Shown piece by piece: positions 1 through 64,000 of a stretch of 64,000 nucleotides of DNA. Position numbers and translations under genes: made by a program. Source of the stretch: Rhodococcus antarcticus. Its GTDB lineage: Bacteria > Actinomycetota > Actinomycetes > Mycobacteriales > Mycobacteriaceae. The notes beneath the pieces are model-generated. The model had not been told where the DNA came from and searched no databases. It saw only the letters and a program-made list of their open reading frames with translations. The stretch spans positions 2,914,001 through 2,978,000 of the forward strand of contig NZ_CP110615.1 of NCBI RefSeq assembly GCF_026153295.1, in the 5' to 3' direction. Position 1 is the first letter of the stretch. The number at the start of each line of letters is the position of its first letter.

Positions 1-311
1 CGCAGCGCGACCTTGGAGGTCACCTCGATCTTGCCGCCGAGGTGGATGAGGAAGGTGCGGTCGGACACCTTGCGGACCTTCACGCCGTCCAGGGTGTCGA
101 GGTGGTCGGTGATCTCCTTGGCGTGAGCCTCGGACGTGGCGTTCGCCGAGATGTCGACGACGATGGTGCTGGCGTGGCTCTCGGTGACGTCGAACGCGGT
201 CACCACCCCGCCGCGGGTGCCGACCGCGCTGACGAGGTCGCCGGCGGCGCTGGCCGTGGCCGGCGCCTCCACCCGGACGGTGATCGAGTAACCGGGACCG
301 GGAACGGGCAT
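1..311 (-). CDS. NAD-dependent malic enzyme, N-terminal ACT region (partial)
   Basis: The gene runs off the left edge of the window; only its first 103 codons are present. The start is ATG at 311, with GGAGAGG about 6 bases upstream. The protein opens with MPVPGPGYSITVRVEAP and has the beta-alpha-beta pattern of an ACT regulatory domain (about residues 8-85). It then reaches GGKIEVTSKVAL, the junction that leads into the malic domain in actinobacterial malic enzymes carrying an N-terminal ACT domain. The family oxidatively decarboxylates malate to pyruvate with NAD in the cytosol. The catalytic and NAD-binding parts lie outside the window, so the identity rests on the N-terminal domain and the junction. 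Confidence 0.85.
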   Translation of the reverse strand, partial: MPVPGPGYSITVRVEAPATASAAGDLVSAVGTRGGVVTAFDVTESHASTIVVDISANATSEAHAKEITDHLDTLDGVKVRKVSDRTFLIHLGGKIEVTSKVAL

Positions 312-370
312 GGCGGACCTCTCCATCGGCGACAGTGCTCGTGGACCCTATCGCCGTCGGCCAGGACCGA

Positions 371-559
371 TCAGCGGTTGATGACCGTCACGGGGTGCAC
401 GTAAGGCACGGAATCCAGCGGGAACTCCAGGTCACCGAACGGGGACAGTCCCCCGGCGACCGGCGAGGCCAGCTCCGTGACGGGGTGCTCACCGTCGGCC
501 AGCTGCGGCCACGTCGGATCGACCCACTGCTTCTTCTTGCCGCCCTCTGCCTTGGCCAT
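371..559 (-). CDS. Small conserved hypothetical protein (62 aa)
   Basis: This is a short reading frame of 62 residues beginning [15 protein letters not shown] and ending [12 protein letters not shown] chose the ATG at 559 over the upstream start at 634, because the extra 25 residues are low-complexity and overlap the 5' region of the divergent helicase-like gene. It has a lysine-rich N-terminus, many prolines, no membrane segment and no recognisable motif. Small proteins of this look sit beside the XPB helicase region in many high-GC actinobacteria, but I know of no function. The reading frame has strong third-position G/C bias, which supports real coding. Confidence 0.55.
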
Positions 560-624
560 GGGCACAGTGTGCCCGACGGGTGCCCTCCCGCGCACGGGTG
601 TGCCGGTCACTAGGTTGGGGGGCG

Positions 625-2895
625 ATGCCCGCACCCGAGAGCCTGGCCGCAGCGCTCGCCCGTCAGCCCGATCCCGTCCTCGTCGAGCTGCTGGCGCTGC
701 GCCCCGACCTGGCCGTCCCGCCCCCGGCCGACTCCGGCGTCCTCGCGACCCGGGCCGGGCTGCGCGCCTCGGTCTCCCGCGCGGCCGACGAGCTGGACGC
801 CTTCGTGCTCACCGTGCTCGAGGCCCTCGTGCTCGCCGGCGCCGACGCCGAGGCCGTGGACCCCGCGGACGTCGCGGAGCTCCTCGGCCACGACGTGGGA
901 CCCGCCCGGACCGAGCAGGGTCTCGACGCCCTGCGGCGGCGGGCGCTGCTGTGGGGGCCGGACGAGCACGTGGCCGGGGTCCGCGTGGTGCCCGCGGCCC
1001 GCGAGGTGCTGCCCCGGACCCTGGGCCGGGTGGGACGGCCCTCGCCGCAGCTGCTGGGTGCCGACGTCGAGGCGCTCGTGGCGGGGCTCGACGAGACCAG
1101 GACGGGGCTGCTGGCGACGCTGGCCCAGGGCTCCCCGCTCGGCCGCACCCGCGACGCCGCCCCCGGCACGCCCGCCGACCGGCCGGTGCAGCAGCTCCTG
1201 GCGGCCGGGCTGCTGCTGCCGGTGGACCACCAGACCGTCGAGCTGCCCAGCCAGGTCAGTGCGGTGATCCGGGGCCGCAACCCCCTGGGGAGCGTGGACA
1301 CCGCCGAGCCCGCCCCCGCCGTGCAGCCGCGCCAGCAGGACGAGGTGGACTCCGCCGCCGCGGGTGAGGCCCTCGAGCTGCTCCGGCACGCCGTCGACCT
1401 GCTCACCGCCCTGGGCGAGCACCCCGCTCCGGTGCTGAAGTCCGGCGGCATCGGGGTGCGCGAGGTGCGGCGGCTGGCCAAGGCGGCCCAGCTCGACGAG
1501 GCCCGCACCTCCCTGGTGCTCGAGCTGCTGGTCGGCGCCGGGCTCGTCACCTCCGACGAGGCCGTGGATCCCTCGTGGACCCCGACCACCGCGGTGGACG
1601 CGTGGCTGCCCGGCGAGCCCGCCCTGCGGTGGTTCGAGCTGGCCCGGGCCTGGCTCGAGCTGCCGCGGCTGCCCGGGCTGGTGGGCCGGCGGGACGAGCG
1701 GGACAAGCCGTTGGCCGCGCTGAGCGACGAGCTGCGCCGTCCGTCGGCGCCGCGCGACCGGCGCCGGGTGCTGATGGTGCTCGGCGACCGCCCGCTCCGC
1801 GGGGGCAGGGCCGCCGCGCTCGAGCCGGCCGACGTGGAGGCGGTGCTGGCCTGGCGGGTGCCGCGCTGGGGCGGGCGGGGTCGGGCGGACCTCGTCGGGT
1901 GGATGCTGGCGGAGGCCACCGCGCTGGGCATCCTCGGCCGCGGGGCGCTGAGCCGCCCGGGGCGGGCGCTGCTCGAGGCGCCCGCCACCGCGACGGGGGC
2001 GATGGCGGCGGCCCTGCCCGAGCCGGTGGACCACGTCCTGGTGCAGGCCGACCTGACCGTGGTCGCCCCCGGCCCGCTGCAGCCCGAGCTGGAGCGCGAG
2101 ATCGCGCTGGTGGCCGACGTCGAGTCCGCGGGAGCAGCCACCGTGTACCGGGTGTCACCGGGAAGCGTGCGCCGGGCCCTGGACGCCGGGCGCAGCGCCG
2201 CCGAGCTGCACGCCCTGTTCGCCGGGCGCTCGCGCACCCCGGTGCCGCAGTCGCTGACCTACCTGCTCGACGACGTGGCCCGGCGGCACGGGCGCCTCCG
2301 CGCGGGAACGGCTGCGGCCTTCCTCCGCTGCGACGACGAGGCCCTGCTCACGGAGGTGCTGTCCTCGCCCGTGGCCGCGGAGCTGGGACTGCGCCGGCTC
2401 GCCCCCACCGTGGCCGTGAGCCCCGCCCCGCTCGCCGAGCTGCTCGTCGCGCTGCGCGGGGCCGGCTTCTCCCCGGCCGGGGAGGACTCCGCGGGCGACG
2501 TGGTCGACCTGCGGCCGGGCGGGGCACGGGTGGCCCTGCGGCGCGCGCGACGAACCCCGGCCGGGCCCTCGGCCGCCAGCGCGGAGCAGCGCGAGGCCGT
2601 CGTGCGGGGACTGCGCGCCGGTGACCGGGCGGCGAGCACCACCACCGCTGCCCGCCTGGTCTCCGACGGCACCCGGGCCAGCGGGGTCGCCACCATGGGC
2701 GTGCTGCAACAGGCGGCGCGCGCCCGGCGCAGCGTGTGGATCGGCTACGTCGACGCCCAGGGCGTGGCCAGCCAGCGGGTGGTGGACCCGGTGTCGGTCG
2801 GGGGCGGGGTGCTGGAGGCGTTCGACTCCGCGGCCGGCGAGATGCGCCGCTTCGCGCTGCACCGCATCACGAGCGTCGCCCTCACCGAGGACTGA
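625..2895 (+). CDS. Helicase-associated domain protein (XPB/Ssl2 N-terminal-like)
   Basis: This is a 756-residue protein starting at ATG 625, preceded by a G-rich ribosome-binding site (GGTTGGGGGG). It is leucine/alanine-rich with repeated winged-helix-like segments. Its C-terminal part (about residues 430-750, around [19 protein letters not shown] and [18 protein letters not shown]) matches the helicase-associated domain found beside XPB in actinobacteria (Rv0862c type). There is no Walker A, so it is not itself an ATPase. It converges on the small secreted-protein gene (3-base gap), and the XPB helicase gene follows at 3950. That pairing suggests a partner or regulator of XPB in DNA repair or transcription. 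The product class is fairly sure; the role is inferred from neighbourhood. Confidence 0.8.
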
Positions 2896-2898
2896 GGC

Positions 2899-3720
2899 TC
2901 AGCTGGCGGTCACCCTCGTCAGGCACACGACGAAGCTGCGCTCGGCGTAGGGGATGCCGCCCTTGTCGCAGTCCTGCTCGTCCGAGGTGCCTCGCAGGAT
3001 CGGCCCGACCCTCTCCACGTCCGTCCCGGGGACGGTGCAGTCGGCCCTCGCCGGGTTGCCCGCCCCCAGCTCGAAGCACTGGCCCTCCGTCCAGTCGACG
3101 TCCATGCAGAGCGCCCCCAGCTCGTCGGACCCGAACCGGGACGTCTCGTAGTAGACGTAGTCGGAGTCCGCCGTGCACCCGTCGGAGGTGGCCGCCGTGG
3201 CGGTCACCTTGTAGCTGGAGCCGCGGCTGCCGCAGTCCACCGTCGTCAGGTCCGGTGAGGACGACGAGCCGGAGACGGCCACGCAGCCACCGACGGCGAC
3301 GTCCACGCTGAGCTGCCCGCTCCCGCTCCCGGCGGTCGACGGCGGGGCGGTGGTGGTGCGCGCCGGCGCGGACGTCCCGCCCGCCCCGCTCGACGGGGGC
3401 ACCGCGGTGCTCGTGGGTGCCGCGACGCTCGGGCCGTCCGAACCGCGGGTCGAGGCGAAGACCAGTCCCCCCGCCACCAGCAGCACCGCCACCAGCGCGC
3501 CGACGATGACGAGCGGGTTGTTCCTCCGAGGCGGCGGGGGCGGGGCCGCACCCCAGGCGGGCTGCCCGTACGGCGAGCGGTCCTGGGCCGGCGGACCCCA
3601 CGGCTGCCCCGGGGACGGCTGCTGCCCCCACGGCTGCCCCGGGGACGGCTGCGGGCCGCGGTGGGGCGTGCCCCACGGGTCCTGCCCCGGACCGTAGGGG
3701 TTCTGCGGCGGAGTCGTCAT
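2899..3720 (-). CDS. Proline-rich single-pass membrane/secreted protein (LppU-like)
   Basis: This is a 273-residue protein starting at ATG 3720. Residues 1-70 are a cytoplasmic Pro/Gly/Gln-rich tail with a repeated PSPGQPWG unit. A single membrane helix follows (about 73-92, PLVIVGALVAVLLVAGGLVF), then a Ser/Thr/Pro linker and an extracytoplasmic domain of about 140 residues with seven or more cysteines (GGCVAVSGS, TVDCGS, DGCTADS, LCMDVDW, QCFELG, DCTVPG, VVCLTRV). This layout is typical of actinobacterial LppU/SCO3897-like proteins of unknown function. Disulfide-stabilised folding outside the cell is likely. It is convergent with the upstream helicase-associated gene. No partner is evident. 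Confidence 0.7.
   Translation of the reverse strand: MTTPPQNPYGPGQDPWGTPHRGPQPSPGQPWGQQPSPGQPWGPPAQDRSPYGQPAWGAAPPPPPRRNNPLVIVGALVAVLLVAGGLVFASTRGSDGPSVAAPTSTAVPPSSGAGGTSAPARTTTAPPSTAGSGSGQLSVDVAVGGCVAVSGSSSSPDLTTVDCGSRGSSYKVTATAATSDGCTADSDYVYYETSRFGSDELGALCMDVDWTEGQCFELGAGNPARADCTVPGTDVERVGPILRGTSDEQDCDKGGIPYAERSFVVCLTRVTAS
3596..3652. repeat. 30-bp tandem repeat inside the LppU-like gene
   Basis: Nearly two copies of a 30-base unit beginning CCCCACGGCTGCCCC encode the repeated PSPGQPWG peptide in the cytoplasmic proline-rich tail of the LppU-like protein. The repeat keeps the reading frame. Confidence 0.75.
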
Positions 3721-3949
3721 GGCGTCCCTCTTCGGTGGATCGGAAGCCGAAGGGTAGGCGTCGGCGCCCCGCTCCGCGGGCGGTTCGGGTGATCGTGACC
3801 CCGACCGTCGTCCCACGGCAACGGCGGGTGCCCCCTGGCCTCCTTCGCGCCCGGTGTCGCAGGCCACCCGGGGCAGCCCACCGTCCGCGCTGCGGGAGAG
3901 GATGATGGAAGGTCGCCCCCCGCCCGGAGCACCACGGAGGAGACCACGC

Positions 3950-5632
3950 GTGACCGACGGACCCCTGATCGTCCAGTCCGACAAGACCCTGCTGCTCGAG
4001 GTCGACCACGCCCAGGCCGGTGAGGCCCGCCAGGCCGTCGCCCCGTTCGCCGAGCTCGAGCGAGCCCCCGAGCACATCCACACCTACCGGATCACCCCGC
4101 TCGCGCTGTGGAACGCCCGCGCCGCAGGTCACGACGCGGAGCAGGTCGTCGACGCGCTGGTCCGGTTCTCCCGCTACGCGGTGCCGCAGCCGCTGCTGGT
4201 CGACATCGTCGACACCATGGGCCGCTACGGCCGCCTGCAGCTGGTGAAGAGCCCGGTGCACGGCCTGGTGCTCATCAGCCTCGACCGCGCCGTGCTCGAG
4301 GAGATCCTGCGGCACAAGAAGATCGCCCCGATGCTCGGCGCCCGGGTGGACGAGGACACCATCGTCGTGCACCCCTCCGAGCGTGGGCACCTCAAGCAGG
4401 TCCTGCTCAAGGTCGGCTGGCCCGCGGAGGACCTCGCGGGCTACGTGGACGGCGAGGCGCACGAGATCTCCCTGGACACCGAGGCGCACGACGGCTCGCC
4501 CGCCTGGGAGCTGCGCGACTACCAGCAGATGGCGGCGGACTCGTTCTGGGCGGGCGGGTCCGGCGTGGTGGTGCTGCCCTGCGGCGCGGGCAAGACGATG
4601 GTCGGGGCCGCTGCGATGGCCCGGGCCAAGGCGACCACCCTGATCCTGGTGACGACCACCGTCGCCGGGCGGCAGTGGAAGCGCGAGCTCATCGCCCGCA
4701 CCTCGCTCACCGAGGAGGAGATCGGCGAGTACTCCGGGGAGCGCAAGGAGATCCGTCCGGTCACCATCGCGACGTACCAGGTGATCACCCGCAAGACCAA
4801 GGGCGAGTACCGCCACCTCGAGCTGTTCGACTCCCGCGACTGGGGCCTGGTGATCTACGACGAGGTCCACCTGCTGCCGGCCCCGGTGTTCCGGATGACG
4901 GCGGACCTGCAGAGCCGGCGGCGCCTGGGGCTCACCGCCACCCTGGTGCGCGAGGACGGCCGCGAGGGCGACGTGTTCAGCCTCATCGGGCCCAAGCGCT
5001 ACGACGCCCCGTGGAAGGACATCGAGGCCCAGGGCTGGATCGCCCCGGCGGACTGCGTCGAGGTGCGGGTGACCCTCACCGACGCCGAGCGCCTGGCCTA
5101 CGCCACGGCCGAGCCGGAGGAGCGCTACAAGCTGTGCTCCACCGCGCGCACCAAGATGCCGGTGGTCAAGGCGATCCTGGAGAAGCACAAGGGTGCGCCG
5201 ACCCTGGTCATCGGGGCCTACCTCGACCAGCTGGGCGAGCTCGGGGAGGCCTTGGACGCCCCGATCATCCAGGGCTCCACGACCAACAAGGAGCGCGAGA
5301 AGCTGTTCGACGCGTTCCGCCGGGGGGAGATCAGGGTGCTCGTGGTCTCCAAGGTCGCGAACTTCTCGATCGACCTGCCCGAGGCCTCCGTGGCGGTGCA
5401 GGTCAGCGGCACGTTCGGCTCGCGCCAGGAGGAGGCGCAGCGGCTCGGACGGCTGCTGCGGCCCAAGCACGACGGCGGACAGGCGCACTTCTACTCCGTG
5501 GTCGCGCGGGACACGCTGGACGCCGACTACGCCGCGCACCGGCAGCGCTTCCTGGCCGAGCAGGGCTACGCCTACCGGATCACCGACGCCGACGACATCC
5601 TCGGCCCGCCGATCCCCGGCACCACTCCCTGA
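3950..5632 (+). CDS. XPB-type DNA repair helicase
   Basis: This is a 560-residue superfamily 2 helicase. GTG at 3950 is chosen because GGAGGAGACC precedes it at good spacing. Visible motifs are Walker A in LPCGAGKTMVGAAA (about residue 205), Walker B/DEVH in VIYDEVHLLPA (about 302), LTATLVRED (motif III region), and C-terminal motifs V/VI in KVANFSIDLPEA and QEEAQRLGRLLRPK. The N-terminal 170 residues form the damage-recognition-like domain seen in bacterial XPB (Rv0861c is of similar length). The enzyme is a 3'-5' ATP-dependent DNA helicase thought to act in nucleotide excision repair or transcription-linked repair. It follows the helicase-associated protein on the same strand, with the secreted-protein gene between them on the other strand. 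Confidence 0.93.
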   Translation: MTDGPLIVQSDKTLLLEVDHAQAGEARQAVAPFAELERAPEHIHTYRITPLALWNARAAGHDAEQVVDALVRFSRYAVPQPLLVDIVDTMGRYGRLQLVKSPVHGLVLISLDRAVLEEILRHKKIAPMLGARVDEDTIVVHPSERGHLKQVLLKVGWPAEDLAGYVDGEAHEISLDTEAHDGSPAWELRDYQQMAADSFWAGGSGVVVLPCGAGKTMVGAAAMARAKATTLILVTTTVAGRQWKRELIARTSLTEEEIGEYSGERKEIRPVTIATYQVITRKTKGEYRHLELFDSRDWGLVIYDEVHLLPAPVFRMTADLQSRRRLGLTATLVREDGREGDVFSLIGPKRYDAPWKDIEAQGWIAPADCVEVRVTLTDAERLAYATAEPEERYKLCSTARTKMPVVKAILEKHKGAPTLVIGAYLDQLGELGEALDAPIIQGSTTNKEREKLFDAFRRGEIRVLVVSKVANFSIDLPEASVAVQVSGTFGSRQEEAQRLGRLLRPKHDGGQAHFYSVVARDTLDADYAAHRQRFLAEQGYAYRITDADDILGPPIPGTTP

Positions 5633-5646
5633 CCCGTGCGCCGAAA

Positions 5647-5710
5647 CGCCAAGTGCGGGCTTCTGGTCGTCATTCCGGGCGGAATGGGAGCCAAAAGCCC
5701 GCACTTGGCG
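5647..5710. terminator. Large nested dyad between convergent genes (probable bidirectional terminator)
   Basis: Two 20-base arms (5647-5666 and 5691-5710) are inverted copies with a single mismatch (CGCCAAGTGCGGGCTT[C/T]TGG). Inside the loop lies a second perfect dyad, CATTCC-GGGC-GGAATG (5671-5686). It sits between the 3' ends of the convergent XPB and coxG-like genes, 14 bases past the XPB stop and 16 bases past the other stop. The position fits a two-way terminator. The nested inner palindrome and the lack of T-tracts are unusual for one, so a mobile palindromic repeat is the alternative. Confidence 0.6.
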
Positions 5711-5726
5711 GGGAAGAGCGGAAGAG

Positions 5727-6536
5727 CTACGAGCGGGTGATCAGCCAGACGACGAGCCCGCCGAGCACGGCTCCGACCGCGACCGGCGCGACCCGCTTGG
5801 CCACCGCCGTCCCGGCTCCGGACTCGAGCAGGTCGATTGCGTCCGGCGTGGGCGGGTAGTCCACCTTCGGCCGGGGCCGTGGGGTGGGCGAGGGGCTCGG
5901 CTTCGGGGTGACTGCCACCGGGACCTCCGTGGCCTGGGGCGCGGACCCCGTCACCACCCCGTTGGACTCCGGTGCCGAGCTGTCCGGCACCGCGCTGTCC
6001 GGCACCGCGCTGTCCGGCACCGACGAGTCCGCCGCAGACACGGCCTCGACGGGTGTGTCCGCGGCGTCCTCGGCCTCGATGGCGTCGGCCTCCGCACCCA
6101 GGCGCTGGCCCAGGCAGTCGGCGAACTGGCCGATGATCTTGCCGGCCACCTCGGTGATGATGCCGCGACCGAGCTGCGCCGGCTTGCCCGTGATGGACAG
6201 GTCGGTCGCCACCACCACGGTGGTCGACGTGGGCGTGGTCTCGGCCAGCGTCATGGTGACGGTGGCGTTGGCCTGGCCGTTGCCGCGCGAGTCCTTGCCG
6301 TTGGCCTTGATCACGGCCTTCCGCGCGGACTCGTCGGTGTCGACGTAGACACCGGTCCCCTTGTAGAGCATGGCGATGGGACCGAGCTTGACCTTGACGG
6401 TGCCCATGAACGACGTCGCGTCGGACTCGGTGAGCTTGGCTCCGGGGAAGCAGGGTGCCACCCGGTCGGGTTCGAGGAAGGCGTCCCACACGTCCGCGAT
6501 GGGGGCTTCGACGACGAAGGTGTTCTCCAGGTCCAT
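5727..6536 (-). CDS. coxG: CoxG-like SRPBCC protein with C-terminal membrane anchor
   Basis: This is a 269-residue protein starting at ATG 6536, overlapping the coxM stop by one base (TGATG). Residues 1-145 form an SRPBCC fold of the CO-dehydrogenase subunit G family (MDLENTFVVEAPIADVWDAF at the start, CFPGAKL, GTVKVKLGPI, GKPAQLGRGII). An acidic and proline-rich linker follows (about 150-235) with a repeated VPDSA unit, then a C-terminal hydrophobic helix ending VLGGLVVWLITRS. CoxG in Oligotropha recruits CO dehydrogenase to the cytoplasmic membrane; the C-terminal anchor here suits that job. It is the last gene of coxS-L-M-G. Confidence 0.88.
   Translation of the reverse strand: MDLENTFVVEAPIADVWDAFLEPDRVAPCFPGAKLTESDATSFMGTVKVKLGPIAMLYKGTGVYVDTDESARKAVIKANGKDSRGNGQANATVTMTLAETTPTSTTVVVATDLSITGKPAQLGRGIITEVAGKIIGQFADCLGQRLGAEADAIEAEDAADTPVEAVSAADSSVPDSAVPDSAVPDSSAPESNGVVTGSAPQATEVPVAVTPKPSPSPTPRPRPKVDYPPTPDAIDLLESGAGTAVAKRVAPVAVGAVLGGLVVWLITRS
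5981..6025. repeat. 15-bp in-frame tandem repeat in coxG
   Basis: The unit TGTCCGGCACCGCGC occurs about 2.7 times at 15-base spacing and encodes the repeated VPDSA peptide in the linker of the CoxG-like protein. Frame is preserved, so copy-number change would only alter linker length. Confidence 0.8.
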
Positions 6537-7399
6537 CAGGCGACCGTACCGGCGGCCGTCGCCAGGGCCCGACGGGTCAGGACGCCCGCGAGGTGCGTCC
6601 GGTACTCGGCGTCCGCGCCGATGTCGCTGCCGGGGCTGGTGCCCTCGGCGGCGTGCTCGGCGGCGGCCCGGAAGGACTCCGGGGTGGCCGGCTGCCCCAC
6701 GAGGGCGGCCTCCACGCCGTGGGCGCGGACCGGGGTGGACGCCATGTTCGTCAGCGCCACCTTGGCCTCGGTCACGGTCCCACCGTCGATCTTGAGCGCG
6801 GCCGCGACGGCCACGATCGACCACGCCTGGGCCACCCGGTTGAACTTCTCGTACTGCGCACCCCACCCGGTGTGCTTGGGGATGCGGATCTGGGTGAGCA
6901 GCTCCCCGGGCTCCACCGCGGTGGTGAAGTAGTCCTGGAAGAAGTCCGCCACGGCCACGGTGCGGGTGGCACCGCCCGGCGAGGCGATGACCATGGTGGC
7001 GTCCAGCGCGAGCACCGGTGCCCCGAGGTCACCCGCGGGGTCGGCGTGGGACAGCGCCCCGCCGAGGGTCCCGCGGTGACGGATGGAGGGGTCCGCCACG
7101 GTGGCGGCCGTCAGCGCCAGGAGCGCGGCGTGCTCGACCACCTCCGGGCTGTTGAGGACGTCGTGGTGGGTGGTCATGGCCCCGATGACGAGCTCGTCGC
7201 CCTCGACGGTGATGCCCTTGAGCTCAGCCACCCGGCTGAGGTCCACCACCACGGTCGGCGCCGCGAGGCGCAGCCGCAGCACCGGGAGCAGGCTCTGCCC
7301 GCCACCGAGGATCTTGGCGTCCTCACCGCCGTCGGCGAGGGCCTGGAGGGCCTCCGCCACGGTGGTGGGGGCCACGTAGTCGAAGTGTGCGGGGATCAT
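6536..7399 (-). CDS. coxM: CO dehydrogenase-like FAD-binding medium subunit
   Basis: This is a 287-residue protein starting at ATG 7399, overlapping the coxL stop by 4 bases (ATGA). It has the two FAD-binding signatures of molybdenum-hydroxylase medium subunits: ILGGGQSLLPVLRLRL (about residues 29-45) and RGTLGGALSHADPAGD (about 108-123). The C-terminal CO_deh_flav_C domain follows (FNRVAQAWSIVAVAAAL onward). The length is normal for CoxM. It would shuttle electrons from the Fe-S subunit to the quinone pool or another acceptor. The S-L-M gene order is typical of form II rather than form I (M-S-L) operons. Confidence 0.92.
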   Translation of the reverse strand: MIPAHFDYVAPTTVAEALQALADGGEDAKILGGGQSLLPVLRLRLAAPTVVVDLSRVAELKGITVEGDELVIGAMTTHHDVLNSPEVVEHAALLALTAATVADPSIRHRGTLGGALSHADPAGDLGAPVLALDATMVIASPGGATRTVAVADFFQDYFTTAVEPGELLTQIRIPKHTGWGAQYEKFNRVAQAWSIVAVAAALKIDGGTVTEAKVALTNMASTPVRAHGVEAALVGQPATPESFRAAAEHAAEGTSPGSDIGADAEYRTHLAGVLTRRALATAAGTVA

Positions 7400-9897
7400 G
7401 CCTGGCCTCCTGCGGGAGTGGACTGGTCGACGTTCCCGGAGGAGTCGGTGGAGCCGAGGCCGCCACCGGCCTCGGCGGTGTTCTGACCGGCGGGACCACC
7501 GGCGGCGAGCTGCCCGCGGCCCTGCTGGATGGCCCGCCACACGCGCTGCGGGGAGCACGGCATCTCGACGTCGACGACGCCGAACTGGCGGACGGCGTCG
7601 ATCACCGAGTTCACGACGGCCGGGGTGGAGGCGATGCAGCCGGCCTCGCCCACGCCCTTGACGCCCAGCGGGTTGCTGGTGGCCGGGGTGGTCGTCTGGT
7701 CGACGTTGAAGTGCGGCAGGTCCACCGCCGACGGCACGAGGTAGTCCGCGAGGGTGCCGGTGAGCAGCGTGCCGGACTCGTCGTAGACGCCCTCCTCGTA
7801 CAGGGCCTGCGCGATGCCCTGGGCGAGGCCACCGTGGATCTGGCCCTCCACAATCAGGGGGTTGATCACCACGCCCACGTCGTCGACGCAGGTGTAGTTG
7901 ATGATCTCGACGAAGCCGGTCTCGGTGTCGACCTCCACGGCGCACAGGTGCGTGCCGTGCGGGTAGTTGAAGTTCTCCGGGTCGAACGTGGCCTGGGAGT
8001 CCAGGCTCGGCTCGACGCCGTCGGGCAGGTTGTGCGCGGCGAACACGGCCAGCGAGATGTCGCCGATGGCCACCCCCGCGTCGGTGCCCTTGACGCTGAA
8101 GCGGCCGCCGGTGAACTCCAGGTCGTCGACGGAGCACTCGAGCAGGTGCGCCGCGATGGGCTTGGCCTTCTCGATGACCTTGTCGGCGGCCTGGACGATC
8201 GCGATGCCGCCGACCACCAGCGAGCGGGAGCCGTAGGTGTCCAGGCCCTTCGGCGACACCTGGGTGTCACCGTGCAGCACCTCGACGTCCTCGAACGCCA
8301 CGCCGAGCTTGTCGGCGACGATCTGGCTGAACGCCGTCTCGTGGCCCTGCCCGTGCGGGGTGACGCCGGTGACGACCTCGACCTTGCCGGTGGGCAGCAT
8401 GCGGATCGCCGCGTGCTCCCAGCCGCCGGCGCCGTAGTTCAGCGAGCCCAGCACCCGGGACGGGGCGAGACCGCACATCTCGGTGAACGTCGAGATGCCG
8501 ATGCCGATCTGCTTGACGTCACCGTTCTCGCGGCGGCGGGCCTGCTCGGCACGGAGACCGTCGTAGTCGAACAGCGCCATGGCCTTCTCGGTGGCCGCCT
8601 CGTAGTTGCCCGAGTCGTAGGTCAGGCCGGCGACCGTGGTGAACGGGAACTCCTCGTGGGTGATCCAGTTCTTCTTGCGCAGCTCCATCGGCTCCATGCC
8701 GAGCTCCACCGCGAGCTCGTCCATGATCCGCTCGATGCCGAACGTGGCCTCCGGGCGGCCGGCGCCGCGGTAGGCGTCGGTCCAGGTCTTCGTGGTGAAG
8801 ACGTTCGTGCACGCGAAGTGGTACGCCGGGATCTTGTAGATCGCGTTGAACATGAAGGCCCCAAGCACGGGCACGCCGGGCGTGACCAGGCCGAGGTAGG
8901 CGCCCATGTCGGCCATCAGCTCCACCTTGAGGCCGGTGAGCTTGCCGTCGCGGGTGGCGGTGATGGTGATGTCCTGGATCTGGTCGCGGCCGTGGTGGCC
9001 GGCGAGCAGGGACTCCGAGCGGGACTCGGTGATCTTGACGGGCTTGCCGAGGCGCTGGGCGAGCACCACCGAGAGGAGCTCCTCGGGGGTGAACTGCAGC
9101 TTGCCGCCGAATCCACCGCCCACGTCCGGGGCGATGACGCGGATCTTGTGCTCGGGCATGCCCAGGGTCATGGCGAGCATGGTGCGGACGATGTGCGGCA
9201 CCTGGGTGGCCGACCACAGGGTGAGCTGCTCGCCGGTGGGGTCGCAGACGACCGAGCGCGGTTCCATGAAGGCGGGGATGAGGCGCTGCTGGCGGAAGCG
9301 GCGGGTGACCGTCACCTCCGCGGCGTCGAGCGCGGCCTGGATCGGCTCACCCGTGCCGGCCTCGCCGGAGTCGAAGATCCACAGGGCGTTGCGGTTGGTG
9401 CCCAGCTCGGGGTGGACCAGGTCCGCGCCCTCGGCGAGGGCGGCCTCCATGTCGAGCACGGCGGGCAGCTCGTCGTAGTCGATCTCGATGCCGTCGAGGG
9501 CGTCGGTGGCCTCAGCAGCGCTGCGGGCGACGACGATCGCGACGATCTCGCCGGAGAAGTGCACGGTGTCGACGGCGATGGACGGGTGCGCGGGGGCCTT
9601 CATGTCCGGGGTGATGGCCCAGGCGCAGGGCAGGCTGCCCTGCTCGTCCTTGAGGTCGGCCCCGGTCAGCACGGTGATGACGCCCGGGCGGGTCTTCGCC
9701 TCGGTGGTGTCGATCGCCGTGATGGTCGCGTGGGCGAAGGGGCTGCGCAGCATGGCCACGTGGACCATGCCGGGCAGGGTGATGTTGTCGGTCCACCGGG
9801 TGCGCCCGGTGATCAGGCGCGCATCCTCCTTGCGGAGCCGGGCCTTGCCGATCTCGCTGGTGGACGTGGTCGTGTCGATCGTTGCGGTCATGGTCAC
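7396..9897 (-). CDS. coxL: Form II CO dehydrogenase-like molybdopterin-binding large subunit
   Basis: This is an 833-residue protein of the xanthine-oxidase family. GTG at 9897 is chosen because it gives a 4-base overlap (GTGA) with coxS; ATG at 9891 is an alternative. Molybdopterin-binding and active-site segments are visible: DVGGGFGGK (about 258-266), [13 protein letters not shown], and KGVGEAGC near the C-terminus. The active-site loop reads AYRGAGR (375-381). This is the form II signature; form I CO dehydrogenases carry AYRCSFR with the cysteine that binds copper. With no active-site cysteine, CO oxidation is uncertain and another carbonyl or N-heterocycle substrate is possible. It forms an S2L2M2 enzyme with its neighbours. 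Confidence 0.93.
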
Positions 9898-10400
9898 TCA
9901 CCTGCCACGGGTGCGGGGGTGCTGGCGTGCGCACCCGGGGCCATCGCCTTCGCGGCGGCCTGGACGGACTTGACGATGTTCTGGTACCCGGTGCAGCGGC
10001 AGAGGTTGCCCTCGAGGCCGTGCCGCACCTCCGACTCGGTCGGGTCCGGGTTCTCCCCGAGCAGGTCGATCGCGGCCATGATCATCCCGGGTGTGCAGAA
10101 GCCGCACTGGAGACCGTGGTTCTCGTGGAACGCCTGCTGGACCGGGTGCAGGACCCCGTCGCGGGCGAGGCCCTCGACCGTGGTGATGTCCGAGCCGTCG
10201 GCCTGGACCGCGAGCACGGAGCAGGACTTCACGCTCTGCCCGTCGAGCGCGATCGTGCAGGCACCGCAGTTGCTGGTGTCGCAGCCGACCACGGTGCCGA
10301 CCTTGCCGAGGCGCTCGCGGAGGTGGTGCACGAGAAGAGTTCGGGGTTCGACCTCGTCGGTGTAGCTCACACCGTCGACGGTCATGCTGACGCGCGTCAT
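9894..10400 (-). CDS. coxS: CO dehydrogenase-like [2Fe-2S] small subunit
   Basis: This is a 168-residue protein starting at ATG 10400, with AGGAGG 5 bases upstream. It has the plant-ferredoxin-type cluster motif [12 protein letters not shown] with a distal cysteine in VKSC. The second all-helical cluster is in [11 protein letters not shown] (about 102-112) and [12 protein letters not shown]. These eight cysteines bind two [2Fe-2S] centres that carry electrons from the Mo site to FAD. It is the first gene of the cox operon, and a Crp-spaced dyad lies about 42 bases upstream of its start codon. Confidence 0.95.
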
Positions 10401-10441
10401 CGAGCCTCCTGGAAGAGAAGTCCGGTCCGCAGGGGCTCCCG

Positions 10442-10457
10442 CGTGACCGACGTCACA
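10442..10457. promoter_or_regulatory. Crp/GlxR-spaced dyad upstream of coxS
   Basis: The site reads CGTGA-CCGACG-TCACA: an inverted GTGA/TCAC pair with a 6-base spacer. This matches the actinobacterial Crp/GlxR consensus TGTGA-N6-TCACA at all but one base. It lies 42 bases upstream of the coxS ATG. A second, degenerate copy (TGTGACCCAGCACAC, starting at 10485) lies further up, overlapping the 3' end of the regulator gene. Catabolite or starvation control of the operon is an inference. Confidence 0.6.
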
Positions 10458-10498
10458 CACCGAGGCTAGAGCACTCCCCGACCGTGTGACCCAGCACA

Positions 10499-11827
10499 CT
10501 AGGAGCGGGGACGTTGCAACCCGGTTGCACGCGTGTGCAGCGGCAGCCCGGGGGCCGGCGGCCGGTCCAGGCCGAGCCGCACCGAGGCGCGGTCGGCCTC
10601 CGGCGACCCCGCGGGCAGGGCGGCCAGCAGGGCCTGCCACAGCCCCGCGTCGTCGCGGCCCTGCGGGGTGGCCAGCCAGTCGAGCAGGAGCCCGGTGTCC
10701 TGCGGCGGGCGCAGCAGCGCGGAGCGCACGTCCGCGCGGAGCTCCTCGCGCACGGCCACCACCCCGGGGGCGTCCGAGCTCGGGAGCACCGGCCCCCGGC
10801 AGGCGCGGACGGCACCGGACCGGTCGCCCCGGGCGAGCAGCCCGCGCACCTCCGCGACCTCCGTGCGCAGCGGCGAGGTGAGCCGGTAGGGCCGTGAGCC
10901 CAGCAGGTCGGGGCCGACCACCCGCCGCAGCCGGGAGACCTCGGCGCGCACGGTCACGGTGTCCAGGTCCCGCTCGGCGAGCTGCACCGCGAGCTCCTCG
11001 GCGCCCATCCCCTCGGGCCGCTCGGCCAGCAGCAGCAGGATCTCGGCGTGCCGCATCGACAGCGGGGTGGTTCCCGCCGGGCCGTGCAGCCGGGGGCGGT
11101 CGCGGCCGAGCAGGGTCAGCCGCAGCGGCGACCCCGCGGCGGGCCCCCGGCCGTCCAGGGCGCGCAGCAGCAGCTCGGACTCCGCGGCCGCCGCCGTCGC
11201 CCGCACGAGGGTGAGGATCTCGGGAGCGGCCACCCGGTCACCGCCCGTCACGTCGATGACACCGAGCAGCTCGCCGGTGCGCGGGTCGTGCACCGGGGCC
11301 GCGGAGCAGCTCCAGGGCTGCACGGTGCGCGAGTAGTGCTCGGCCCCGAAGATCTGCACGCTGTGGTCGAGGGCGATCGCCGTGCCCGGGGCGTTGGTGC
11401 CGGCGACGGCCTCGCTCCAGTCCGCCCCCTCCACGAAGCGCATGGGCGCGGCCCGTCGACGCAGGTCCGGGTCGCCCTCCACCCACAGCATGCGGCCCCG
11501 GGCGTCGGTGATGGCCACGAGCAGCCCGGTGTCGACGGCGTCCTCCACGAGCAGCCGCCGGACGACGGGCACGACCGCCGCCAGCGGGTGGTGCTCGCGC
11601 AGGGTGCGGAGCTCGTCGTCGTCCATCACGGGGCCCGAACCGGTGGCATCCGGGTCCACCCCGCGGTGTCGGCTGCGCAACCAGGACTCGAGCACCACGG
11701 GTCGCACCGCGGTGAGGGTGTCCCCCGGGGTGGACGAGCTGAGGAAGCTCTCGTAGGCCGTGTGCACCCGCCGGGTGAGCAGGGCAACGTCCTCGCCGGG
11801 GCGCCAGGCCAGCCAGGGGCTGCTCAC
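10499..11827 (-). CDS. GAF-domain winged-helix transcriptional regulator
   Basis: This is a 442-residue protein starting at GTG 11827. The N-terminal third (about 60-220) is a GAF-like sensor domain with the AcoR-type arrangement: [35 protein letters not shown], and [25 protein letters not shown] winged helix-turn-helix follows at about 263-325 ([31 protein letters not shown]). It lacks the sigma-54 AAA domain of true AcoR. Such GAF/HTH proteins often sit beside alcohol, aldehyde or CO dehydrogenase genes in actinobacteria. It lies immediately upstream of and co-directional with coxS (98-base gap), so it is the likeliest specific regulator of the cox operon. The ligand is unknown. Confidence 0.82.
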
Positions 11828-11845
11828 GGCACCGGCACGGAGTCA

Positions 11846-11905
11846 GGGCGCCGGACGACGGGGCGCTGCGGTGTCGGGCGCCGGACGACGGGGCGCTGCG
11901 GTGTC
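11846..11905. repeat. Two tandem 30-bp repeats upstream of the GAF regulator
   Basis: The unit GGGCGCCGGACGACGGGGCG plus CTGCGGTGTC occurs twice in exact tandem (11846-11875 and 11876-11905), followed by a partial third copy. It lies just upstream of the GTG start of the GAF regulator, in the short gap to mftF. The repeats could be regulator-binding sites or a simple slippage product. Confidence 0.85.
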
Positions 11906-11998
11906 GGGCGCTGCGACCGCGTCATCGGGCTCCTCCTGGCTGTTCTGCGACCACTGTATCCCGGGTCACCACGGCCGGCCCGGGCCTCGGCAGGACCC

Positions 11999-13393
11999 TC
12001 AGCCCCGCAGGTGCGGGCGCAGCGCGGCCGTGCTCCGGTGCCGCCACGCGCCGACCCACAGCCCGGTGCCGTAGGCCAGGTCGTCGGCCCGCTTCAGCAG
12101 CGTGTGCCGCACCGGGTCGAGCCCCGCCTGCCCCCGGGCGTGCACGAACCAGTCCGCGAGACCCTCGACCACCCCGAGCGCGAGGATCGTCCGTCGGGAA
12201 CGGGGCGAGAGCACGGCCAGCGCGGCGCTCAGCGGCCACCAGTGCCGCCACGCCGCCGAGGCCAGCTGCCACCCCGCGCCGAGGAGGCCCTGCGGCGCGA
12301 GACCGACCGCGGTGCGCACCGGGTGCTCGAGCTGGGGCAGGGCGCGGGAGAGCCGCACGGTGGCGGTGGCGCTCACGACGGCAGCGCCCACGAGTCCCGG
12401 GCGGGTGGCGGTGAGGGCGAGCCCGCACGCGAGCGCGGTCCACGGGGCGAGGGCGACGGGCGGGACCAGCCCGGGGTGCCGCCAGGCCAGGGCCGCGGCC
12501 CCGGTGCCGTAGAAGGCCTTGCGCCCCAGCCAGCTGCGCACGTCCGTGCGGTGGGCGTGCCCGACGGTGGAGGTGGGCTCGTAGCGCAGCCGCCAGCCCT
12601 CGGCGTGCAGCCGCCAGCACAGGTCCACGTCCTCGGCCACGGGCATGCTCTCGTCGAAGCCCGGCCACGAGGGCAGCGCCGCCAGCGCCGCACGTCGCAC
12701 CAGCAGCGCCGCCGACGGCACGTAGGCCACCCGGCTGCGCGGCACCACGGGGGCCTCGCGCCGCCCGAGGTCCAGCGAGGACCGCACCGCCTCGTACCGG
12801 CCCACCGAGCCGCGGCCGACCTCCGCACCGGCGACGATCCGCGGGGCCACGAGGGCGACGGCCGGATCCCCCAGGTGCGCGAGCAGCGGCTGCAGCCAAC
12901 CGGGCGCGGGAACCACGTCGGAGTCGAGGAAGGCGACGTAGGGGGTGCTGGCCTCGGCGAGCCCGGTGTTGCGAGCGGCGGCCGGACCGCGGCTGCGCGC
13001 GTGCCGCAGCACGCGCACGCCGTCCGGTACCCGCACCGGGGTGCGCGAGCCGTCGTCCACCACGACCACGGCCCCCACCCCGTGGACGCCCGCCAGCAGC
13101 GCGGCGAGCCCGGTGGGGTTGTCGCGCACGGGGACCACCACGGTGACCTCGGCCGCGGTGGGGCCGGTGGCGGGACGCGGGTGCGCCACACCGGCGTCGA
13201 GCAGGGTCCGGGCCAGGCCCGCGGTGCGCCGGTCGGCCACCCGCAACCGGGGTCCGGCGAGCAGCTCGCGGGCCACCGGCGCGAGCCGCAGCAGCCGCGG
13301 CGGGGAGCCCCCCAGAAGCACGGCACCCCGGTCGAGCCGTCGGGTGGTGCGGTCGATCTCCACCGCGAAGCCGACGGGCAGTCGCGCGGTCAC
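11999..13393 (-). CDS. mftF: Mycofactocin glycosyltransferase
   Basis: This is a 464-residue GT2-family glycosyltransferase. The GT-A core holds EVTVVVPVRDNPTGLAALL (about 80-98), VVVVDDGSRTPV and the DxD motif in YVAFLDSDVVPAPGW (about 150-165). EDVDLCWRLHAEGWRL (about 255-270) carries the ED general-base region. The C-terminal 150 residues contain hydrophobic segments consistent with membrane association. MftF attaches the oligo-beta-1,4-glucose chain to the cofactor. It overlaps mftE by 4 bases (ATGA) and is translationally coupled to it. Here mftE-mftF stand about 6.3 kb from mftA-D, with unrelated genes between. Confidence 0.92.
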   Translation of the reverse strand: MTARLPVGFAVEIDRTTRRLDRGAVLLGGSPPRLLRLAPVARELLAGPRLRVADRRTAGLARTLLDAGVAHPRPATGPTAAEVTVVVPVRDNPTGLAALLAGVHGVGAVVVVDDGSRTPVRVPDGVRVLRHARSRGPAAARNTGLAEASTPYVAFLDSDVVPAPGWLQPLLAHLGDPAVALVAPRIVAGAEVGRGSVGRYEAVRSSLDLGRREAPVVPRSRVAYVPSAALLVRRAALAALPSWPGFDESMPVAEDVDLCWRLHAEGWRLRYEPTSTVGHAHRTDVRSWLGRKAFYGTGAAALAWRHPGLVPPVALAPWTALACGLALTATRPGLVGAAVVSATATVRLSRALPQLEHPVRTAVGLAPQGLLGAGWQLASAAWRHWWPLSAALAVLSPRSRRTILALGVVEGLADWFVHARGQAGLDPVRHTLLKRADDLAYGTGLWVGAWRHRSTAALRPHLRG

Positions 13394-14097
13394 CGCAGCC
13401 GTCCGTCGCCGGCGGGCGCCCAGGTGTCCACGGCGGCACCGAGGCGGGCCCCGAGCACGGCCAGGAGGTCGGCCCCCTCGGCCGCGCTGGCTCCCGCGGG
13501 GTCACCCAGCACGCCGTTGCGGCTCACCGCCCGGGTGCCGCCGGCCCGCAGCACGTCCATGAGCTCCCCGACGGGTGCGGTGGCCCCGGCCTCGGCCCGG
13601 TCCAGCGCCACGACGGCGGGGTCGAGGTGCAGCAGGAGCGAGGTCTCGGTGCGCCCGGCGTGGGCGTCGCCCGGGTGGGTCGCGGTGGCGGGGAACGCGC
13701 ACGGCACCCAGGCGGCGTCGCGTCCCTCGTGCCGCAGCAGCGTCACCGCGCGCACCAGGGTCGGGCCGTTCCCGCCGTGGCCGTTGACCAGCAGCAGCCG
13801 GCCGGCCCACCGGCACGCCGAGCGACCGAGCTCGACCAGCAGCAGGTGCAGCGCGTCCGAGCCGATGCTGGTGGTGCCGGCGAAGCCCTCGTGCTCGCCG
13901 CTGGAGCCGTAGGCCACCGCCGGTCCGAGGAGTGCGCCGGGGGTGCGTCCCACGAGGTGGCGCGCCGCGGCGGTGGCGATCCGGGTGTCGGTGTCCAGCG
14001 GCAGGTGCGGGCCGTGCTGCTCGACCGAGCCCACGGGGACGACCAGCAGCGGGTGCGCGGGCACCGTCGGCCACGTCAGATCACCGAGCCCCGTCAC
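13390..14097 (-). CDS. mftE: Mycofactocin precursor peptide peptidase
   Basis: This is a 235-residue creatininase-family amidohydrolase starting at GTG 14097, with GGAGGGAGGA upstream. Metal ligands of the family are visible: VGSVEQHGPHLPLDTDT (about 22-38), LLVNGHGGNGPTL (about 101-113) and GDAHAGRTETSLLL (about 142-155). MftE cleaves the MftC-modified MftA peptide to release the Val-Tyr-derived AHDP intermediate. The family normally sits next to mftD; here it begins a two-gene operon with mftF, and an amylosucrase gene diverges from it 62 bases away. Confidence 0.92.
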   Translation of the reverse strand: MTGLGDLTWPTVPAHPLLVVPVGSVEQHGPHLPLDTDTRIATAAARHLVGRTPGALLGPAVAYGSSGEHEGFAGTTSIGSDALHLLLVELGRSACRWAGRLLLVNGHGGNGPTLVRAVTLLRHEGRDAAWVPCAFPATATHPGDAHAGRTETSLLLHLDPAVVALDRAEAGATAPVGELMDVLRAGGTRAVSRNGVLGDPAGASAAEGADLLAVLGARLGAAVDTWAPAGDGRLR

Positions 14098-14159
14098 CCG
14101 TCCTCCCTCCGCCGCAGGGTGGCACCGTATCCCCCGGTGGCCGTGGTGGGATCGGTGCC

Positions 14160-16142
<1,983 letters not shown>

Positions 16143-16190
16143 GCCACCACGTCCAGGAGCCTGCGCGGCATCCCTCGCACCACGCACGCG

Positions 16191-16223
16191 GCAGGGCCGC
16201 GACCACGGAGGTCACGGCCCTGC
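16191..16223. terminator. Stem-loop between convergent genes
   Basis: Arms GCAGGGCCGCGACC (16191-16204) and GGTCACGGCCCTGC (16210-16223) pair with one mismatch around a 5-base loop. It lies between the 3' ends of the amylosucrase gene (+) and the betaine-binding lipoprotein gene (-). It fits a bidirectional intrinsic-type terminator without T-tracts. Confidence 0.72.
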
Positions 16224-16255
16224 GGCGGTCGCTGGAGCAACCAGCGCGAGCGGTC

Positions 16256-17212
16256 CTAGATGAAGCCGTTGTCGGAGAGCCAGGTCTTGGCCACCTGCTC
16301 CGGCCGCATGAGGTCCACCGAGACCTGCTTGTTCATCTCGTTCATCGCGTCCTGGGTCAGCGCCGCGGAGATCGGGTTGAAGATCGTGTCGAGCGCGGGG
16401 CCGTACTGGTCGTAGATCGCCTTGGTGAACACCGGGCTCGGGTTGTACAGCGGGAAGAATCCCATGTCGTCCTTGAGCACGGTCAGGTCGAGCCCCACGA
16501 CGCGGCCGTCGCTGGTGAAGACCTCACCGAAGTTGCACGGGTCCTGCTTGGCCGCCTGGGTGTAGACCAGCGCGGTGTCCAGGACGGTCACCTGGTCCTT
16601 GGGGAAGGTGAAGCCGTAGGCGGCCTCCAGGCCCGGCAGACCGTCGTTGCGCGTGGAGAACTCGTTCTCCACGCACAGCGAGGCCTGGCTGGGGTTGTTC
16701 TTGATCAGCGCAGACAGGTCGGACAGCGTGGTGGGGTTGCCCAGCTGGCCGGCCGCGGAGGACGGGTAGGCCAGGGCGTAGGTGTTGTTGAACTCGGCCG
16801 GCTTCAGCCACACCAGGTTGTTGTCCTTGAGGTCCTTGTCGGCCACCGCCTGGTACTGCTTCTGGCGGTCCGGGATCGGGTCGGTGTTGCCGAAGAAGCT
16901 GATCCAGGCGGTGCCGTTGTACTCCCAGTAGGTGTCGATGCTGCCCGAGGTCAGCGCCTTGCGAGCCACGTTGGTGCCACCGAGGTTGATCTGGTCGGTG
17001 ACGTCGGCGCCGGCGTTCTGCAGCGCCAGCTTGGTGATGTTGCCCAGCACCAGCTGCTCGTCGAAGTCCTTGGACCCGACGGTGATGCTCGCTCCGGCCA
17101 GGGTGCCGGCCGTCGCGCCGCCGCCACTGCTGCTGGAGCTCCCACCGCACGCCGTGAGGGTCAGGGCGAGCCCCATGCCGAGGCTCACCGCGGTCAACAA
17201 CTGCTTCTTCAT
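16256..17212 (-). CDS. Glycine betaine/choline-type ABC transporter substrate-binding lipoprotein
   Basis: This is a 318-residue protein starting at ATG 17212, preceded by GAGAGGACC. It has a lipoprotein signal with lipobox LTAC-G (cysteine about 22), then a Ser/Gly-rich tether. The mature part follows the OpuAC/OsmX pattern: ITVGSKDFDEQLVLGNI, INLGGTNVARKALTSGSIDTYWEYNGTAW, and near the end RPEQVAKTWLSDNGFI. The TYWEYNGT stretch is characteristic of quaternary-amine-binding proteins, which cage the ligand with aromatic residues. It is the last gene of a permease-ATPase-permease-binding protein operon. Confidence 0.9.
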   Translation of the reverse strand: MKKQLLTAVSLGMGLALTLTACGGSSSSSGGGATAGTLAGASITVGSKDFDEQLVLGNITKLALQNAGADVTDQINLGGTNVARKALTSGSIDTYWEYNGTAWISFFGNTDPIPDRQKQYQAVADKDLKDNNLVWLKPAEFNNTYALAYPSSAAGQLGNPTTLSDLSALIKNNPSQASLCVENEFSTRNDGLPGLEAAYGFTFPKDQVTVLDTALVYTQAAKQDPCNFGEVFTSDGRVVGLDLTVLKDDMGFFPLYNPSPVFTKAIYDQYGPALDTIFNPISAALTQDAMNEMNKQVSVDLMRPEQVAKTWLSDNGFI

Positions 17213-17331
17213 GATGGTCCTCTCGTTGGAACGTTCGGATCGTCTGGTCTGGTCTGCGCACCACGGACCGCCGCACCCGGGCGGTGTGTCGAGCGCGAAG
17301 GGTCCGGGAGGACCCTCGAGGGAGACAGGGC

Positions 17332-18117
17332 TCAGAGGCCCTTGGGGGCGAGCAGCCGCCCGGCCGCCTTGCCCAGGTAGTCCACGAGCAGCGCCAGCGA
17401 GGACACCATGATCACTCCCGCGTAGAGCACCGGGCTGCGGTTGAGCTGGATGCCGTTGAAGATGATGTAGCCCAGTCCGCCGCCGGCGAAGAAGGTGGCC
17501 AGGGTGGCGGTGCCCACGTTGAGGATCAGGGCCGTGCGGATCCCCGCGATCATCACCGGGATGGCGAGCGGCAGCTCCACCCTGAACAGCACGTGGACCG
17601 CCGACATGCCCATCCCGCGGGAGGCCTTGATCAGGCTCCGGTCCACCTGCTGCAGACCCACCATCGTGTTGCGCACGATGGGCAGCGCCGAGTAGGCGAC
17701 GAGGCCGATGACCACCGGCCAGAACCCCACCGTCCACAGCACGACCACGATGGCGAGCAGCCCGTAGGACGGCACACCCTGGCCGATGTTGGCCACGCCG
17801 AGGATGCCGGGCACGGCCCGTCGGGCGAACGGCCTGGTCGCGATGACGCCCAGGGGGATGGCGAGCAGGATGACGACGATGGTCGACACCACGGTCAGCT
17901 GGAGGTGCTCGACGACGCTGTCGCGCAGCTGGGAGTAGTTGAGGGTCCGCTGCTCGATGCTGTCCAGCTCCCGGGAGGAGATCACCAGGTAGGTGGCGAC
18001 CCAGACCGTGACGAGGAAGGCGGGCATCCCGAACCAGAACAGCAGCGTGCTTCGTCGCTGTCCCCGCACGTCGGGCGCGACGTCGGAGCGGGGGTCGGCG
18101 GTGGTGAGCGTGGCCAT
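17332..18117 (-). CDS. Betaine/choline-type ABC transporter permease
   Basis: This is a 261-residue protein starting at ATG 18117 and overlapping the ATPase stop by one base. After a soluble N-terminus of about 25 residues there are six or so membrane helices. The ABC inner-membrane loop (EAA-like) is in QVDRSLIKASRGMGMSAVHVLFRVELPLAIPVMIAGIRTA, where the conserved glycine sits in RGMGM. It is of the OpuCB/OpuCD class. It pairs with the smaller permease encoded upstream in the operon to form a heterodimeric channel. Confidence 0.9.
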   Translation of the reverse strand: MATLTTADPRSDVAPDVRGQRRSTLLFWFGMPAFLVTVWVATYLVISSRELDSIEQRTLNYSQLRDSVVEHLQLTVVSTIVVILLAIPLGVIATRPFARRAVPGILGVANIGQGVPSYGLLAIVVVLWTVGFWPVVIGLVAYSALPIVRNTMVGLQQVDRSLIKASRGMGMSAVHVLFRVELPLAIPVMIAGIRTALILNVGTATLATFFAGGGLGYIIFNGIQLNRSPVLYAGVIMVSSLALLVDYLGKAAGRLLAPKGL

Positions 18118-19343
18118 CAGGACTCGTCCTGCGTGTGCTTGGCCGCCATGTAGAACTCCGACTGCTCCTCCCGCAGCGAGCGCACCGCAGTCATGATCGT
18201 CTCCATGTCGACCACACCCTGGTAGGCCCCCGAGCCGTCGACGACGATGGCGACGCCTCCGTTCGAGGTGACCAGCTCGTTCAGCGCGTCGGACAGCGTG
18301 GCGTGCGCCTCGACCAGGGCGGTCGCCCGCAGGCCGATGGTGGGCCTGATGCCGTCCACCCGGCGCAGGTCGGGCGCAGTGACCCACCGAGCAGGTCGAC
18401 GCTGGGCGTCCAGCAGCAGCATCGCCGACCAGTCCGAGGCCACCAGCCGGGCCAGCAGGTCCGCGGGGGGCTCGCTCAGCAGGCCGGTCGGGTTGTCGTC
18501 GGTCATGGCCACGTCGCGGATGCGGGTGAGGTTGAGCCGCTTCAGCGAGGCACCCGCGCCGATGAAGTCCGAGACGTAGTCGTCGGCGGGGTTGCTCAGG
18601 ATCTCGGCCGGGGTGTCGAACTGGGCGATGTGCGACTGGTCGCGCAGCACCACGATCCGGTCGCCCATCTTGATGGCCTCGTCGATGTCGTGGGTGACGA
18701 AGATGATGGTCTTCTGGATGGTCTGCTGCAGCCGCAGGAACTCGTTCTGCAGCCGCTCGCGGGTGATCGGGTCGATGGCGCCGAACGGCTCGTCCATCAG
18801 CATCACCGGCGGGTCGGCGGCCATCGCGCGGGCCACCCCGACCCGCTGGCGCTGACCACCGGAGAGCTCCTTGGGGTAGCGGCCGCGGTAGGCCGCCGGA
18901 TCCATGCCCACCAGCGACAGCAGCTCGTCCACCCGGTCGGCGAGCTTGGCCTTCTTCCAGCCGAGCATCGTGGGGACGGTCCCGATGTTCTGCGCGATGG
19001 TGCGGTGCGGGAACAGCCCGGTCTCCTGGATGACGTAGCCGATGCGTCGCCGGAGCTCGTCGGCGTTGCCCCTGGTGACGTCCTCGCCCTCCAGGATGAT
19101 CCGGCCGGAGGTCGGTTCGATGAGCCGGTTGACCAGCTCCATCGACGTGGTCTTGCCGCACCCGGACGGGCCGACCAGCACCACGATCTCGCCGCGTGGC
19201 ACCGCCAGGCTGAGGCGGTCGACGGCTGGGACGGTCTGGCCGGGGAAGGTCTTGGTGAGCTCCTGGAGCTCGATCATCGTCTCGGGTGCGGCGACGGGGC
19301 CGCCGCGGGCGAGATCGGTCGTGGGCGCTTCGGTGGCAGTCAT
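18117..19343 (-). CDS. Betaine/choline-type ABC transporter ATPase with C-terminal CBS domains
   Basis: This is a 408-residue protein starting at ATG 19343. Walker A is LVGPSGCGKTTSMEL (about 56-70), the Q-loop is in GYVIQETGLFPHRTI, the signature is LSGGQRQRVGVARAM (about 158-172), Walker B is PPVMLMDEPFGAIDP, and the switch His is in IFVTHDIDEA. The last 130 residues form a CBS pair (MLLLDAQRRPARWV, GGVAIVVDGSGAYQGVVDMETI), which in OpuA-type systems senses ionic strength or c-di-AMP. This supports an osmolyte importer. It overlaps both flanking genes. Confidence 0.92.
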   Translation of the reverse strand: MTATEAPTTDLARGGPVAAPETMIELQELTKTFPGQTVPAVDRLSLAVPRGEIVVLVGPSGCGKTTSMELVNRLIEPTSGRIILEGEDVTRGNADELRRRIGYVIQETGLFPHRTIAQNIGTVPTMLGWKKAKLADRVDELLSLVGMDPAAYRGRYPKELSGGQRQRVGVARAMAADPPVMLMDEPFGAIDPITRERLQNEFLRLQQTIQKTIIFVTHDIDEAIKMGDRIVVLRDQSHIAQFDTPAEILSNPADDYVSDFIGAGASLKRLNLTRIRDVAMTDDNPTGLLSEPPADLLARLVASDWSAMLLLDAQRRPARWVTAPDLRRVDGIRPTIGLRATALVEAHATLSDALNELVTSNGGVAIVVDGSGAYQGVVDMETIMTAVRSLREEQSEFYMAAKHTQDES

Positions 19344-19984
19344 CGGAGACCTCGCGAGGTGGTGAGTCGGGTGACGATCACGAACACGGCGTCGAACAGC
19401 AGGGCCAGCACGACGACGGCCAAGGTGCCGCCGATGACGAGGTTGTCCGCCCCGGTGGCTCCCAGCGATCGGATGCCGCGGAAGATCTCGTTGCCGAGGC
19501 CCGGCCCGCCGACCAGCACGGCGATCGCGGCGATGCCGATGACGATCTGGGTGGCGACCCTGATGCCGGTGATGATCACCGGCCAGGCCAGCGGGAGCTC
19601 GACCTGCACCAGGCGTCGCAGAGATCCGACGCCCATGCCGCGGGAGGCCTTGACGATCGAGGGGTCGACCGAACCAAGACCCGCGATCGTGTTGCTGACC
19701 ACCGGCAGCAGGGCGTACAGGGTGAGCCCGGCGATGGCAGGGGGCGAGCCGAGCCCGAAGATCGGGACGAACACCGCCAGCAGGGCCAGCGACGGGATGG
19801 TGAGGAACACCGAGACGGTGGAGACGATGGGCGGGCGCAGGGCGGTGCTGCGGTGCGCGAGCACGCCCAGCGGCACACCCACGGCCGTGGCGATCAGCAT
19901 GGAGACCACCACGAGCTTGATGTGCTCGAGGGACAGCGTGAACAGGTTCTCGTAGTTGTTCGAGAGGTAGTCGAAAAAATTCAC
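19340..19984 (-). CDS. Betaine/choline-type ABC transporter permease (first gene of operon)
   Basis: This is a 214-residue protein starting at GTG 19984, with CCAGGAG 8 bases upstream. About five to six membrane helices follow a short N-terminus (MNFFDYLSNNYENLF). The transport loop reads SVDPSIVKASRGMGVGSLRRLVQVELPLAWPVIITGIR, parallel to the second permease. It overlaps the ATPase gene by 4 bases (ATGA). This short class with no N-terminal domain is typical of OpuCD/OpuBB-like proteins. The promoter for the four-gene operon must lie in the gap upstream. Confidence 0.9.
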   Translation of the reverse strand: MNFFDYLSNNYENLFTLSLEHIKLVVVSMLIATAVGVPLGVLAHRSTALRPPIVSTVSVFLTIPSLALLAVFVPIFGLGSPPAIAGLTLYALLPVVSNTIAGLGSVDPSIVKASRGMGVGSLRRLVQVELPLAWPVIITGIRVATQIVIGIAAIAVLVGGPGLGNEIFRGIRSLGATGADNLVIGGTLAVVVLALLFDAVFVIVTRLTTSRGLR

Positions 19985-20356
19985 AGAGCTCCTGGGGTCG
20001 GGGACAGGGGGGCACAGCCTTCCGACCGGACGGGCCCCACCAGGGCAGGTCCCGCGCGGCTCGGGGCGCGCCGCTGGAGCAGCGCAACAACTTTCCGGCC
20101 CTCACGGCACCACGTGCCGCCGGAGGCGTCAAACCGTCGTCGACGGCGCTCCGCGGGCTCCGGCCGGGGATGTCGATCGTCCGCGCAGTCCTCGTCCGGT
20201 CCGCCCGGGTCACTCCCCGCGGGCCGGGTTGTTGCGCGCAGCAACGTTTTTCGTCGCCCGCCGGCGGACGGGGACGACCCCGGAACGCGTTCGGGCCCGG
20301 TGCGCGCGCACGTCAGGACACGACGTGCTCATGCGCCGCACACCTTGTCCGAAACG
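19985..20356. other. 372-base gene-free gap between mftD' end and the ABC operon
   Basis: No convincing reading frame is present; open frames here have no coding-like codon bias. The gap holds an inverted pair GCGCAACAAC (20082-20091) and GTTGTTGCGC (20228-20237), a GGCAC-CAC-GTGCC dyad near 20104, and a GTTGC-GCGCA-GCAAC dyad near 20231. One or more may be operators for the betaine-type operon that starts at 19984 on the minus strand. No clear terminator for the mft operon is seen. Confidence 0.45.
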
Positions 20357-21571
20357 TTACCCAATCGCCGAGACGATCTTCCCGTCCGCACCCGCACGGG
20401 CCCCGAGCGTGCGGAGGAATCCCGCCGGCACCACCACGTCGGAGCGGGAGGTCTCCGTCGCCGACGCGTGACCCAGGCCCAGGACGGCCGAGCTGATCCC
20501 CCGGCGCAGGAGGTCCAGCACGTCCTCCACCCCCGCCTGACCGTTCGCGGCCAGGCCCCACAGGGGGGCGCGGCCGATCATCGCCGCCCTCGCCCCCAGG
20601 GAGAGCGCCTTGACCACGTCGGACCCCCGGCGGATGCCCCCGTCGGTGACCACCTCCACCTCGTGGCCCACCGCAGCGGCCACGGCCGGCAGCGCGCGGA
20701 CCGCGCCCGGGGTGCCGTCGAGGTTGTTCCCGCCGTGGTTGGACACCGAGATCGCCGTGACGCCCGCATCCACCGCCCGGTGTGCGTCGTCCACCCGCAT
20801 CACGCCCTTGAGCATGAACGGCCCGCCCCACTGCCGGCGCAGCCAGGCCACGTCCTCCCAGGTGGGCAGCGGGGTCTGCTCCCACTCGGCGTACGCCCCG
20901 AAGAACTGGTGGGCGCCCGAGCCGTCGGGATGCAGCAGGTTCGGGGTGCGCAGGGCCGGGAGCGTGCCGCTGCGGACGTACCGGGCCAGCCAGCGCGGCC
21001 GTCGCAGGCACTGCGGACCGAAGCGCAGCGCGGTGCGCAGGTCCACCCGCTGCGGGATCACCGGCGACCCCCAGTCCCGTCCCTGGGAGAACGACCAGTC
21101 CAGGGTGAGGATCACCCCCACCGCGCCGGCCGCCCGGGCCCGCTCCAGGCCGGCGGCCAGCTGGTCCCGCGAGCCGATCCAGTGCACCTGGGCCAGGGTG
21201 CTCGGGTTGGCGGCGCACACGTCCTCGACGGACCGGGACGCGAAGCAGGACAGCGCCATCGTGATGCCGTGGGCGGCCGCCGCCCGAGCGACGGCGACCT
21301 CGCCCTCGGGGTGCACCGCCTGCACCCCGGTCGGGGAGATCATCACCGGCATGGACAACGGCTGACCCATCACGGTCGTCGACAGGTCCCCCGAGCGGGA
21401 CGGGCCGGTGACGTGCGGAGCCAGACCCAGCTCGCGGTAGGCGGCGGTGTTGTCCGCGGCGGTGGCGCCGCGCTCGGAGCCGGCGACCAGCGCCCCGTAC
21501 ACCGAGCGTGGCAGCCGGCGCCGGGCCTGCTGCTGCGCCTGCGCGACGCTGGAGAACCGACCGCCGCTCAG
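20357..21571 (-). CDS. Second MftD-like FMN oxidoreductase (tandem paralogue, non-canonical start)
   Basis: This is a protein of about 404 residues, collinear with the neighbouring MftD from RFSSVAQAQQQARRRLPRSVY onward. FMN-dependent 2-hydroxyacid-oxidase features are kept: MVISPTG-like PVMISPTGVQAVH, LTLDWSFSQGRDWG, the catalytic His in ISVSNHGGNNLDGTP, and VTDGGIRRGSDVVKAL. No ATG, GTG or TTG precedes the homologous N-terminus. The only plausible start is CTG at 21571, which overlaps the upstream stop as CTGA, in the manner of the ATGA overlaps nearby. Substitutions cluster around PSTLAQVHW, where the first copy reads NQTFFQMYW. It may be a diverged mycofactocin-maturation enzyme or a copy losing function. 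Confidence 0.72.
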   Translation of the reverse strand: MSGGRFSSVAQAQQQARRRLPRSVYGALVAGSERGATAADNTAAYRELGLAPHVTGPSRSGDLSTTVMGQPLSMPVMISPTGVQAVHPEGEVAVARAAAAHGITMALSCFASRSVEDVCAANPSTLAQVHWIGSRDQLAAGLERARAAGAVGVILTLDWSFSQGRDWGSPVIPQRVDLRTALRFGPQCLRRPRWLARYVRSGTLPALRTPNLLHPDGSGAHQFFGAYAEWEQTPLPTWEDVAWLRRQWGGPFMLKGVMRVDDAHRAVDAGVTAISVSNHGGNNLDGTPGAVRALPAVAAAVGHEVEVVTDGGIRRGSDVVKALSLGARAAMIGRAPLWGLAANGQAGVEDVLDLLRRGISSAVLGLGHASATETSRSDVVVPAGFLRTLGARAGADGKIVSAIG

Positions 21572-22800
21572 CCCGCGTCCCGCACGGCCTCGACGACGCG
21601 CACGGAGTTCTTCGTCCCGAGCACGCGCGGGAAGCCCGGGGGGATCACCACGTCGCTCGGCGACAGGTCGCGCACCGAGCGCTGCCCGAGCCCCAGCACC
21701 GCGGAGTCGATGCCGCTGCGCAGGATGTCCAGCACGTTCTCCACGCCGGCCTGGCCGTTGGCCGACAGACCCCACAGGTAGGCCCGGCCGATCATCGTGG
21801 CCTTCGCGCCCAGCGAGAGCGCCTTGACCACGTCGGACCCCCGGCGGATGCCCCCGTCGGTGACGATCTCCACCTCGTGCCCGACGGCCTCGGCGATCGC
21901 GGGCAGCGCCCGGATGGGGGCCGGGGTGCCGTCGAGGTTGTTGCCGCCGTGGTTGGAGACGGAGATGGCGGTGACCCCGGCGTCCACCGCGCGGTGCGCG
22001 TCGTCGACCCGCATGACGCCCTTCAGCATGAACGGTCCGCCCCACTGCTCGCGCAGCCAGGCGACGTCCTCCCACGTCGGCAGCGGGGTGCCCATCCACT
22101 CGCCGTAGGCACCGAAGAACGTGGGGGCGGTGCCCCCGGGCGGGGTGAGGTTGGGCGTCGAGAGGTCCGGCAGCTTGCCGGTGCTCGCGAAGTCCCACAA
22201 CCACTTCGGGCGCAGCGCGACCTCGGGACCGAACTTGACGGCCGCCTTCAGGTCGACCTTCTCCGGGATCGGCGGGCTGCCCCAGTCGCGGCCCTGGGAG
22301 AACGACCAGTCCAGGGTCATGATCAGCCCGACCGCGCCGGCCGCCCGCGCCCGTTCCATGCGCTGGACGAGCACGTCCCGGGTGCCCACCCAGTACATCT
22401 GGAAAAAGGTCTGGTTGCTGACGGCGCAGACCTCCTCGATGGACTTGGAGGCGAAGCTGGACAGGCCCATGGTGATCCCGCGGGCGGCCGCGGCCCGGGC
22501 CACGGCGACCTCACCCTCGGGGTGCACGGCCTGCACGCCCGTCGGGGAGATCATCACGGGCATGCTCAGCGGCTGGCCCATGATCGTGGTCGACAGGTCG
22601 CGCTCGCCGTGCAGCCCGGCGACGTGCGGGGCGAAACCCAGCTCGCCGTAGGCCGCGGTGTTGTCGTCGACCGTGATCCCCCGCTCGGAGCCGGCCACCA
22701 GCGCCATGTAGACGCTCCTGGGCAGGCGCTTCCTGGCCCGGCGCTGCGCCTCGGCCACGGTCTCGAACCACGGGTTGCCCGCGAAGCCCAGCAGAGCCAT
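21568..22800 (-). CDS. mftD: Pre-mycofactocin synthase
   Basis: This is a 410-residue FMN-dependent enzyme starting at ATG 22800, overlapping the mftC stop by one base. It begins MALLGFAGNPWFETVAEAQ and carries the flavin-binding and catalytic elements of the lactate-oxidase fold: PVMISPTGVQAVHPEG, FFQMYWVGTRD, SFSQGRDWGSP, ISVSNHGGNNLDGTP with the active-site His, and the phosphate-binding DGGIRRGSDVVKALSLGA. MftD oxidatively deaminates AHDP to pre-mycofactocin, the redox-active core. Of the two tandem copies this one has a normal start and looks like the canonical enzyme. Confidence 0.93.
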   Translation of the reverse strand: MALLGFAGNPWFETVAEAQRRARKRLPRSVYMALVAGSERGITVDDNTAAYGELGFAPHVAGLHGERDLSTTIMGQPLSMPVMISPTGVQAVHPEGEVAVARAAAARGITMGLSSFASKSIEEVCAVSNQTFFQMYWVGTRDVLVQRMERARAAGAVGLIMTLDWSFSQGRDWGSPPIPEKVDLKAAVKFGPEVALRPKWLWDFASTGKLPDLSTPNLTPPGGTAPTFFGAYGEWMGTPLPTWEDVAWLREQWGGPFMLKGVMRVDDAHRAVDAGVTAISVSNHGGNNLDGTPAPIRALPAIAEAVGHEVEIVTDGGIRRGSDVVKALSLGAKATMIGRAYLWGLSANGQAGVENVLDILRSGIDSAVLGLGQRSVRDLSPSDVVIPPGFPRVLGTKNSVRVVEAVRDAG

Positions 22801-24017
22801 CAGAGCACCGCCCCGGCCAGCGGGCTCTCGTCGCACATGCTCACCGGACGGGACACCGGCATCGCCGGGATCCCCAGCGTCGTGGACTGCCCGCGCACCG
22901 GTCCGCCGTGCGAGTGGTCCCCGGTCGGCTTGGGGTTGCTCGTGGTGTCCACCGCCGCCAGGGCCAGCTCGCCGTAGCCCTGCACGCACTCGGGGTCCGG
23001 TCCGTCCAGGGGCAGGCCGGTGAAGAACTTGGCCGCCATGCACCCGCCCCGGCAGGAGTCGAAGTGCTGGCACTTGGTGCACGCGCCGCCGGTCTGCGGG
23101 CTGCGCAGCTCGGTGAACAGCTCCGAGTTCTGCCACACCTCCCGGAAGCCACCGGGGTTGAGCAGGTTCCCGGCCAGGAACGCGTCGTGGATGGCGAACG
23201 GGCAGGCGTACACGTCGCCGACCGGGTCGATCAGGCACACCACACGCCCTGCCCCGCACAGGTTCAGCCCGGGCAGGGCGTCCCCGAAGGCGGCGAGGTG
23301 GAAGAAGGAGTCCCCGGTCAGGACGCCCTCGCCGTGGGCCACGAGCCAGTCGTAGAGCTCGCGCTGCTGGGGCATGGTCGGGTGCAGCTCGTTCCACACG
23401 TCCGCCCCGCGGCCCGCCGGGCGCAGCCGGGTCAGCCGCAGGGTGGCGCCGAAGCGGTCGGCCAGCGCCTTGAACTCGTCGAGCTGGCTGATGTTGTAGC
23501 GGGTGCAGACCACCGAGATCTTGGCGTCCCGGAAGCCGGCGTCGGCCAGGTTCTGCAGGGCGCGGCAGGCCATGTCGAAGCTGCCGGCGCCACGGACGGC
23601 GTCGTTGACCTCGGCCGTCGCACCGTCCAGGGAGATCTGCACGTCCACGTAGTCGGAGCCGGCCAGGCGCTGGGCGACCTCGGGGGTGATCTTCACGCCG
23701 TTGGTGGAGAACTTCACGCCGACCTGGTGGGCGGTGGCGTAGTCGACCAGCTCCCAGAAGTCGCTGCGCACGGTCGGCTCGCCACCGCCGATGTTGACGT
23801 AGAACACCTGCATCCGCTGCAGCTCGTCGATGACGGCCTTGGCCTGGGAGGTGCTCAGCTCACGGGGGTCACGGCGCCCGGAGGCCGACAGGCAGTGCAC
23901 GCACGCGAGGTTGCAGGCGTAGGTGAGCTCCCAGGTGAGGCAGATCGGCGCGTCGAGACCGAGCTCGAACTGGTCGATCAGCTTGGGGACCCGGGTGGGT
24001 TCGAGCACGGCGGTCAT
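22800..24017 (-). CDS. mftC: Mycofactocin radical SAM maturase
   Basis: This is a 405-residue protein starting at ATG 24017. The radical SAM cluster is CNLACVHC (Cys35, Cys39, Cys42), with the GGEP motif in NIGGGEPTVRSDF. The C-terminal SPASM domain supplies further cysteines (LNLCGAG, VYACPF, CTKCQHFDSCRGGC). MftC decarboxylates and cyclises the C-terminal Val-Tyr of MftA. The tail of about 60 residues after the SPASM domain is typical of the family. It overlaps mftB by 4 bases and mftD by one, so the operon is tightly coupled. Confidence 0.96.
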   Translation of the reverse strand: MTAVLEPTRVPKLIDQFELGLDAPICLTWELTYACNLACVHCLSASGRRDPRELSTSQAKAVIDELQRMQVFYVNIGGGEPTVRSDFWELVDYATAHQVGVKFSTNGVKITPEVAQRLAGSDYVDVQISLDGATAEVNDAVRGAGSFDMACRALQNLADAGFRDAKISVVCTRYNISQLDEFKALADRFGATLRLTRLRPAGRGADVWNELHPTMPQQRELYDWLVAHGEGVLTGDSFFHLAAFGDALPGLNLCGAGRVVCLIDPVGDVYACPFAIHDAFLAGNLLNPGGFREVWQNSELFTELRSPQTGGACTKCQHFDSCRGGCMAAKFFTGLPLDGPDPECVQGYGELALAAVDTTSNPKPTGDHSHGGPVRGQSTTLGIPAMPVSRPVSMCDESPLAGAVL

Positions 24018-24337
24018 GCGGAGACCTCTCTGGGAATGATCATGTCGGAGCCCGCGAGCGTGGCCAGGGCCTTCTCGTAGGCGGCCAGCGAGCCCTCCGT
24101 GACGCCGGCGGCCAGGCAGGCCGATCGCGCGTCGGGGTGCTCGGGCAGCGCCTGCACGATCGCGACCACGGTGCGGTTCTTCAGGAACGACAGGCGACGG
24201 GTGCCGAAGTGGTAGAGCAGCGCACCGAACGGCTCCGGTCGCACGGCCACCTTGGGGTGCACCTGCCAGGCCCTGTCGAGAACCCCGTGCGAGCCCGGCA
24301 CGGGCGCGCTCGTCTCCACCACCTCGGCGGTCGTCAT
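24014..24337 (-). CDS. mftB: Mycofactocin peptide chaperone
   Basis: This is a 107-residue protein starting at ATG 24337, one base beyond the mftA stop codon (24339-24341). It has the PqqD-like winged-helix pattern of RiPP recognition elements: WQVHPKVAVRPEPFGALLYHFGTRRLSFL in the beta-rich N-terminal half and two helices after (AYEKALATLAGSDMII). MftB binds MftA and presents it to MftC. Length and position are standard for the family. Confidence 0.94.
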   Translation of the reverse strand: MTTAEVVETSAPVPGSHGVLDRAWQVHPKVAVRPEPFGALLYHFGTRRLSFLKNRTVVAIVQALPEHPDARSACLAAGVTEGSLAAYEKALATLAGSDMIIPREVSA

Positions 24338-24338
24338 G

Positions 24339-24437
24339 TCAGTAGACGCCGCACATGCCGTCGATGGAGACCTCCTCGACGAGGGTCTCCTCGACGAGCG
24401 CCTCCTCGGCGGCGGCAGGGGTGATGTTCTCGGCCAT
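24339..24437 (-). CDS. mftA: Mycofactocin precursor peptide
   Basis: This is a 32-residue peptide starting at ATG 24435-24437, with GAAGGAGCC upstream. It is acidic (AEEALVEETLVEEVS) and ends in the invariant IDGMCGVY, whose final Val-Tyr pair becomes the cofactor. It is the first gene of mftA-B-C-D-D' on the minus strand. The promoter lies in the 97-base gap shared with the divergent mftR. Confidence 0.97.
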   Translation of the reverse strand: MAENITPAAAEEALVEETLVEEVSIDGMCGVY

Positions 24438-24456
24438 GGGAGGCTCCTTCGTCGTG

Positions 24457-24470
24457 GTGACCGTGGTCAC
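24457..24470. promoter_or_regulatory. Perfect 14-bp dyad between mftA and mftR
   Basis: GTGACC-GT-GGTCAC is a perfect inverted repeat in the divergent mftA/mftR promoter gap, 20 bases upstream of the mftA start. It could be the MftR operator. It also has exact Crp spacing (GTGA-N6-TCAC) and resembles the dyad upstream of coxS. A candidate minus-strand -10 box (CATTAT) lies further up at about 24488-24493. Confidence 0.55.
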
Positions 24471-24534
24471 GCGGGTGTGACTGGGACCATAATGGCACCG
24501 GGTGCCGCAGGGGAAGGGTCGAGAGGTCGCACAC

Positions 24535-25170
24535 GTGGAACCGTCGTCAGGACCGTCCCTTCGGGCAGGTCGCCGCCCCGCCACCACCCGGGCGCAGATC
24601 AGCCACGTGGGACTCGAGCTGTTCGCGCGGCAGGGCTTCGACGCGACCGGCGTGGAGGAGGTCGCGGCCGCGGCCGGCATCTCCCGACGGACGTTGTTCC
24701 GCTACTTCGCGTCCAAGTCCGACGTGCCCTGGGGGGACTTCGACACCGAGCTGGACCGCATGCGCGGCTTCCTGGCCGCGCTCCCCCCGTCGACCCCGCT
24801 CGCCGAGGGCCTGTGCCTGGCCCTGGTGGACTTCAACACCTTCCCGCCGCAGGAGGCCCCGTGGCACCGCCAGCGGATGGCGCTGCTGTTCGGCGTGCCG
24901 GCACTGCAGGCGCACTCGACGCTGAAGTACGCGGGCTGGCGGGCGGTGGTGGCCCAGCACGTCGCCGAGCGCACCGGCGGCGCCCCGGGGGACCACGGCC
25001 CGCGCACGGTGGCCTGGCTGCTGCTCGGGGTGGCCCTGGCCGCGTACGAGCAGTGGCTCGCCGACGACGACGCGGACCTGCTGCAGCTGCTCAGCGACGG
25101 GGGCACCCTGATCAGCGCGGGGATCACGCAGGCGCGCTGGGTAGGATCACCGCTCGATGAGCACCCCTGA
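24535..25170 (+). CDS. mftR: Mycofactocin-locus TetR-family regulator
   Basis: This is a 211-residue protein. I chose GTG at 24535, which has GAGAGG about 8 bases upstream; GTG at 24502 would add 11 residues without a clear ribosome-binding site. The helix-turn-helix is in GVEEVAAAAGISRRTLFRYFASKSDVPWG (about 36-64). The RRTLFRYFASKSDVPWGDFD stretch is typical of MftR. MftR represses the mft operon and is relieved by acyl-CoA in mycobacteria. It diverges from mftA and overlaps the start of the DEAD-box helicase gene by 14 bases. Confidence 0.9.
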   Translation: MEPSSGPSLRAGRRPATTRAQISHVGLELFARQGFDATGVEEVAAAAGISRRTLFRYFASKSDVPWGDFDTELDRMRGFLAALPPSTPLAEGLCLALVDFNTFPPQEAPWHRQRMALLFGVPALQAHSTLKYAGWRAVVAQHVAERTGGAPGDHGPRTVAWLLLGVALAAYEQWLADDDADLLQLLSDGGTLISAGITQARWVGSPLDEHP

Positions 25171-26863
25171 GCAGGACCCGCAGCAGACCTTCGCCGACCT
25201 CGGCATCGACGAGCGGGTGCTCCGCGCGCTGAACGACGTGGGCTACGAGAGCCCGTCGCCCATCCAGGCGGCCACCATCCCGCCGCTGCTGGCCGGCCGG
25301 CACGTGGTGGGGCTGGCCCAGACCGGCACCGGCAAGACCGCCGCGTTCGCCGTCCCGGTGCTCTCCCGGATCGACGTCACCCAGCGGACCACCCAGGCCC
25401 TGGTGCTCGCGCCCACCCGCGAGCTCGCGATCCAGGTGGCCGAGGCCTTCGTCAAGTACGCCAAGCACCTGCCCGGGCTGCACGTGCTGCCCATCTACGG
25501 CGGCCAGGCCTACGGCGGGCAGCTCGCGGGCCTGCGCCGGGGCGCGCACGTCGTGGTCGGGACCCCGGGCCGGGTCATCGACCACCTCTCCAAGGGCACC
25601 CTCGACCTGACCCAGCTGCGCTTCCTGGTGCTCGACGAGGCCGACGAGATGCTGAACATGGGCTTCGCCGAGGACGTCGAGACCATCCTGGCCGACACCC
25701 CGGCCGACAAGCAGGTGGCGCTGTTCTCGGCCACCATGCCCAACCAGATCCGGCGCATCTCCAAGAAGTACCTGACCGACGCCGCCGAGATCACCATCAC
25801 CAGCAAGACGATGACGGCTGCGGCCACCCGGCAGCGCTACCTCCAGGTCTCCTACCCCCGCAAGCTCGACGCGCTGACCCGCATCCTCGAGGTCGAGGAC
25901 TTCGACGCGATGATTATCTTCGTCCGGACGAAGCAGGTCACCGAGGACCTCGCGGAGAAGCTGCGCGCCCGCGGGTTCAACGCCGCCGCCATCAACGGCG
26001 ACGTCGCCCAGACCCAGCGCGAGCGCACCATCGGCCAGCTGAAGTCCGGGGCGATCGACATCCTGGTCGCGACCGACGTCGCCGCCCGCGGGCTCGACGT
26101 GGAGCGGATCAGCCACGTCGTGAACTTCGACATCCCCACCGACTCCGAGTCCTACGTGCACCGCATCGGCCGCACCGGGCGGGCCGGGCGCGAGGGCGAC
26201 GCCGTGCTCTTCGTGACCCCCCGCGAGCGTCACCTGCTCTCCTCGATCGAGCGCGCCACCCGCCAGCCCATCACCGAGATGCAGCTGCCGACGGTGGACG
26301 ACGTCAACACCCAGCGCGTGGCCAAGTTCGCCGACTCCATCACCGCGAACCTGGCCTCCGACCAGCTGCCTCTGTTCCGCCGGCTCATCGACGACTACGT
26401 CCGCGAGCACGACGTGCCCGAGGGCGACGTGGCGGCCGCGCTGGCCGTGCTCAACCAGGACGGGCCCCTGCTGCTCAAGCCCGAGCCGCCCGCCCCGCCG
26501 CGCCGCGAGCGCACCGAGCGCCCGGCCGGCGACCGCCCCGACCGTCCCGTGCGCGAGCGGGTCGAGCGGACCGGCCGCAAGGAGCCCACGGGCCCCATGG
26601 CCACCTACCGGATCAGCGTCGGGCGCCGGCACAAGGTGCAGCCGGGTGCGATCGTCGGGGCCATCGCCAACGAGGGCGGCCTGGGGCGCGGGGACTTCGG
26701 GCACATCGACATCCAGGCCGACCACAGCCTCGTCGAGCTGCCCGCCGACCTCTCCGCGGACACCCTCGGCAAGCTGGCCCGCACCCGCATCTCCGGCAAG
26801 CTCATCGAGCTCACCAAGCAGGACGGCCCGTCGCCGAACCGCACGGCTCGCCCCCGCGACTGA
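25157..26863 (+). CDS. deaD: DEAD-box RNA helicase with C-terminal RNA-binding domain
   Basis: This is a 568-residue protein starting at ATG 25157. All core motifs are present: Q motif (FADLGIDERVLRAL with SPIQ), AQTGTGKT (I), PTRELAIQ (Ia), TPGRVIDH (Ib), VLDEADEML (II), FSATMP (III), IIFVRTKQ (IV), ATDVAARGLDV (V) and HRIGRTGRAGR (VI). A charged Arg/Glu/Pro linker (about 440-475) precedes a DbpA/CsdA-type RNA-binding domain (YRISVGRRHKVQPGAIVGAIANEGGL, about 478-560). It is a CsdA/DeaD-type protein for ribosome assembly and RNA unwinding. It overlaps mftR by 14 bases, but the functional link is unclear. Confidence 0.93.
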   Translation: MSTPEQDPQQTFADLGIDERVLRALNDVGYESPSPIQAATIPPLLAGRHVVGLAQTGTGKTAAFAVPVLSRIDVTQRTTQALVLAPTRELAIQVAEAFVKYAKHLPGLHVLPIYGGQAYGGQLAGLRRGAHVVVGTPGRVIDHLSKGTLDLTQLRFLVLDEADEMLNMGFAEDVETILADTPADKQVALFSATMPNQIRRISKKYLTDAAEITITSKTMTAAATRQRYLQVSYPRKLDALTRILEVEDFDAMIIFVRTKQVTEDLAEKLRARGFNAAAINGDVAQTQRERTIGQLKSGAIDILVATDVAARGLDVERISHVVNFDIPTDSESYVHRIGRTGRAGREGDAVLFVTPRERHLLSSIERATRQPITEMQLPTVDDVNTQRVAKFADSITANLASDQLPLFRRLIDDYVREHDVPEGDVAAALAVLNQDGPLLLKPEPPAPPRRERTERPAGDRPDRPVRERVERTGRKEPTGPMATYRISVGRRHKVQPGAIVGAIANEGGLGRGDFGHIDIQADHSLVELPADLSADTLGKLARTRISGKLIELTKQDGPSPNRTARPRD

Positions 26864-27144
26864 GCGACCCTCCGGTCGGCGCGCCGGCGCGCGGTCGGCG
26901 CACACCGCGGGCGCGATGTCGTCGTAAGACCCGGCCCGGCCCGGCCCGGCCCGGCCCGACGCGCGGGCGCGACGTCGTCCCGGGGCCGCGGGCTGCCCCT
27001 CCCCACCCGGGCAGGTGCGGTCCCCCCCACCGGCGACGATCACCGCGCCGCCCGTACGGGATGTGCCCGCAGCCCTCCCGTGATCGCGCGCACCCCTCCT
27101 AGCGTCGGGGCAGTCCCCGCCACCGACGCCGAGAGGATCCACCC
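26864..27144. other. 281-base gap upstream of the methanol dehydrogenase gene
   Basis: No gene is seen. The gap carries a CCGGC pentamer tract, and a widely spaced inverted pair CGATCAC (27037-27043) and GTGATCG (27080-27086), 59-65 bases upstream of the GTG start. It presumably holds the promoter for the mno operon. Confidence 0.4.
26931..26957. repeat. CCGGC pentanucleotide tract
   Basis: Five exact tandem copies of CCGGC followed by CC lie in the intergenic region between the DEAD-box helicase and the methanol dehydrogenase gene. It is a simple sequence repeat. Confidence 0.85.
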
Positions 27145-28437
27145 GTGAAGGTCGACGACCTGCTCAAGCCGTTCCCCATCAAGGAGTTCCACCCGTTCCC
27201 CCGCGCCATGATGGGCCCGGGCGCGCACGAGATGATCGGCCCCGAGGCGCTCAAGCTGGGCTTCAGGAAGACCCTGGTGATGACCTCGGGCCTGCGGGGC
27301 ACGGACACGGTGCACAACATCGTCGAGTCCATGCGCTACCACGGCCTCGAGGTCGAGGTCTACGACCAGGTGGAGTCCAACCCCAAGGACTACAACGTCA
27401 TGGACGCGGTGGCCCAGTACACCGAGACCAAGTGCGACAGCATGGTCTCCATCGGCGGCGGCTCCAGCCACGACGCCTGCAAGGGCGCCCGCATCGCCAT
27501 CGCCCACGACGGCCGCAACGTCAACGAGTTCGAGGGTTTCAACAAGAGCGAGAACCCGAAGAACCCGCCGCACATCGCCGTCTCCACCACCGCGGGCACC
27601 GGCTCGGAGACCTCCTGGGCCTACGTCATCACCGACACCACGACCGACCCGGACAACCCGCACAAGTACGTGGCCTTCGACGACGCCTCCGTCACCAGCC
27701 TGGCCATCGACGATCCGGTCCTCTACTACTCCTGCCCGCCGGACTTCACCGCCCAGTGCGGGTTCGACGTGCTGGCCCACGCGAGCGAGCCCTACGTCTC
27801 CCGGCTCAACTTCCAGCCCTCGTTGGGCAACGCGCTGCACGCCATCAAGCTGACGACCGAGAACCTTCGCGCGGCGACCTGGAACGGCGAGGACCTGCCC
27901 GGCCGCGAGGGGATGATGTACGCGCAGTACATCGCCGCGCAGGCGTTCAACTCCGGCGGCCTCGGCATCATCCACTCCATCAGCCACGCCATCAGCGCGT
28001 TCTACGACACCCACCACGGCCTCAACAACGCCGTCGCGCTGCCCCGGGTGTGGGCGTTCAACATGACCGCCGACTACGGCAAGTTCGCCGACATCGCCGT
28101 GGCCATGGGCATCGACACGCACGGCATGAGCGACGAGCGGGCGAGCCACGCGGCCCTCGACGCCGCGATCCAGCTGCTGCGCGACGTGGGCATCGCGGAG
28201 AAGTTCACCGACGTCACCAAGGACACGTACTCCAAGAACCGACTGGGCACCGGACCGACGAAGTACTACGAGGGCCAGAGCGTCATCAAGGGCGACGACG
28301 CGGACATCGACCGCATCACGAACCACGTCCTCGGCGACGCCTGCACCCCGGGCAACCTCAAGCTCTGCACCTTCGAGACCGTCCGCCCGGTGGTCGCGCA
28401 CTGCATGAACGGCGACCTGGACGACCTGATCGGCTGA
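27145..28437 (+). CDS. mno: NDMA-dependent (mycofactocin-associated) methanol dehydrogenase
   Basis: This is a 430-residue iron-containing-ADH-family enzyme starting at GTG 27145, with GAGAGGA upstream. It has the methanol:NDMA oxidoreductase signature: FPIKEFHPFPRAMMGPGAHEMIG, VESNPKDYNVMDAV, SIGGGSSHDACKGARIAIAHDGRNVNEFEGF, STTAGTGSETSWAYVITDT and SHAISAFYDTHHGLNNAVALPRVW with metal-binding histidines. The enzymes hold a tightly bound NAD(H) that is recycled by an external acceptor, now thought to be mycofactocin. It leads an apparent operon with MoxR, VWA and mftM genes, all on the plus strand. The mft locus ends 2 kb upstream. Confidence 0.93.
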   Translation: MKVDDLLKPFPIKEFHPFPRAMMGPGAHEMIGPEALKLGFRKTLVMTSGLRGTDTVHNIVESMRYHGLEVEVYDQVESNPKDYNVMDAVAQYTETKCDSMVSIGGGSSHDACKGARIAIAHDGRNVNEFEGFNKSENPKNPPHIAVSTTAGTGSETSWAYVITDTTTDPDNPHKYVAFDDASVTSLAIDDPVLYYSCPPDFTAQCGFDVLAHASEPYVSRLNFQPSLGNALHAIKLTTENLRAATWNGEDLPGREGMMYAQYIAAQAFNSGGLGIIHSISHAISAFYDTHHGLNNAVALPRVWAFNMTADYGKFADIAVAMGIDTHGMSDERASHAALDAAIQLLRDVGIAEKFTDVTKDTYSKNRLGTGPTKYYEGQSVIKGDDADIDRITNHVLGDACTPGNLKLCTFETVRPVVAHCMNGDLDDLIG

Positions 28438-28478
28438 TCGTCCCCCTTCTCCCTCCCACCCCTCCCACTCCTGCTCCG

Positions 28479-28538
28479 CCACGTGGAACCCTGCGGCCCT
28501 CGCTGACTCGACCGCGGCGACCGCAGGGTTCCACGTGG
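28479..28538. repeat. Perfect 18-bp inverted repeat between mno and moxR
   Basis: CCACGTGGAACCCTGCGG (28479-28496) is repeated exactly in inverse at 28521-28538, with a 24-base spacer. Each arm itself contains the palindrome CCACGTGG. It sits between co-directional genes, 28 bases before the MoxR start. It could be an attenuating terminator, an mRNA stabiliser or a regulator site. Confidence 0.8.
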
Positions 28539-28565
28539 CCGTGGGAGACCCCAGGAAAGGCTCCC

Positions 28566-29819
28566 GTGACCCTCGCCCAGCCCGACTTCGCCAGCGTCGA
28601 CGACGTCGTGACCCGGTTCGCCGAGCACGGGTACATCGCCGACCACACCCTCGCCACCACGGTGTTCCTGCAGACGAGGCTGGACAAGCCCGTCCTGCTG
28701 GAGGGCCCCGCCGGCGTCGGCAAGACCGAGCTGGCCAAGACCCTCGCCGAGGTCACCGGCCGCCGGCTGCTGCGGCTGCAGTGCTACGAGGGCCAGGACG
28801 AGACCAAGGCGCTCTACGAGTGGGACTACGGCAAGCAGCTGCTCTACACCCAGGTGCTCAAGGAGAAGATCGGCCAGCTGGTGGCCGACGCGGACAGCCT
28901 GGGTGAGGCGGTGGACCGCATCGCCGCCCAGGAGAGCGTCTTCTTCTCCGAGCGCTTCCTCGCCCCGCGCCCTTTGCTCGAGGCCATCCGCAGCGAGCAG
29001 CCGGTGGTGCTGCTGGTGGACGAGGTCGACCGCGCGGACGAGGCGCTGGAGGCGGTGCTGCTGGAGCTGCTGGGCGAGAACCAGGTGTCGGTGCCCGAGC
29101 TCGGCACCTTCACCGCCACCACCGCGCCCTACGTGGTGCTGACCTCCAACAACACCCGCGACCTCTCGGCCGCCCTCAAGCGACGCTGCCTGCACATGTT
29201 CCTGGACTACCCCTCCGCCGAGCGCGAGCTGGAGATCGTCCGCACCAAGGAGACCGGGCTGACCGACGCCCTGGCCACCCAGCTGGTGGACGTCGTCCGC
29301 GGACTCCGCGAGCTGGAGCTGCGCAAGAGCCCGTCGATCTCCGAGACCATCGACTGGGCCCGCACCCTGGCCGTGCTCGGAGCCACCGAGCTCACCGCGA
29401 AGGCGTTGTCGGACACCGTGAACGTGGTGGTGAAGTACGAGAAGGACGTGCGCAGGGCCATCGAGGCGCTGCCGCGGCTGGTCGACCCCAACGCGACCCT
29501 CGACGAGGGCCCTCGCGGGCACGGGCACGGGCACGGCGGTCACGACGAGCACCCCTCCCCCAGCGCGGCGAGCGTGCCCCGCGACCCGGACGACGCCGAG
29601 GACTCCGGGCCCCGCGGCAAGGACGTCCGGGCCGGCAAGGACGCACCCGGGCGCCACGACGACGGCTACTACGGAGCTGTCTCGTCACCCACCCCAGCCG
29701 GCCCGGCGACCACCCCCCCGGGCACCCCGGCCGCGGTGCGGCCCAGCCAGGGCAGCCGCAGCTTCGCGAACGGGTTCGGGAAGAAGAAGGCCGTCGACGC
29801 ACCGCGCGGTCGGCGCTGA
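28566..29819 (+). CDS. MoxR-family AAA+ ATPase with His-rich tail
   Basis: This is a 417-residue protein. GTG at 28566 has AGGAAAGG upstream. Walker A is EGPAGVGKTELAK (about 46-58), Walker B is VVLLVDEVDRADE (about 147-159), and the sensor 1 region is LTSNNTRDLSAALKRRCL. The ATPase core ends near residue 310. It is followed by a histidine/glycine cluster (GHGHGHGGHDEH, about 317-328) and a disordered tail. MoxR proteins work with VWA partners to insert cofactors or metals into enzymes. The gene lies between mno and a VWA gene, so a role in maturing the methanol dehydrogenase is likely but inferred. Confidence 0.9.
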   Translation: MTLAQPDFASVDDVVTRFAEHGYIADHTLATTVFLQTRLDKPVLLEGPAGVGKTELAKTLAEVTGRRLLRLQCYEGQDETKALYEWDYGKQLLYTQVLKEKIGQLVADADSLGEAVDRIAAQESVFFSERFLAPRPLLEAIRSEQPVVLLVDEVDRADEALEAVLLELLGENQVSVPELGTFTATTAPYVVLTSNNTRDLSAALKRRCLHMFLDYPSAERELEIVRTKETGLTDALATQLVDVVRGLRELELRKSPSISETIDWARTLAVLGATELTAKALSDTVNVVVKYEKDVRRAIEALPRLVDPNATLDEGPRGHGHGHGGHDEHPSPSAASVPRDPDDAEDSGPRGKDVRAGKDAPGRHDDGYYGAVSSPTPAGPATTPPGTPAAVRPSQGSRSFANGFGKKKAVDAPRGRR

Positions 29820-29820
29820 C

Positions 29821-31362
29821 GTGGAGCAGAGCCTGCACCGGTTCGTCCGGCTGCTGCGCCTGCGCGGGGTGCGGATCTCGGTGCCGGAGATGCTCGACGC
29901 CATGGACGCCGCCGCCGTCCCGGGCATCCTGGCGGACAAGGCGGTGCTGCGCGAGGCGCTGCGGGTCAGCCTGGTCAAGGACCGGGAGGACGACCCGGTG
30001 TTCACCGAGGTCTTCGACAAGTACTTCGCCCTGGTGCGCGTGCAGCCCGAGGAGACCGGCCACGGTCACGGGCACGGCCACGACGACCTCTCCGACGACG
30101 GCGTCCTGGACAAGTTCACCCTCAGCGAGGAGCCCGGTCAGCTGCCCGAGCAGGGCCACGAGCACGGCAAGCCCGCCGACATCCGGGAGTACTTCGACCC
30201 TGACGACCTGGCGGCGCAGTACAACCTGCACCAGGAGGCCAACAAGATCGACCTGGCCGCGATGACCGACGAGATCGTGTTCAGCAAGGACGCCGAGGCC
30301 GTCATGGGCGAGGGCAACCGCGTCCAGATCGAGACCGACCACCTCCGCGGCGCGAGCGCCCCCGGCTCCATCTCCACCCAGACCGGTACCAAGGTGGACA
30401 CCGACCTCTCCATCGCCGAGACCGACGCCCTGTTCGGCTGGCTCGACCAGGGGACGGACGAGAACACCCCGGGGCAGGACCTCACCGACGACGCCGCGGC
30501 CCTGCGGCGGCGGCTGGCCGGGGTCCTCGCAAACCTGCCGGCGGCGCTGAAGAAGCACCTGGAGAGCCTGTTGGCCCTGGAGGACCGCATCGTCGAGGGC
30601 AAGGAGGTCGAGGCCGAGCACGTCGCCAGGGTCGACTCCGTCGGTGAGCACGAGCGTGCCGAGCTGGAGGAGAGCCTGCGCCGGCTGACCCAGAGCCTGC
30701 ACGGCGCGCTGACCCACCGTCGGAAGGCCGGGGCCCGCGGCCGGGTGGACTCCGGGCGCACCATGCGCCGCAACATGCGCTTCGACGGCGTGCCGTTCCG
30801 GCCGGTGACCGTGCAGCGGACCGAGGACAAGCCGCGCCTGGTCCTGCTGACCGACGTCAGCCTCTCGGTCCGGGCCACCGCCCGGTTCACCCTGCACCTG
30901 GTGCACGGCCTGCAAGACCTGGTGAGCCAGGTCCGCACCTTCGTCTTCGTCTCCGAGCTCGCGGAGGTGACCGACCTGTTCGCCGACCACTCCGTGGAGC
31001 ACGCGCTGGGGCTGGTGTTCGGCGGGGAGGTGCTGGACGTGGACGGCAACTCCGACCACGGGGCGGCGTTCGGCCAGTTCCTCGAGGAGCACGGCAACGC
31101 CGTCAACCGCCGCACCACGGTGCTGGTGCTCGCCGACGGCCGCAGCAACGGGCTCGACCCCAACCTCGAGGCGTTCGCGGAGATCAGCCGCCGGGCCAAG
31201 GAGACCATCTGGCTGACCCCCGAGCCGCGCTACTCCTGGGGTCTGGGCAGCTGCGACCTCCCGCTGTACGCCGAGCACTGCCAGCGGGTGCGCGTGGTCC
31301 GCGACCTGACCGGGCTCACCACGACGGCCGAGGCGCTGGCCACCGAGCAGGTGGGACGGTGA
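29821..31362 (+). CDS. VWA-domain protein (CoxE-like) with His-rich insert
   Basis: This is a 513-residue protein starting at GTG 29821, one base past the MoxR stop. The N-terminal part begins LHRFVRLLRLRGVRISVPEMLDA. A histidine run GHGHGHGHDD lies at about 80-89 and another His pair in GHEHGK. The VWA domain carries MIDAS residues DxSxS in LLTDVSLSVRAT (about 342-353). It ends with the aromatic WLTPEPRYSWGLGSCDLPLY stretch seen in CoxE-like proteins. It forms a likely chaperone pair with the preceding MoxR. The histidine runs in both partners suggest metal handling. Its stop overlaps the mftM start (GTGA). Confidence 0.88.
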   Translation: MEQSLHRFVRLLRLRGVRISVPEMLDAMDAAAVPGILADKAVLREALRVSLVKDREDDPVFTEVFDKYFALVRVQPEETGHGHGHGHDDLSDDGVLDKFTLSEEPGQLPEQGHEHGKPADIREYFDPDDLAAQYNLHQEANKIDLAAMTDEIVFSKDAEAVMGEGNRVQIETDHLRGASAPGSISTQTGTKVDTDLSIAETDALFGWLDQGTDENTPGQDLTDDAAALRRRLAGVLANLPAALKKHLESLLALEDRIVEGKEVEAEHVARVDSVGEHERAELEESLRRLTQSLHGALTHRRKAGARGRVDSGRTMRRNMRFDGVPFRPVTVQRTEDKPRLVLLTDVSLSVRATARFTLHLVHGLQDLVSQVRTFVFVSELAEVTDLFADHSVEHALGLVFGGEVLDVDGNSDHGAAFGQFLEEHGNAVNRRTTVLVLADGRSNGLDPNLEAFAEISRRAKETIWLTPEPRYSWGLGSCDLPLYAEHCQRVRVVRDLTGLTTTAEALATEQVGR

Positions 31363-32168
31363 CGCTCGCGCTCGCACCCCTGGACGTCCTCGCGCCCGGG
31401 CGGTCCGGGTCCTGGGCCCACGACGGGGTGGTCGTGGTGCGGGCGCCCGGGGCGGGCCTGCGGGCCACCCGTGGTGCACGGCTGGTCGTGACCCACGGCC
31501 TCACCGCGGACGAGCTCGACGAGTCGCTCGTCGCCCGGGTGGGAGGGCTGGTCCGCGGAGCCCGTGAGTTCGAGCTGGTTCTCACCGGGCTCGTCCGGTC
31601 CACGGTGGACGACCCCCTGCAGGCGTGGACGACGTACTACCGAAACTCCCTGGCCGCCCTCGGCGACGGGTCCGCGGCCTTCGCGCCCGTGCACGACCGG
31701 GCCGCAGGGCTGGTGCGGGGGGCGAGCGTGCTCGACCTCGGCTCGTGCTTCGGGTTCTTCCCCCTGCGCCTGGCCGCGGCCGGGCTGACCGTGACGGCCA
31801 GCGACCTCTGCGCCGGGACCGTGCGCCTGCTGGCTGCGGTGGCGCCGCAGCTCGGGGTGGAGCTCGGGACGCTCGTGTGCGACGCCGCCGCGGTACCCCG
31901 ACCGGACGGCTGCGCCGACACCGTGACCGTGCTGCACGTGCTGGAGCACCTGGACCCCGAGCACGGGGAAGCGGTGCTGGCCGAGGCCGTCCGGCTGGCC
32001 CGGCGCAGGGTGGTGGTGGCGGTACCCCTCGAGGACACCGCCACCACCTGCCACGGCCACGTGCGGACCTTCACCCTGGACGGCCTGGCGGCGCTCGCGG
32101 ACGCCCTGCCCGGCCGGACCCGCGTCAGCGAGCACCACGGCGGCTGGCTGGTGCTCGACGTCGGCTGA
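31359..32168 (+). CDS. mftM: Mycofactocin oligosaccharide methyltransferase
   Basis: This is a 269-residue SAM-dependent methyltransferase. GTG at 31359 overlaps the VWA stop by 4 bases. The Rossmann motif I is VLDLGSCFGFFPLRLA (about 124-139), with TVTASDLCAG as motif II and VTVLHVLEHLDPEHG as the acidic/HVLEH motif. The 110 residues before it (DELDESLVARVGGLVRGAREFELVLTGL, WTTYYRNSLAALG) match the MftM type that 2-O-methylates the second glucose of mycofactocin's glycan chain. In mycobacteria mftM is encoded near the mno-type gene rather than in the main mft cluster; the same linkage is seen here. The assignment is strong from context plus fold. Confidence 0.85.
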   Translation: MTLALAPLDVLAPGRSGSWAHDGVVVVRAPGAGLRATRGARLVVTHGLTADELDESLVARVGGLVRGAREFELVLTGLVRSTVDDPLQAWTTYYRNSLAALGDGSAAFAPVHDRAAGLVRGASVLDLGSCFGFFPLRLAAAGLTVTASDLCAGTVRLLAAVAPQLGVELGTLVCDAAAVPRPDGCADTVTVLHVLEHLDPEHGEAVLAEAVRLARRRVVVAVPLEDTATTCHGHVRTFTLDGLAALADALPGRTRVSEHHGGWLVLDVG

Positions 32169-32208
32169 GCGGCGTGTCGGCTGCGGGGCCTCAGGGCGAC
32201 CGTGGCGG

Positions 32209-32838
32209 TCACTTGCCCAGGGCTGCGCACTCCGGGGTGTTGGTGAGAGCGGAGTCGAGCTCGGCCGGGGTGCTGGCCTCGAGCTCGGTGAACGCACCCT
32301 GGAACGGGTCGGACATGGTGCTGAGGCCACCGGTGAGGGCCTGCAGCGCGCTCGGGTCGGTCAGGTCCACCGCCGACGCCTGGTCGGCGAGACCCTGGAA
32401 GGTCTGGCCGGCGGCGGTGAAGGCCGCCGCGGCCTTGGGCACGAAGTCCTCGGCCCCGTCCACCGGGGGGGCGTCGAGCGTCGAGATGGCCGTGGCGGTG
32501 TCGGTGAACGCGCTCGCGAACGTGCTGTAGATCCCGACGATGTAGGCCTTGGCACCGTCGGGGGTGGACATGTCCGCCGCCGAGGGGTCGCCGATGGTCG
32601 AGGTGGCGTCGGAGATGGGCTTGGCTGCGGAGCAGAAGCTCGCCGCCCAGGCCGTCAGGTCGCCACTGGCGCTCGCGGACGAGCTCGAGGACTCCGGGGA
32701 CGACGACGCGCCGGCGGAGGTGCTCGACGCCGAGGCCGGCGCCGCGGTCGCGGTGCCCTTCTCGGAGGAGGTGCAGCCGCCGAGCAGGAGCGAGACCGCG
32801 GCGACGGCGAGGACGGCGGCGGTGGCGTCACGACGCAC
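32209..32838 (-). CDS. Hypothetical secreted lipoprotein
   Basis: This is a 209-residue protein. GTG at 32838 is preferred because GGGGGA lies 7 bases upstream and it places the signal peptide at the N-terminus; the frame stays open upstream to 32904. The lipobox is LLLGGC (Cys about 20). A Ser/Ala-rich tether follows, then a helical domain of about 150 residues with two cysteines (ASFCSAAKP and TPECAALGK) that may pair. It resembles small actinobacterial lipoproteins of unknown function. It is convergent with mftM across a 40-base gap. Confidence 0.7.
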   Translation of the reverse strand: MRRDATAAVLAVAAVSLLLGGCTSSEKGTATAAPASASSTSAGASSSPESSSSSASASGDLTAWAASFCSAAKPISDATSTIGDPSAADMSTPDGAKAYIVGIYSTFASAFTDTATAISTLDAPPVDGAEDFVPKAAAAFTAAGQTFQGLADQASAVDLTDPSALQALTGGLSTMSDPFQGAFTELEASTPAELDSALTNTPECAALGK

Positions 32839-32950
32839 GAGAGGTCCCCCCTGGACGTGTGGCCCGGACCACGCGTCCGAGGGTGCACGGGTGAGATTAG
32901 TCAACCGCAGGCAGTGCCGAGCCCGGGAGCGGTCACGGTCCGGCCACGGT

Positions 32951-33601
32951 TCAGATCAAGCCACTCTTGCTCGCCGCGTACACGGCCTCCGCACGCCGGG
33001 AGACCGAGAGCTTGCGCATGATGTTGCTGACGTGGAACTTCACCGTCGTCGCGGAGATGTACAGCCGCCCGCCGATGTCCTTGTTGGACAGACCGTTGGC
33101 CAGCAGCCGGAGCACGTCCAGCTCGCGGTCGGTGAGCCGTTCGTGCTGCACGCTGCGCCCGTTGAGGGATCGGACCACCGCAGCAGCGCTTCGGGCGTCG
33201 AACGCGCTCTCACCCAGCGACACGGCCCGGATGGCTCGCACGAGCTCGGTGGTGTCCACGTCCTTGACCACGTAGCCCCGGGCCCCGGCGTGCACGGCCT
33301 GCACGACGAGGTGCTCGTCGAGGAAGGTGGTGAGCACGAGCAGCCCCAGGCCGGGATGTTCCCGGGAGAGCACGGTGCACAGCTCGAGGCCCTCGTGGTC
33401 CGAGCGCGCGGAGAGCTTGAGGTCCAGCAGCACGACGTCCGGCGCCACGCTCGCGACCACCGCCACCGCCTCGGCGAACGAGGACGCCTCCCCCACCACC
33501 GTCAGGTCCGGCTCCCGCTCCAGCACCGAGCGAAGTCCCTCGCGGAGGATCGCGTGGTCGTCGACCAGGACGATCCGTGAGACCGCGACCGCCGTGCTCA
33601 C
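32951..33601 (-). CDS. NarL/LuxR-type response regulator (MadR-like)
   Basis: This is a 216-residue protein starting at GTG 33601, overlapping the kinase stop by 4 bases. The receiver domain has acidic residues Asp14-Asp15, the phosphoacceptor Asp60 in VVLLDLKLS, and the conserved Lys in GYVVKDVD. The LuxR-type helix-turn-helix is LTDRELDVLRLLANGLSNKDIGGRLYISATTVKFHVSNIMRKL (about 146-190). It forms an operon with an alcohol dehydrogenase and a sensor kinase. This resembles the MadS/MadR-type two-component pairs described with mycofactocin-associated dehydrogenases. That name is an inference from context. Confidence 0.88.
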   Translation of the reverse strand: MSTAVAVSRIVLVDDHAILREGLRSVLEREPDLTVVGEASSFAEAVAVVASVAPDVVLLDLKLSARSDHEGLELCTVLSREHPGLGLLVLTTFLDEHLVVQAVHAGARGYVVKDVDTTELVRAIRAVSLGESAFDARSAAAVVRSLNGRSVQHERLTDRELDVLRLLANGLSNKDIGGRLYISATTVKFHVSNIMRKLSVSRRAEAVYAASKSGLI

Positions 33602-34992
33602 GCCCGCGCCGCCTGGTCCAGCGGCACGCGGGCGGCCACGCGCACCCCGCCGAGCCGGGCCCGGCGCACCTCGAGCGTGCCACCGAGCTCACGCGCCCGG
33701 GCCTGCATGTTCGCCAGACCCCGGTGCCGACCGTCGAGGTCGCTGGCGGCGGCCAGCCGCAGGACGGTGCGCAGCCGCGCCGGGTCGCCGTCCCCGTCGT
33801 CGGCCACCGAGAGCACCACGTCCCCCGGGTGGAAGGCCAGCCGCACCACGGCGCGCGAGGCGTGGCCGTGCACCGCCGTGTTGAACAGCGCCTCGCCCGC
33901 GATCCGCAGCAGGGCGTGCTCGACGCCCGACGGCAGCTCGCACGGGTTCCCCTCCACGCGCAGCAGCACCTGGAGCTCGTCGGGCATGTGCACCGTGCAG
34001 AGCTGCTCCAGCATCTCCGGCAGCGAGGACCGACCGGCGTCGTCACCGTGGTTGAGCGCGTAGATGGCCGAGCGCAGCTGCTCGACCGCGCGCCGGGTGA
34101 GGTCCTTGGCCACTCCCAGTCGCTCGACGAGCCGCTCGTCGACACCCCTGCCGTCCCGGGCGAGCTCGCTGCGGCACACCTCGACCTGCATGCCCGCCGA
34201 GAGCACGCACTGGGTGACGCTGTCGTGCAGCTCGCGGGCGATGCGGTGCCGCTCGGAGTCGAGGACCTCCCGCCGGTGGGCCACCCCGAGCTGGCGCTGG
34301 GTCGCCTCGAGCTCGGCGTTGCGCACGGCGAGGTCGCCCGCGTGCTGGCGGGACTGCTCGTAGGCACGCTCGGAGCTGACCAGCAGGGAGCGGCTGCGCT
34401 GGTACAGCGCGGAGTTCTGCAGGGCCACGGCCGTCTGGCTGGCCAGGATCCGGAGCACCGAGAGGTCGGTGCCGTCGATCGCACGACGCTCCGGCGTCCA
34501 CGCCACGAAGGCCCCCACCACCCCACCGTCGAGCTCCACCGGCACGTGCACGTGGTGGGTGGGGCCGGGGCCGTCGCCGTGTCCGTGGTCGTGCTCCACG
34601 AGCAGCCCGGCCCGGGTGCCGTCCAGGTGCACCCGCACGAGCTCGGGGAGCGTGGCGGAGACGGGGCGGGCCTCCCCACCCGGCCCGAGCACGAGCTCGC
34701 GGGGGTCCGCGTCCGGCAGCGCACCGTCGGCCAGGGCGAACAGCACCCAGTCCGCGGACAGGTGCTCCGCGGCGGCCTCGACCACCGAGCGAACCAGCGT
34801 CTCCGGCCCCTCGACCGTGCGGACCAGGGCGTGGGAGATCGTGTCCAGGGCGTGCACCACGCGCTCCAGACGCTCGGCCGCCCCGCGGTACTGCGGGTAG
34901 TAGGTCCCCTTGCCCGAACGAACCCCGGTGAGGCTCTCCAGGTCCGGGCGCTGGGCCCGGCGGGGGTGCGCGAAGGTGGGGTCGGCCGCCAT
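33598..34992 (-). CDS. GAF-domain sensor histidine kinase (MadS-like)
   Basis: This is a 464-residue protein. ATG at 34992 is two bases past the alcohol dehydrogenase stop, so translation is probably coupled. A GAF-like domain spans about 55-195 and includes a His-rich stretch (VEHDHGHGDGPGPTHHVHV, about 132-150). A short coiled segment precedes the HisKA_3 dimerisation helix with His256 in RHRIARELHDSVTQ. The HATPase domain has N-box-like GEALFNTAVHGHA and G-box DDGDGD. There are no membrane segments, so it senses a cytoplasmic signal. The His-rich sensor loop might bind a metal or gas ligand. Confidence 0.88.
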   Translation of the reverse strand: MAADPTFAHPRRAQRPDLESLTGVRSGKGTYYPQYRGAAERLERVVHALDTISHALVRTVEGPETLVRSVVEAAAEHLSADWVLFALADGALPDADPRELVLGPGGEARPVSATLPELVRVHLDGTRAGLLVEHDHGHGDGPGPTHHVHVPVELDGGVVGAFVAWTPERRAIDGTDLSVLRILASQTAVALQNSALYQRSRSLLVSSERAYEQSRQHAGDLAVRNAELEATQRQLGVAHRREVLDSERHRIARELHDSVTQCVLSAGMQVEVCRSELARDGRGVDERLVERLGVAKDLTRRAVEQLRSAIYALNHGDDAGRSSLPEMLEQLCTVHMPDELQVLLRVEGNPCELPSGVEHALLRIAGEALFNTAVHGHASRAVVRLAFHPGDVVLSVADDGDGDPARLRTVLRLAAASDLDGRHRGLANMQARARELGGTLEVRRARLGGVRVAARVPLDQAARA

Positions 34993-34994
34993 CG

Positions 34995-36224
34995 CTACAG
35001 CGCCGCCCGGAACATCGTCATGACCTGCTCCACCGAGGCGGTGCGGGGGTTCGTCGACATGCACGCGTCACCCAGGGTGAGGCTGGCCAGCCGGGGCAGG
35101 TCGGCCTCGGTGACCCCGAGCTGGGCGAGCCCGGCGGGCACCCCCACCCGCCGGGCCAGCACGGCCACGGCGTCGGCCACGGCCTCCCCCGCCTCGGGTG
35201 CCGGCCCGCGCGCCTCGGGCAGGCCCAGCGAGGCTGCGATGGCGAGGAAGGGCGTCGGGTCGCCCAGGGCGTTGAAGCGGATGACGTGCGGGAGCAGGAC
35301 CCCGTTCACCACGCCGTGCGGCAGGTCCAGCATGCCGCCGACCTGGTGGCTCATCGCGTGGGTCGCGCCGAGGATGGCGTTGGTGAAGGCCAGGCCGGCC
35401 TCGAGGCTCGCCTGCGCCATGAGGCTGCGGTGCCCGGTGTGCGCGGGATCGTCGATGGTGTGCACGAGGTTCTGCTCGACCAGGCCGATGGCCCGCAGGG
35501 CGTGGTGGTCGGTGAGCGGGTTGTGGGCCAGGGAGACGAAGGCCTCGATGCCGTGGGTGAGCGCGTCGAGCCCGGTCGCCGCGTTGAGCCACTCCGGCAT
35601 CGTGGTGAGCAGCCGGGGGTCGATGACCGTGACGTCCGGGACGAGCACCCGCCCGATGATGGTGATCTTGGTGTGCCGCTGGGTGTCGGTGACGATGCAG
35701 AACTGGGAGACGTCCGCCCCCGTGCCCGAGGTGGACGGAACCACGACCAGGGGAGGGATGGGCAGGGTCACGAGGTCCACGCCCTCGTAGTCCAGGATGT
35801 GGCCGCCGTTCGAGGCCAGCACCGCGACGCCCTTGGCCGCATCGATGACGGAGCCGCCACCCAGTCCCACCAGCACGTCGCAGCCCGCGGCCGCGTAGGT
35901 CTCGTACCCCGCCGCGATCTCGTGGTCCTTCGGGTTCGGGGTCAACCCGCTCCACACCACCGGCTGCAGCGCGGCGTCGCGCAGGTGCCCGAGCAGCTCG
36001 TCCACCCAGCCGGACTCGACGAGACCCGGATCGGTCACCAGCATCGGCCGGTGCCCACCCAGGCGCCGGGCGGCGTGTGCGGCCTCGACGAGCGAACCCG
36101 GCCCGAACACGATCTCCGGCGCGTGGAACTTGGCGATGCGCGGGGGCCGGCCGTCCGACGCCGCCCGCCCGTGCGGGGCTTCGACCGTGGGGGGCGACGG
36201 GGTGGGCAGCTGGGTCACGACCAC
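34995..36224 (-). CDS. Iron-containing alcohol dehydrogenase
   Basis: This is a 409-residue group III alcohol dehydrogenase starting at GTG 36224, with GAGGAGGGG upstream. The NAD-binding GLGGGSVIDAAKG is at about 118-130. Metal ligands are expected in DALTHGIEAFVS and in GATHAMSHQVGGMLDLPHGVVNG. The N-terminal 30 residues are a Pro-rich extension absent from typical members. It is a relative of the methanol dehydrogenase at 27 kb, but lacks the NDMA-type KEFHPFPRA signature. It leads an operon with the sensor kinase and response regulator, so the pair probably senses its substrate or product. A Crp-like dyad lies 62 bases upstream. Confidence 0.9.
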   Translation of the reverse strand: MVVTQLPTPSPPTVEAPHGRAASDGRPPRIAKFHAPEIVFGPGSLVEAAHAARRLGGHRPMLVTDPGLVESGWVDELLGHLRDAALQPVVWSGLTPNPKDHEIAAGYETYAAAGCDVLVGLGGGSVIDAAKGVAVLASNGGHILDYEGVDLVTLPIPPLVVVPSTSGTGADVSQFCIVTDTQRHTKITIIGRVLVPDVTVIDPRLLTTMPEWLNAATGLDALTHGIEAFVSLAHNPLTDHHALRAIGLVEQNLVHTIDDPAHTGHRSLMAQASLEAGLAFTNAILGATHAMSHQVGGMLDLPHGVVNGVLLPHVIRFNALGDPTPFLAIAASLGLPEARGPAPEAGEAVADAVAVLARRVGVPAGLAQLGVTEADLPRLASLTLGDACMSTNPRTASVEQVMTMFRAAL

Positions 36225-36285
36225 GTCGTCCCCTCCTCTCGGCGCGGCGCCGTGGAGGGCGGTGCCCTGAACCTCAGTGGCGGTG

Positions 36286-36301
36286 TGTGACCCAGGTTAC
36301 A
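36286..36301. promoter_or_regulatory. Crp-spaced dyad upstream of the iron-type alcohol dehydrogenase
   Basis: TGTGA-CCCAGG-TTACA matches TGTGA-N6-TCACA with one mismatch. It extends outward to a 22-base near-palindrome (36283-36304, arms GTGTGTGACC and GGTTACACAC). It lies about 60 bases upstream of the GTG start, in promoter position. Confidence 0.6.
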
Positions 36302-36430
36302 CACGCTCGACCACAGCCTCTCCCGTCCGCGCACCACCTCGCCGGGGTGCGTCCTGACCGCGACGCTACCCAGCGGCGCTCGGCGGACCACCGTCACCAG
36401 GGAGGGGGTGCACCTGCCCGTTCGGGCAGG

Positions 36431-37579
36431 TCAGCCCGTGTGGTGGATGCTGCCCTCGAGCTCGGTGAGCCGCTTGCCCCCGCCGCCCCAGCGTCCCGCG
36501 ATGATCTCCGCAGCGATGGACACGGCCGTCTCCTCGGGCGTGCGTGCTCCCAGGTCCAGCCCGATGGGGCTGTACAGCCGCGCGAGCTGGGCGTCGGTCA
36601 TCCCCCGCTCGCGCAGCTGGGACTCGCGGTCGTCGTGGGTGCGGCGGCTGCCCATCGCGCCCACGTAGGCCGGGCGGGCGTCCCAGCCGTCGTCGCCCAG
36701 CGCGAGCTCCAGCAGCGGCACGTCGAACTTGGCGTCGTGGGTGAGCACGCAGAGCACGGTGCGCTCGTCCAGGCGCCCCGCGTCCCGCTCGGCCAGCAGG
36801 TACTGGTGCGGCCAGGCCACCACGACCTCGTCGGCGGCCGGGAAGCGCTTGGGCGTGGCGAAGACGGCCCGCGCGTCGCAGACGGTCACGTGGTAGCCGA
36901 GGAAGTGGCCCATCCGGGCGGCCGCGGCCGCGAAGTCGATGGCGCCGAAGACGAGCATGCGGGCGGGCGGGGCGTAGGAGGCCACGAACACCTCCATGCC
37001 GTCGCCGAGTCGCTCGCCGTCCGCGCCGTAGCGCAGGGTGCCGTTGCGCCCCGCGGCCAGCAGCCCGCGGGCGTCGTCGGTGACGGCGGCGTCGGCGCGC
37101 ACCGAGCCCAGGGTGCCGCTGGCCCGCTGGCCGTCCGCCCCGTCGGTGAACAGCACCCGTCGCTGGCCCACCCGGGCCGGGTCCGGGTGCACCGTGGTGG
37201 TGGCCACGGCCACCGGACGGCCGGTCGCGATGGCCTCGGCCACCTCACCGAGCTCCGGGAAGGTCTGGGGGTCGAGCTTCTCCACGAACACGTCGAGGAT
37301 GCCGCCACAGGTCAGGCCCACGGCGAAGGCGTCGTCGTCGGAGACGCCGTAGCGCTGCAGCACCGGCACCCCGTCCGCGACGACCTGCTGGGCCAGCTCG
37401 TACACCGCGCCCTCGACGCAGCCACCGCTGACGCTGCCGACCACCGCGCCGTCGCCGCCGAGCAGCATCGAGGCCCCCGGCTGGCGCGGGGAGGACTTCC
37501 ACGTCCCCACGACGGTGGCCAGGGCCACGGGCCGGCCCTCCTTCCACCAGTGCAGCGTCTCCGACAGGACCTCACGCAT
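36431..37579 (-). CDS. XdhC/CoxI-family molybdenum cofactor maturation protein
   Basis: This is a 382-residue protein starting at ATG 37579, overlapping the preceding VWA gene by 8 bases. The N-terminal XdhC/CoxI domain has ALATVVGTWKSSPRQPGASML, SVSGGCVEGAVYELA and GLTCGGILDVFVE with the conserved cysteines. The C-terminal Rossmann-like domain has MLVFGAIDFAAAAARMG, VCDARAVFATPKRFP and YVGAMGSRRTHDDR. XdhC proteins bind and sulfurate or deliver the Mo cofactor to xanthine-oxidase-family enzymes. It probably matures the CoxSLM enzyme encoded 27 kb away, since no other Mo hydroxylase is present in the window. Confidence 0.92.
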   Translation of the reverse strand: MREVLSETLHWWKEGRPVALATVVGTWKSSPRQPGASMLLGGDGAVVGSVSGGCVEGAVYELAQQVVADGVPVLQRYGVSDDDAFAVGLTCGGILDVFVEKLDPQTFPELGEVAEAIATGRPVAVATTTVHPDPARVGQRRVLFTDGADGQRASGTLGSVRADAAVTDDARGLLAAGRNGTLRYGADGERLGDGMEVFVASYAPPARMLVFGAIDFAAAAARMGHFLGYHVTVCDARAVFATPKRFPAADEVVVAWPHQYLLAERDAGRLDERTVLCVLTHDAKFDVPLLELALGDDGWDARPAYVGAMGSRRTHDDRESQLRERGMTDAQLARLYSPIGLDLGARTPEETAVSIAAEIIAGRWGGGGKRLTELEGSIHHTG

Positions 37580-38714
37580 CTGCCACCACCTCCACGAGCT
37601 CCTCGAGCGCCACGAGCGAGTGCCCCGACAGCAACCGGTGCAGCGCGGGCAGCGCCGCGACGATGCCGGACTGGACCGGGGCGTAGCCCGCACGACCGGC
37701 GTGCGGGTTGGACCAGACGACGGCTCGCGCCAGCCGCGAGAGCCGTGCGACCTGCTCGCCGAGCAGCCGGGCGTCCCCGCGCTCCCAGCCGTCGGAGAAC
37801 ACCACGACCACCGCGCCCCGGGCCAGTCCGCGCTGCCCCCAGCGGTCGAGGAAGACCTTGAGGGTCTCCCCCAGCCGGGTGCCCCCGGCGTAGTCGGGGA
37901 CGGCCGCGGCGACCGCGCGCAGGGCCACGTCCGGGTCGCGGTGGCGCATCGCCCGGGTCAGCCGCGTCAGCCGGGTCCCCAGGGTGAACGTCTCCACGGT
38001 GGCCGGGGCGGCGCAGGTGAGCACGTGGGCGAAGCGCAGCAGCGAGTCGGCGTAGGGCGACATGGAGCCGGAGACGTCGATGAGCAGCACCAGCCGTCGC
38101 GGTCGCTGCGCCCGTCGGTGGTGCACGGGTCGGACGAGCTCGCCACCGGCCCTCAGCATGGTGCGCACGGTGGCGCGCGGGTCGACCGGACCGCGGGCGG
38201 ACCTGCGACGACGGACGGCACGGCGGGTGGCGGGGCGGTAGCGCAGGCCGGCGAGCAGCGCCCGCACGTGCTCGCGCTCGACGGGGCTCAGCTCGCTGAA
38301 GTCCTTGTGCCGCAGCACCTCGTTCGCACTCGCAGCAGTGGTGAGCTCCTCGGGCGGGCGGTCGTCGGCCTGGGCCTTGGGCGCGGAGCCGGTGAGCGAG
38401 GCCTTCAGGCTCGGGGTGGGGATCTCGGTGGGCGCCGGACCCTGCTGGCGCTTGGTGGTGCCCGAGTACCAGGCGGAGAACGCGGCGTCGTAGCGCGGCA
38501 GGTCGTCAGCCTGGCTGCACAGGGTCAACCGACCCGCCCAGTACGTCGACGCCGGACCTGCGGGCTCGTCGGGGGCCCCCAGCTCGGCCAGCGCGGCGAG
38601 GAAGGCGCGGCCCCGGGAGGGATCGGCGGGCACGCCGGCGGCCCGCAGCACCCGGACGAAGCCCAGGTGTGCGCGCAGCAGCTCGGTGCTCCCGTCCACC
38701 GCCGGGGTGGTCAC
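37572..38714 (-). CDS. coxE: CoxE-like VWA-domain protein
   Basis: This is a 380-residue protein starting at GTG 38714, overlapping coxD by 4 bases. The N-terminal half is helical and charged. The VWA domain carries a perfect MIDAS LLIDVSGSMSPYADS (about 197-211), with the second metal-site threonine in GGTRLGE and an aspartate in VVFSDGWERGD. In Oligotropha, CoxD (AAA+) and CoxE (VWA) are needed to build the active site of CO dehydrogenase. It is followed by XdhC, giving a coxD-coxE-xdhC maturation operon. Confidence 0.88.
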   Translation of the reverse strand: MTTPAVDGSTELLRAHLGFVRVLRAAGVPADPSRGRAFLAALAELGAPDEPAGPASTYWAGRLTLCSQADDLPRYDAAFSAWYSGTTKRQQGPAPTEIPTPSLKASLTGSAPKAQADDRPPEELTTAASANEVLRHKDFSELSPVEREHVRALLAGLRYRPATRRAVRRRRSARGPVDPRATVRTMLRAGGELVRPVHHRRAQRPRRLVLLIDVSGSMSPYADSLLRFAHVLTCAAPATVETFTLGTRLTRLTRAMRHRDPDVALRAVAAAVPDYAGGTRLGETLKVFLDRWGQRGLARGAVVVVFSDGWERGDARLLGEQVARLSRLARAVVWSNPHAGRAGYAPVQSGIVAALPALHRLLSGHSLVALEELVEVVADA

Positions 38715-39589
38715 CGGAAGAGGATCCCGTCCAGCCCCAGCTGCACGATCTTGTCGCCGTCCTCCCGGTACTTCAGCACCGCACCCATCGTGGCGGCGGC
38801 CGACTCGACGTCGAGCTCGGTGCGTCCCAGGGCGTGCAGCGCCTGCGCCCAGTCCAGGGTCTCGGCCACCCCGGGCGGCTTGAGCAGGTCCAGGCTCCGC
38901 AGGGCCCGGGTGGCCTTGGCGACCTGCCGCGCCAGGGTCTCGCTCACCTGGGGCAGCCGCTCGCGCACGATGGCCACCTCCCGCTCGAGGTCGGGGTGGT
39001 CGACCCAGTGGTAGAGGCAGCGGCGCTTGAGGGCGTCGTGCACCTCGCGCGTGCGGTTGGAGGTCAGCACCACCAGCGGGGGGACGTCCGCCGCGATCTC
39101 CCCGAGCTCGGGGATGCTCACCCGGTTCTCGGAGAGCACCTGGAGCAGGAACGCCTCGAACTCGTCGTCGGCACGGTCGATCTCGTCGACCAGCAGCACG
39201 CAGGGAGCCAGCCGCAGGGCCTGCAGCAGGGGCCGGGCGAGCAGGAAGCGCTCCGAGTACAGCTCGCCCTCCGCAGCGTCCACCCCTCCGGTCGCAGCCC
39301 CGCGGCTCTCCATCGCGCGCAGGTGCAGCAGCTGGCGCGGGAAGTCCCAGTCGTAGAGGGCCTGGCTGGCGTCGATGCCCTCGTGGCACTGCAGCCGCAC
39401 CATCGGCAGCCCGAGCGCCTCGGACAGCGCGGTGGCCAGCGCGGTCTTGCCGGTGCCGGGCTCGCCCTCGCAGAACAGCGGGCGCGCCATCGCCATCGCG
39501 AGGTAGGCGGCGGTGGCCACGCCCTCGTCGGGCAGGTAGCCCACCGAGCGCAGCGCGGTCGCCATGTCGGCGGGGGAGGTGATGTCCAC
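38711..39589 (-). CDS. coxD: CoxD-like MoxR AAA+ ATPase
   Basis: This is a 292-residue protein starting at GTG 39589. Walker A is EGEPGTGKTALATALSE (about 40-56), Walker B is VLLVDEIDRADDEFEAF, sensor 1 is LTSNRTREVHDALKRRC, and it ends cleanly with the C-terminal lid (GLDGILFR). It lacks the His-rich tail of the MoxR encoded at 28.6 kb, so the two ATPases are distinct types. CoxD is a maturation chaperone that helps install the metal-sulfur part of the CODH active site. It is the first gene of coxD-coxE-xdhC. Confidence 0.9.
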   Translation of the reverse strand: MDITSPADMATALRSVGYLPDEGVATAAYLAMAMARPLFCEGEPGTGKTALATALSEALGLPMVRLQCHEGIDASQALYDWDFPRQLLHLRAMESRGAATGGVDAAEGELYSERFLLARPLLQALRLAPCVLLVDEIDRADDEFEAFLLQVLSENRVSIPELGEIAADVPPLVVLTSNRTREVHDALKRRCLYHWVDHPDLEREVAIVRERLPQVSETLARQVAKATRALRSLDLLKPPGVAETLDWAQALHALGRTELDVESAAATMGAVLKYREDGDKIVQLGLDGILFR

Positions 39590-39666
39590 GCCGCGAGACT
39601 AGGCGGGGTGTGAGGGGGCCCACCACGCGGAGGTGGCGGGCCGCGCGTGCCGGGGCCGTCAACGGC

Positions 39667-40584
39667 TCAGCCGGCGCGGGCCGCGGTGCGGACGATCCCG
39701 TCCACCAGGGTCGGCCACACCCAGCGGGCGAGGTCGTGGCCCATGCCCTTCACCTCGACGAGCTCCGCCCCGGGCACGGCCGCGGCGGTGGCCCGGCCGC
39801 CCGAGGGCTGGATCACCCGGTCGCGCAGCCCGTGCAGCACCAGCGTCGGGCACCGCACCGCCCGCAGGTCCGCCGTCCGGTCGCGCTCCGCCACGCACGC
39901 CGCCAGCTGACGGCCTCCGCCGGAGCCGTCCGTGGTGTCCCGTGCCGTCGCCCGCCGCAGCGTCGCCCGCACGTCCTCGTCGTCGACGGCGGTGCGGCCG
40001 ACCGAGCCGATCCGGGTGAACGAGCGCACCAGCCCCTCCACCGGGTCCGCGGCCGGCGGACGCAGGAACTCCGGCACCATCCGCCAGGCCACCTTCCCGC
40101 TCCGGCCGTCCCCGGGGCGGCCCATCACCGACGTCAGCGACCGGGTCAGCCCGGGGTGGCGGATCGCGACCTCCTGCGCCACGAGCGCCCCGAGCGAGAC
40201 CCCGACCACGTGCGCGCCCCGCGGGTCGAGGTGCGCGACCAGGCCCGCCGCGTCGTCGGCCATGTCGGCCAGGGTGTAGACCGGTCGGGCGCGACGACGG
40301 ACGAAGCCCCAGGCGCTGATCCCCGGTCCCGCCAGCTGCGTCGACCCGCCGACGTCGCGGTTGTCGAAGCGGACCACGTGGAACCCGGCGTCCACCAGGT
40401 CGGCGCAGAGGTCGTCGCGCCACCACTCCATGCTCAGCCCGAGACCCATGACGAGCAGGACGGTCGGGGCGGCGGGATCGCCCAGGGACTCGAAAGCCAG
40501 GTCGACCCCACCCACCCGAGCGCGCTGCACGTCCACGAGCGGGCTTCGGCGAGCCGGCCCGGATCGGTTCACCCCGACGATCAC
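39667..40584 (-). CDS. Alpha/beta hydrolase
   Basis: This is a 305-residue protein if GTG 40584 is used; GTG 40536 (289 residues) is equally plausible, as it starts just before the conserved core VQRARVGGVDLAFES. The oxyanion/HG-like segment is LLVMGLGLSMEWW, the nucleophile elbow is GVSLGAL, the acid is in LHGLRDRVI, and the histidine is in KGMGHDLAR. The MGLGLSMEWW opening is common in the RsbQ/3-oxoadipate-lactonase-like group with no fixed substrate. It is divergent from the VOC gene and follows coxD on the same strand after 77 bases. Confidence 0.8.
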   Translation of the reverse strand: MIVGVNRSGPARRSPLVDVQRARVGGVDLAFESLGDPAAPTVLLVMGLGLSMEWWRDDLCADLVDAGFHVVRFDNRDVGGSTQLAGPGISAWGFVRRRARPVYTLADMADDAAGLVAHLDPRGAHVVGVSLGALVAQEVAIRHPGLTRSLTSVMGRPGDGRSGKVAWRMVPEFLRPPAADPVEGLVRSFTRIGSVGRTAVDDEDVRATLRRATARDTTDGSGGGRQLAACVAERDRTADLRAVRCPTLVLHGLRDRVIQPSGGRATAAAVPGAELVEVKGMGHDLARWVWPTLVDGIVRTAARAG

Positions 40585-40590
40585 CGGCGC

Positions 40591-40623
40591 GATCTGGCAC
40601 GGTCAGGTCCGTACGTGCCGATC
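40591..40623. promoter_or_regulatory. Inverted repeat in the divergent hydrolase/VOC promoter
   Basis: GATCTGGCACG and CGTGCCGATC are inverted copies (one bulged base) around a 12-base centre, in the 63-base gap between the divergent alpha/beta hydrolase and VOC genes. This is a candidate operator, inferred from position only. Confidence 0.35.
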
Positions 40624-40647
40624 CGTCCCCTCGCGCAAGGAGCCACC

Positions 40648-41076
40648 GTGCCCATCGCCGGCATCACCGACTACCACCACGTCCGCATCACCGTCACCGA
40701 CTTCGCGGTGTCCAAGGCGTTCTACGACGAGGTCTTCGGCTTCGACGTCGCCGTCGCGGTGCCCGAGGACGCCGACCAGGCCACCAAGGACGCCCTGTGG
40801 TGGGTCTTCGGCGGCTGCGTCTACTCCTTCCCCGGTGGCCTGCTGGGGCTGCGGCCGATGGCGGCCGCCGGAGACACCTTCGACTCCGACCGGGTGGGCC
40901 TGGACCACCTGAGCTTCGCGGTGGCTGACAGGGCGGCGCTCGATGCTGCGGCCGGCACCCTGGACGGGCTCGGCGTGGCCCACGACGGCGTCAAGGAGCT
41001 CACCGACGCCGGCATCGCGATCCTGGAGTTCCGCGATCCAGACGGCGTGGCGCTGGAGCTCACGGCCGCGCTGTGA
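40648..41076 (+). CDS. VOC-family (glyoxalase/dioxygenase superfamily) protein
   Basis: This is a 142-residue protein starting at GTG 40648, with CAAGGAG 5 bases upstream. It has two beta-alpha-beta-beta-beta halves: YHHVRITVTDFAVSKAFYDEVFGF at the start and VGLDHLSFAVADRAALDAAA in the middle. Metal-site residues are likely His in YHHVRI and LDHLSF, and Glu in DPDGVALELTA. The substrate is unknown; VOC folds serve as lyases, dioxygenases or resistance proteins. It overlaps the dehalogenase-like gene by 4 bases (GTGA), so the two act together. Confidence 0.85.
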   Translation: MPIAGITDYHHVRITVTDFAVSKAFYDEVFGFDVAVAVPEDADQATKDALWWVFGGCVYSFPGGLLGLRPMAAAGDTFDSDRVGLDHLSFAVADRAALDAAAGTLDGLGVAHDGVKELTDAGIAILEFRDPDGVALELTAAL

Positions 41077-41951
41077 CCCTCGAGCACCACCGGGTCCCCA
41101 CGGCCGGCGCCACCATCTCCGCGGTGAGCGCCGGCTCGGGTCCACCGGTCCTCCTGCTGCACGGCTACCCGCAGAGCCGCGCCATGTGGGACGGCGTGCT
41201 GGGCGAGCTCGCCGCGGAGCACACGGTGGTCGCCGCCGACCTGCGCGGCTACGGCGACTCCACGCGGCCGGCCACCGCCCCCGGCACCGACCACGCCGAG
41301 CACTCCTTCCGGGCCATGGCCGCCGACCAGGTGCAGGTGATGGCCGCGCTGGGCCACGAGCGGTTCACCGTGATCGGGCACGACCGCGGCGCCCGCACGG
41401 CCCACCGGATGGCGCTGGACCACCCCGACGTCGTGCAGCGGCTCGCGGTGCTGGACGTGCTGCCCACCCGGCACGTGCTGGCCACCGTCGACCGCACCGT
41501 GGCCCAGGCGTACTACCACTGGTTCTTCCTCACCCAGCCGGAGCCGCTGCCCGAGACGCTCATCGGTGCGGACCCGCTGGCCTTCCTGCGGCTGACCCTC
41601 GGTGGGGCGCTGGCCGGGGGTTCGGGGGTGTTCAGCCCCGAGGCGATGGCCGAGTACGAGCGGTGCTTCCAGCTGCCGGGGGCGGTGCACTCGGTGTGTG
41701 AGGACTACCGGGCCGCGGCCAGCATCGACCAGGTGCACGACGAGGCCGACGCAGGGCGGTTGCTCGGCCAGCCGCTGCTGGCGCTGTGGGGCACCCGGGG
41801 ACTGGTCGGTCGCTCCGACGTGCTCGACGTGTGGCGCGGCTACGCCGCGGACGTGACCGGGGCGAGCGTGGACGCCGGTCACTTCCTGGTCGAGGAGCGG
41901 CCGGTCGAGACCCTGGCCCTGCTGCAGGAGTGGCTGGGCTCGACCTCCTGA
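41073..41951 (+). CDS. Haloacetate (fluoroacetate) dehalogenase-like alpha/beta hydrolase
   Basis: This is a 292-residue protein starting at GTG 41073. The family's HGYPQSRAMW is at 30-39. The nucleophile is aspartate rather than serine: IGHDRGAR, Asp104, with Arg105 and Arg108. Further on are Asp128 in VLDVLPTRHV, His149-Trp150 in YYHWFFLTQPEPLPE, Tyr212 in CEDYRAAAS and His270 in VDAGHFLVEE. These match, at nearly constant offset, the catalytic and fluoride-binding residues known from the Rhodopseudomonas fluoroacetate dehalogenase (D110, R111, R114, D134, H155, W156, Y219, H280). It probably hydrolyses haloacetates to glycolate; an epoxide hydrolase is the alternative. Confidence 0.85.
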   Translation: MTLEHHRVPTAGATISAVSAGSGPPVLLLHGYPQSRAMWDGVLGELAAEHTVVAADLRGYGDSTRPATAPGTDHAEHSFRAMAADQVQVMAALGHERFTVIGHDRGARTAHRMALDHPDVVQRLAVLDVLPTRHVLATVDRTVAQAYYHWFFLTQPEPLPETLIGADPLAFLRLTLGGALAGGSGVFSPEAMAEYERCFQLPGAVHSVCEDYRAAASIDQVHDEADAGRLLGQPLLALWGTRGLVGRSDVLDVWRGYAADVTGASVDAGHFLVEERPVETLALLQEWLGSTS

Positions 41952-42039
41952 CCCCGTGCGGCGCGCCACCCTCGCACCGGGGCCTGCCCAGCACGCAGGT
42001 CGCCCGCGGTCAGGGTGGGGGCGGGCGTCCTAGCTCGGG

Positions 42040-42663
42040 TCAGGGGCCGTCGGGCTCGGGGGCCCCGGGCTCGGGGGTGTCGATGTCGGGGGTGTCGATG
42101 TCGGGGGTGTCGATGTCGGGGGTGTCGATGTCGGGGGTGTCGATGTCGACGCCCGTGGCGAGGTCCCCGCACTCCACCGCCAGCACGTCCGTCCTCCCGC
42201 GCAGGAAGTCCCGCGCCCCGTGGTCGCCCGTGGCCGCCGCCAGCACGCCCGCCCAGTGCTCGCGCCCGAGCAGCACCGGGTGCCCGCCCCGCCCGCCGAA
42301 CACCGCCCGCGCGAGCGGTGCGCCGGTGCCCAGCACCCGCGCCACCACGTCGGCGCCCACGTCCGGGGTGTCCACCAGGTGCAGCACGGCCCGGTCGGCG
42401 TCGCCCGCCCGGGCCGCCCGCAGACCCGCCCGCAGCGACGCGCTCATCCCGTCGGCCCAGTCGTGGGCCACCACCACGCGCACGCCCGCGGGCACCAGCG
42501 GGCGCACGCGCTCCGCCCGGGCCCCGAGCACCACCAGCACCTCGGCGCACCCACCGTCGGCCAGGGCGGTCACGGCCGTGGCCACCCATCCCGGGACGAG
42601 CGCCTTGGGGTGGCCGTAGCGCGTGCCCGCCCCGGCGGCCAGCAGCACCCCGATCGCGTCCAC
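42040..42663 (-). CDS. MocA-like molybdenum cofactor nucleotidyltransferase with pentapeptide-repeat tail
   Basis: This is a 207-residue protein starting at GTG 42663. It has the nucleotide-binding loop VLLAAGAGTRYGHPKAL (about 6-22), then DWADGMSASLRAGLRAA, VLHLVDTPDVG (the metal-binding DTPDV) and GGRGGHPVLLGREHW. These are the landmarks of MobA/MocA-type transferases, which make molybdopterin cytosine dinucleotide, the Mo cofactor form used by CO dehydrogenases. The C-terminal 36 residues end in five exact DIDTP repeats plus an acidic/Pro tail, not part of the enzyme fold. It fits as a maturation gene for the cox enzyme. Confidence 0.85.
   Translation of the reverse strand: MDAIGVLLAAGAGTRYGHPKALVPGWVATAVTALADGGCAEVLVVLGARAERVRPLVPAGVRVVVAHDWADGMSASLRAGLRAARAGDADRAVLHLVDTPDVGADVVARVLGTGAPLARAVFGGRGGHPVLLGREHWAGVLAAATGDHGARDFLRGRTDVLAVECGDLATGVDIDTPDIDTPDIDTPDIDTPDIDTPEPGAPEPDGP
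42073..42147. repeat. Five perfect 15-bp tandem repeats inside the MocA-like gene
   Basis: The unit GGGGGTGTCGATGTC is repeated five times without a mismatch. On the minus strand it encodes DIDTP five times at the C-terminus of the MocA-like protein. Because 15 bases is a multiple of three, copy-number change keeps the frame. Confidence 0.95.
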
Positions 42664-42686
42664 GCCGACGATCCTGCACGACGAAC

Positions 42687-42716
42687 GGGGCGGCCGTCCG
42701 GATGGACGACCGCCCC
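42687..42716 (-). terminator. Stem-loop downstream of the liv operon
   Basis: GGGGCGGCCGTCC (42687-42699) pairs with GGACGACCGCCCC (42704-42716), one mismatch, 4-base loop. It lies 23 bases past the stop codon of the binding-protein gene and before the MocA-like gene on the same strand. It fits a terminator separating the two units. Confidence 0.72.
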
Positions 42717-42738
42717 GCTGCCGAGCGCAGGTGCTAGC

Positions 42739-44010
42739 TCACTTCAGTGCGGGCGGCGTGTAGCCGCCAGCGGTCGGACCCTCGTAGAGGCCGTCGCTGA
42801 CCTGCTTGAGCCCACCGGGCACGGTGGCGTCGGGCCGGAAGATGTACGCCTTGGTGCTGGGTGCGGCGCCGGGCTTGGAGTAGTCCAGCGGGGCGACCAC
42901 TCCGGTCTCGACGTTGCTCAGCGAACGGAAGGCCGTGTTCATGCCGTCCCGGGTGAGGTCCTTGTTGTCGCAGGCCTTCTTGAGCACCGTCGTGAAGGCG
43001 GTCGCCGCGCCGTAGCCCCAGGTGAGGCCCCCGTCGAGCTGGGAGTCGGGGTACTTCGCCTTGTAGTCGGCCACGAACTTCGCGGTGCCGGGGTCGGTGC
43101 CGTTGGGCTGCTGCCAGGAGGCCACGCCGTAGAACAGCTTCTCCAGGGCGGGAGCGGCCGCCGTCTTCAGCAGGCCCGGCGAGAAGTTCGGGTTGTTCGC
43201 GATGATCGGGACGTTGAGGCCGATGCCTGCGTCCACGGCCGCCACCGACGCCGCGGAGGTGGGCGACACGGTGAGCGCGATCGCGGTGACGCCCTGGTTC
43301 TTCAGGTCCGTCACCTGGGCGGTGAGGTCGGTGTCGGTCGGCTTGACCTTCTTCTCGACGATCGTCAGCCCGTTCTTCTCGGCCGCGTACGTGCTGCCCA
43401 GCAGACCGTTCGCCCCGTACTCACCCTCGAAGTAGATGTGGCCGATCTTGTCGCCCTTCTTGATCACCTTCTTCTCGAGCAGGTAGTCGATGCCGTTGAT
43501 CATCTCGTAGTCGTAGGTGGAACCCACGATCATGATCTGCTTGTTGGACAGGAGCGTCGCCGCCCAGGCGGACGGGATGGCGATCGGCTTGTCCGAGGTG
43601 TACTGGTCGAGCAGCGCCGCGTTGATGGGCGAGCCCAGCACCTGGGGGAAACCGAGCACCTGGTCCTTCATCTGCTGGTAGAGCGTCACGGCGTTCTGCA
43701 CGTTGTACCCGTGGTCCTTGGTGACCACCTCGATCTTGCGGTTGCAAACACCGCCCGCGGTGTTGAGCTGGTCGAAGTACAGCTGCTCGGCCTGGGTGAT
43801 GCTCTTGCCGAGGGCCGCGAACACTCCCGAGAGATCGGTGAGCTGACCGACGGTGATCGTGTCCGCGGTGACACCGGTGCCGGTCTTCACCTCTCCCGAG
43901 GCGCCCCCGCCACCGCCGGAGGAGGAATCAGCGGCCTTGGTGCTGCATGCGGTAGCCGTCAACGCGATCGCCAACACGGCGACGGCCGCGCGGCCTCGTG
44001 CTCTGAACAT
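42739..44010 (-). CDS. Branched-chain amino-acid-type ABC transporter substrate-binding protein
   Basis: This is a 423-residue periplasmic-binding-protein type I lipoprotein starting at ATG 44010, with TGGAGGAAC upstream. The signal is MFRARGRAAVAVLAIALTAT with lipobox TATAC-S. The mature protein opens ITVGQLTDLSGVFAALGKSI and has the LivJ/urea-amide fold (NTAGGVCNRKIEVVTKDHGY, IVGSTYDYEM). Two cysteines (GGVCNRK, KKACDNK) may form a disulfide. Related proteins bind leucine-type amino acids, urea or short-chain amides. It is the last gene of livF-G-H-M and this gene, read on the minus strand, with an 80-base gap after livM. Confidence 0.88.
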   Translation of the reverse strand: MFRARGRAAVAVLAIALTATACSTKAADSSSGGGGGASGEVKTGTGVTADTITVGQLTDLSGVFAALGKSITQAEQLYFDQLNTAGGVCNRKIEVVTKDHGYNVQNAVTLYQQMKDQVLGFPQVLGSPINAALLDQYTSDKPIAIPSAWAATLLSNKQIMIVGSTYDYEMINGIDYLLEKKVIKKGDKIGHIYFEGEYGANGLLGSTYAAEKNGLTIVEKKVKPTDTDLTAQVTDLKNQGVTAIALTVSPTSAASVAAVDAGIGLNVPIIANNPNFSPGLLKTAAAPALEKLFYGVASWQQPNGTDPGTAKFVADYKAKYPDSQLDGGLTWGYGAATAFTTVLKKACDNKDLTRDGMNTAFRSLSNVETGVVAPLDYSKPGAAPSTKAYIFRPDATVPGGLKQVSDGLYEGPTAGGYTPPALK

Positions 44011-44090
44011 GTGTTCCTCCACTGTGCGGGGCCCGTGCCGGATGGCCCGGGGCAGGATCGATGGGGCTCAGGGGGTTGGTCAGGGGTTGA

Positions 44091-45308
44091 TCAGGGACTG
44101 CTGGCCGGAACGTCGGGCGCAGCGGAGGCCGGGGCCGGGGCGGCGGGCGGAGGTGCGGGACGCCCGCGTCGGCCCACGGCCTCCGCGATGCGCCGGCCGA
44201 TGGCGGCCAACCCACCCGCCTCGAAGATCAGGAAGCCGACGATGGCGATGCCGTAGACGTAGCGGGCGAAGCTGCCTGCGTCCACACCGCCGGACCCGGG
44301 TGCGGCCAGGAACGGCACGCTCGACCCGTACTGGCTCAGGACCTGCGGGAGCGCCACGACCAGCACCGCCCCGAGGGCCGCACCGCCGACGGTTCCCAGG
44401 CCCCCGATGATGATCATGGCCAGGAACTGGATCGACAGGTCGACACCGAACGTGTCGGGCACGATGCGCGAGAACGTCAGTCCGAACAGGACACCGGCCA
44501 GCCCGGCGTACATCGAGGACAGGACGAACGCGGAGGCCTTGTAGCGCCGGACGTCGACCCCCATGACCGCGGCGGCGATCTCGTTGTCGCGAACCATCTG
44601 CATGGCCCAGCCCGGACGCCCGCGAAGAAGGTTCTTGGCGAAGACGTAGGACAGCACGACCAGGACGAGGCCGAGGTACCACAGCCGCTCGAACCGGCCG
44701 AACGGCACGTTCAGGATGTAGAGCTGGGGCTCGGTCGCGTCGAACACGAAGCCGAACAGGTTGAAGGTCGGAACGCTGCGTCCGTTGAACCCGCCCGTGA
44801 AGCTCTCGGCGTTGAACAGCACGTGCTGGCCGACGAAGACCAGCGCGAGCGACGCGATGCCGAGGTAGATGCCGCGCAGGCGGCTCGAGACGGGGCTGAA
44901 CAACAACCCGAGCGCGCCGGTCAGGAGGACGGCGAGGACGGCGGCGACCACGGTCGGCAGCGCGAGCCCCGACGCTCCGCTGCCCCCCGCGATCTTCGGG
45001 GCCGTACCGGCGAAGAAGGCGTAGCCGTACGCGCCGACCGCGAGGAAGAAGGCGTGCGCCAGGGACAGCTGACCGGTGTTGCCGGTGAGCAGGTTCAGCC
45101 CGATGGCGCCGATGATCGCCGACATGCAGAACAGGCCGGTCTGCAGCAGCGAGCTGGTCAGGTACAGGGGCAGCACCGCCACCACGAGCACCACGAGCAC
45201 CCGCAGCAGGGTGGGCACCGTCGGCCGGCGACGGCGCGCGGGCGAGGACGCCCTGCTCCCTCCTGAGCCGGCGCGAGCGTCCGCCGCGACCTCGACGTCG
45301 CTAGACAC
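44091..45308 (-). CDS. livM: Branched-chain amino-acid-type ABC permease (LivM)
   Basis: This is a 405-residue protein starting at GTG 45308, overlapping livH by 8 bases. A charged N-terminus of about 35 residues is followed by nine or ten membrane helices. The LivM signatures GLNLLTGNTGQLSLAHAFFLAVGAYGYAF (about 68-96) and the cytoplasmic loop GWAMQMVRDNEIAAAVMGVDVRRYKASAF are clear. The C-terminal 35 residues are Pro/Ala-rich and disordered. It forms a heterodimeric channel with LivH. Confidence 0.92.
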   Translation of the reverse strand: MSSDVEVAADARAGSGGSRASSPARRRRPTVPTLLRVLVVLVVAVLPLYLTSSLLQTGLFCMSAIIGAIGLNLLTGNTGQLSLAHAFFLAVGAYGYAFFAGTAPKIAGGSGASGLALPTVVAAVLAVLLTGALGLLFSPVSSRLRGIYLGIASLALVFVGQHVLFNAESFTGGFNGRSVPTFNLFGFVFDATEPQLYILNVPFGRFERLWYLGLVLVVLSYVFAKNLLRGRPGWAMQMVRDNEIAAAVMGVDVRRYKASAFVLSSMYAGLAGVLFGLTFSRIVPDTFGVDLSIQFLAMIIIGGLGTVGGAALGAVLVVALPQVLSQYGSSVPFLAAPGSGGVDAGSFARYVYGIAIVGFLIFEAGGLAAIGRRIAEAVGRRGRPAPPPAAPAPASAAPDVPASSP

Positions 45309-46191
45309 GGGCGATGTCCTTGGTCCCGAAGAGCCCGGACGGGCGCCAGAGCAGCACTGCGATCATCACGATGTACGGCATGACGGAGCCGAACCCACCG
45401 CCGAGGAAGGGCAGCTTGTCCTCGTAGCCCGAGGTCATCGTCTCCGCGAGACCCACCACGATGCCGCCGACCAGAGCACCCGTGGTGGAGTCGAGCCCGC
45501 CGAGGATGGCGGCCGGGAAGGCCCGGAACGCGATCAACCCGGTGGTGTTGGTGAGTCCGGGGGTGGGGAACGACACGAGGAAGACCGCGGCCACGGCGGC
45601 GAGGACGCCGGCGATCACCCAGGACATCGTCGAGACCCGGCCGAGCCGGATGCCCATCAGGGCGGCTGCCTCGCTGTCCTCGGCGGCCGCCCGGGTGGCG
45701 ACCCCCCAGCTGGTGTACTTCGACGCTGCGAAGAACGCGGCCAGCAGCACGATCGCGACGACGATGGCCGCGACACGGGACTGCGGAACGGTGAACCCCG
45801 CGATCTTGTAGAGGTTGCTTCCCCACGGCGCGTCCGTGCTGAGCACCTGGGACCCGATCCGCCGGGTGAGCTCGGTCAACAGGATGATGTCGACGCCGAT
45901 GGTGAGGATGGCCAGCGAGTTGGCGTCACGTCCACGGAGCTTCCGGACGAGGACCACCTCGATGATCAGGGCCGCCACGGCCGCAGCACCGATGCCGAAG
46001 ACCAGGGCCAGCGCGAAGCCGAACCGCTGGCTGTTCACGGCGACGACGTACCCGCCCAGCAGCAGGAGCGAGCCGTGGGCGAAGTTCACCACCTCGGTCG
46101 CCCGGTAGATCACGACGAAACCGAGCGCGATGAGGGCGTAGATGAAGCCGAGCGAGACTCCCTGGATCAACAGCTCGACGAACTTGGTCAT
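45301..46191 (-). CDS. livH: Branched-chain amino-acid-type ABC permease (LivH)
   Basis: This is a 296-residue protein starting at ATG 46191, overlapping livG by 4 bases. About eight membrane helices are visible. The LivH opening is QGVSLGFIYALIALGFVVIYRATEVVNFAHGSLLLLGGY, and the loop RAAAEDSEAAALMGIRLGRVSTMSWVIAG is the coupling helix. GGLDSTTGALVGGIVVGLAE near the C-terminus is typical. No unusual features. Confidence 0.93.
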   Translation of the reverse strand: MTKFVELLIQGVSLGFIYALIALGFVVIYRATEVVNFAHGSLLLLGGYVVAVNSQRFGFALALVFGIGAAAVAALIIEVVLVRKLRGRDANSLAILTIGVDIILLTELTRRIGSQVLSTDAPWGSNLYKIAGFTVPQSRVAAIVVAIVLLAAFFAASKYTSWGVATRAAAEDSEAAALMGIRLGRVSTMSWVIAGVLAAVAAVFLVSFPTPGLTNTTGLIAFRAFPAAILGGLDSTTGALVGGIVVGLAETMTSGYEDKLPFLGGGFGSVMPYIVMIAVLLWRPSGLFGTKDIARV

Positions 46192-47042
46192 GAAGTGGCC
46201 TCCGTGGTGTCGCGGTGGTCTAGCGTGTCCGGGTTGTCCGCGTTGTCGTCACTGGTGCCGAGGTAGGCCCGGATCACCTCCGGGTCGTTCTGCACCTCCG
46301 CAGGGGATCCGTCGGCGATGAGCCGGCCGAAGTCCAGCACCGTGACACGGTCGGAGATCGTCATGACGAGACCCATGTCGTGCTCCACCAGCAGCACCGA
46401 GATGCCCAGGGTGTCCCGCACGCTGGCGATGGCCGTGGCCATCTGGGCCGACTCGTCAGCGTTCATCCCGGCCACCGGCTCGTCCAGCAGCAGGATGTTC
46501 GGCTCCATCGCCAGCGCCCGACCCATCTCCACCCGCTTCTGGTCGCCGTAGGACAGCAGCCCGGCGGGTTGGCGCAGCACCTCGTGCAGCCCCAGGAAGT
46601 CCGCGATCTCCTCGATCCGCGTGGCGTGGCGGGCCCGCTCCTTCGTCGCGGTGCGGAAAGCGGTGCCGGTGGACAGGAAGCCCGCCCTGGTGAGGTGGTG
46701 ACGGCCCAGCATGAGGTTCTCGTGCACCGTCTGCGTCTTGGATAGCGCGATGTTCTGGAACGCACGTCCCACACCGAGGTTCGCGATCCGGTGCGGCCGC
46801 AACCCCGTGATGGTGCGCTCCCCGAGAGCGACGCTGCCCTCGGTGGCTGAGTAGACCCCGGAGATGACGTTGAAGCAGGTCGACTTCCCGGCCCCGTTCG
46901 GGCCGATCACGGCGTGGACGGAGCCGGGCTCGACGGTGAAGGAGACGTTGTTCAGCGCCGTCACCCCGGCGAACCGCACGGTGAGGCCCTGCACGCGCAG
47001 CGCCGGGACGGCCCGCTCGGTCGCGGCGGCAGTGTCGTTCAC
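46188..47042 (-). CDS. livG: Branched-chain amino-acid-type ABC ATPase (LivG)
   Basis: This is a 284-residue protein starting at GTG 47042, overlapping livF by 4 bases. Walker A is IGPNGAGKSTCFNVIS (about 46-61), the Q-loop is GRAFQNIALSKTQTV, and the signature region is LSYGDQKRVEMGRAL. The second signature residue is Y rather than G (LSYGDQ), which is normal for LivG. Walker B is NILLLDEPVAGMN, and the switch His is in LLVEHDMGLVM. The last 20 residues are an acidic tail. Confidence 0.92.
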   Translation of the reverse strand: MNDTAAATERAVPALRVQGLTVRFAGVTALNNVSFTVEPGSVHAVIGPNGAGKSTCFNVISGVYSATEGSVALGERTITGLRPHRIANLGVGRAFQNIALSKTQTVHENLMLGRHHLTRAGFLSTGTAFRTATKERARHATRIEEIADFLGLHEVLRQPAGLLSYGDQKRVEMGRALAMEPNILLLDEPVAGMNADESAQMATAIASVRDTLGISVLLVEHDMGLVMTISDRVTVLDFGRLIADGSPAEVQNDPEVIRAYLGTSDDNADNPDTLDHRDTTEATS

Positions 47043-47848
47043 GAGACCCACCGGCTCAGCCCACGCGGCGCGGAGCCGGGTACGGGAGACCCCGGTCGGC
47101 CATCCATCCCGGTGGCATCGGGCGAGGACTCCCCGAGGTAGAGGTGCCGAACAGCGTCGGTCCCCGCCAGCTCGTCGGCCGAACCCGACAGCGAGACCCG
47201 GCCGAGGTCGAGCACGTAGGCCAGGTCGGCCACGTCGAGAGCCATCGTGGCGTTCTGCTCCACCAGGAGCACCGAGACGCCACGGGAGTTGATGTCGCTG
47301 ATCACCCGGCCGATCTGACCGATGATGCGGGGCGCAAGACCGAGGGACGGCTCGTCCATCAGCAGGACCTCGGGCTCGGCCATCAGCGCACGCCCGATGG
47401 CGAGCATCTGCTGCTCGCCCCCGGACAGCAGCCCGGCCCGCCCCGACCGCCGGTCGGCGAGCACCGGGAACATCTCGAACACCTCGTCCTGCAGGCGCCC
47501 CCGGGACGAGCGCGAGGCGTTGCCCACCGATCCTGCGCGCAGGTTCTCCTCGACGGTCATCCGGCCGAAGATGCGGCGGCCCTCGGGGACCTGCACGACA
47601 CCGGACGTCACGATGGCGGCGGCGTCCCGCTTGAGCAGCGACCCGCCGTCGAGCTCCACGGTGCCGCTCGTCACCGCCCCGCGGTGCATCCGGAGGGTGC
47701 CCGAGATGGTCCTCAACAACGTCGACTTCCCCGCGCCGTTGCTGCCGAGCAGAGCGGCCACCTTGCCCTTGGGCAGGCTGAGGGTGACGCCCTGCAGCGC
47801 TCGCACCGCACCCCCGTAGGTGACGTGCAGGTCCTTGACCTCGAGCAT
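47039..47848 (-). CDS. livF: Branched-chain amino-acid-type ABC ATPase (LivF)
   Basis: This is a 269-residue protein and the first gene of the liv operon, starting at ATG 47848 with AGGGAG upstream. Walker A is LLGSNGAGKSTLLRTI (about 33-48), the signature is LLSGGEQQMLAIGRAL, Walker B is EVLLMDEPSLGLAP, and the switch region is LLVEQNATMALDVAD. The order livF-G-H-M-binding protein is unusual only in putting the binding protein last. The operon stands upstream of a leucine-type degradation operon on the same strand, which hints at a branched-chain substrate. Confidence 0.92.
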   Translation of the reverse strand: MLEVKDLHVTYGGAVRALQGVTLSLPKGKVAALLGSNGAGKSTLLRTISGTLRMHRGAVTSGTVELDGGSLLKRDAAAIVTSGVVQVPEGRRIFGRMTVEENLRAGSVGNASRSSRGRLQDEVFEMFPVLADRRSGRAGLLSGGEQQMLAIGRALMAEPEVLLMDEPSLGLAPRIIGQIGRVISDINSRGVSVLLVEQNATMALDVADLAYVLDLGRVSLSGSADELAGTDAVRHLYLGESSPDATGMDGRPGSPVPGSAPRGLSRWVS

Positions 47849-47868
47849 GGAACTCCCTGGCGTCGCGT

Positions 47869-47882
47869 CGACAACGTTGTCG
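47869..47882. promoter_or_regulatory. Perfect 14-bp palindrome upstream of livF
   Basis: CGACAACGTTGTCG is a perfect palindrome 21 bases upstream of the livF start, in promoter or leader position. It is a candidate operator for a TetR- or GntR-type repressor encoded elsewhere. Confidence 0.5.
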
Positions 47883-48028
47883 TCGCAATTTCTAGTGCAT
47901 GAGGACGCGTTTGGGTGGTTCTCGTGGTCTTCGAGACCCAACTGTGGCCTAACGACACCGCACAGCGTCACCTGCGCGCAGACACGGCCGACCCTCGCCA
48001 CTGACCGGCTGCGACGTGTCCTTTCCGG

Positions 48029-48261
48029 ATGTGTCTCGGAGCGCTGTGCTGCGCAGCACCCGAGCGGCTGGTCCTCGCCGCGACCCGGGAGCGGGAGGGT
48101 GCGCACCACGAGGACGGCAACCGGTACGCGAGCCTCGCGACCTTCTACGACGAGTACGCGAAGGACCCGTCCGACCGCGCCCTGCCCACCACCGAGGGCC
48201 CCACCGAGGACCCGACCGCGCCGTTGCGGGCCTGGAACGGCGACCCACCCCTGCTGAGCGC
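48029..48261 (+). pseudogene. Possible gene fragment of unknown family
   Basis: A frame opening at ATG 48029 has coding-like codon use (almost every third base G or C) and a natural-looking protein: LVLAATREREGAHHEDGNRY, then YDEYAKDPSDRALPTTEG and LRAWNGD. It has no clear ribosome-binding site. It runs without a stop into the antisense of the acetyltransferase gene, so the natural 3' end seems lost or frame-shifted; a TGA in the next frame lies at the expected end. I do not recognise the family. It could also be spurious. Confidence 0.3.
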
Positions 48262-48765
48262 TCAGCCGAGCTCTCCGCGCAGCAGCGAGAAGAGCACCAG
48301 GTCACGCCAGGTGCCGCCGCGCAGCTGGGCCCCGCGCAGCACGCCCTCGCGCCGGAACCCCACCTTCGCCAGGGCGCGCTGCTCGACCGCGTTGTCCACG
48401 TCCGTGCTGGCCTCCACGCGGTGCACGTCGGTGGTCGCGAACAGGTGTTCCACGAGCAGCCGCTGCGCCGTGGTGCCTAGACCGCGGCCCCGGTGCTCCT
48501 CGAGCAGCGTGATCCCGATGTTCAGGGCCACGCACGGGAACGACGGTCCGTGCGGCACCGGGTGCCAGCTCACCCGGCCGACGAGCACCCCGTCCTCGCG
48601 AACCGAGAGCCCCTGAGCACCTGCGGCCCCGGGCAGCGGCCGGGGGTCGGGGTCCACGTCGAACGGGTCCGGGGTGGCGCTGAGCTGGACGTCGTCCCCG
48701 GGCTGCGCGAGGCCCAGCACCAGGTGTGCAGGATTCCTCGCCTCCTGGGTCCAGGAATCACGCAC
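48262..48765 (-). CDS. GNAT-family N-acetyltransferase
   Basis: This is a 167-residue protein starting at GTG 48765. The acetyl-CoA-binding motif A is in NIGITLLEEHRGRGLGTTAQRLLVEHLF (about 85-112, with R/Q-x-x-G-x-G/A as HRGRGLG). It is followed by the RimJ/RimL-type VHRVEASTDVDNAVEQRALAKVGFRREGVLRGA. Members acetylate ribosomal protein N-termini or small molecules. The target cannot be told from sequence. It is the last gene before the gap to the liv operon and lies 14 bases downstream of the acyl-CoA dehydrogenase stop. Confidence 0.85.
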   Translation of the reverse strand: MRDSWTQEARNPAHLVLGLAQPGDDVQLSATPDPFDVDPDPRPLPGAAGAQGLSVREDGVLVGRVSWHPVPHGPSFPCVALNIGITLLEEHRGRGLGTTAQRLLVEHLFATTDVHRVEASTDVDNAVEQRALAKVGFRREGVLRGAQLRGGTWRDLVLFSLLRGELG

Positions 48766-48779
48766 AGGGGCCTCGTTCC

Positions 48780-49931
48780 TCAGAGGCCCAGGGACCGGGC
48801 GACGAGCATGAGCTGCACCTCGGTGGTGCCCTCGCCGATCTCCAGGATCTTGGAGTCCCGGTAGTGCCGGGCCACGACGTACTCGTTCATGAACCCGTAC
48901 CCGCCGTGCACCTGGCAGGCGTCGCGGGCGTTGTCCATGGCCGCCTCACCGGCGACGATCTTGGCGATGGAGGCCTCGGTCTTGAAGGGCAGGCCCGCGA
49001 TCATCCGCGCCGCGGCGTCGTAGTACGCGGTGCGGGCGGTGTGCGCCCGGGCCTGCATCCGCGCGATGGTGAACGCGATCGACTGGTTGGTCCCGATGGG
49101 CCGGCCGAACGCCTCGCGCTCCTTGGCGTACTTGACGCTCTCGTCCACGCAACCCTGGGCCACCCCGGTGCCGACCGCGGCGATGGCGATGCGGCCCTCG
49201 TCGAGGATGCGCAGGAACCCGGCGTAGCCGCGGCCGCGCTCGCCGAGCAGGTTCTCCTCCGGAACGCGGACGTCGTCCAGGGTCAGCGGGTGGGTGTCGG
49301 AGGCGTTCCAGCCGACCTTGTCGTAGGCCTTCTCCGCGGTGAACCCGGACGTGGGTACCGGCACGAGGAAGCTGCTGATCTCCGGGCGGTCCCCGGCGGT
49401 GCGGCCGGTGACGGCGGTGACGGTGACCAGGCGGGTGATGTCGGTACCGGAGTTGGTGATGAACTGCTTGCGCCCGTTGATGACCCACTCACCGCTGTCC
49501 AGCACGGCGGTGGTGCGGGTGCCCCCGGCGTCGCTGCCGGCCTGCGGCTCGGTGAGCCCGAACGCGCCGAGGGACTGCCCGGTGACCAGCTGCGGCAGCC
49601 ACTCGTCCTTCTGCGCCTGGGTGCCGAACCGGTGGACGGGCATCGCGCCGAGGCTGACCCCGGCCTCCAGCGTCATGGCCACGGACTGGTCGACCTTGGC
49701 CAGCTCCTCCAGGGCCAGGCACAGCGTGAAGTAGTCGCCCCCCATGCCGCCGACCTCCTCGGGGAACGGCAGCCCGAACAGCCCCATCTCCCCCATCTGC
49801 TTCACCACCTCGTAGGGGAACGTGTGGTCGTGGTCGTGCTGGTAGGAGACCGGGGCGACGACCTCCCGGGTGAACTCGCGGACCGTCGCGACGAGCTGGG
49901 TCTGCTCGTCGGTGAGCTGGGTGTCGAGCAT
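48780..49931 (-). CDS. Acyl-CoA dehydrogenase (FadE19-like)
   Basis: This is a 383-residue protein starting at ATG 49931, overlapping the HMG-CoA lyase stop by one base. FAD/acyl-CoA signatures are LGAFGLTEPQAGSDAGGTRTTA and QFITNSGTDITRLVTV. The C-terminal GGYGFMNEYVVARHYRDSKILEIGEGT carries the catalytic glutamate at the IGEGT position. True isovaleryl-CoA dehydrogenases have alanine there, so this is of the short/branched-chain (FadE19) type. It oxidises a branched or short acyl-CoA in the leucine or branched-chain pathway, consistent with its carboxylase and lyase partners. Confidence 0.92.
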   Translation of the reverse strand: MLDTQLTDEQTQLVATVREFTREVVAPVSYQHDHDHTFPYEVVKQMGEMGLFGLPFPEEVGGMGGDYFTLCLALEELAKVDQSVAMTLEAGVSLGAMPVHRFGTQAQKDEWLPQLVTGQSLGAFGLTEPQAGSDAGGTRTTAVLDSGEWVINGRKQFITNSGTDITRLVTVTAVTGRTAGDRPEISSFLVPVPTSGFTAEKAYDKVGWNASDTHPLTLDDVRVPEENLLGERGRGYAGFLRILDEGRIAIAAVGTGVAQGCVDESVKYAKEREAFGRPIGTNQSIAFTIARMQARAHTARTAYYDAAARMIAGLPFKTEASIAKIVAGEAAMDNARDACQVHGGYGFMNEYVVARHYRDSKILEIGEGTTEVQLMLVARSLGL

Positions 49932-50890
49932 CAGGACTCCTGCGGGGTGGGGACGGCGGGGGACAGGGCTGGTGGCGCGAGGGCGTTGACGACGCGCGAC
50001 GGGCTGGGGCGGCCGAGCTGGGTGGCCATCCACGCGCTGGTGGCGACCATGGCGTCGAGGTCGACGCCGGTGGAGATGCCGAGGTGGTGCAGCTGCCACA
50101 GCAGGTCCTCGGTGGCGAGGTTGCCGGTGGCCGACTCCGCGTAGGGACAGCCCCCGAGACCGCCGGCGGCGGAGTCGACGCAGCTCACGCCGTGCTGCAG
50201 CGCGACGAGGGTGTTGGCCAGGGCCTGCCCGTAGGTGTCGTGGAAGTGCACCGCGACGGCGTCGACCGGGACCACCAGCGCGTCGAGCACGGCGACGACG
50301 GAACCCGGGGTGGCCACGCCGATGGTGTCGCCGAGGCTGATCTCGCTCGCCCCCGCGTCGTGCAGGGCGGTGGCGACGCGCGCGACGACGGCCGGGTCGA
50401 CCGCCCCCTCCCACGGGTCGCCGAAGCACATGGAGACGTAGCCGCGCACGGCCAGGCCCTCCGCGCGGGCGGCGGTGGCGACCTCGGTGAGCGCGGCCAG
50501 GCTCTCGTCGAGGCTGCGGTTGAGGTTGCGGCGGGCGAACGTCTCGGTGGCGCTGGCGAACACGGCCACCTCGCGCACCCCGGCGGCCAGGGCCCGGTCG
50601 AGCCCGCGCCGGTTGGGCACCAGCACGGGCATCCGCACGCCGTCGGGCGCCGGCCCCAGCGCGTCCAGCAGCTCGGCGGCGTCGGCGAGCTGGGGCACCC
50701 ACTCCGGGCGCACGAAGCTCGTGGTCTCCACCGCGGTGTGCCCGGCGGCGACGAGGCGCTGCACGAGCTCGACCTTGACCGCGGTGGGCACCAGGGTCTT
50801 CTCGTTCTGCAGCCCGTCGCGGGCACCCACCTCGTACACGCGGACGCGGTCGGGCAGCCCGGTCGTCGGGGTGATCCCGTACTCAGGCAC
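49931..50890 (-). CDS. Hydroxymethylglutaryl-CoA lyase
   Basis: This is a 319-residue TIM-barrel protein starting at GTG 50890, overlapping the carboxylase alpha stop by 8 bases. It opens with [21 protein letters not shown], with the metal-binding Asp and catalytic Arg in VGARDGLQ. It has [13 protein letters not shown], then [15 protein letters not shown] with metal-ligand histidines, and [14 protein letters not shown] with the catalytic cysteine. It cleaves HMG-CoA to acetoacetate and acetyl-CoA, the last step of leucine catabolism. The methylglutaconyl-CoA hydratase of the pathway is not in the window. Confidence 0.93.
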
Positions 50891-52840
50891 TCGGCTCGCC
50901 CCCCGTCGCAGCCTCGACGGTCGCGAGCAGCGCGTCGACCTTGACCTGCTGCCCGGCGCGGACGTCCAGGCTGGACACCACCCCGGCGTGCGGGGCCTTG
51001 ATGCCGTGCTCCATCTTCATGGCCTCGACCACGAGCAGCGGCTGGCCCGCGGCCACGGTGTCGCCCAGGGCCACGTGCACGGCGATCACGGTGCCGGGCA
51101 TGGGGCTGCGCAGCTCCGCACCGCCGGCGGCCGCGGACCGGGAGCGGTCGGCGGAGAGCTCGGTGACGGCCCACCCCGCCCCGTCGCGGCCGAGCCAGGT
51201 GGTGTCACCGTCCACGACGACCAGCCAGCGCTGGGTGCGCCCGTCCAGGGTCAGCAGCAGCTCACCCGGACCGGCCCCGGTGATCGAGCCGGCGCGCCAC
51301 TCCCTCCCACCGACCCGCACCTGACCGCCACGGATCTCGACGTCCCCGAGGTTGGTCGACCACCGCAGCGGCGCGTGCTCGCCGGCGCGCCACCCGCTCG
51401 GCGCGGACCACACGTCGTCCGCGCCACGGTGCACCTGGTGCATCCGTGCGTGCAGGGCGGCGGCGGCGAGCACGTCGTCGGTCGGCTCCGCGGCGGTGAG
51501 CGAGGCCAGCTCGCGCTCGATGAGCCCGGTGTCCAGCCGCCCGGCGCGCACGTCGTCGTTGCTGATTAGGCGGCGCAGGAACGCGACGTTGGTGCCCACC
51601 CCGAGCACGGCGGTGCCCGCGAGGGCCCGGTCCAGCCGCGCGAGCGCGGTGGCCCGGTCCGGACCGTGGGCGATGACCTTGGCCAGCATGGGGTCGTAGG
51701 CGGAGCCGGTGTCCGTGCCCTCGACCAGCCCGGAGTCCACCCGCACGCCCGCACCGGAGGGCTCGCGGACCAGCAGCGCGGTGCCGCCGGTGGGTAGGAA
51801 GTCCCGCGCCGGGTCCTCCGCGTACACCCTGGCCTCGACGGCGTGCCCGGTCAGGACCACGTCGGACTGGGTGAACGTGAGCTCGCCGCCCGCGGCCACC
51901 CGCACCTGCTCGGCCACCAGGTCCACCCCGGTGACGAGCTCGGTCACCGGGTGCTCCACCTGCAGCCGGGTGTTCATCTCCATGAAGAAGAACTCCTCCG
52001 GGGCGGCCGCGGCCACGATGAACTCCACCGTGCCGGCGCCGGAGTACCCGCAGGCCCGGGCGGTCTCGCACGCCGCGGCCCCGATCCGGGCGCGGGTGGC
52101 CTCGTCCAGCAGCGGCGACGGCGCCTCCTCGACGACCTTCTGGTGCCGGCGCTGCAGGGAGCACTCGCGCTCCCCGAGGTGCACCACGTGGCCGTGGCCG
52201 TCCGCGAGCACCTGGACCTCGATGTGCCGCGGGGTGAGCACGTAGCGCTCGAGGAACAGGGTGTCGTCGCCGAAGCTGGACGCAGCCTCGCGCCGGGCGG
52301 AGACCAGGGCCGCGGGCAGCTCGGCCGGGTCGCGCACCAGGTGCATGCCCTTCCCGCCGCCCCCGGCCGAGGGCTTCACCAGCACGGGGTAGCCCACCTC
52401 GGCCGCGGCGGCCACGAGGTCGTCGTCGGTCATGTCCGGCACCGACCGCCCGGGCACCACGGGGACCCCGGCCGCGCTGACGGTCGCCTTGGCGCTGATC
52501 TTGTCGCCCATGAGCTCGATGGCCGCCGACGACGGTCCGATGAACACCACCCCGGCGTCCTCGCAGGCGCGGGCGAAGGCGGCGTTCTCGGCCAGGAACC
52601 CGTACCCCGGGTGCACGGCCTGCGCCCCGGTGGCCGCCACCGCGGCGAGCACGTCGGAGATGCTGAGGTAGCTGCCGATGCGGACGGCGGTGTCGGCCTC
52701 GCGGACGTGCCGGGCTCCCGCGTCGGCGTCGGTGAAGATCGCGACGGAGGTGATGCCGAGCTCGCGCAGGGTGCGCTGGACGCGGCAGGCGATCTCGCCG
52801 CGGTTGGCCACCAGGACAGTGGTGAACAGGGACATCCCGC

Positions 52841-52844
<4 letters not shown>
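50883..52844 (-). CDS. Biotin-dependent acyl-CoA carboxylase alpha subunit (AccA1-like)
   Basis: This is a 653-residue protein. GTG at 52844 gives a GTGA overlap with the beta-subunit gene; ATG at 52835 is an alternative. The biotin carboxylase domain has [14 protein letters not shown] (ATP-grasp loop), [19 protein letters not shown], and [18 protein letters not shown]. After a linker domain, the biotinyl domain has [11 protein letters not shown] with the biotinylated lysine near residue 608. It pairs with the beta subunit to form a 3-methylcrotonyl-CoA or related acyl-CoA carboxylase. Confidence 0.94.
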
Positions 52845-54424
<1,580 letters not shown>

Positions 54425-54433
54425 GACGCTGAC

Positions 54434-54449
54434 GTTAGCAGACGTTAAC
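54434..54449. promoter_or_regulatory. Operator dyad 1 upstream of the carboxylase operon
   Basis: GTTAGC-AGAC-GTTAAC is a 6-4-6 inverted repeat 10 bases upstream of the carboxylase beta start codon. It matches the dyad at the TetR gene (55701-55716) in form GTTARC-N4-GYTAAC. Confidence 0.72.
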
Positions 54450-54457
54450 CTCGCGAT

Positions 54458-54473
54458 GTTAGCGATCGATAAC
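54458..54473. promoter_or_regulatory. Operator dyad 2 upstream of the carboxylase operon
   Basis: GTTAGC-GATC-GATAAC is a second copy of the same 6-4-6 dyad, 24 bases upstream of the first. It overlaps the end of the PIG-L remnant. Confidence 0.65.
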
Positions 54474-54679
54474 AGCAGCGGGGTCGAGGGTGTCGATGCC
54501 CGCCTCGCCCGAGGTCAGCAGCAGGTGCGCGACGGCCGTGTCCCGACCCGTCCACCGGGCAACGACCGACGACCGACGACCGACGACCGACGCCGCGCCG
54601 TGCTCGAGGTCGTCGGGGTGCGCAGCCACGCCAGCACGATGGTGATGTCGTCGGACAGCGGGGGCAGCGTGTCGTCCAC
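54459..54679 (-). pseudogene. PIG-L (LmbE) deacetylase N-terminal remnant, frameshifted and truncated
   Basis: On the minus strand, one frame reads VDDTLPPLSDDITIVLA and the next frame continues VAAHPDDLEHGAASVV, then [28 protein letters not shown] before a stop. Together these reconstruct the start of a PIG-L deacetylase: the zinc-binding AHPDD and the [12 protein letters not shown] region. A single missing base between ILA and VAAHPDD breaks the frame. A heptanucleotide repeat has inserted about 11 foreign residues (GRRSSVV units). Only about 75 of the usual 250 residues remain. The stop lies within operator dyad 2. Confidence 0.7.
54562..54592. repeat. Heptanucleotide tandem repeat (ACGACCG x 4.4)
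   Basis: ACGACCG is repeated four times exactly, plus three bases. It lies inside the PIG-L remnant and is not a multiple of three, so slippage here would change the frame. Confidence 0.9.
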
Positions 54680-54722
54680 GGCGACGACGACGCCAGCACC
54701 ACCCCCGTGGCACCATCGGCCG

Positions 54723-55652
54723 GTGCTCCTCGTCACCGGCGCCACCGGGTTCGTCGGCGCGGCCGTCGTCGCCCACCTGCACGCGCGCGGCCACCAGGTG
54801 CGCGCGCTCGTCCGCGACCCCGCCCGGGCCACCGTCCTGCCCGACGGCGTCGAGGTCGCCGTGGCCGACCTGACCGACGTCGACGCGCTCACCCGCGCGG
54901 TGGACGGCTGCGAGGGCGTCTTCCACCTGGCCGCGGCGGTCGGGTTGTCCGGCGCCGCGGTCCGCCAGATCAACGTCGGGGGCACCGCCAGGGTCGTCGA
55001 CGCCTGCCGTCGCGCCGGGGTCCGGCGGCTCGTCCACACCTCCAGCAGCGCTGCGATCTGCGTGGCCGACCCACACGGTCCGGGTGCGGTGGTCGACGAG
55101 GGCGCGGCCGGCGGGACGGCGCTGACCGACGCGTACTCGACGACGAAGGCCGAGGCCGAGGCGGTGGTCCTGGCCGCCGTGCACGACGGGCTCGACGCCG
55201 TCGTCGCGACCGTCGTCAGCGTCTACGGCCCCTCCCCGCGCGGCCCGCAGGGTTACAACACGCTCCTCGCGGCGGCGGCGCGGGGGGAGGTGGGCGACAT
55301 CGTCGACACGAGAGTGGGCTGGGTGCTGGCCGAGGACGTCGCGGCCGGGCAGCTCGACGCCTACGAGCAGGGCGAGGCGGGGCACCGCTACGTGCTGAGC
55401 GGGGAGGTCGCGTCCTTCCCCCGGCTGCTGAACACCTACTGCGGGCTGGTGGGCAGTCCGCACCGGGTGCACCCGGTGCCACAGGGCTCCGCGCTGACCG
55501 ACCCGCCACCGTTCGCCGAGCGCTCGGAGGTCTACGGACACCTCGGCGGCTACCGCGTAGTCGACGACGCCGCGCGCGCCCTGGGCTCCACGCCGCGCGG
55601 GCTCGACGAGGGCCTGGAGCTGACCGCCCGCTGGATGCGCACGCCCGGTTGA
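54723..55652 (+). CDS. NAD-dependent epimerase/dehydratase-family (extended SDR) protein
   Basis: This is a 309-residue protein starting at GTG 54723. The N-terminal dinucleotide-binding motif is LVTGATGFVGAAVVAHL (about 3-19). DLTDVDAL, GVFHLAAAVG and the catalytic YSTTK (Tyr and Lys of YxxxK, about 140) are present. It looks like a dihydroflavonol-4-reductase/cholesterol-dehydrogenase-type SDR. It has no obvious link to leucine degradation. It sits between the carboxylase promoter and tetR, on the same strand as tetR, next to the PIG-L remnant. Confidence 0.85.
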   Translation: MLLVTGATGFVGAAVVAHLHARGHQVRALVRDPARATVLPDGVEVAVADLTDVDALTRAVDGCEGVFHLAAAVGLSGAAVRQINVGGTARVVDACRRAGVRRLVHTSSSAAICVADPHGPGAVVDEGAAGGTALTDAYSTTKAEAEAVVLAAVHDGLDAVVATVVSVYGPSPRGPQGYNTLLAAAARGEVGDIVDTRVGWVLAEDVAAGQLDAYEQGEAGHRYVLSGEVASFPRLLNTYCGLVGSPHRVHPVPQGSALTDPPPFAERSEVYGHLGGYRVVDDAARALGSTPRGLDEGLELTARWMRTPG

Positions 55653-55700
55653 CCGATCGCACCCGACACGGCCGACCGGGGAGGACATCGATTGCGTGCA

Positions 55701-55716
55701 GTTAGCGACTGCTAAC
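55701..55716. promoter_or_regulatory. Operator dyad at the TetR gene start
   Basis: GTTAGC-GACT-GCTAAC is a perfect 6-4-6 inverted repeat ending 9 bases upstream of the tetR GTG. It is the best copy of the dyad also found twice before the carboxylase operon, pointing to autoregulation. Confidence 0.78.
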
Positions 55717-55725
55717 CTGGCGGGT

Positions 55726-56265
55726 GTGACGACCCCCCGGCGCGAGCAGCTGCTCGGGGTGGCCGCCGGGCTGATGGCCGAGCGCGGCTACCACGGGGTC
55801 AGCATCAACGACCTCGGCGCGGCCGCCGGCGTCAGCGGGCCGGCGCTGTACCGGCACTTCGCCAGCAAGCAGGCCGTGCTCGGTGAGATGCTCGTCGGCA
55901 TCAGCCAGCGGCTGCTCGACGGCGGCCGGGCGCGGCAGGGGGGTGGGATCGACGCGCTGCTCGGCTTCCACGTGGACTTCGCGCTCACCGAGCCCGAGCT
56001 CATCCGGGTCCAGGACCGCGACCTCGCCTCGACCACCGCCGAGGACCGCGCGAGGGTCCGCCGGCTGCAGCGCGCCTACATCGAGGTGTGGGTCGTCCAC
56101 CTCCGGGTGGTGCGGCCGGACCTCGACGAGGTGGTGGCCCGGGCGCGGGTGCAGGCGGTGTTCGGGCTGCTGAACTCCACGACGCACGCCGGGCGCGGGC
56201 TCGACCGGGCGCAGATGGGCACGCTCCTGCAGCAGCTCGGCTCGGCCGCCCTGCTCGCGCCCTGA
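55726..56265 (+). CDS. TetR-family regulator (probable repressor of the acyl-CoA degradation operon)
   Basis: This is a 179-residue protein. GTG at 55726 is the start that places the helix-turn-helix correctly and leaves the operator upstream. The HTH is VSINDLGAAAGVSGPALYRHFASKQAVLGEM (about 26-55). The ligand domain follows with no familiar motif. Its 6-4-6 operator lies at its own start and twice at the carboxylase promoter 1.3 kb away. It is similar in setting to TetR regulators of the FadE19/AccA1/AccD1 loci of mycobacteria. An acyl-CoA intermediate is the likely inducer. Confidence 0.87.
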   Translation: MTTPRREQLLGVAAGLMAERGYHGVSINDLGAAAGVSGPALYRHFASKQAVLGEMLVGISQRLLDGGRARQGGGIDALLGFHVDFALTEPELIRVQDRDLASTTAEDRARVRRLQRAYIEVWVVHLRVVRPDLDEVVARARVQAVFGLLNSTTHAGRGLDRAQMGTLLQQLGSAALLAP

Positions 56266-56461
56266 CCGTTGCGCCCCGTTCGGCGCACCCGCCCCCCCGC
56301 TCGGCCGGAGCGAGGTCGCGCTCTGGTCGTGTTCGGGTGACTGATCTCGACGTGCGTCGTGCTGGTGGAGCTGAACGCTTCCATGGCGCTCGATCGGCCT
56401 GTCGGCACGGTTGAGCAGAAACCCCTAGGCGGATCGCCCCGCCGACACCGTCGAACCGGGC

Positions 56462-57091
56462 ATGGACCACGCCGCACTGCACCGCACCCTCGAGCGCCAC
56501 GCCGGACTCGTCACGCTCGACGAGGCCCGCGCCGCAGGGCTCACCGCCACCATGGTCAGCGACCGCGTGTGGACCCGACGCTGGCGACAGGTGGGCCCGC
56601 GGACCTACTTCGTGGCCGGGCACCGCTGGACCGACGAGGCCCGCACCCGCGCGGCCGTGACCGGCACCGCGCTCACCGTGCTGGAGGCGGCCGTCGCGCT
56701 CGAGCACGGATCGAGGTTCCTCGACCGGGTGCTGCCGCACGGGGTGCCCGTCGACGCGCTGGGCCAGGCGCACGCGCGGGCGCTGCTGCGGCTGCTCCGG
56801 GGCGCCGGCCTCACCGGGCTGCGGCGCGGGTACCAGGTGCTCGGCCACGAGATCGACGCGGCGTTCCCGGCTGCGCGGGTGGCCATCGAGGTCGACGGCG
56901 GGGACCGGCACCACGGTGCTGGGCGGTTCGCCGCGGACCGGGTTCGGCAGGACGCCCTGGTCTCGGCGGGGTGGACGGTGCTCCGCGTCACTTGGCACCA
57001 GCTGCAGGACGAGCCCGAGCGCGTGCTGACCGAGATCAGCGGCGCGGTGCGTCGGGGGCTCGTGGCACGACCGGTGGTGGCGCGGCCCTGA
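56462..57091 (+). CDS. Shortened AbiEi/DUF559-type protein
   Basis: This is a 209-residue protein starting at ATG 56462. The N-terminal winged-helix (HAGLVTLDEARAAGLTATMVSDRVWTRRWRQVGPRTYFVAGHRW) is of the AbiEi-like kind. The C-terminus has the DUF559/Vsr-like nuclease core: VAIEVDGGDRHHGAGRFAADRVRQDALVSAGWTVLRVTWHQL. Full-length relatives in actinobacteria are about 280-300 residues. Here the middle is missing in two places: RAAVT is joined directly to GTALTVLEAAVAL, and ALGQAHARAL directly to LRLLRGAGLTG. The frame is intact, so it may be a working mini-form or a decaying copy. No antitoxin partner gene is adjacent. Confidence 0.6.
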   Translation: MDHAALHRTLERHAGLVTLDEARAAGLTATMVSDRVWTRRWRQVGPRTYFVAGHRWTDEARTRAAVTGTALTVLEAAVALEHGSRFLDRVLPHGVPVDALGQAHARALLRLLRGAGLTGLRRGYQVLGHEIDAAFPAARVAIEVDGGDRHHGAGRFAADRVRQDALVSAGWTVLRVTWHQLQDEPERVLTEISGAVRRGLVARPVVARP

Positions 57092-57135
57092 GCTCGAGCC
57101 GGGTCCGGTCGCCACGGATGCGGCGTGCACGCCGA

Positions 57136-57170
57136 ACGGGCCGGCCCACCGCGAGGGTGGACCGGCCCGT
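57136..57170. terminator. Stem-loop between convergent genes before groEL2
   Basis: ACGGGCCGGCCCACC (57136-57150) pairs with GGTGGACCGGCCCGT (57156-57170), one mismatch, 5-base loop. It lies between the stops of the AbiEi-like gene (+) and groEL2 (-), so it probably terminates both. Confidence 0.75.
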
Positions 57171-57210
57171 CGGGTCGATCAGGTGGAGCTGGTCGAGCAG
57201 GGGGCCGGAC

Positions 57211-58917
<1,707 letters not shown>

Positions 58918-58945
58918 TCACGCACCCCGGCCTCACCGTTCCGAC

Positions 58946-58972
58946 CTGGCACTCACAGGTGGTGAGTGCCAG
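58946..58972. promoter_or_regulatory. CIRCE element 1 (HrcA operator) upstream of groEL2
   Basis: CTGGCACTC-N9-GAGTGCCAG is a perfect 9-9-9 inverted repeat, 104 bases upstream of groEL2. It matches the CIRCE consensus TTAGCACTC-N9-GAGTGCTAA at 14 of 18 arm bases. Confidence 0.92.
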
Positions 58973-58980
58973 CTTCATGT

Positions 58981-59007
58981 CTAGCACTCGCCCCTGTCGA
59001 GTGCAAC
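58981..59007. promoter_or_regulatory. CIRCE element 2 (HrcA operator) upstream of groEL2
   Basis: CTAGCACTC-N9-GAGTGCAAC is a second CIRCE with a weaker right arm, 8 bases past the first. The two together form a tandem HrcA operator. Confidence 0.85.
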
Positions 59008-59032
59008 GCGCTCCCCCGTGCGGCGGCAGGGC

Positions 59033-60367
59033 TCAGAGCAGGAGGAGGAGCAGCGCCACCAGGAGGAGGACGGCCGCTGCGACGACGGCGGGGACCACCC
59101 AACGACGACCGGCGACCGGCTCGGCGGTGAACGCCGTGGAGGTGCGCGTGGGCATCGGGTCCCGCAGCCGCATCGACGCGACGTCGGACGGCCCGGCCGG
59201 CGGCGGTCCCAGGGGGCGGGGCTGCGGGGGCGCACCCCGGGGGTGCGGACCCGACGACTGCGAGCCCCAGGACGGCTGGCCCGACGGCTGCGGACCCCAG
59301 GACGGCTGGCCGGACGCATGGGGGCCCGACGCATGGGGTCCCGGTGGCTGGGGGGCGGGCTGGGGCGCCTGGCGCGCCGGCTCGGGACGCATGAGCTGGA
59401 CGGGCGGGGCCTGCGGCACCGCTACCGGCCGCGAGGGGCCCGAGGGCTCCGGCGCCACCCACGGCCCGCCCGCCTGCTGGCCCGTCCTCGTCGCGCGGCG
59501 CACGGGCGGCTCCTCCGGGCGGGTGGTGCCCGACAGCGCCTGGTGGGCCAGCGTCATGAGCTCCCGGCAGCTGCCCGGGCGCGCGTCGGGCTCGGTGTCC
59601 ATGCCGCGCCGCACCACGGTGTCGACCCGCGCGGGCAGCACCACCTCGGCGGAGACGGACGGGGCCATGCCCGCGAGGTGACCGTTGATCACCTCGTCCA
59701 CGGTGCCGGTGAACGGGGCGTGCCCGGTGAGGCAGGCGAAGAGCATGCAGGCCAGGGAGTAGACGTCTGTGCGCGCGTCCACCGAGTCCCCGCGCAGGTG
59801 CTCGGGGGCGGCGTAGGTGGGCGAGCCGAGGAAGTCCCCGCCGCGGGTGCGGTGGCCCGCCGTGCCGCGACGGGTCAGGCCGAAGTCCGCGAGGTAGGCG
59901 TGCTCCGCGCCGGAGCCCTCCCGGTGGGTGACCAGCACGTTGGCCGGCTTCACGTCGAGGTGCACCAGCTTGCGGCCGTGCAGCACGTCCAGCGCCTCGG
60001 CCACCTGGCCCAGCAGCAGCAGCGCACGGCGCGGGGCGAGCGGGCCGTCGGAGAGCAGGCTGGAGAGGTCCGCGCCCTCCACGTAGCGCATGGCCAGGAA
60101 CAGCATCCCGTCCAGGTCGCCGAAGTCGTAGAGCGGAACGACGTGCGGGTGGTCGATGGCCGAGGTGTTGCGCGCCTCGTCGACGAAGCGCTCGCGGAAC
60201 TCGGCGTCCCCGGCCAGCGCGTCGGACATGATCTTCAGGGCGACGGAGCGGCCCAGCCGCACGTCGGTGGCGCGGTACATGGTGCTCATCCCGCCGCGGC
60301 CGATGACCCCGTCCACGCGGTAGTGGCCGAGGCGTCGCCCGACAAGGTCACCCAACTGCTCCGCCAC
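59033..60367 (-). CDS. Ser/Thr protein kinase of non-RD type, C-terminal membrane anchor
   Basis: This is a 444-residue protein with a start at GTG 60367. The kinase domain spans about 10-270: the G-loop is IGRGGMSTMY, the catalytic Lys is in VALKIM, the catalytic loop is HLDVKPANVLV, and DFG is in LADFGLTRR. The loop has Leu where most kinases have Arg (HLD, not HRD), so it is a non-RD kinase. A Pro/Gly/Gln-rich juxtamembrane tail with GQPSWG repeats follows (about 300-410). It ends in a helix of hydrophobic residues (VVPAVVAAAVLLLVALLLLLL) with no extracellular domain. The target is unknown. It diverges from moeA. Confidence 0.9.
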   Translation of the reverse strand: MAEQLGDLVGRRLGHYRVDGVIGRGGMSTMYRATDVRLGRSVALKIMSDALAGDAEFRERFVDEARNTSAIDHPHVVPLYDFGDLDGMLFLAMRYVEGADLSSLLSDGPLAPRRALLLLGQVAEALDVLHGRKLVHLDVKPANVLVTHREGSGAEHAYLADFGLTRRGTAGHRTRGGDFLGSPTYAAPEHLRGDSVDARTDVYSLACMLFACLTGHAPFTGTVDEVINGHLAGMAPSVSAEVVLPARVDTVVRRGMDTEPDARPGSCRELMTLAHQALSGTTRPEEPPVRRATRTGQQAGGPWVAPEPSGPSRPVAVPQAPPVQLMRPEPARQAPQPAPQPPGPHASGPHASGQPSWGPQPSGQPSWGSQSSGPHPRGAPPQPRPLGPPPAGPSDVASMRLRDPMPTRTSTAFTAEPVAGRRWVVPAVVAAAVLLLVALLLLLL

Positions 60368-60460
60368 CCCTGCGACCCTAGCGGCCGGGCGCCGCCGCGG
60401 ACGCGGTTCGCCGGAGCCGCCCTGGGCAGGGGTGCACCCGGCGGGGCAGGATCGCTGCTC

Positions 60461-61660
60461 GTGCGCACCGTTGCCGAACACCAGTCCGTCGTCGCCGAGC
60501 TCCTCGTCCGCACGGAGGTGGTGGAGCTGGGCCTGGCCGAGGCCGCCGGGCTCGTGCTGGCGCAGGACCTGGTCGCCGCCCGCGCCCTGCCCGCCTTCGA
60601 CAACTCGGCCATGGACGGGTACGCGGTCCGCGCGGCCGACGTCGCCGGGGCCTCGGTCGAGCACCCCGTGGCGCTGCCCGTGGCGGAGGACGTGCCGGCC
60701 GGACGGGTCGACGGCCCCCCGCTCGCACCCGGCACCGCCCACCGCATCATGACCGGCGCCCCGGTGCCCGAGGGCGCGGACGCGGTGGTGCAGGTGGAGG
60801 CCACCGACGGGGGCACGGTCACCGTGCTCGTGCACGAGGAGCGGGTGGCCGGCACCCACGTCCGCACCGCGGGGGAGGACGTGGCCGTCGGCGAGACCGT
60901 GCTGACCGCGGGCACCGAGCTCGGCGCCGCGCAGCTGGGCCTGGTGGCCGCGCTCGGCGAGCCCACCGTGCGGGTGCACCGGAGGTTGCGGGCCCTGGTG
61001 CTCTCCACCGGCAGCGAGCTGGTGGCGGCGGGGCAGCCGCTGGTCCACGGCCAGATCCACGAGTCCAACGGCGTCATGCTCTGCACCGCGCTGCGGGCGG
61101 CCGGGGCGGAGGCCGAGCAGCTGCACTTCGTCGCCGACGACGTCGAGGCCTTCCACGCCGCGCTCGCCCCCCGCCTGGAGCACGTGGACCTGGTGCTCAC
61201 CTCCGGCGGGGTCAGCGCCGGGGCCTACGAGGTGGTGAAGGACGCGCTCACCGGCCAGGGCGTGGAGTTCGCCAAGGTCGCGATGCAGCCGGGCATGCCG
61301 CAGGGCGCCGGACGGCTGCGTGGCGTGCCCGTGGTGACCCTGCCGGGCAACCCGGTGAGCTCGCTGGTCAGCTTCGAGGTGTTCCTGCGTCCGGCCGTCC
61401 GCGGCGCCATGGGCCACGGGCGGACGCACCGCCGGGTGGTGCGGGCCCGGCTCACCGAGGCGCTGGACTCCCCGCAGGGCCGCCGGCAGTACCGCCGCGG
61501 CGTGCTGGACGAGGCCGCAGGCACGGTGCGACCGATCGGTCCGCCCGCCTCGCACTTCCTGCGCTGGCTCGCGGCCTCGGACTGCCTGCTCGACCTCCAC
61601 GAGGAGACGACGCACCTGGACGCGGGCTCCGAGATCGACGTCTGGGTCCTCGACACCTGA
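60461..61660 (+). CDS. moeA: Molybdopterin molybdotransferase MoeA
   Basis: This is a 399-residue protein starting at GTG 60461. It has the MoeA landmarks DNSAMDGYAVRAADVAG, HRIMTGAPVPEGADAVVQVE, LVLSTGSELVAAGQPL, ESNGVMLCTAL and LTSGGVSAGAYEVVKDAL, then MQPGMPQGAGRLRGVPVVTLPGNPVSSLVSFEVF. MoeA inserts molybdate into adenylated molybdopterin. It is one of the few molybdenum cofactor genes in the window and would serve the CO-dehydrogenase-like enzyme among others. The placement beside groEL2 and psd is like the mycobacterial moeA2 locus. Confidence 0.93.
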   Translation: MRTVAEHQSVVAELLVRTEVVELGLAEAAGLVLAQDLVAARALPAFDNSAMDGYAVRAADVAGASVEHPVALPVAEDVPAGRVDGPPLAPGTAHRIMTGAPVPEGADAVVQVEATDGGTVTVLVHEERVAGTHVRTAGEDVAVGETVLTAGTELGAAQLGLVAALGEPTVRVHRRLRALVLSTGSELVAAGQPLVHGQIHESNGVMLCTALRAAGAEAEQLHFVADDVEAFHAALAPRLEHVDLVLTSGGVSAGAYEVVKDALTGQGVEFAKVAMQPGMPQGAGRLRGVPVVTLPGNPVSSLVSFEVFLRPAVRGAMGHGRTHRRVVRARLTEALDSPQGRRQYRRGVLDEAAGTVRPIGPPASHFLRWLAASDCLLDLHEETTHLDAGSEIDVWVLDT

Positions 61661-61789
61661 GCCCTGACCTGCGACGACACCTTCGTTCGGTGCTCAGCAG
61701 GTCAACTCTCCAAGATCACAACGTGACGTTCGAGGGCACCACGCCCTCATTCCCCCGACCAGGGGGGCACCACGGCGGAAGGAAACACC

Positions 61790-62062
61790 ATGCTCGGACT
61801 CGGGATCATCGGTTGGATCATCATCGGCGGGCTCGCCGGCTGGATCGGCAGCAAGATCATGAAGACGGACGCCCAGATGGGCATCATCCTCAACATCGTC
61901 GTCGGCATCATCGGCGGCCTGCTGGGCGGCTTCATCCTCAACGCGGTGGGCGTGGACGTGCAGGGTGGCGGGATCATCTTCAGCTTCCTCGTCGCGCTCC
62001 TCGGCGCCGTCATCCTGCTGTTCCTGGTCAAGGCCGTCACCGGCCGCAAGGCCTCGCGCTGA
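61790..62062 (+). CDS. GlsB/YeaQ/YmgE-family stress membrane protein
   Basis: This is a 90-residue protein starting at ATG 61790, with GGAAGGAAAC upstream. Three hydrophobic helices with glycine zippers are visible: GIIGWIIIGGLAGWIGSKIM, GIILNIVVGIIGGLLGGFIL and FLVALLGAVILLFLVK. This is the transglycosylase-associated/GlsB family, induced by general stress in many bacteria, of unknown biochemical role. The leader carries a small hairpin (GAGGGC-ACCAC-GCCCTC, 61732-61748). It is flanked by gaps on both sides, so it is likely transcribed on its own. Confidence 0.9.
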   Translation: MLGLGIIGWIIIGGLAGWIGSKIMKTDAQMGIILNIVVGIIGGLLGGFILNAVGVDVQGGGIIFSFLVALLGAVILLFLVKAVTGRKASR

Positions 62063-62157
62063 GCTCGACCTGAACAGTCTCGACGGGCGGGTCACGTAGG
62101 TTGTGACCCGCCCGTCGACCGTCCGACGTGCCCGCCAGCAGAGGAGCCGAGCAGACC

Positions 62158-62865
62158 GTGGCCCGCCGTCCGAAGCAGCCCGACCCACCCACCGGCGCTG
62201 CGCACCTGGTCGGCCTGGTCCGCAGCGTGGTGCCTCCGCTGAACCCCGCGGGCCGCCCCTTCGTGCTGGTGCCGGCCGTCCTCGCCGTGCTGGGACGGCG
62301 CTCCCCCGCGCTGCGTCGCACCGCCACCGTGGCGGCCCTCGCCTGCGCCGCCTTCTTCCGCGAGCCCGCCCGGGTCGCCCCGCAGCGCCCCGGCCTGGTG
62401 GTCGCCCCCGCCGACGGCGTCGTCGCCCTGCAGGACACGGCTGTGCCGCCCGCCGAGCTGGGCCTCGGCAGCGCACCGGTGCCCCGGGTCAGCGTTTTCC
62501 TCTCCGTGCTGGACGTGCACGTGCAGCGCAGCCCCGTCGGCGGCACCGTCTCGCGCGTGGTGCACACGCCAGGGACGTTCCTCAGCGCCGACCTGCCGGC
62601 CGCGAGCACCGACAACGAGCGCACCTGCGTGCTGCTGCGCACCGACGACGGCCAGGAGGTCGGCGTCGTCCAGATCGCCGGGCTCATCGCCCGTCGCATC
62701 GTCTGCCACCTCGCCGAGGGCGACCGCACCGAGCGCGGAGCCACCTACGGGCTCATCCGCTTCGGCTCGCGGGTGGACACGTACCTGCCGGTGGGCAGCC
62801 GGGTGCTGGTGGACGTGGGGCAGCGGATGGTCGGTGCCGAGACCGTCCTGGCCGAGCTGCCGTGA
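62158..62865 (+). CDS. psd: Phosphatidylserine decarboxylase
   Basis: This is a 235-residue protein. GTG at 62158 is chosen because GAGGAG lies upstream; GTG at 62128 would add ten residues. The short, archaeal-type PSD shows FFREPARVAPQRPGLVVAPADGVV (about 65-88), VSVFLSVLDVHVQRSPVGG with the catalytic histidine, and the self-cleavage site IRFGSRVDTYLP, where Ser about 204 becomes the pyruvoyl group. It makes phosphatidylethanolamine from the product of the next gene, and is coupled to it by a 4-base overlap. Confidence 0.93.
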   Translation: MARRPKQPDPPTGAAHLVGLVRSVVPPLNPAGRPFVLVPAVLAVLGRRSPALRRTATVAALACAAFFREPARVAPQRPGLVVAPADGVVALQDTAVPPAELGLGSAPVPRVSVFLSVLDVHVQRSPVGGTVSRVVHTPGTFLSADLPAASTDNERTCVLLRTDDGQEVGVVQIAGLIARRIVCHLAEGDRTERGATYGLIRFGSRVDTYLPVGSRVLVDVGQRMVGAETVLAELP

Positions 62866-63713
62866 GCGAGACCGGGTCCGAGCGGGGACGGGGGATCAGC
62901 CTGCTTCCCAGCGCGGTGACCGTGCTCGCGCTGTGCCTCGGGCTCTCGTCGGTGAAGTTCGCCCTGGACGGCCAGCTCGGCACCAGCTACGCGCTGGTCG
63001 CGGCGGCGGCCGTGCTCGACGCGCTGGACGGACGGATCGCCCGGCTGCTCGACGTGTCCAGCCGCATCGGCGCGGAGCTCGACTCCCTCGCCGACGCCAT
63101 CTCCTTCGGGGTCTCCCCGGCGCTCGTGCTCTACCTGACCGTGCTCGACGGCAGCCGCGCCGGCTGGGTGGTCACCCTGGTGTTCGTGGTGTGCACGGTG
63201 CTCCGGCTGGCTCGCTACAACACCCTCATCGAGGACGACTCCAAGCCGCCCTACGCCAGCGAGTTCTTCACCGGCGTCCCGAGCCCGTCGGGTGCGATGC
63301 TCGCGCTGGTCCCCATCCCGCTGCAGATGCTGCTGGGCGACGGGTGGTGGAGCTCCGCGCCGGTGGTGGGCATCTGGGTGGTGGCGGTGGCCGCGCTCGT
63401 CGTGAGCCGGCTGCCCACCCTGTCGGTGAACAGCATCCGGGTGCCCTCCCGCCTCGCCGCACCGTTCCTGGTGCTGGTCGGAGCCACCATCGCCGGACTC
63501 ATCGTGTTCCCGGACCTCGTCGTGCTGCTGCTGACCGCCGCGTACCTGGCGCACCTGCCGCTGGCCACCCGACGCTGGCGCTGGCTGGGCGCCCACCCCG
63601 AGGTGTGGGACGTCGCACCCGCCCAGCGCAAGGCCGTGCGCCAGCTCTCGCGGCGGCGGCTGGGCCTGCGCCCGCCGCGGGTCCGCCGCCTCGCCGGCCG
63701 GCGCCGCCCCTGA
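62862..63713 (+). CDS. pssA: CDP-diacylglycerol-serine O-phosphatidyltransferase
   Basis: This is a 283-residue membrane protein. GTG at 62862 overlaps psd by 4 bases. The CDP-alcohol phosphotransferase motif DG-x2-AR-x8-G-x3-D-x3-D is present in DALDGRIARLLDVSSRIGAELDSLADAISFG (about 44-74). About eight membrane helices follow, then a basic C-terminal tail rich in Arg. Together with psd it provides the two steps from CDP-diacylglycerol to phosphatidylethanolamine. Confidence 0.94.
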   Translation: MSETGSERGRGISLLPSAVTVLALCLGLSSVKFALDGQLGTSYALVAAAAVLDALDGRIARLLDVSSRIGAELDSLADAISFGVSPALVLYLTVLDGSRAGWVVTLVFVVCTVLRLARYNTLIEDDSKPPYASEFFTGVPSPSGAMLALVPIPLQMLLGDGWWSSAPVVGIWVVAVAALVVSRLPTLSVNSIRVPSRLAAPFLVLVGATIAGLIVFPDLVVLLLTAAYLAHLPLATRRWRWLGAHPEVWDVAPAQRKAVRQLSRRRLGLRPPRVRRLAGRRRP

Positions 63714-63832
63714 GCACGGGCTGCTCGGGCGGACCGCGCTCCCCTCCCCACCCCGATAGATTGGCACCTGCACCGTCGCTCGACGGCTCCCGCGACACCC
63801 CGCCGACCACGCCCCCGTGACGGAGTGCCCCT

Positions 63833-64000
63833 GTGCTGCACGTCCTGCTCGCCCACGCCGTGGCGGCCGTCCTCGCCCCGACGCTGGTGCGCCGGGTCGG
63901 TCCGTCGGCCTTCGTGGTGCTCGCCGCCGTACCGGCCGCAGGCCTGGTGTGGACGCTCCTGCACGCCGGCACCGAGCAGCGCGTCGACGTGGCCTGGGTG
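63833..64000 (+). CDS. Na+/H+ antiporter subunit A-like protein, N-terminal fragment (MrpA/NuoL family)
   Basis: The gene runs off the right edge; 56 codons are present from GTG 63833. The start opens MLHVLLAHAVAAVLAPTLVRRV and GPSAFVVLAAVPAAGLVWTLLHAG, two membrane helices typical of the N-terminus of MrpA-type antiporter subunits. A candidate -10 box (TAGATT) lies near 63757. The core proton-channel helices are outside the window, so the call rests on the first two helices. Confidence 0.6.
   Translation, partial: MLHVLLAHAVAAVLAPTLVRRVGPSAFVVLAAVPAAGLVWTLLHAGTEQRVDVAWV

Follow-up and report, generated by a model that had tools for sequence, protein, structure and literature searches.

The methanol dehydrogenase gene (mno) in this stretch of DNA is followed by genes for a MoxR ATPase and a VWA protein that both carry conserved histidine-rich segments, and these segments occur together and are restricted to MoxR/VWA pairs linked to mno. 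We give an even chance to the explanation that this pair is a dedicated maturation machine loading metal, most likely zinc, into the dehydrogenase, with the histidine segments acting as its own metal store. The window analysed was the whole stretch of 64,000 nucleotides.

Organization of the mno operon

Family profiles identified four genes on the forward strand between positions 27145 and 32168, in the order mno, MoxR AAA+ ATPase, CoxE-type VWA protein and mftM (Table 1). The same-strand arrangement with tight spacing of the last three genes, as described in the first-pass annotation, was confirmed, with a 1-base gap between the MoxR and VWA genes and a 4-base overlap between the VWA gene and mftM. 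Spacing between mno and the MoxR gene is not tight (128 bases) and includes a near-perfect, strong hairpin, whose arms belong to an element with copies scattered through this genome. Scores for Mno (641.6 bits against TIGR04266, cut-off 625) and MftM (330 bits against NF041255, cut-off 200) were over the curated thresholds.

Table 1. Features of the mno locus and adjacent genes (window coordinates).
Feature	Position	Strand	Evidence
mno: NDMA-type (mycofactocin-dependent) methanol/alcohol dehydrogenase, Fe-ADH fold	27145..28437	+	TIGR04266, PF00465/PF25137
Long inverted repeat (RNA hairpin) in the mno-MoxR interval	28478..28539		
MoxR AAA+ ATPase, MadB-like, GTG start, 417 aa	28566..29819	+	NF047784, PF07728, AlphaFold2 model, nearest PDB fold NorQ
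His-rich tract GHGHGHGGHDEH, MoxR tail residues 318-329	29517..29552	+	
Conserved C-terminal part of MoxR tail: PGRHDDGYYG ... QGSRSFA ... basic end	29646..29819	+	Tail alignment
VWA protein, MadC-like/CoxE type, 513 aa	29821..31362	+	PF05762, NF047783, AlphaFold2 model
First His motif of VWA protein, GHGHGHGHDD, residues 80-89	30058..30087	+	Conservation, pLDDT
Second His motif of VWA protein, GHEHGKP, residues 112-118	30154..30174	+	Invariant G112, H113, H115, P118
mftM: mycofactocin oligosaccharide methyltransferase	31359..32168	+	NF041255
Response regulator, MnoR-like	32951..33601	-	Conserved synteny with mno loci; name from M. smegmatis mnoR synteny (PMC11303327)
Sensor histidine kinase, MnoS-like	33598..35064	-	Conserved synteny
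Second Fe-ADH, 1,3-propanediol-dehydrogenase-like; possible second client of the MoxR/VWA pair	34995..36224	-	

The same gene set is present in the mno operon of M. smegmatis (MSMEG_6242-6238, with 6237 and 6236), which encodes a dehydrogenase, an AAA ATPase, a hypothetical protein, a propanediol dehydrogenase, MnoS, MnoR and a methyltransferase (PMC11303327, PMC7174638). Relative to that operon, mftM of the window is located directly after the VWA gene and the mnoSR and propanediol genes are inverted. A proposed coupling of the MoxR/VWA pair to production of the methylated cofactor holds only as gene order: the arrangement with mftM recurs in many genera, but mftM is inverted and ~4-5 kb away in most mycobacterial loci seen and in some other Mycobacteriaceae.

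The dedication of the pair to mno was examined in a phylum sample. For all 15 mno genes with readable downstream DNA, the directly downstream gene encoded a MoxR protein, and nearly all of these proteins were top-ranking MoxR matches. No consistent client was found among the neighbours of control MoxR genes (10 proteins). Very improbably, the pair could serve mainly the second Fe-ADH, or both dehydrogenases. In most of the mycobacterial loci seen, the gene for this enzyme comes after the VWA gene and has the same orientation; however, in the window and in many other genera it is on the opposite strand and several kb away, or was not found in the region, whereas mno and the pair stay together.

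Conservation and coupling of the histidine-rich segments

A disordered, histidine-rich C-terminal MoxR tail was present in 104/107 loci with a window-type mno. Of 45 MoxR paralogues located away from mno, none carried one. The VWA protein motif, HxHxHxD...GHxH, lies in the linker that precedes the VWA domain and was detected in every one of the 103 His-tailed loci that could be scored. These counts bear out the earlier observation of histidine runs in both chaperone partners, and the co-occurrence with mno-type dehydrogenases for which a genome search had been suggested. A second MoxR/VWA pair in the window (37572-39589, minus strand) had been described as free of such runs, and its MoxR tail is indeed 10 aa in length with 0 histidines. 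One CoxL-type motif is present in the window (8775, minus strand), ~29 kb from this second pair.

A tree of MoxR cores shows just three changes of state for the tail, so that the independent evidence is thin, and a pairs test had too few pairs for significance. Both within-group losses of the tail (loci L219/L220 and L228) coincide with loss of the VWA protein motif.

The histidine runs are not due to chance. Shuffling of residues reached the MoxR run in 2 of 20,000 trials. The VWA protein run was reached in 1,338 of 20,000, such that conservation and not composition is decisive for this protein; H83, H85, H87, D89, D92, H113 and H115 were invariant among 40 sequences. Gly-His alternation encoded by GGC-CAC repeats is common in MoxR tails, and the runs could be envisaged as neutral repeats arising from slippage in GC-rich DNA. 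This explanation is largely refuted, and we consider it scarcely credible. Histidine stays near 50% of the tract while its partner residues vary among G, D, S, T, A, E and P, with coefficients of variation of 0.14 for His and 0.54 for Gly, and both histidine codons are present in 74 of 105 tails. A neutral origin also fits poorly with the confinement of the tail to mno-linked MoxR proteins, with the conserved, non-repeat block formed by the VWA protein motif and with the joint loss of both tracts.

Domain structure of the MoxR and VWA proteins

AlphaFold2 models had a mean pLDDT of 58 and 66, and due to this modest overall confidence were used only to separate ordered from disordered regions. 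In the MoxR protein the AAA+ core is ordered as far as about residue 305, and the tail beyond is disordered. Its MoxR-type AAA+ domain (PF07728, 55.2 bits) contains conserved Walker A (GPAGVGK(T)) and Walker B (VVLLVDEVDRAD) motifs, its closest PDB fold is NorQ and CbbQ is also among its PDB relatives. The VWA protein, the partner of the adjacent MoxR, consists of a helical N-terminal domain, a long linker and a C-terminal VWA domain (PF05762, 121.8 bits) with the MIDAS motif DVSLS, in which D345, S347 and S349 are invariant. Both of its histidine motifs are within residues 71-118, where pLDDT is below 50.

HypB, SlyD, UreE and CooJ are nickel or zinc metallochaperones with a variable His-rich extension that is present or absent by lineage. 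Sequence and models together place dense, conserved histidine tracts of the kind that characterizes His-rich metallochaperones in flexible segments of the MoxR and VWA proteins. The likeness to these metallochaperones is of an NTPase or chaperone with a lineage-variable His-rich extension and carries no claim of homology; here both proteins of a MoxR/VWA pair are extended in this way.

Histidine-rich tails can have other roles. One is that of a metal reservoir or regulatory sensor, in which bound metal would switch the AAA+ motor on or off and match maturation to zinc supply with no direct hand-over of metal. This role, to which we assign a low probability, is consistent with the position of the MoxR tail and the linker motif in flexible segments apart from the folded domains, and with the response to zinc seen for the M. 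smegmatis operon (PMC7174638), but is hard to tell from metal loading by sequence alone. In that organism, MSMEG_6237 changed by +7.4-fold on zinc chelation and by -11.2 on zinc excess, and MSMEG_6242, 6241 and 6240 by -4.6, -3.7 and -3.0 on zinc excess (PMC7174638). Assignment of the M. smegmatis mno to the His-rich or the sister type by gene order failed, as the order is common to both types. Expression of the operon is also reduced in zur and smtB mutants (PMC7174638), indicating that the zinc response may be indirect. No match to a mycobacterial-type Zur box consensus was found in the window with up to 3 mismatches allowed, and hence direct control by Zur is not indicated for this locus.

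The dehydrogenase metal site and a sister mno type

The putative client has an Fe-ADH Asp-His-His-His site formed by D208, H212, H277 and H291, which align with the metal ligands of solved Fe-ADHs (3bfj, 8zwd and 8zrl) and are conserved both in the His-type mno proteins (104) and in those of other types (28). An altered metal site was ruled out as the cause of the histidine tracts, as the ligands are kept in all types, including the lineages that have lost the tracts.

The mno/MoxR/VWA operon and the invariant D/H/H/H ligands are shared by a sister mno type, which has His-poor MoxR tails and no histidine runs and sometimes occurs in one genome with the His-rich type. As this type retains operon and ligands, the histidine runs are an accessory and not a requirement for mno as a class, and these dehydrogenases can be matured without them. 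The earlier proposal of a dedicated machine for mno is thus supported in part, namely in the dedication of the pair seen in the phylum sample.

The mno-type enzymes hold a non-exchangeable nicotinamide. The pair may instead be a remodelling activase that opens the dehydrogenase so that this nicotinamide can be put in place or renewed, or mycofactocin admitted, comparable to the reactivation of Rubisco by CbbQ/CbbO, with the histidine runs serving only for metal buffering, pH sensing or solubility. Other MoxR/VWA pairs act in this manner (CbbQ literature), CbbQ is a structural relative and the sister type manages without the runs, all of which favour an activase. Such a function would leave unexplained why paired motifs are kept and lost together in both partners, and we judge it rather unlikely.

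Discussion

Returning to metal loading, the MoxR ATPase and VWA protein would form a complex dedicated to maturation of the mno-encoded enzyme. Using ATP, the MoxR hexamer would pull on the VWA protein, which would dock on the dehydrogenase and open the active-site cleft for entry of the catalytic metal, most likely zinc or otherwise another divalent ion. The His-rich tail and the linker motif would bind and transfer this metal, so that the motor is supplied from a store of its own. A complex that unites metallochaperone and insertion motor, with histidine segments on both partners carrying zinc to a mycofactocin-dependent dehydrogenase, is a possibility that we hold tentatively and at less than even chance. 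In that case the two kinds of mno system, His-rich and His-poor, would be alternative solutions, perhaps for differing metal supply.

Metal loading is favoured by the MoxR gene next to mno throughout the phylum sample, by the restriction and joint loss of the histidine features, by the steady histidine content of the tracts and their flexible position, and by the zinc-responsive operon of M. smegmatis. It also fits the closest solved relatives of the pair, NorQ/NorD. NorQ/NorD inserts iron, and the linker of its VWA partner is essential for insertion (PMC13036017). Both systems have an AAA+ MoxR core, a partner with an N-terminal domain, a disordered linker and a C-terminal VWA domain with MIDAS, and a location beside their metalloenzyme. 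They differ in the client, which is a nitric oxide reductase for NorQ/NorD and a soluble dehydrogenase of Fe-ADH fold here, and in the His-rich segments on both partners, none of which were found for NorQD by a term search of one paper. MadB (NF047784) and MadC (NF047783) form the same kind of pair. The window proteins score below the cut-offs of these families (MoxR, 384.9 bits against 475; VWA protein, 261.9 bits against 600); the MadB cut-off was exceeded by two sampled proteins, G278 (500) and G288 (547.8), both encoded directly downstream of a sister-type mno. These related families are already named by NCBI, so the pair is of a known kind, and the layout is partly known. A literature search found no paper joining MadB/MadC with mycofactocin or alcohol dehydrogenase. 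The paired histidine stretches on both partners appear to be new as a variant of the MoxR/VWA pair.

Paired, coupled histidine segments beside a defined soluble client make the source of the metal of MoxR/VWA machines testable, and the His-poor sister type, which in some cases is present alongside the His-rich one, provides a built-in control. If metal loading is correct, a maturation step of a main alcohol dehydrogenase in mycofactocin-using actinobacteria would be explained.

Organization and conservation of the mno operon

As the first-pass annotation had described, mno, a MoxR ATPase gene, a VWA-protein gene and mftM lie on the same strand (27145-32168, +), with close packing of the last three. 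The gaps were 128 bases between mno and the MoxR gene, 1 base between the MoxR and VWA genes, and -4 bases between the VWA gene and mftM. By sequence, the pair is related to the MadB and MadC families but was not classed with them because its scores fell under both curated cut-offs. Genes on the opposite strand downstream were matched by synteny to mnoR, mnoS and a propanediol-dehydrogenase-like Fe-ADH gene, a gene set common to the M. smegmatis mno operon (PMC11303327).

Features of the mno region and associated repeats (window positions unless a locus is named)
Feature	Position	Strand	Remarks
mno, NDMA-type methanol dehydrogenase	27145-28437	+	TIGR04266 641.6, above curated cut-off (625)
Hairpin	28478-28539		RNA -65 kcal/mol, z -6.5
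MoxR AAA+ ATPase gene	28566-29819	+	related to MadB, below its cut-off
VWA protein gene	29821-31362	+	PF05762; related to MadC, below its cut-off
mftM	31359-32168	+	above curated cut-off
Second MoxR/VWA pair	37572-39589	-	adjoins apparent xdhC-type gene
Hairpin-arm element	40374-40391
Tandem DNA repeat	41879-42679		GVSMSGVSMS on one strand, RHRHPRHRHP on the other
Hairpin-arm tandem array	L235:1125-1452		G000:C1 about 3626124-3626451
Hairpin-arm tandem array	L237:549-740

A long hairpin occupies the gap between mno and the MoxR gene. Its arms, CCACGTGGAACCCTGCGG, match a dispersed element with 20 genome copies at ≤2 mismatches, versus 1 for a reversed control. At two other places in the genome this element is organized as 42-base tandem repeats, in 7.8 and 4.4 copies. 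A separate tandem repeat in the window is probably a non-coding feature.

Association of the pair with mno was examined in a phylum sample of 296 genomes. Strong mno was found in 16, with readable downstream DNA for 15, and a MoxR gene directly adjoined mno in all 15. Most of these MoxR proteins also ranked top by score among MoxR matches; that adjoining the outlying mno of genome G156 scored lower. Of 80 mno loci taken from the genome collection, 79 had an adjoining MoxR gene, spanning about 16 named genera (including Rhodococcoides, Williamsia, Nocardioides, Janibacter, Streptomyces, Amycolatopsis, Pseudonocardia, Saccharopolyspora, Kineosporia, Geodermatophilus and Mycolicibacterium), the sole exception (L104) being an mno of Pseudonocardia acidicola that is present there as a second copy.

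Distribution of the histidine runs

MoxR tails, defined as the part past the conserved core, were termed His-rich if they contained ≥4 His within some 30 residues. Such tails (37-139 aa) were present in 104 mno-linked MoxR proteins versus 0/45 MoxR paralogues away from mno (tails mostly 6-29 aa, 0-2 His). One additional His-tailed MoxR (L062) lies so near the end of its contig that the presence of mno could not be judged. The VWA-protein motif was found in all 103 mno loci whose MoxR is His-tailed and whose VWA protein could be scored, extending to these loci the earlier observation of runs in both partners; H83, H85, H87, D89, D92, H113 and H115 were invariant in a 40-sequence alignment. In the MoxR tract, His stays near half while partner residues differ by lineage (G, D, S, T, A, E, P); as the tract was itself selected by His content, the former figure is biased upward and the lineage comparison was given more weight. 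The second pair in the window has a CoxE-type VWA protein and a 10-aa MoxR tail with no His, confirming for the tail the reported lack of runs.

Scores for mno in the window's own family formed two groups, 640-695 bits (window type) and >817 bits (sister type). The MoxR tract was present in 104/107 window-type loci, a count that leaves out an outlying mno (L060). Sister-type loci have the same MoxR/VWA pair, with His-poor MoxR tails of 40-63 aa, many of which terminate in motifs like RPANTTTAVFRGHGG, and the VWA-protein motif was absent from them. The runs are hence not general to mno. Since the sister type carries the same pair and the Asp-His-His-His metal ligands are kept in all mno types, the runs are an accessory of one type. 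Both types occur in five single genomes (G328, G497, G514, G522 and G613), and in Mycobacterium both are found, usually one per genome, mostly with common gene order and regulators. At one Pseudonocardia locus (L120) the two types lie near each other, one MoxR tail being His-rich and the other His-free.

The three window-type exceptions represent two lineages (L219/L220 and L228) read as having lost the MoxR tract, and both have lost the VWA-protein motif as well. Across the MoxR-core tree, three changes of the tail trait were counted in total, a count that cannot separate gain from loss, so that direction is a matter of interpretation. Tail and motif changed in the same direction, with too few events for statistical significance.

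Position of mftM

In 65/104 His-type loci mftM lies downstream of the VWA gene and is co-oriented with it (≤60 bases apart in 38). In most of the mycobacterial loci examined, and in some other Mycobacteriaceae, it is inverted and 4-5 kb off; many scores of 'none' reflect the shortness of the retrieved regions. As its position varies, the suggested coupling to synthesis of the methylated cofactor is a gene-order link.

Structural context and proposed function

An AlphaFold2 model of MoxR has a folded AAA+ core, with a tail that is disordered beyond about residue 305; its best Foldseek matches in the PDB were NorQ structures. In the VWA-protein model the N-terminal domain is helical, residues 71-118, which hold both His motifs, are disordered, and the VWA domain is folded. 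Enzymes of the mno type are reported to contain zinc, magnesium and tightly bound nicotinamide.

NorQ/NorD is a MoxR/VWA pair for iron insertion into nitric oxide reductase, and in the mechanism proposed by a 2026 structural study NorQ would twist and stretch the part of NorD that links its N-terminal and VWA domains, a region reported as essential for metal insertion (PMC13036017). Because the His motifs of the window's VWA protein occupy the corresponding place between these two domains, a NorQD-like machine serving mno is proposed, in which the VWA-protein linker and ATPase tail would bind metal destined for insertion into the enzyme. The corresponding M. smegmatis operon, which may be of either the His-rich or the His-poor type, is zinc-responsive (PMC7174638); this link is possibly indirect, because expression also falls in zur and smtB mutants. 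A literature search with partial coverage of the relevant papers found no description of the paired His-rich feature, the novelty of which is therefore provisional. With the correction that the runs are not general to mno, the first-pass reading of metal loading by the MoxR/VWA pair is plausible and is the best current explanation.
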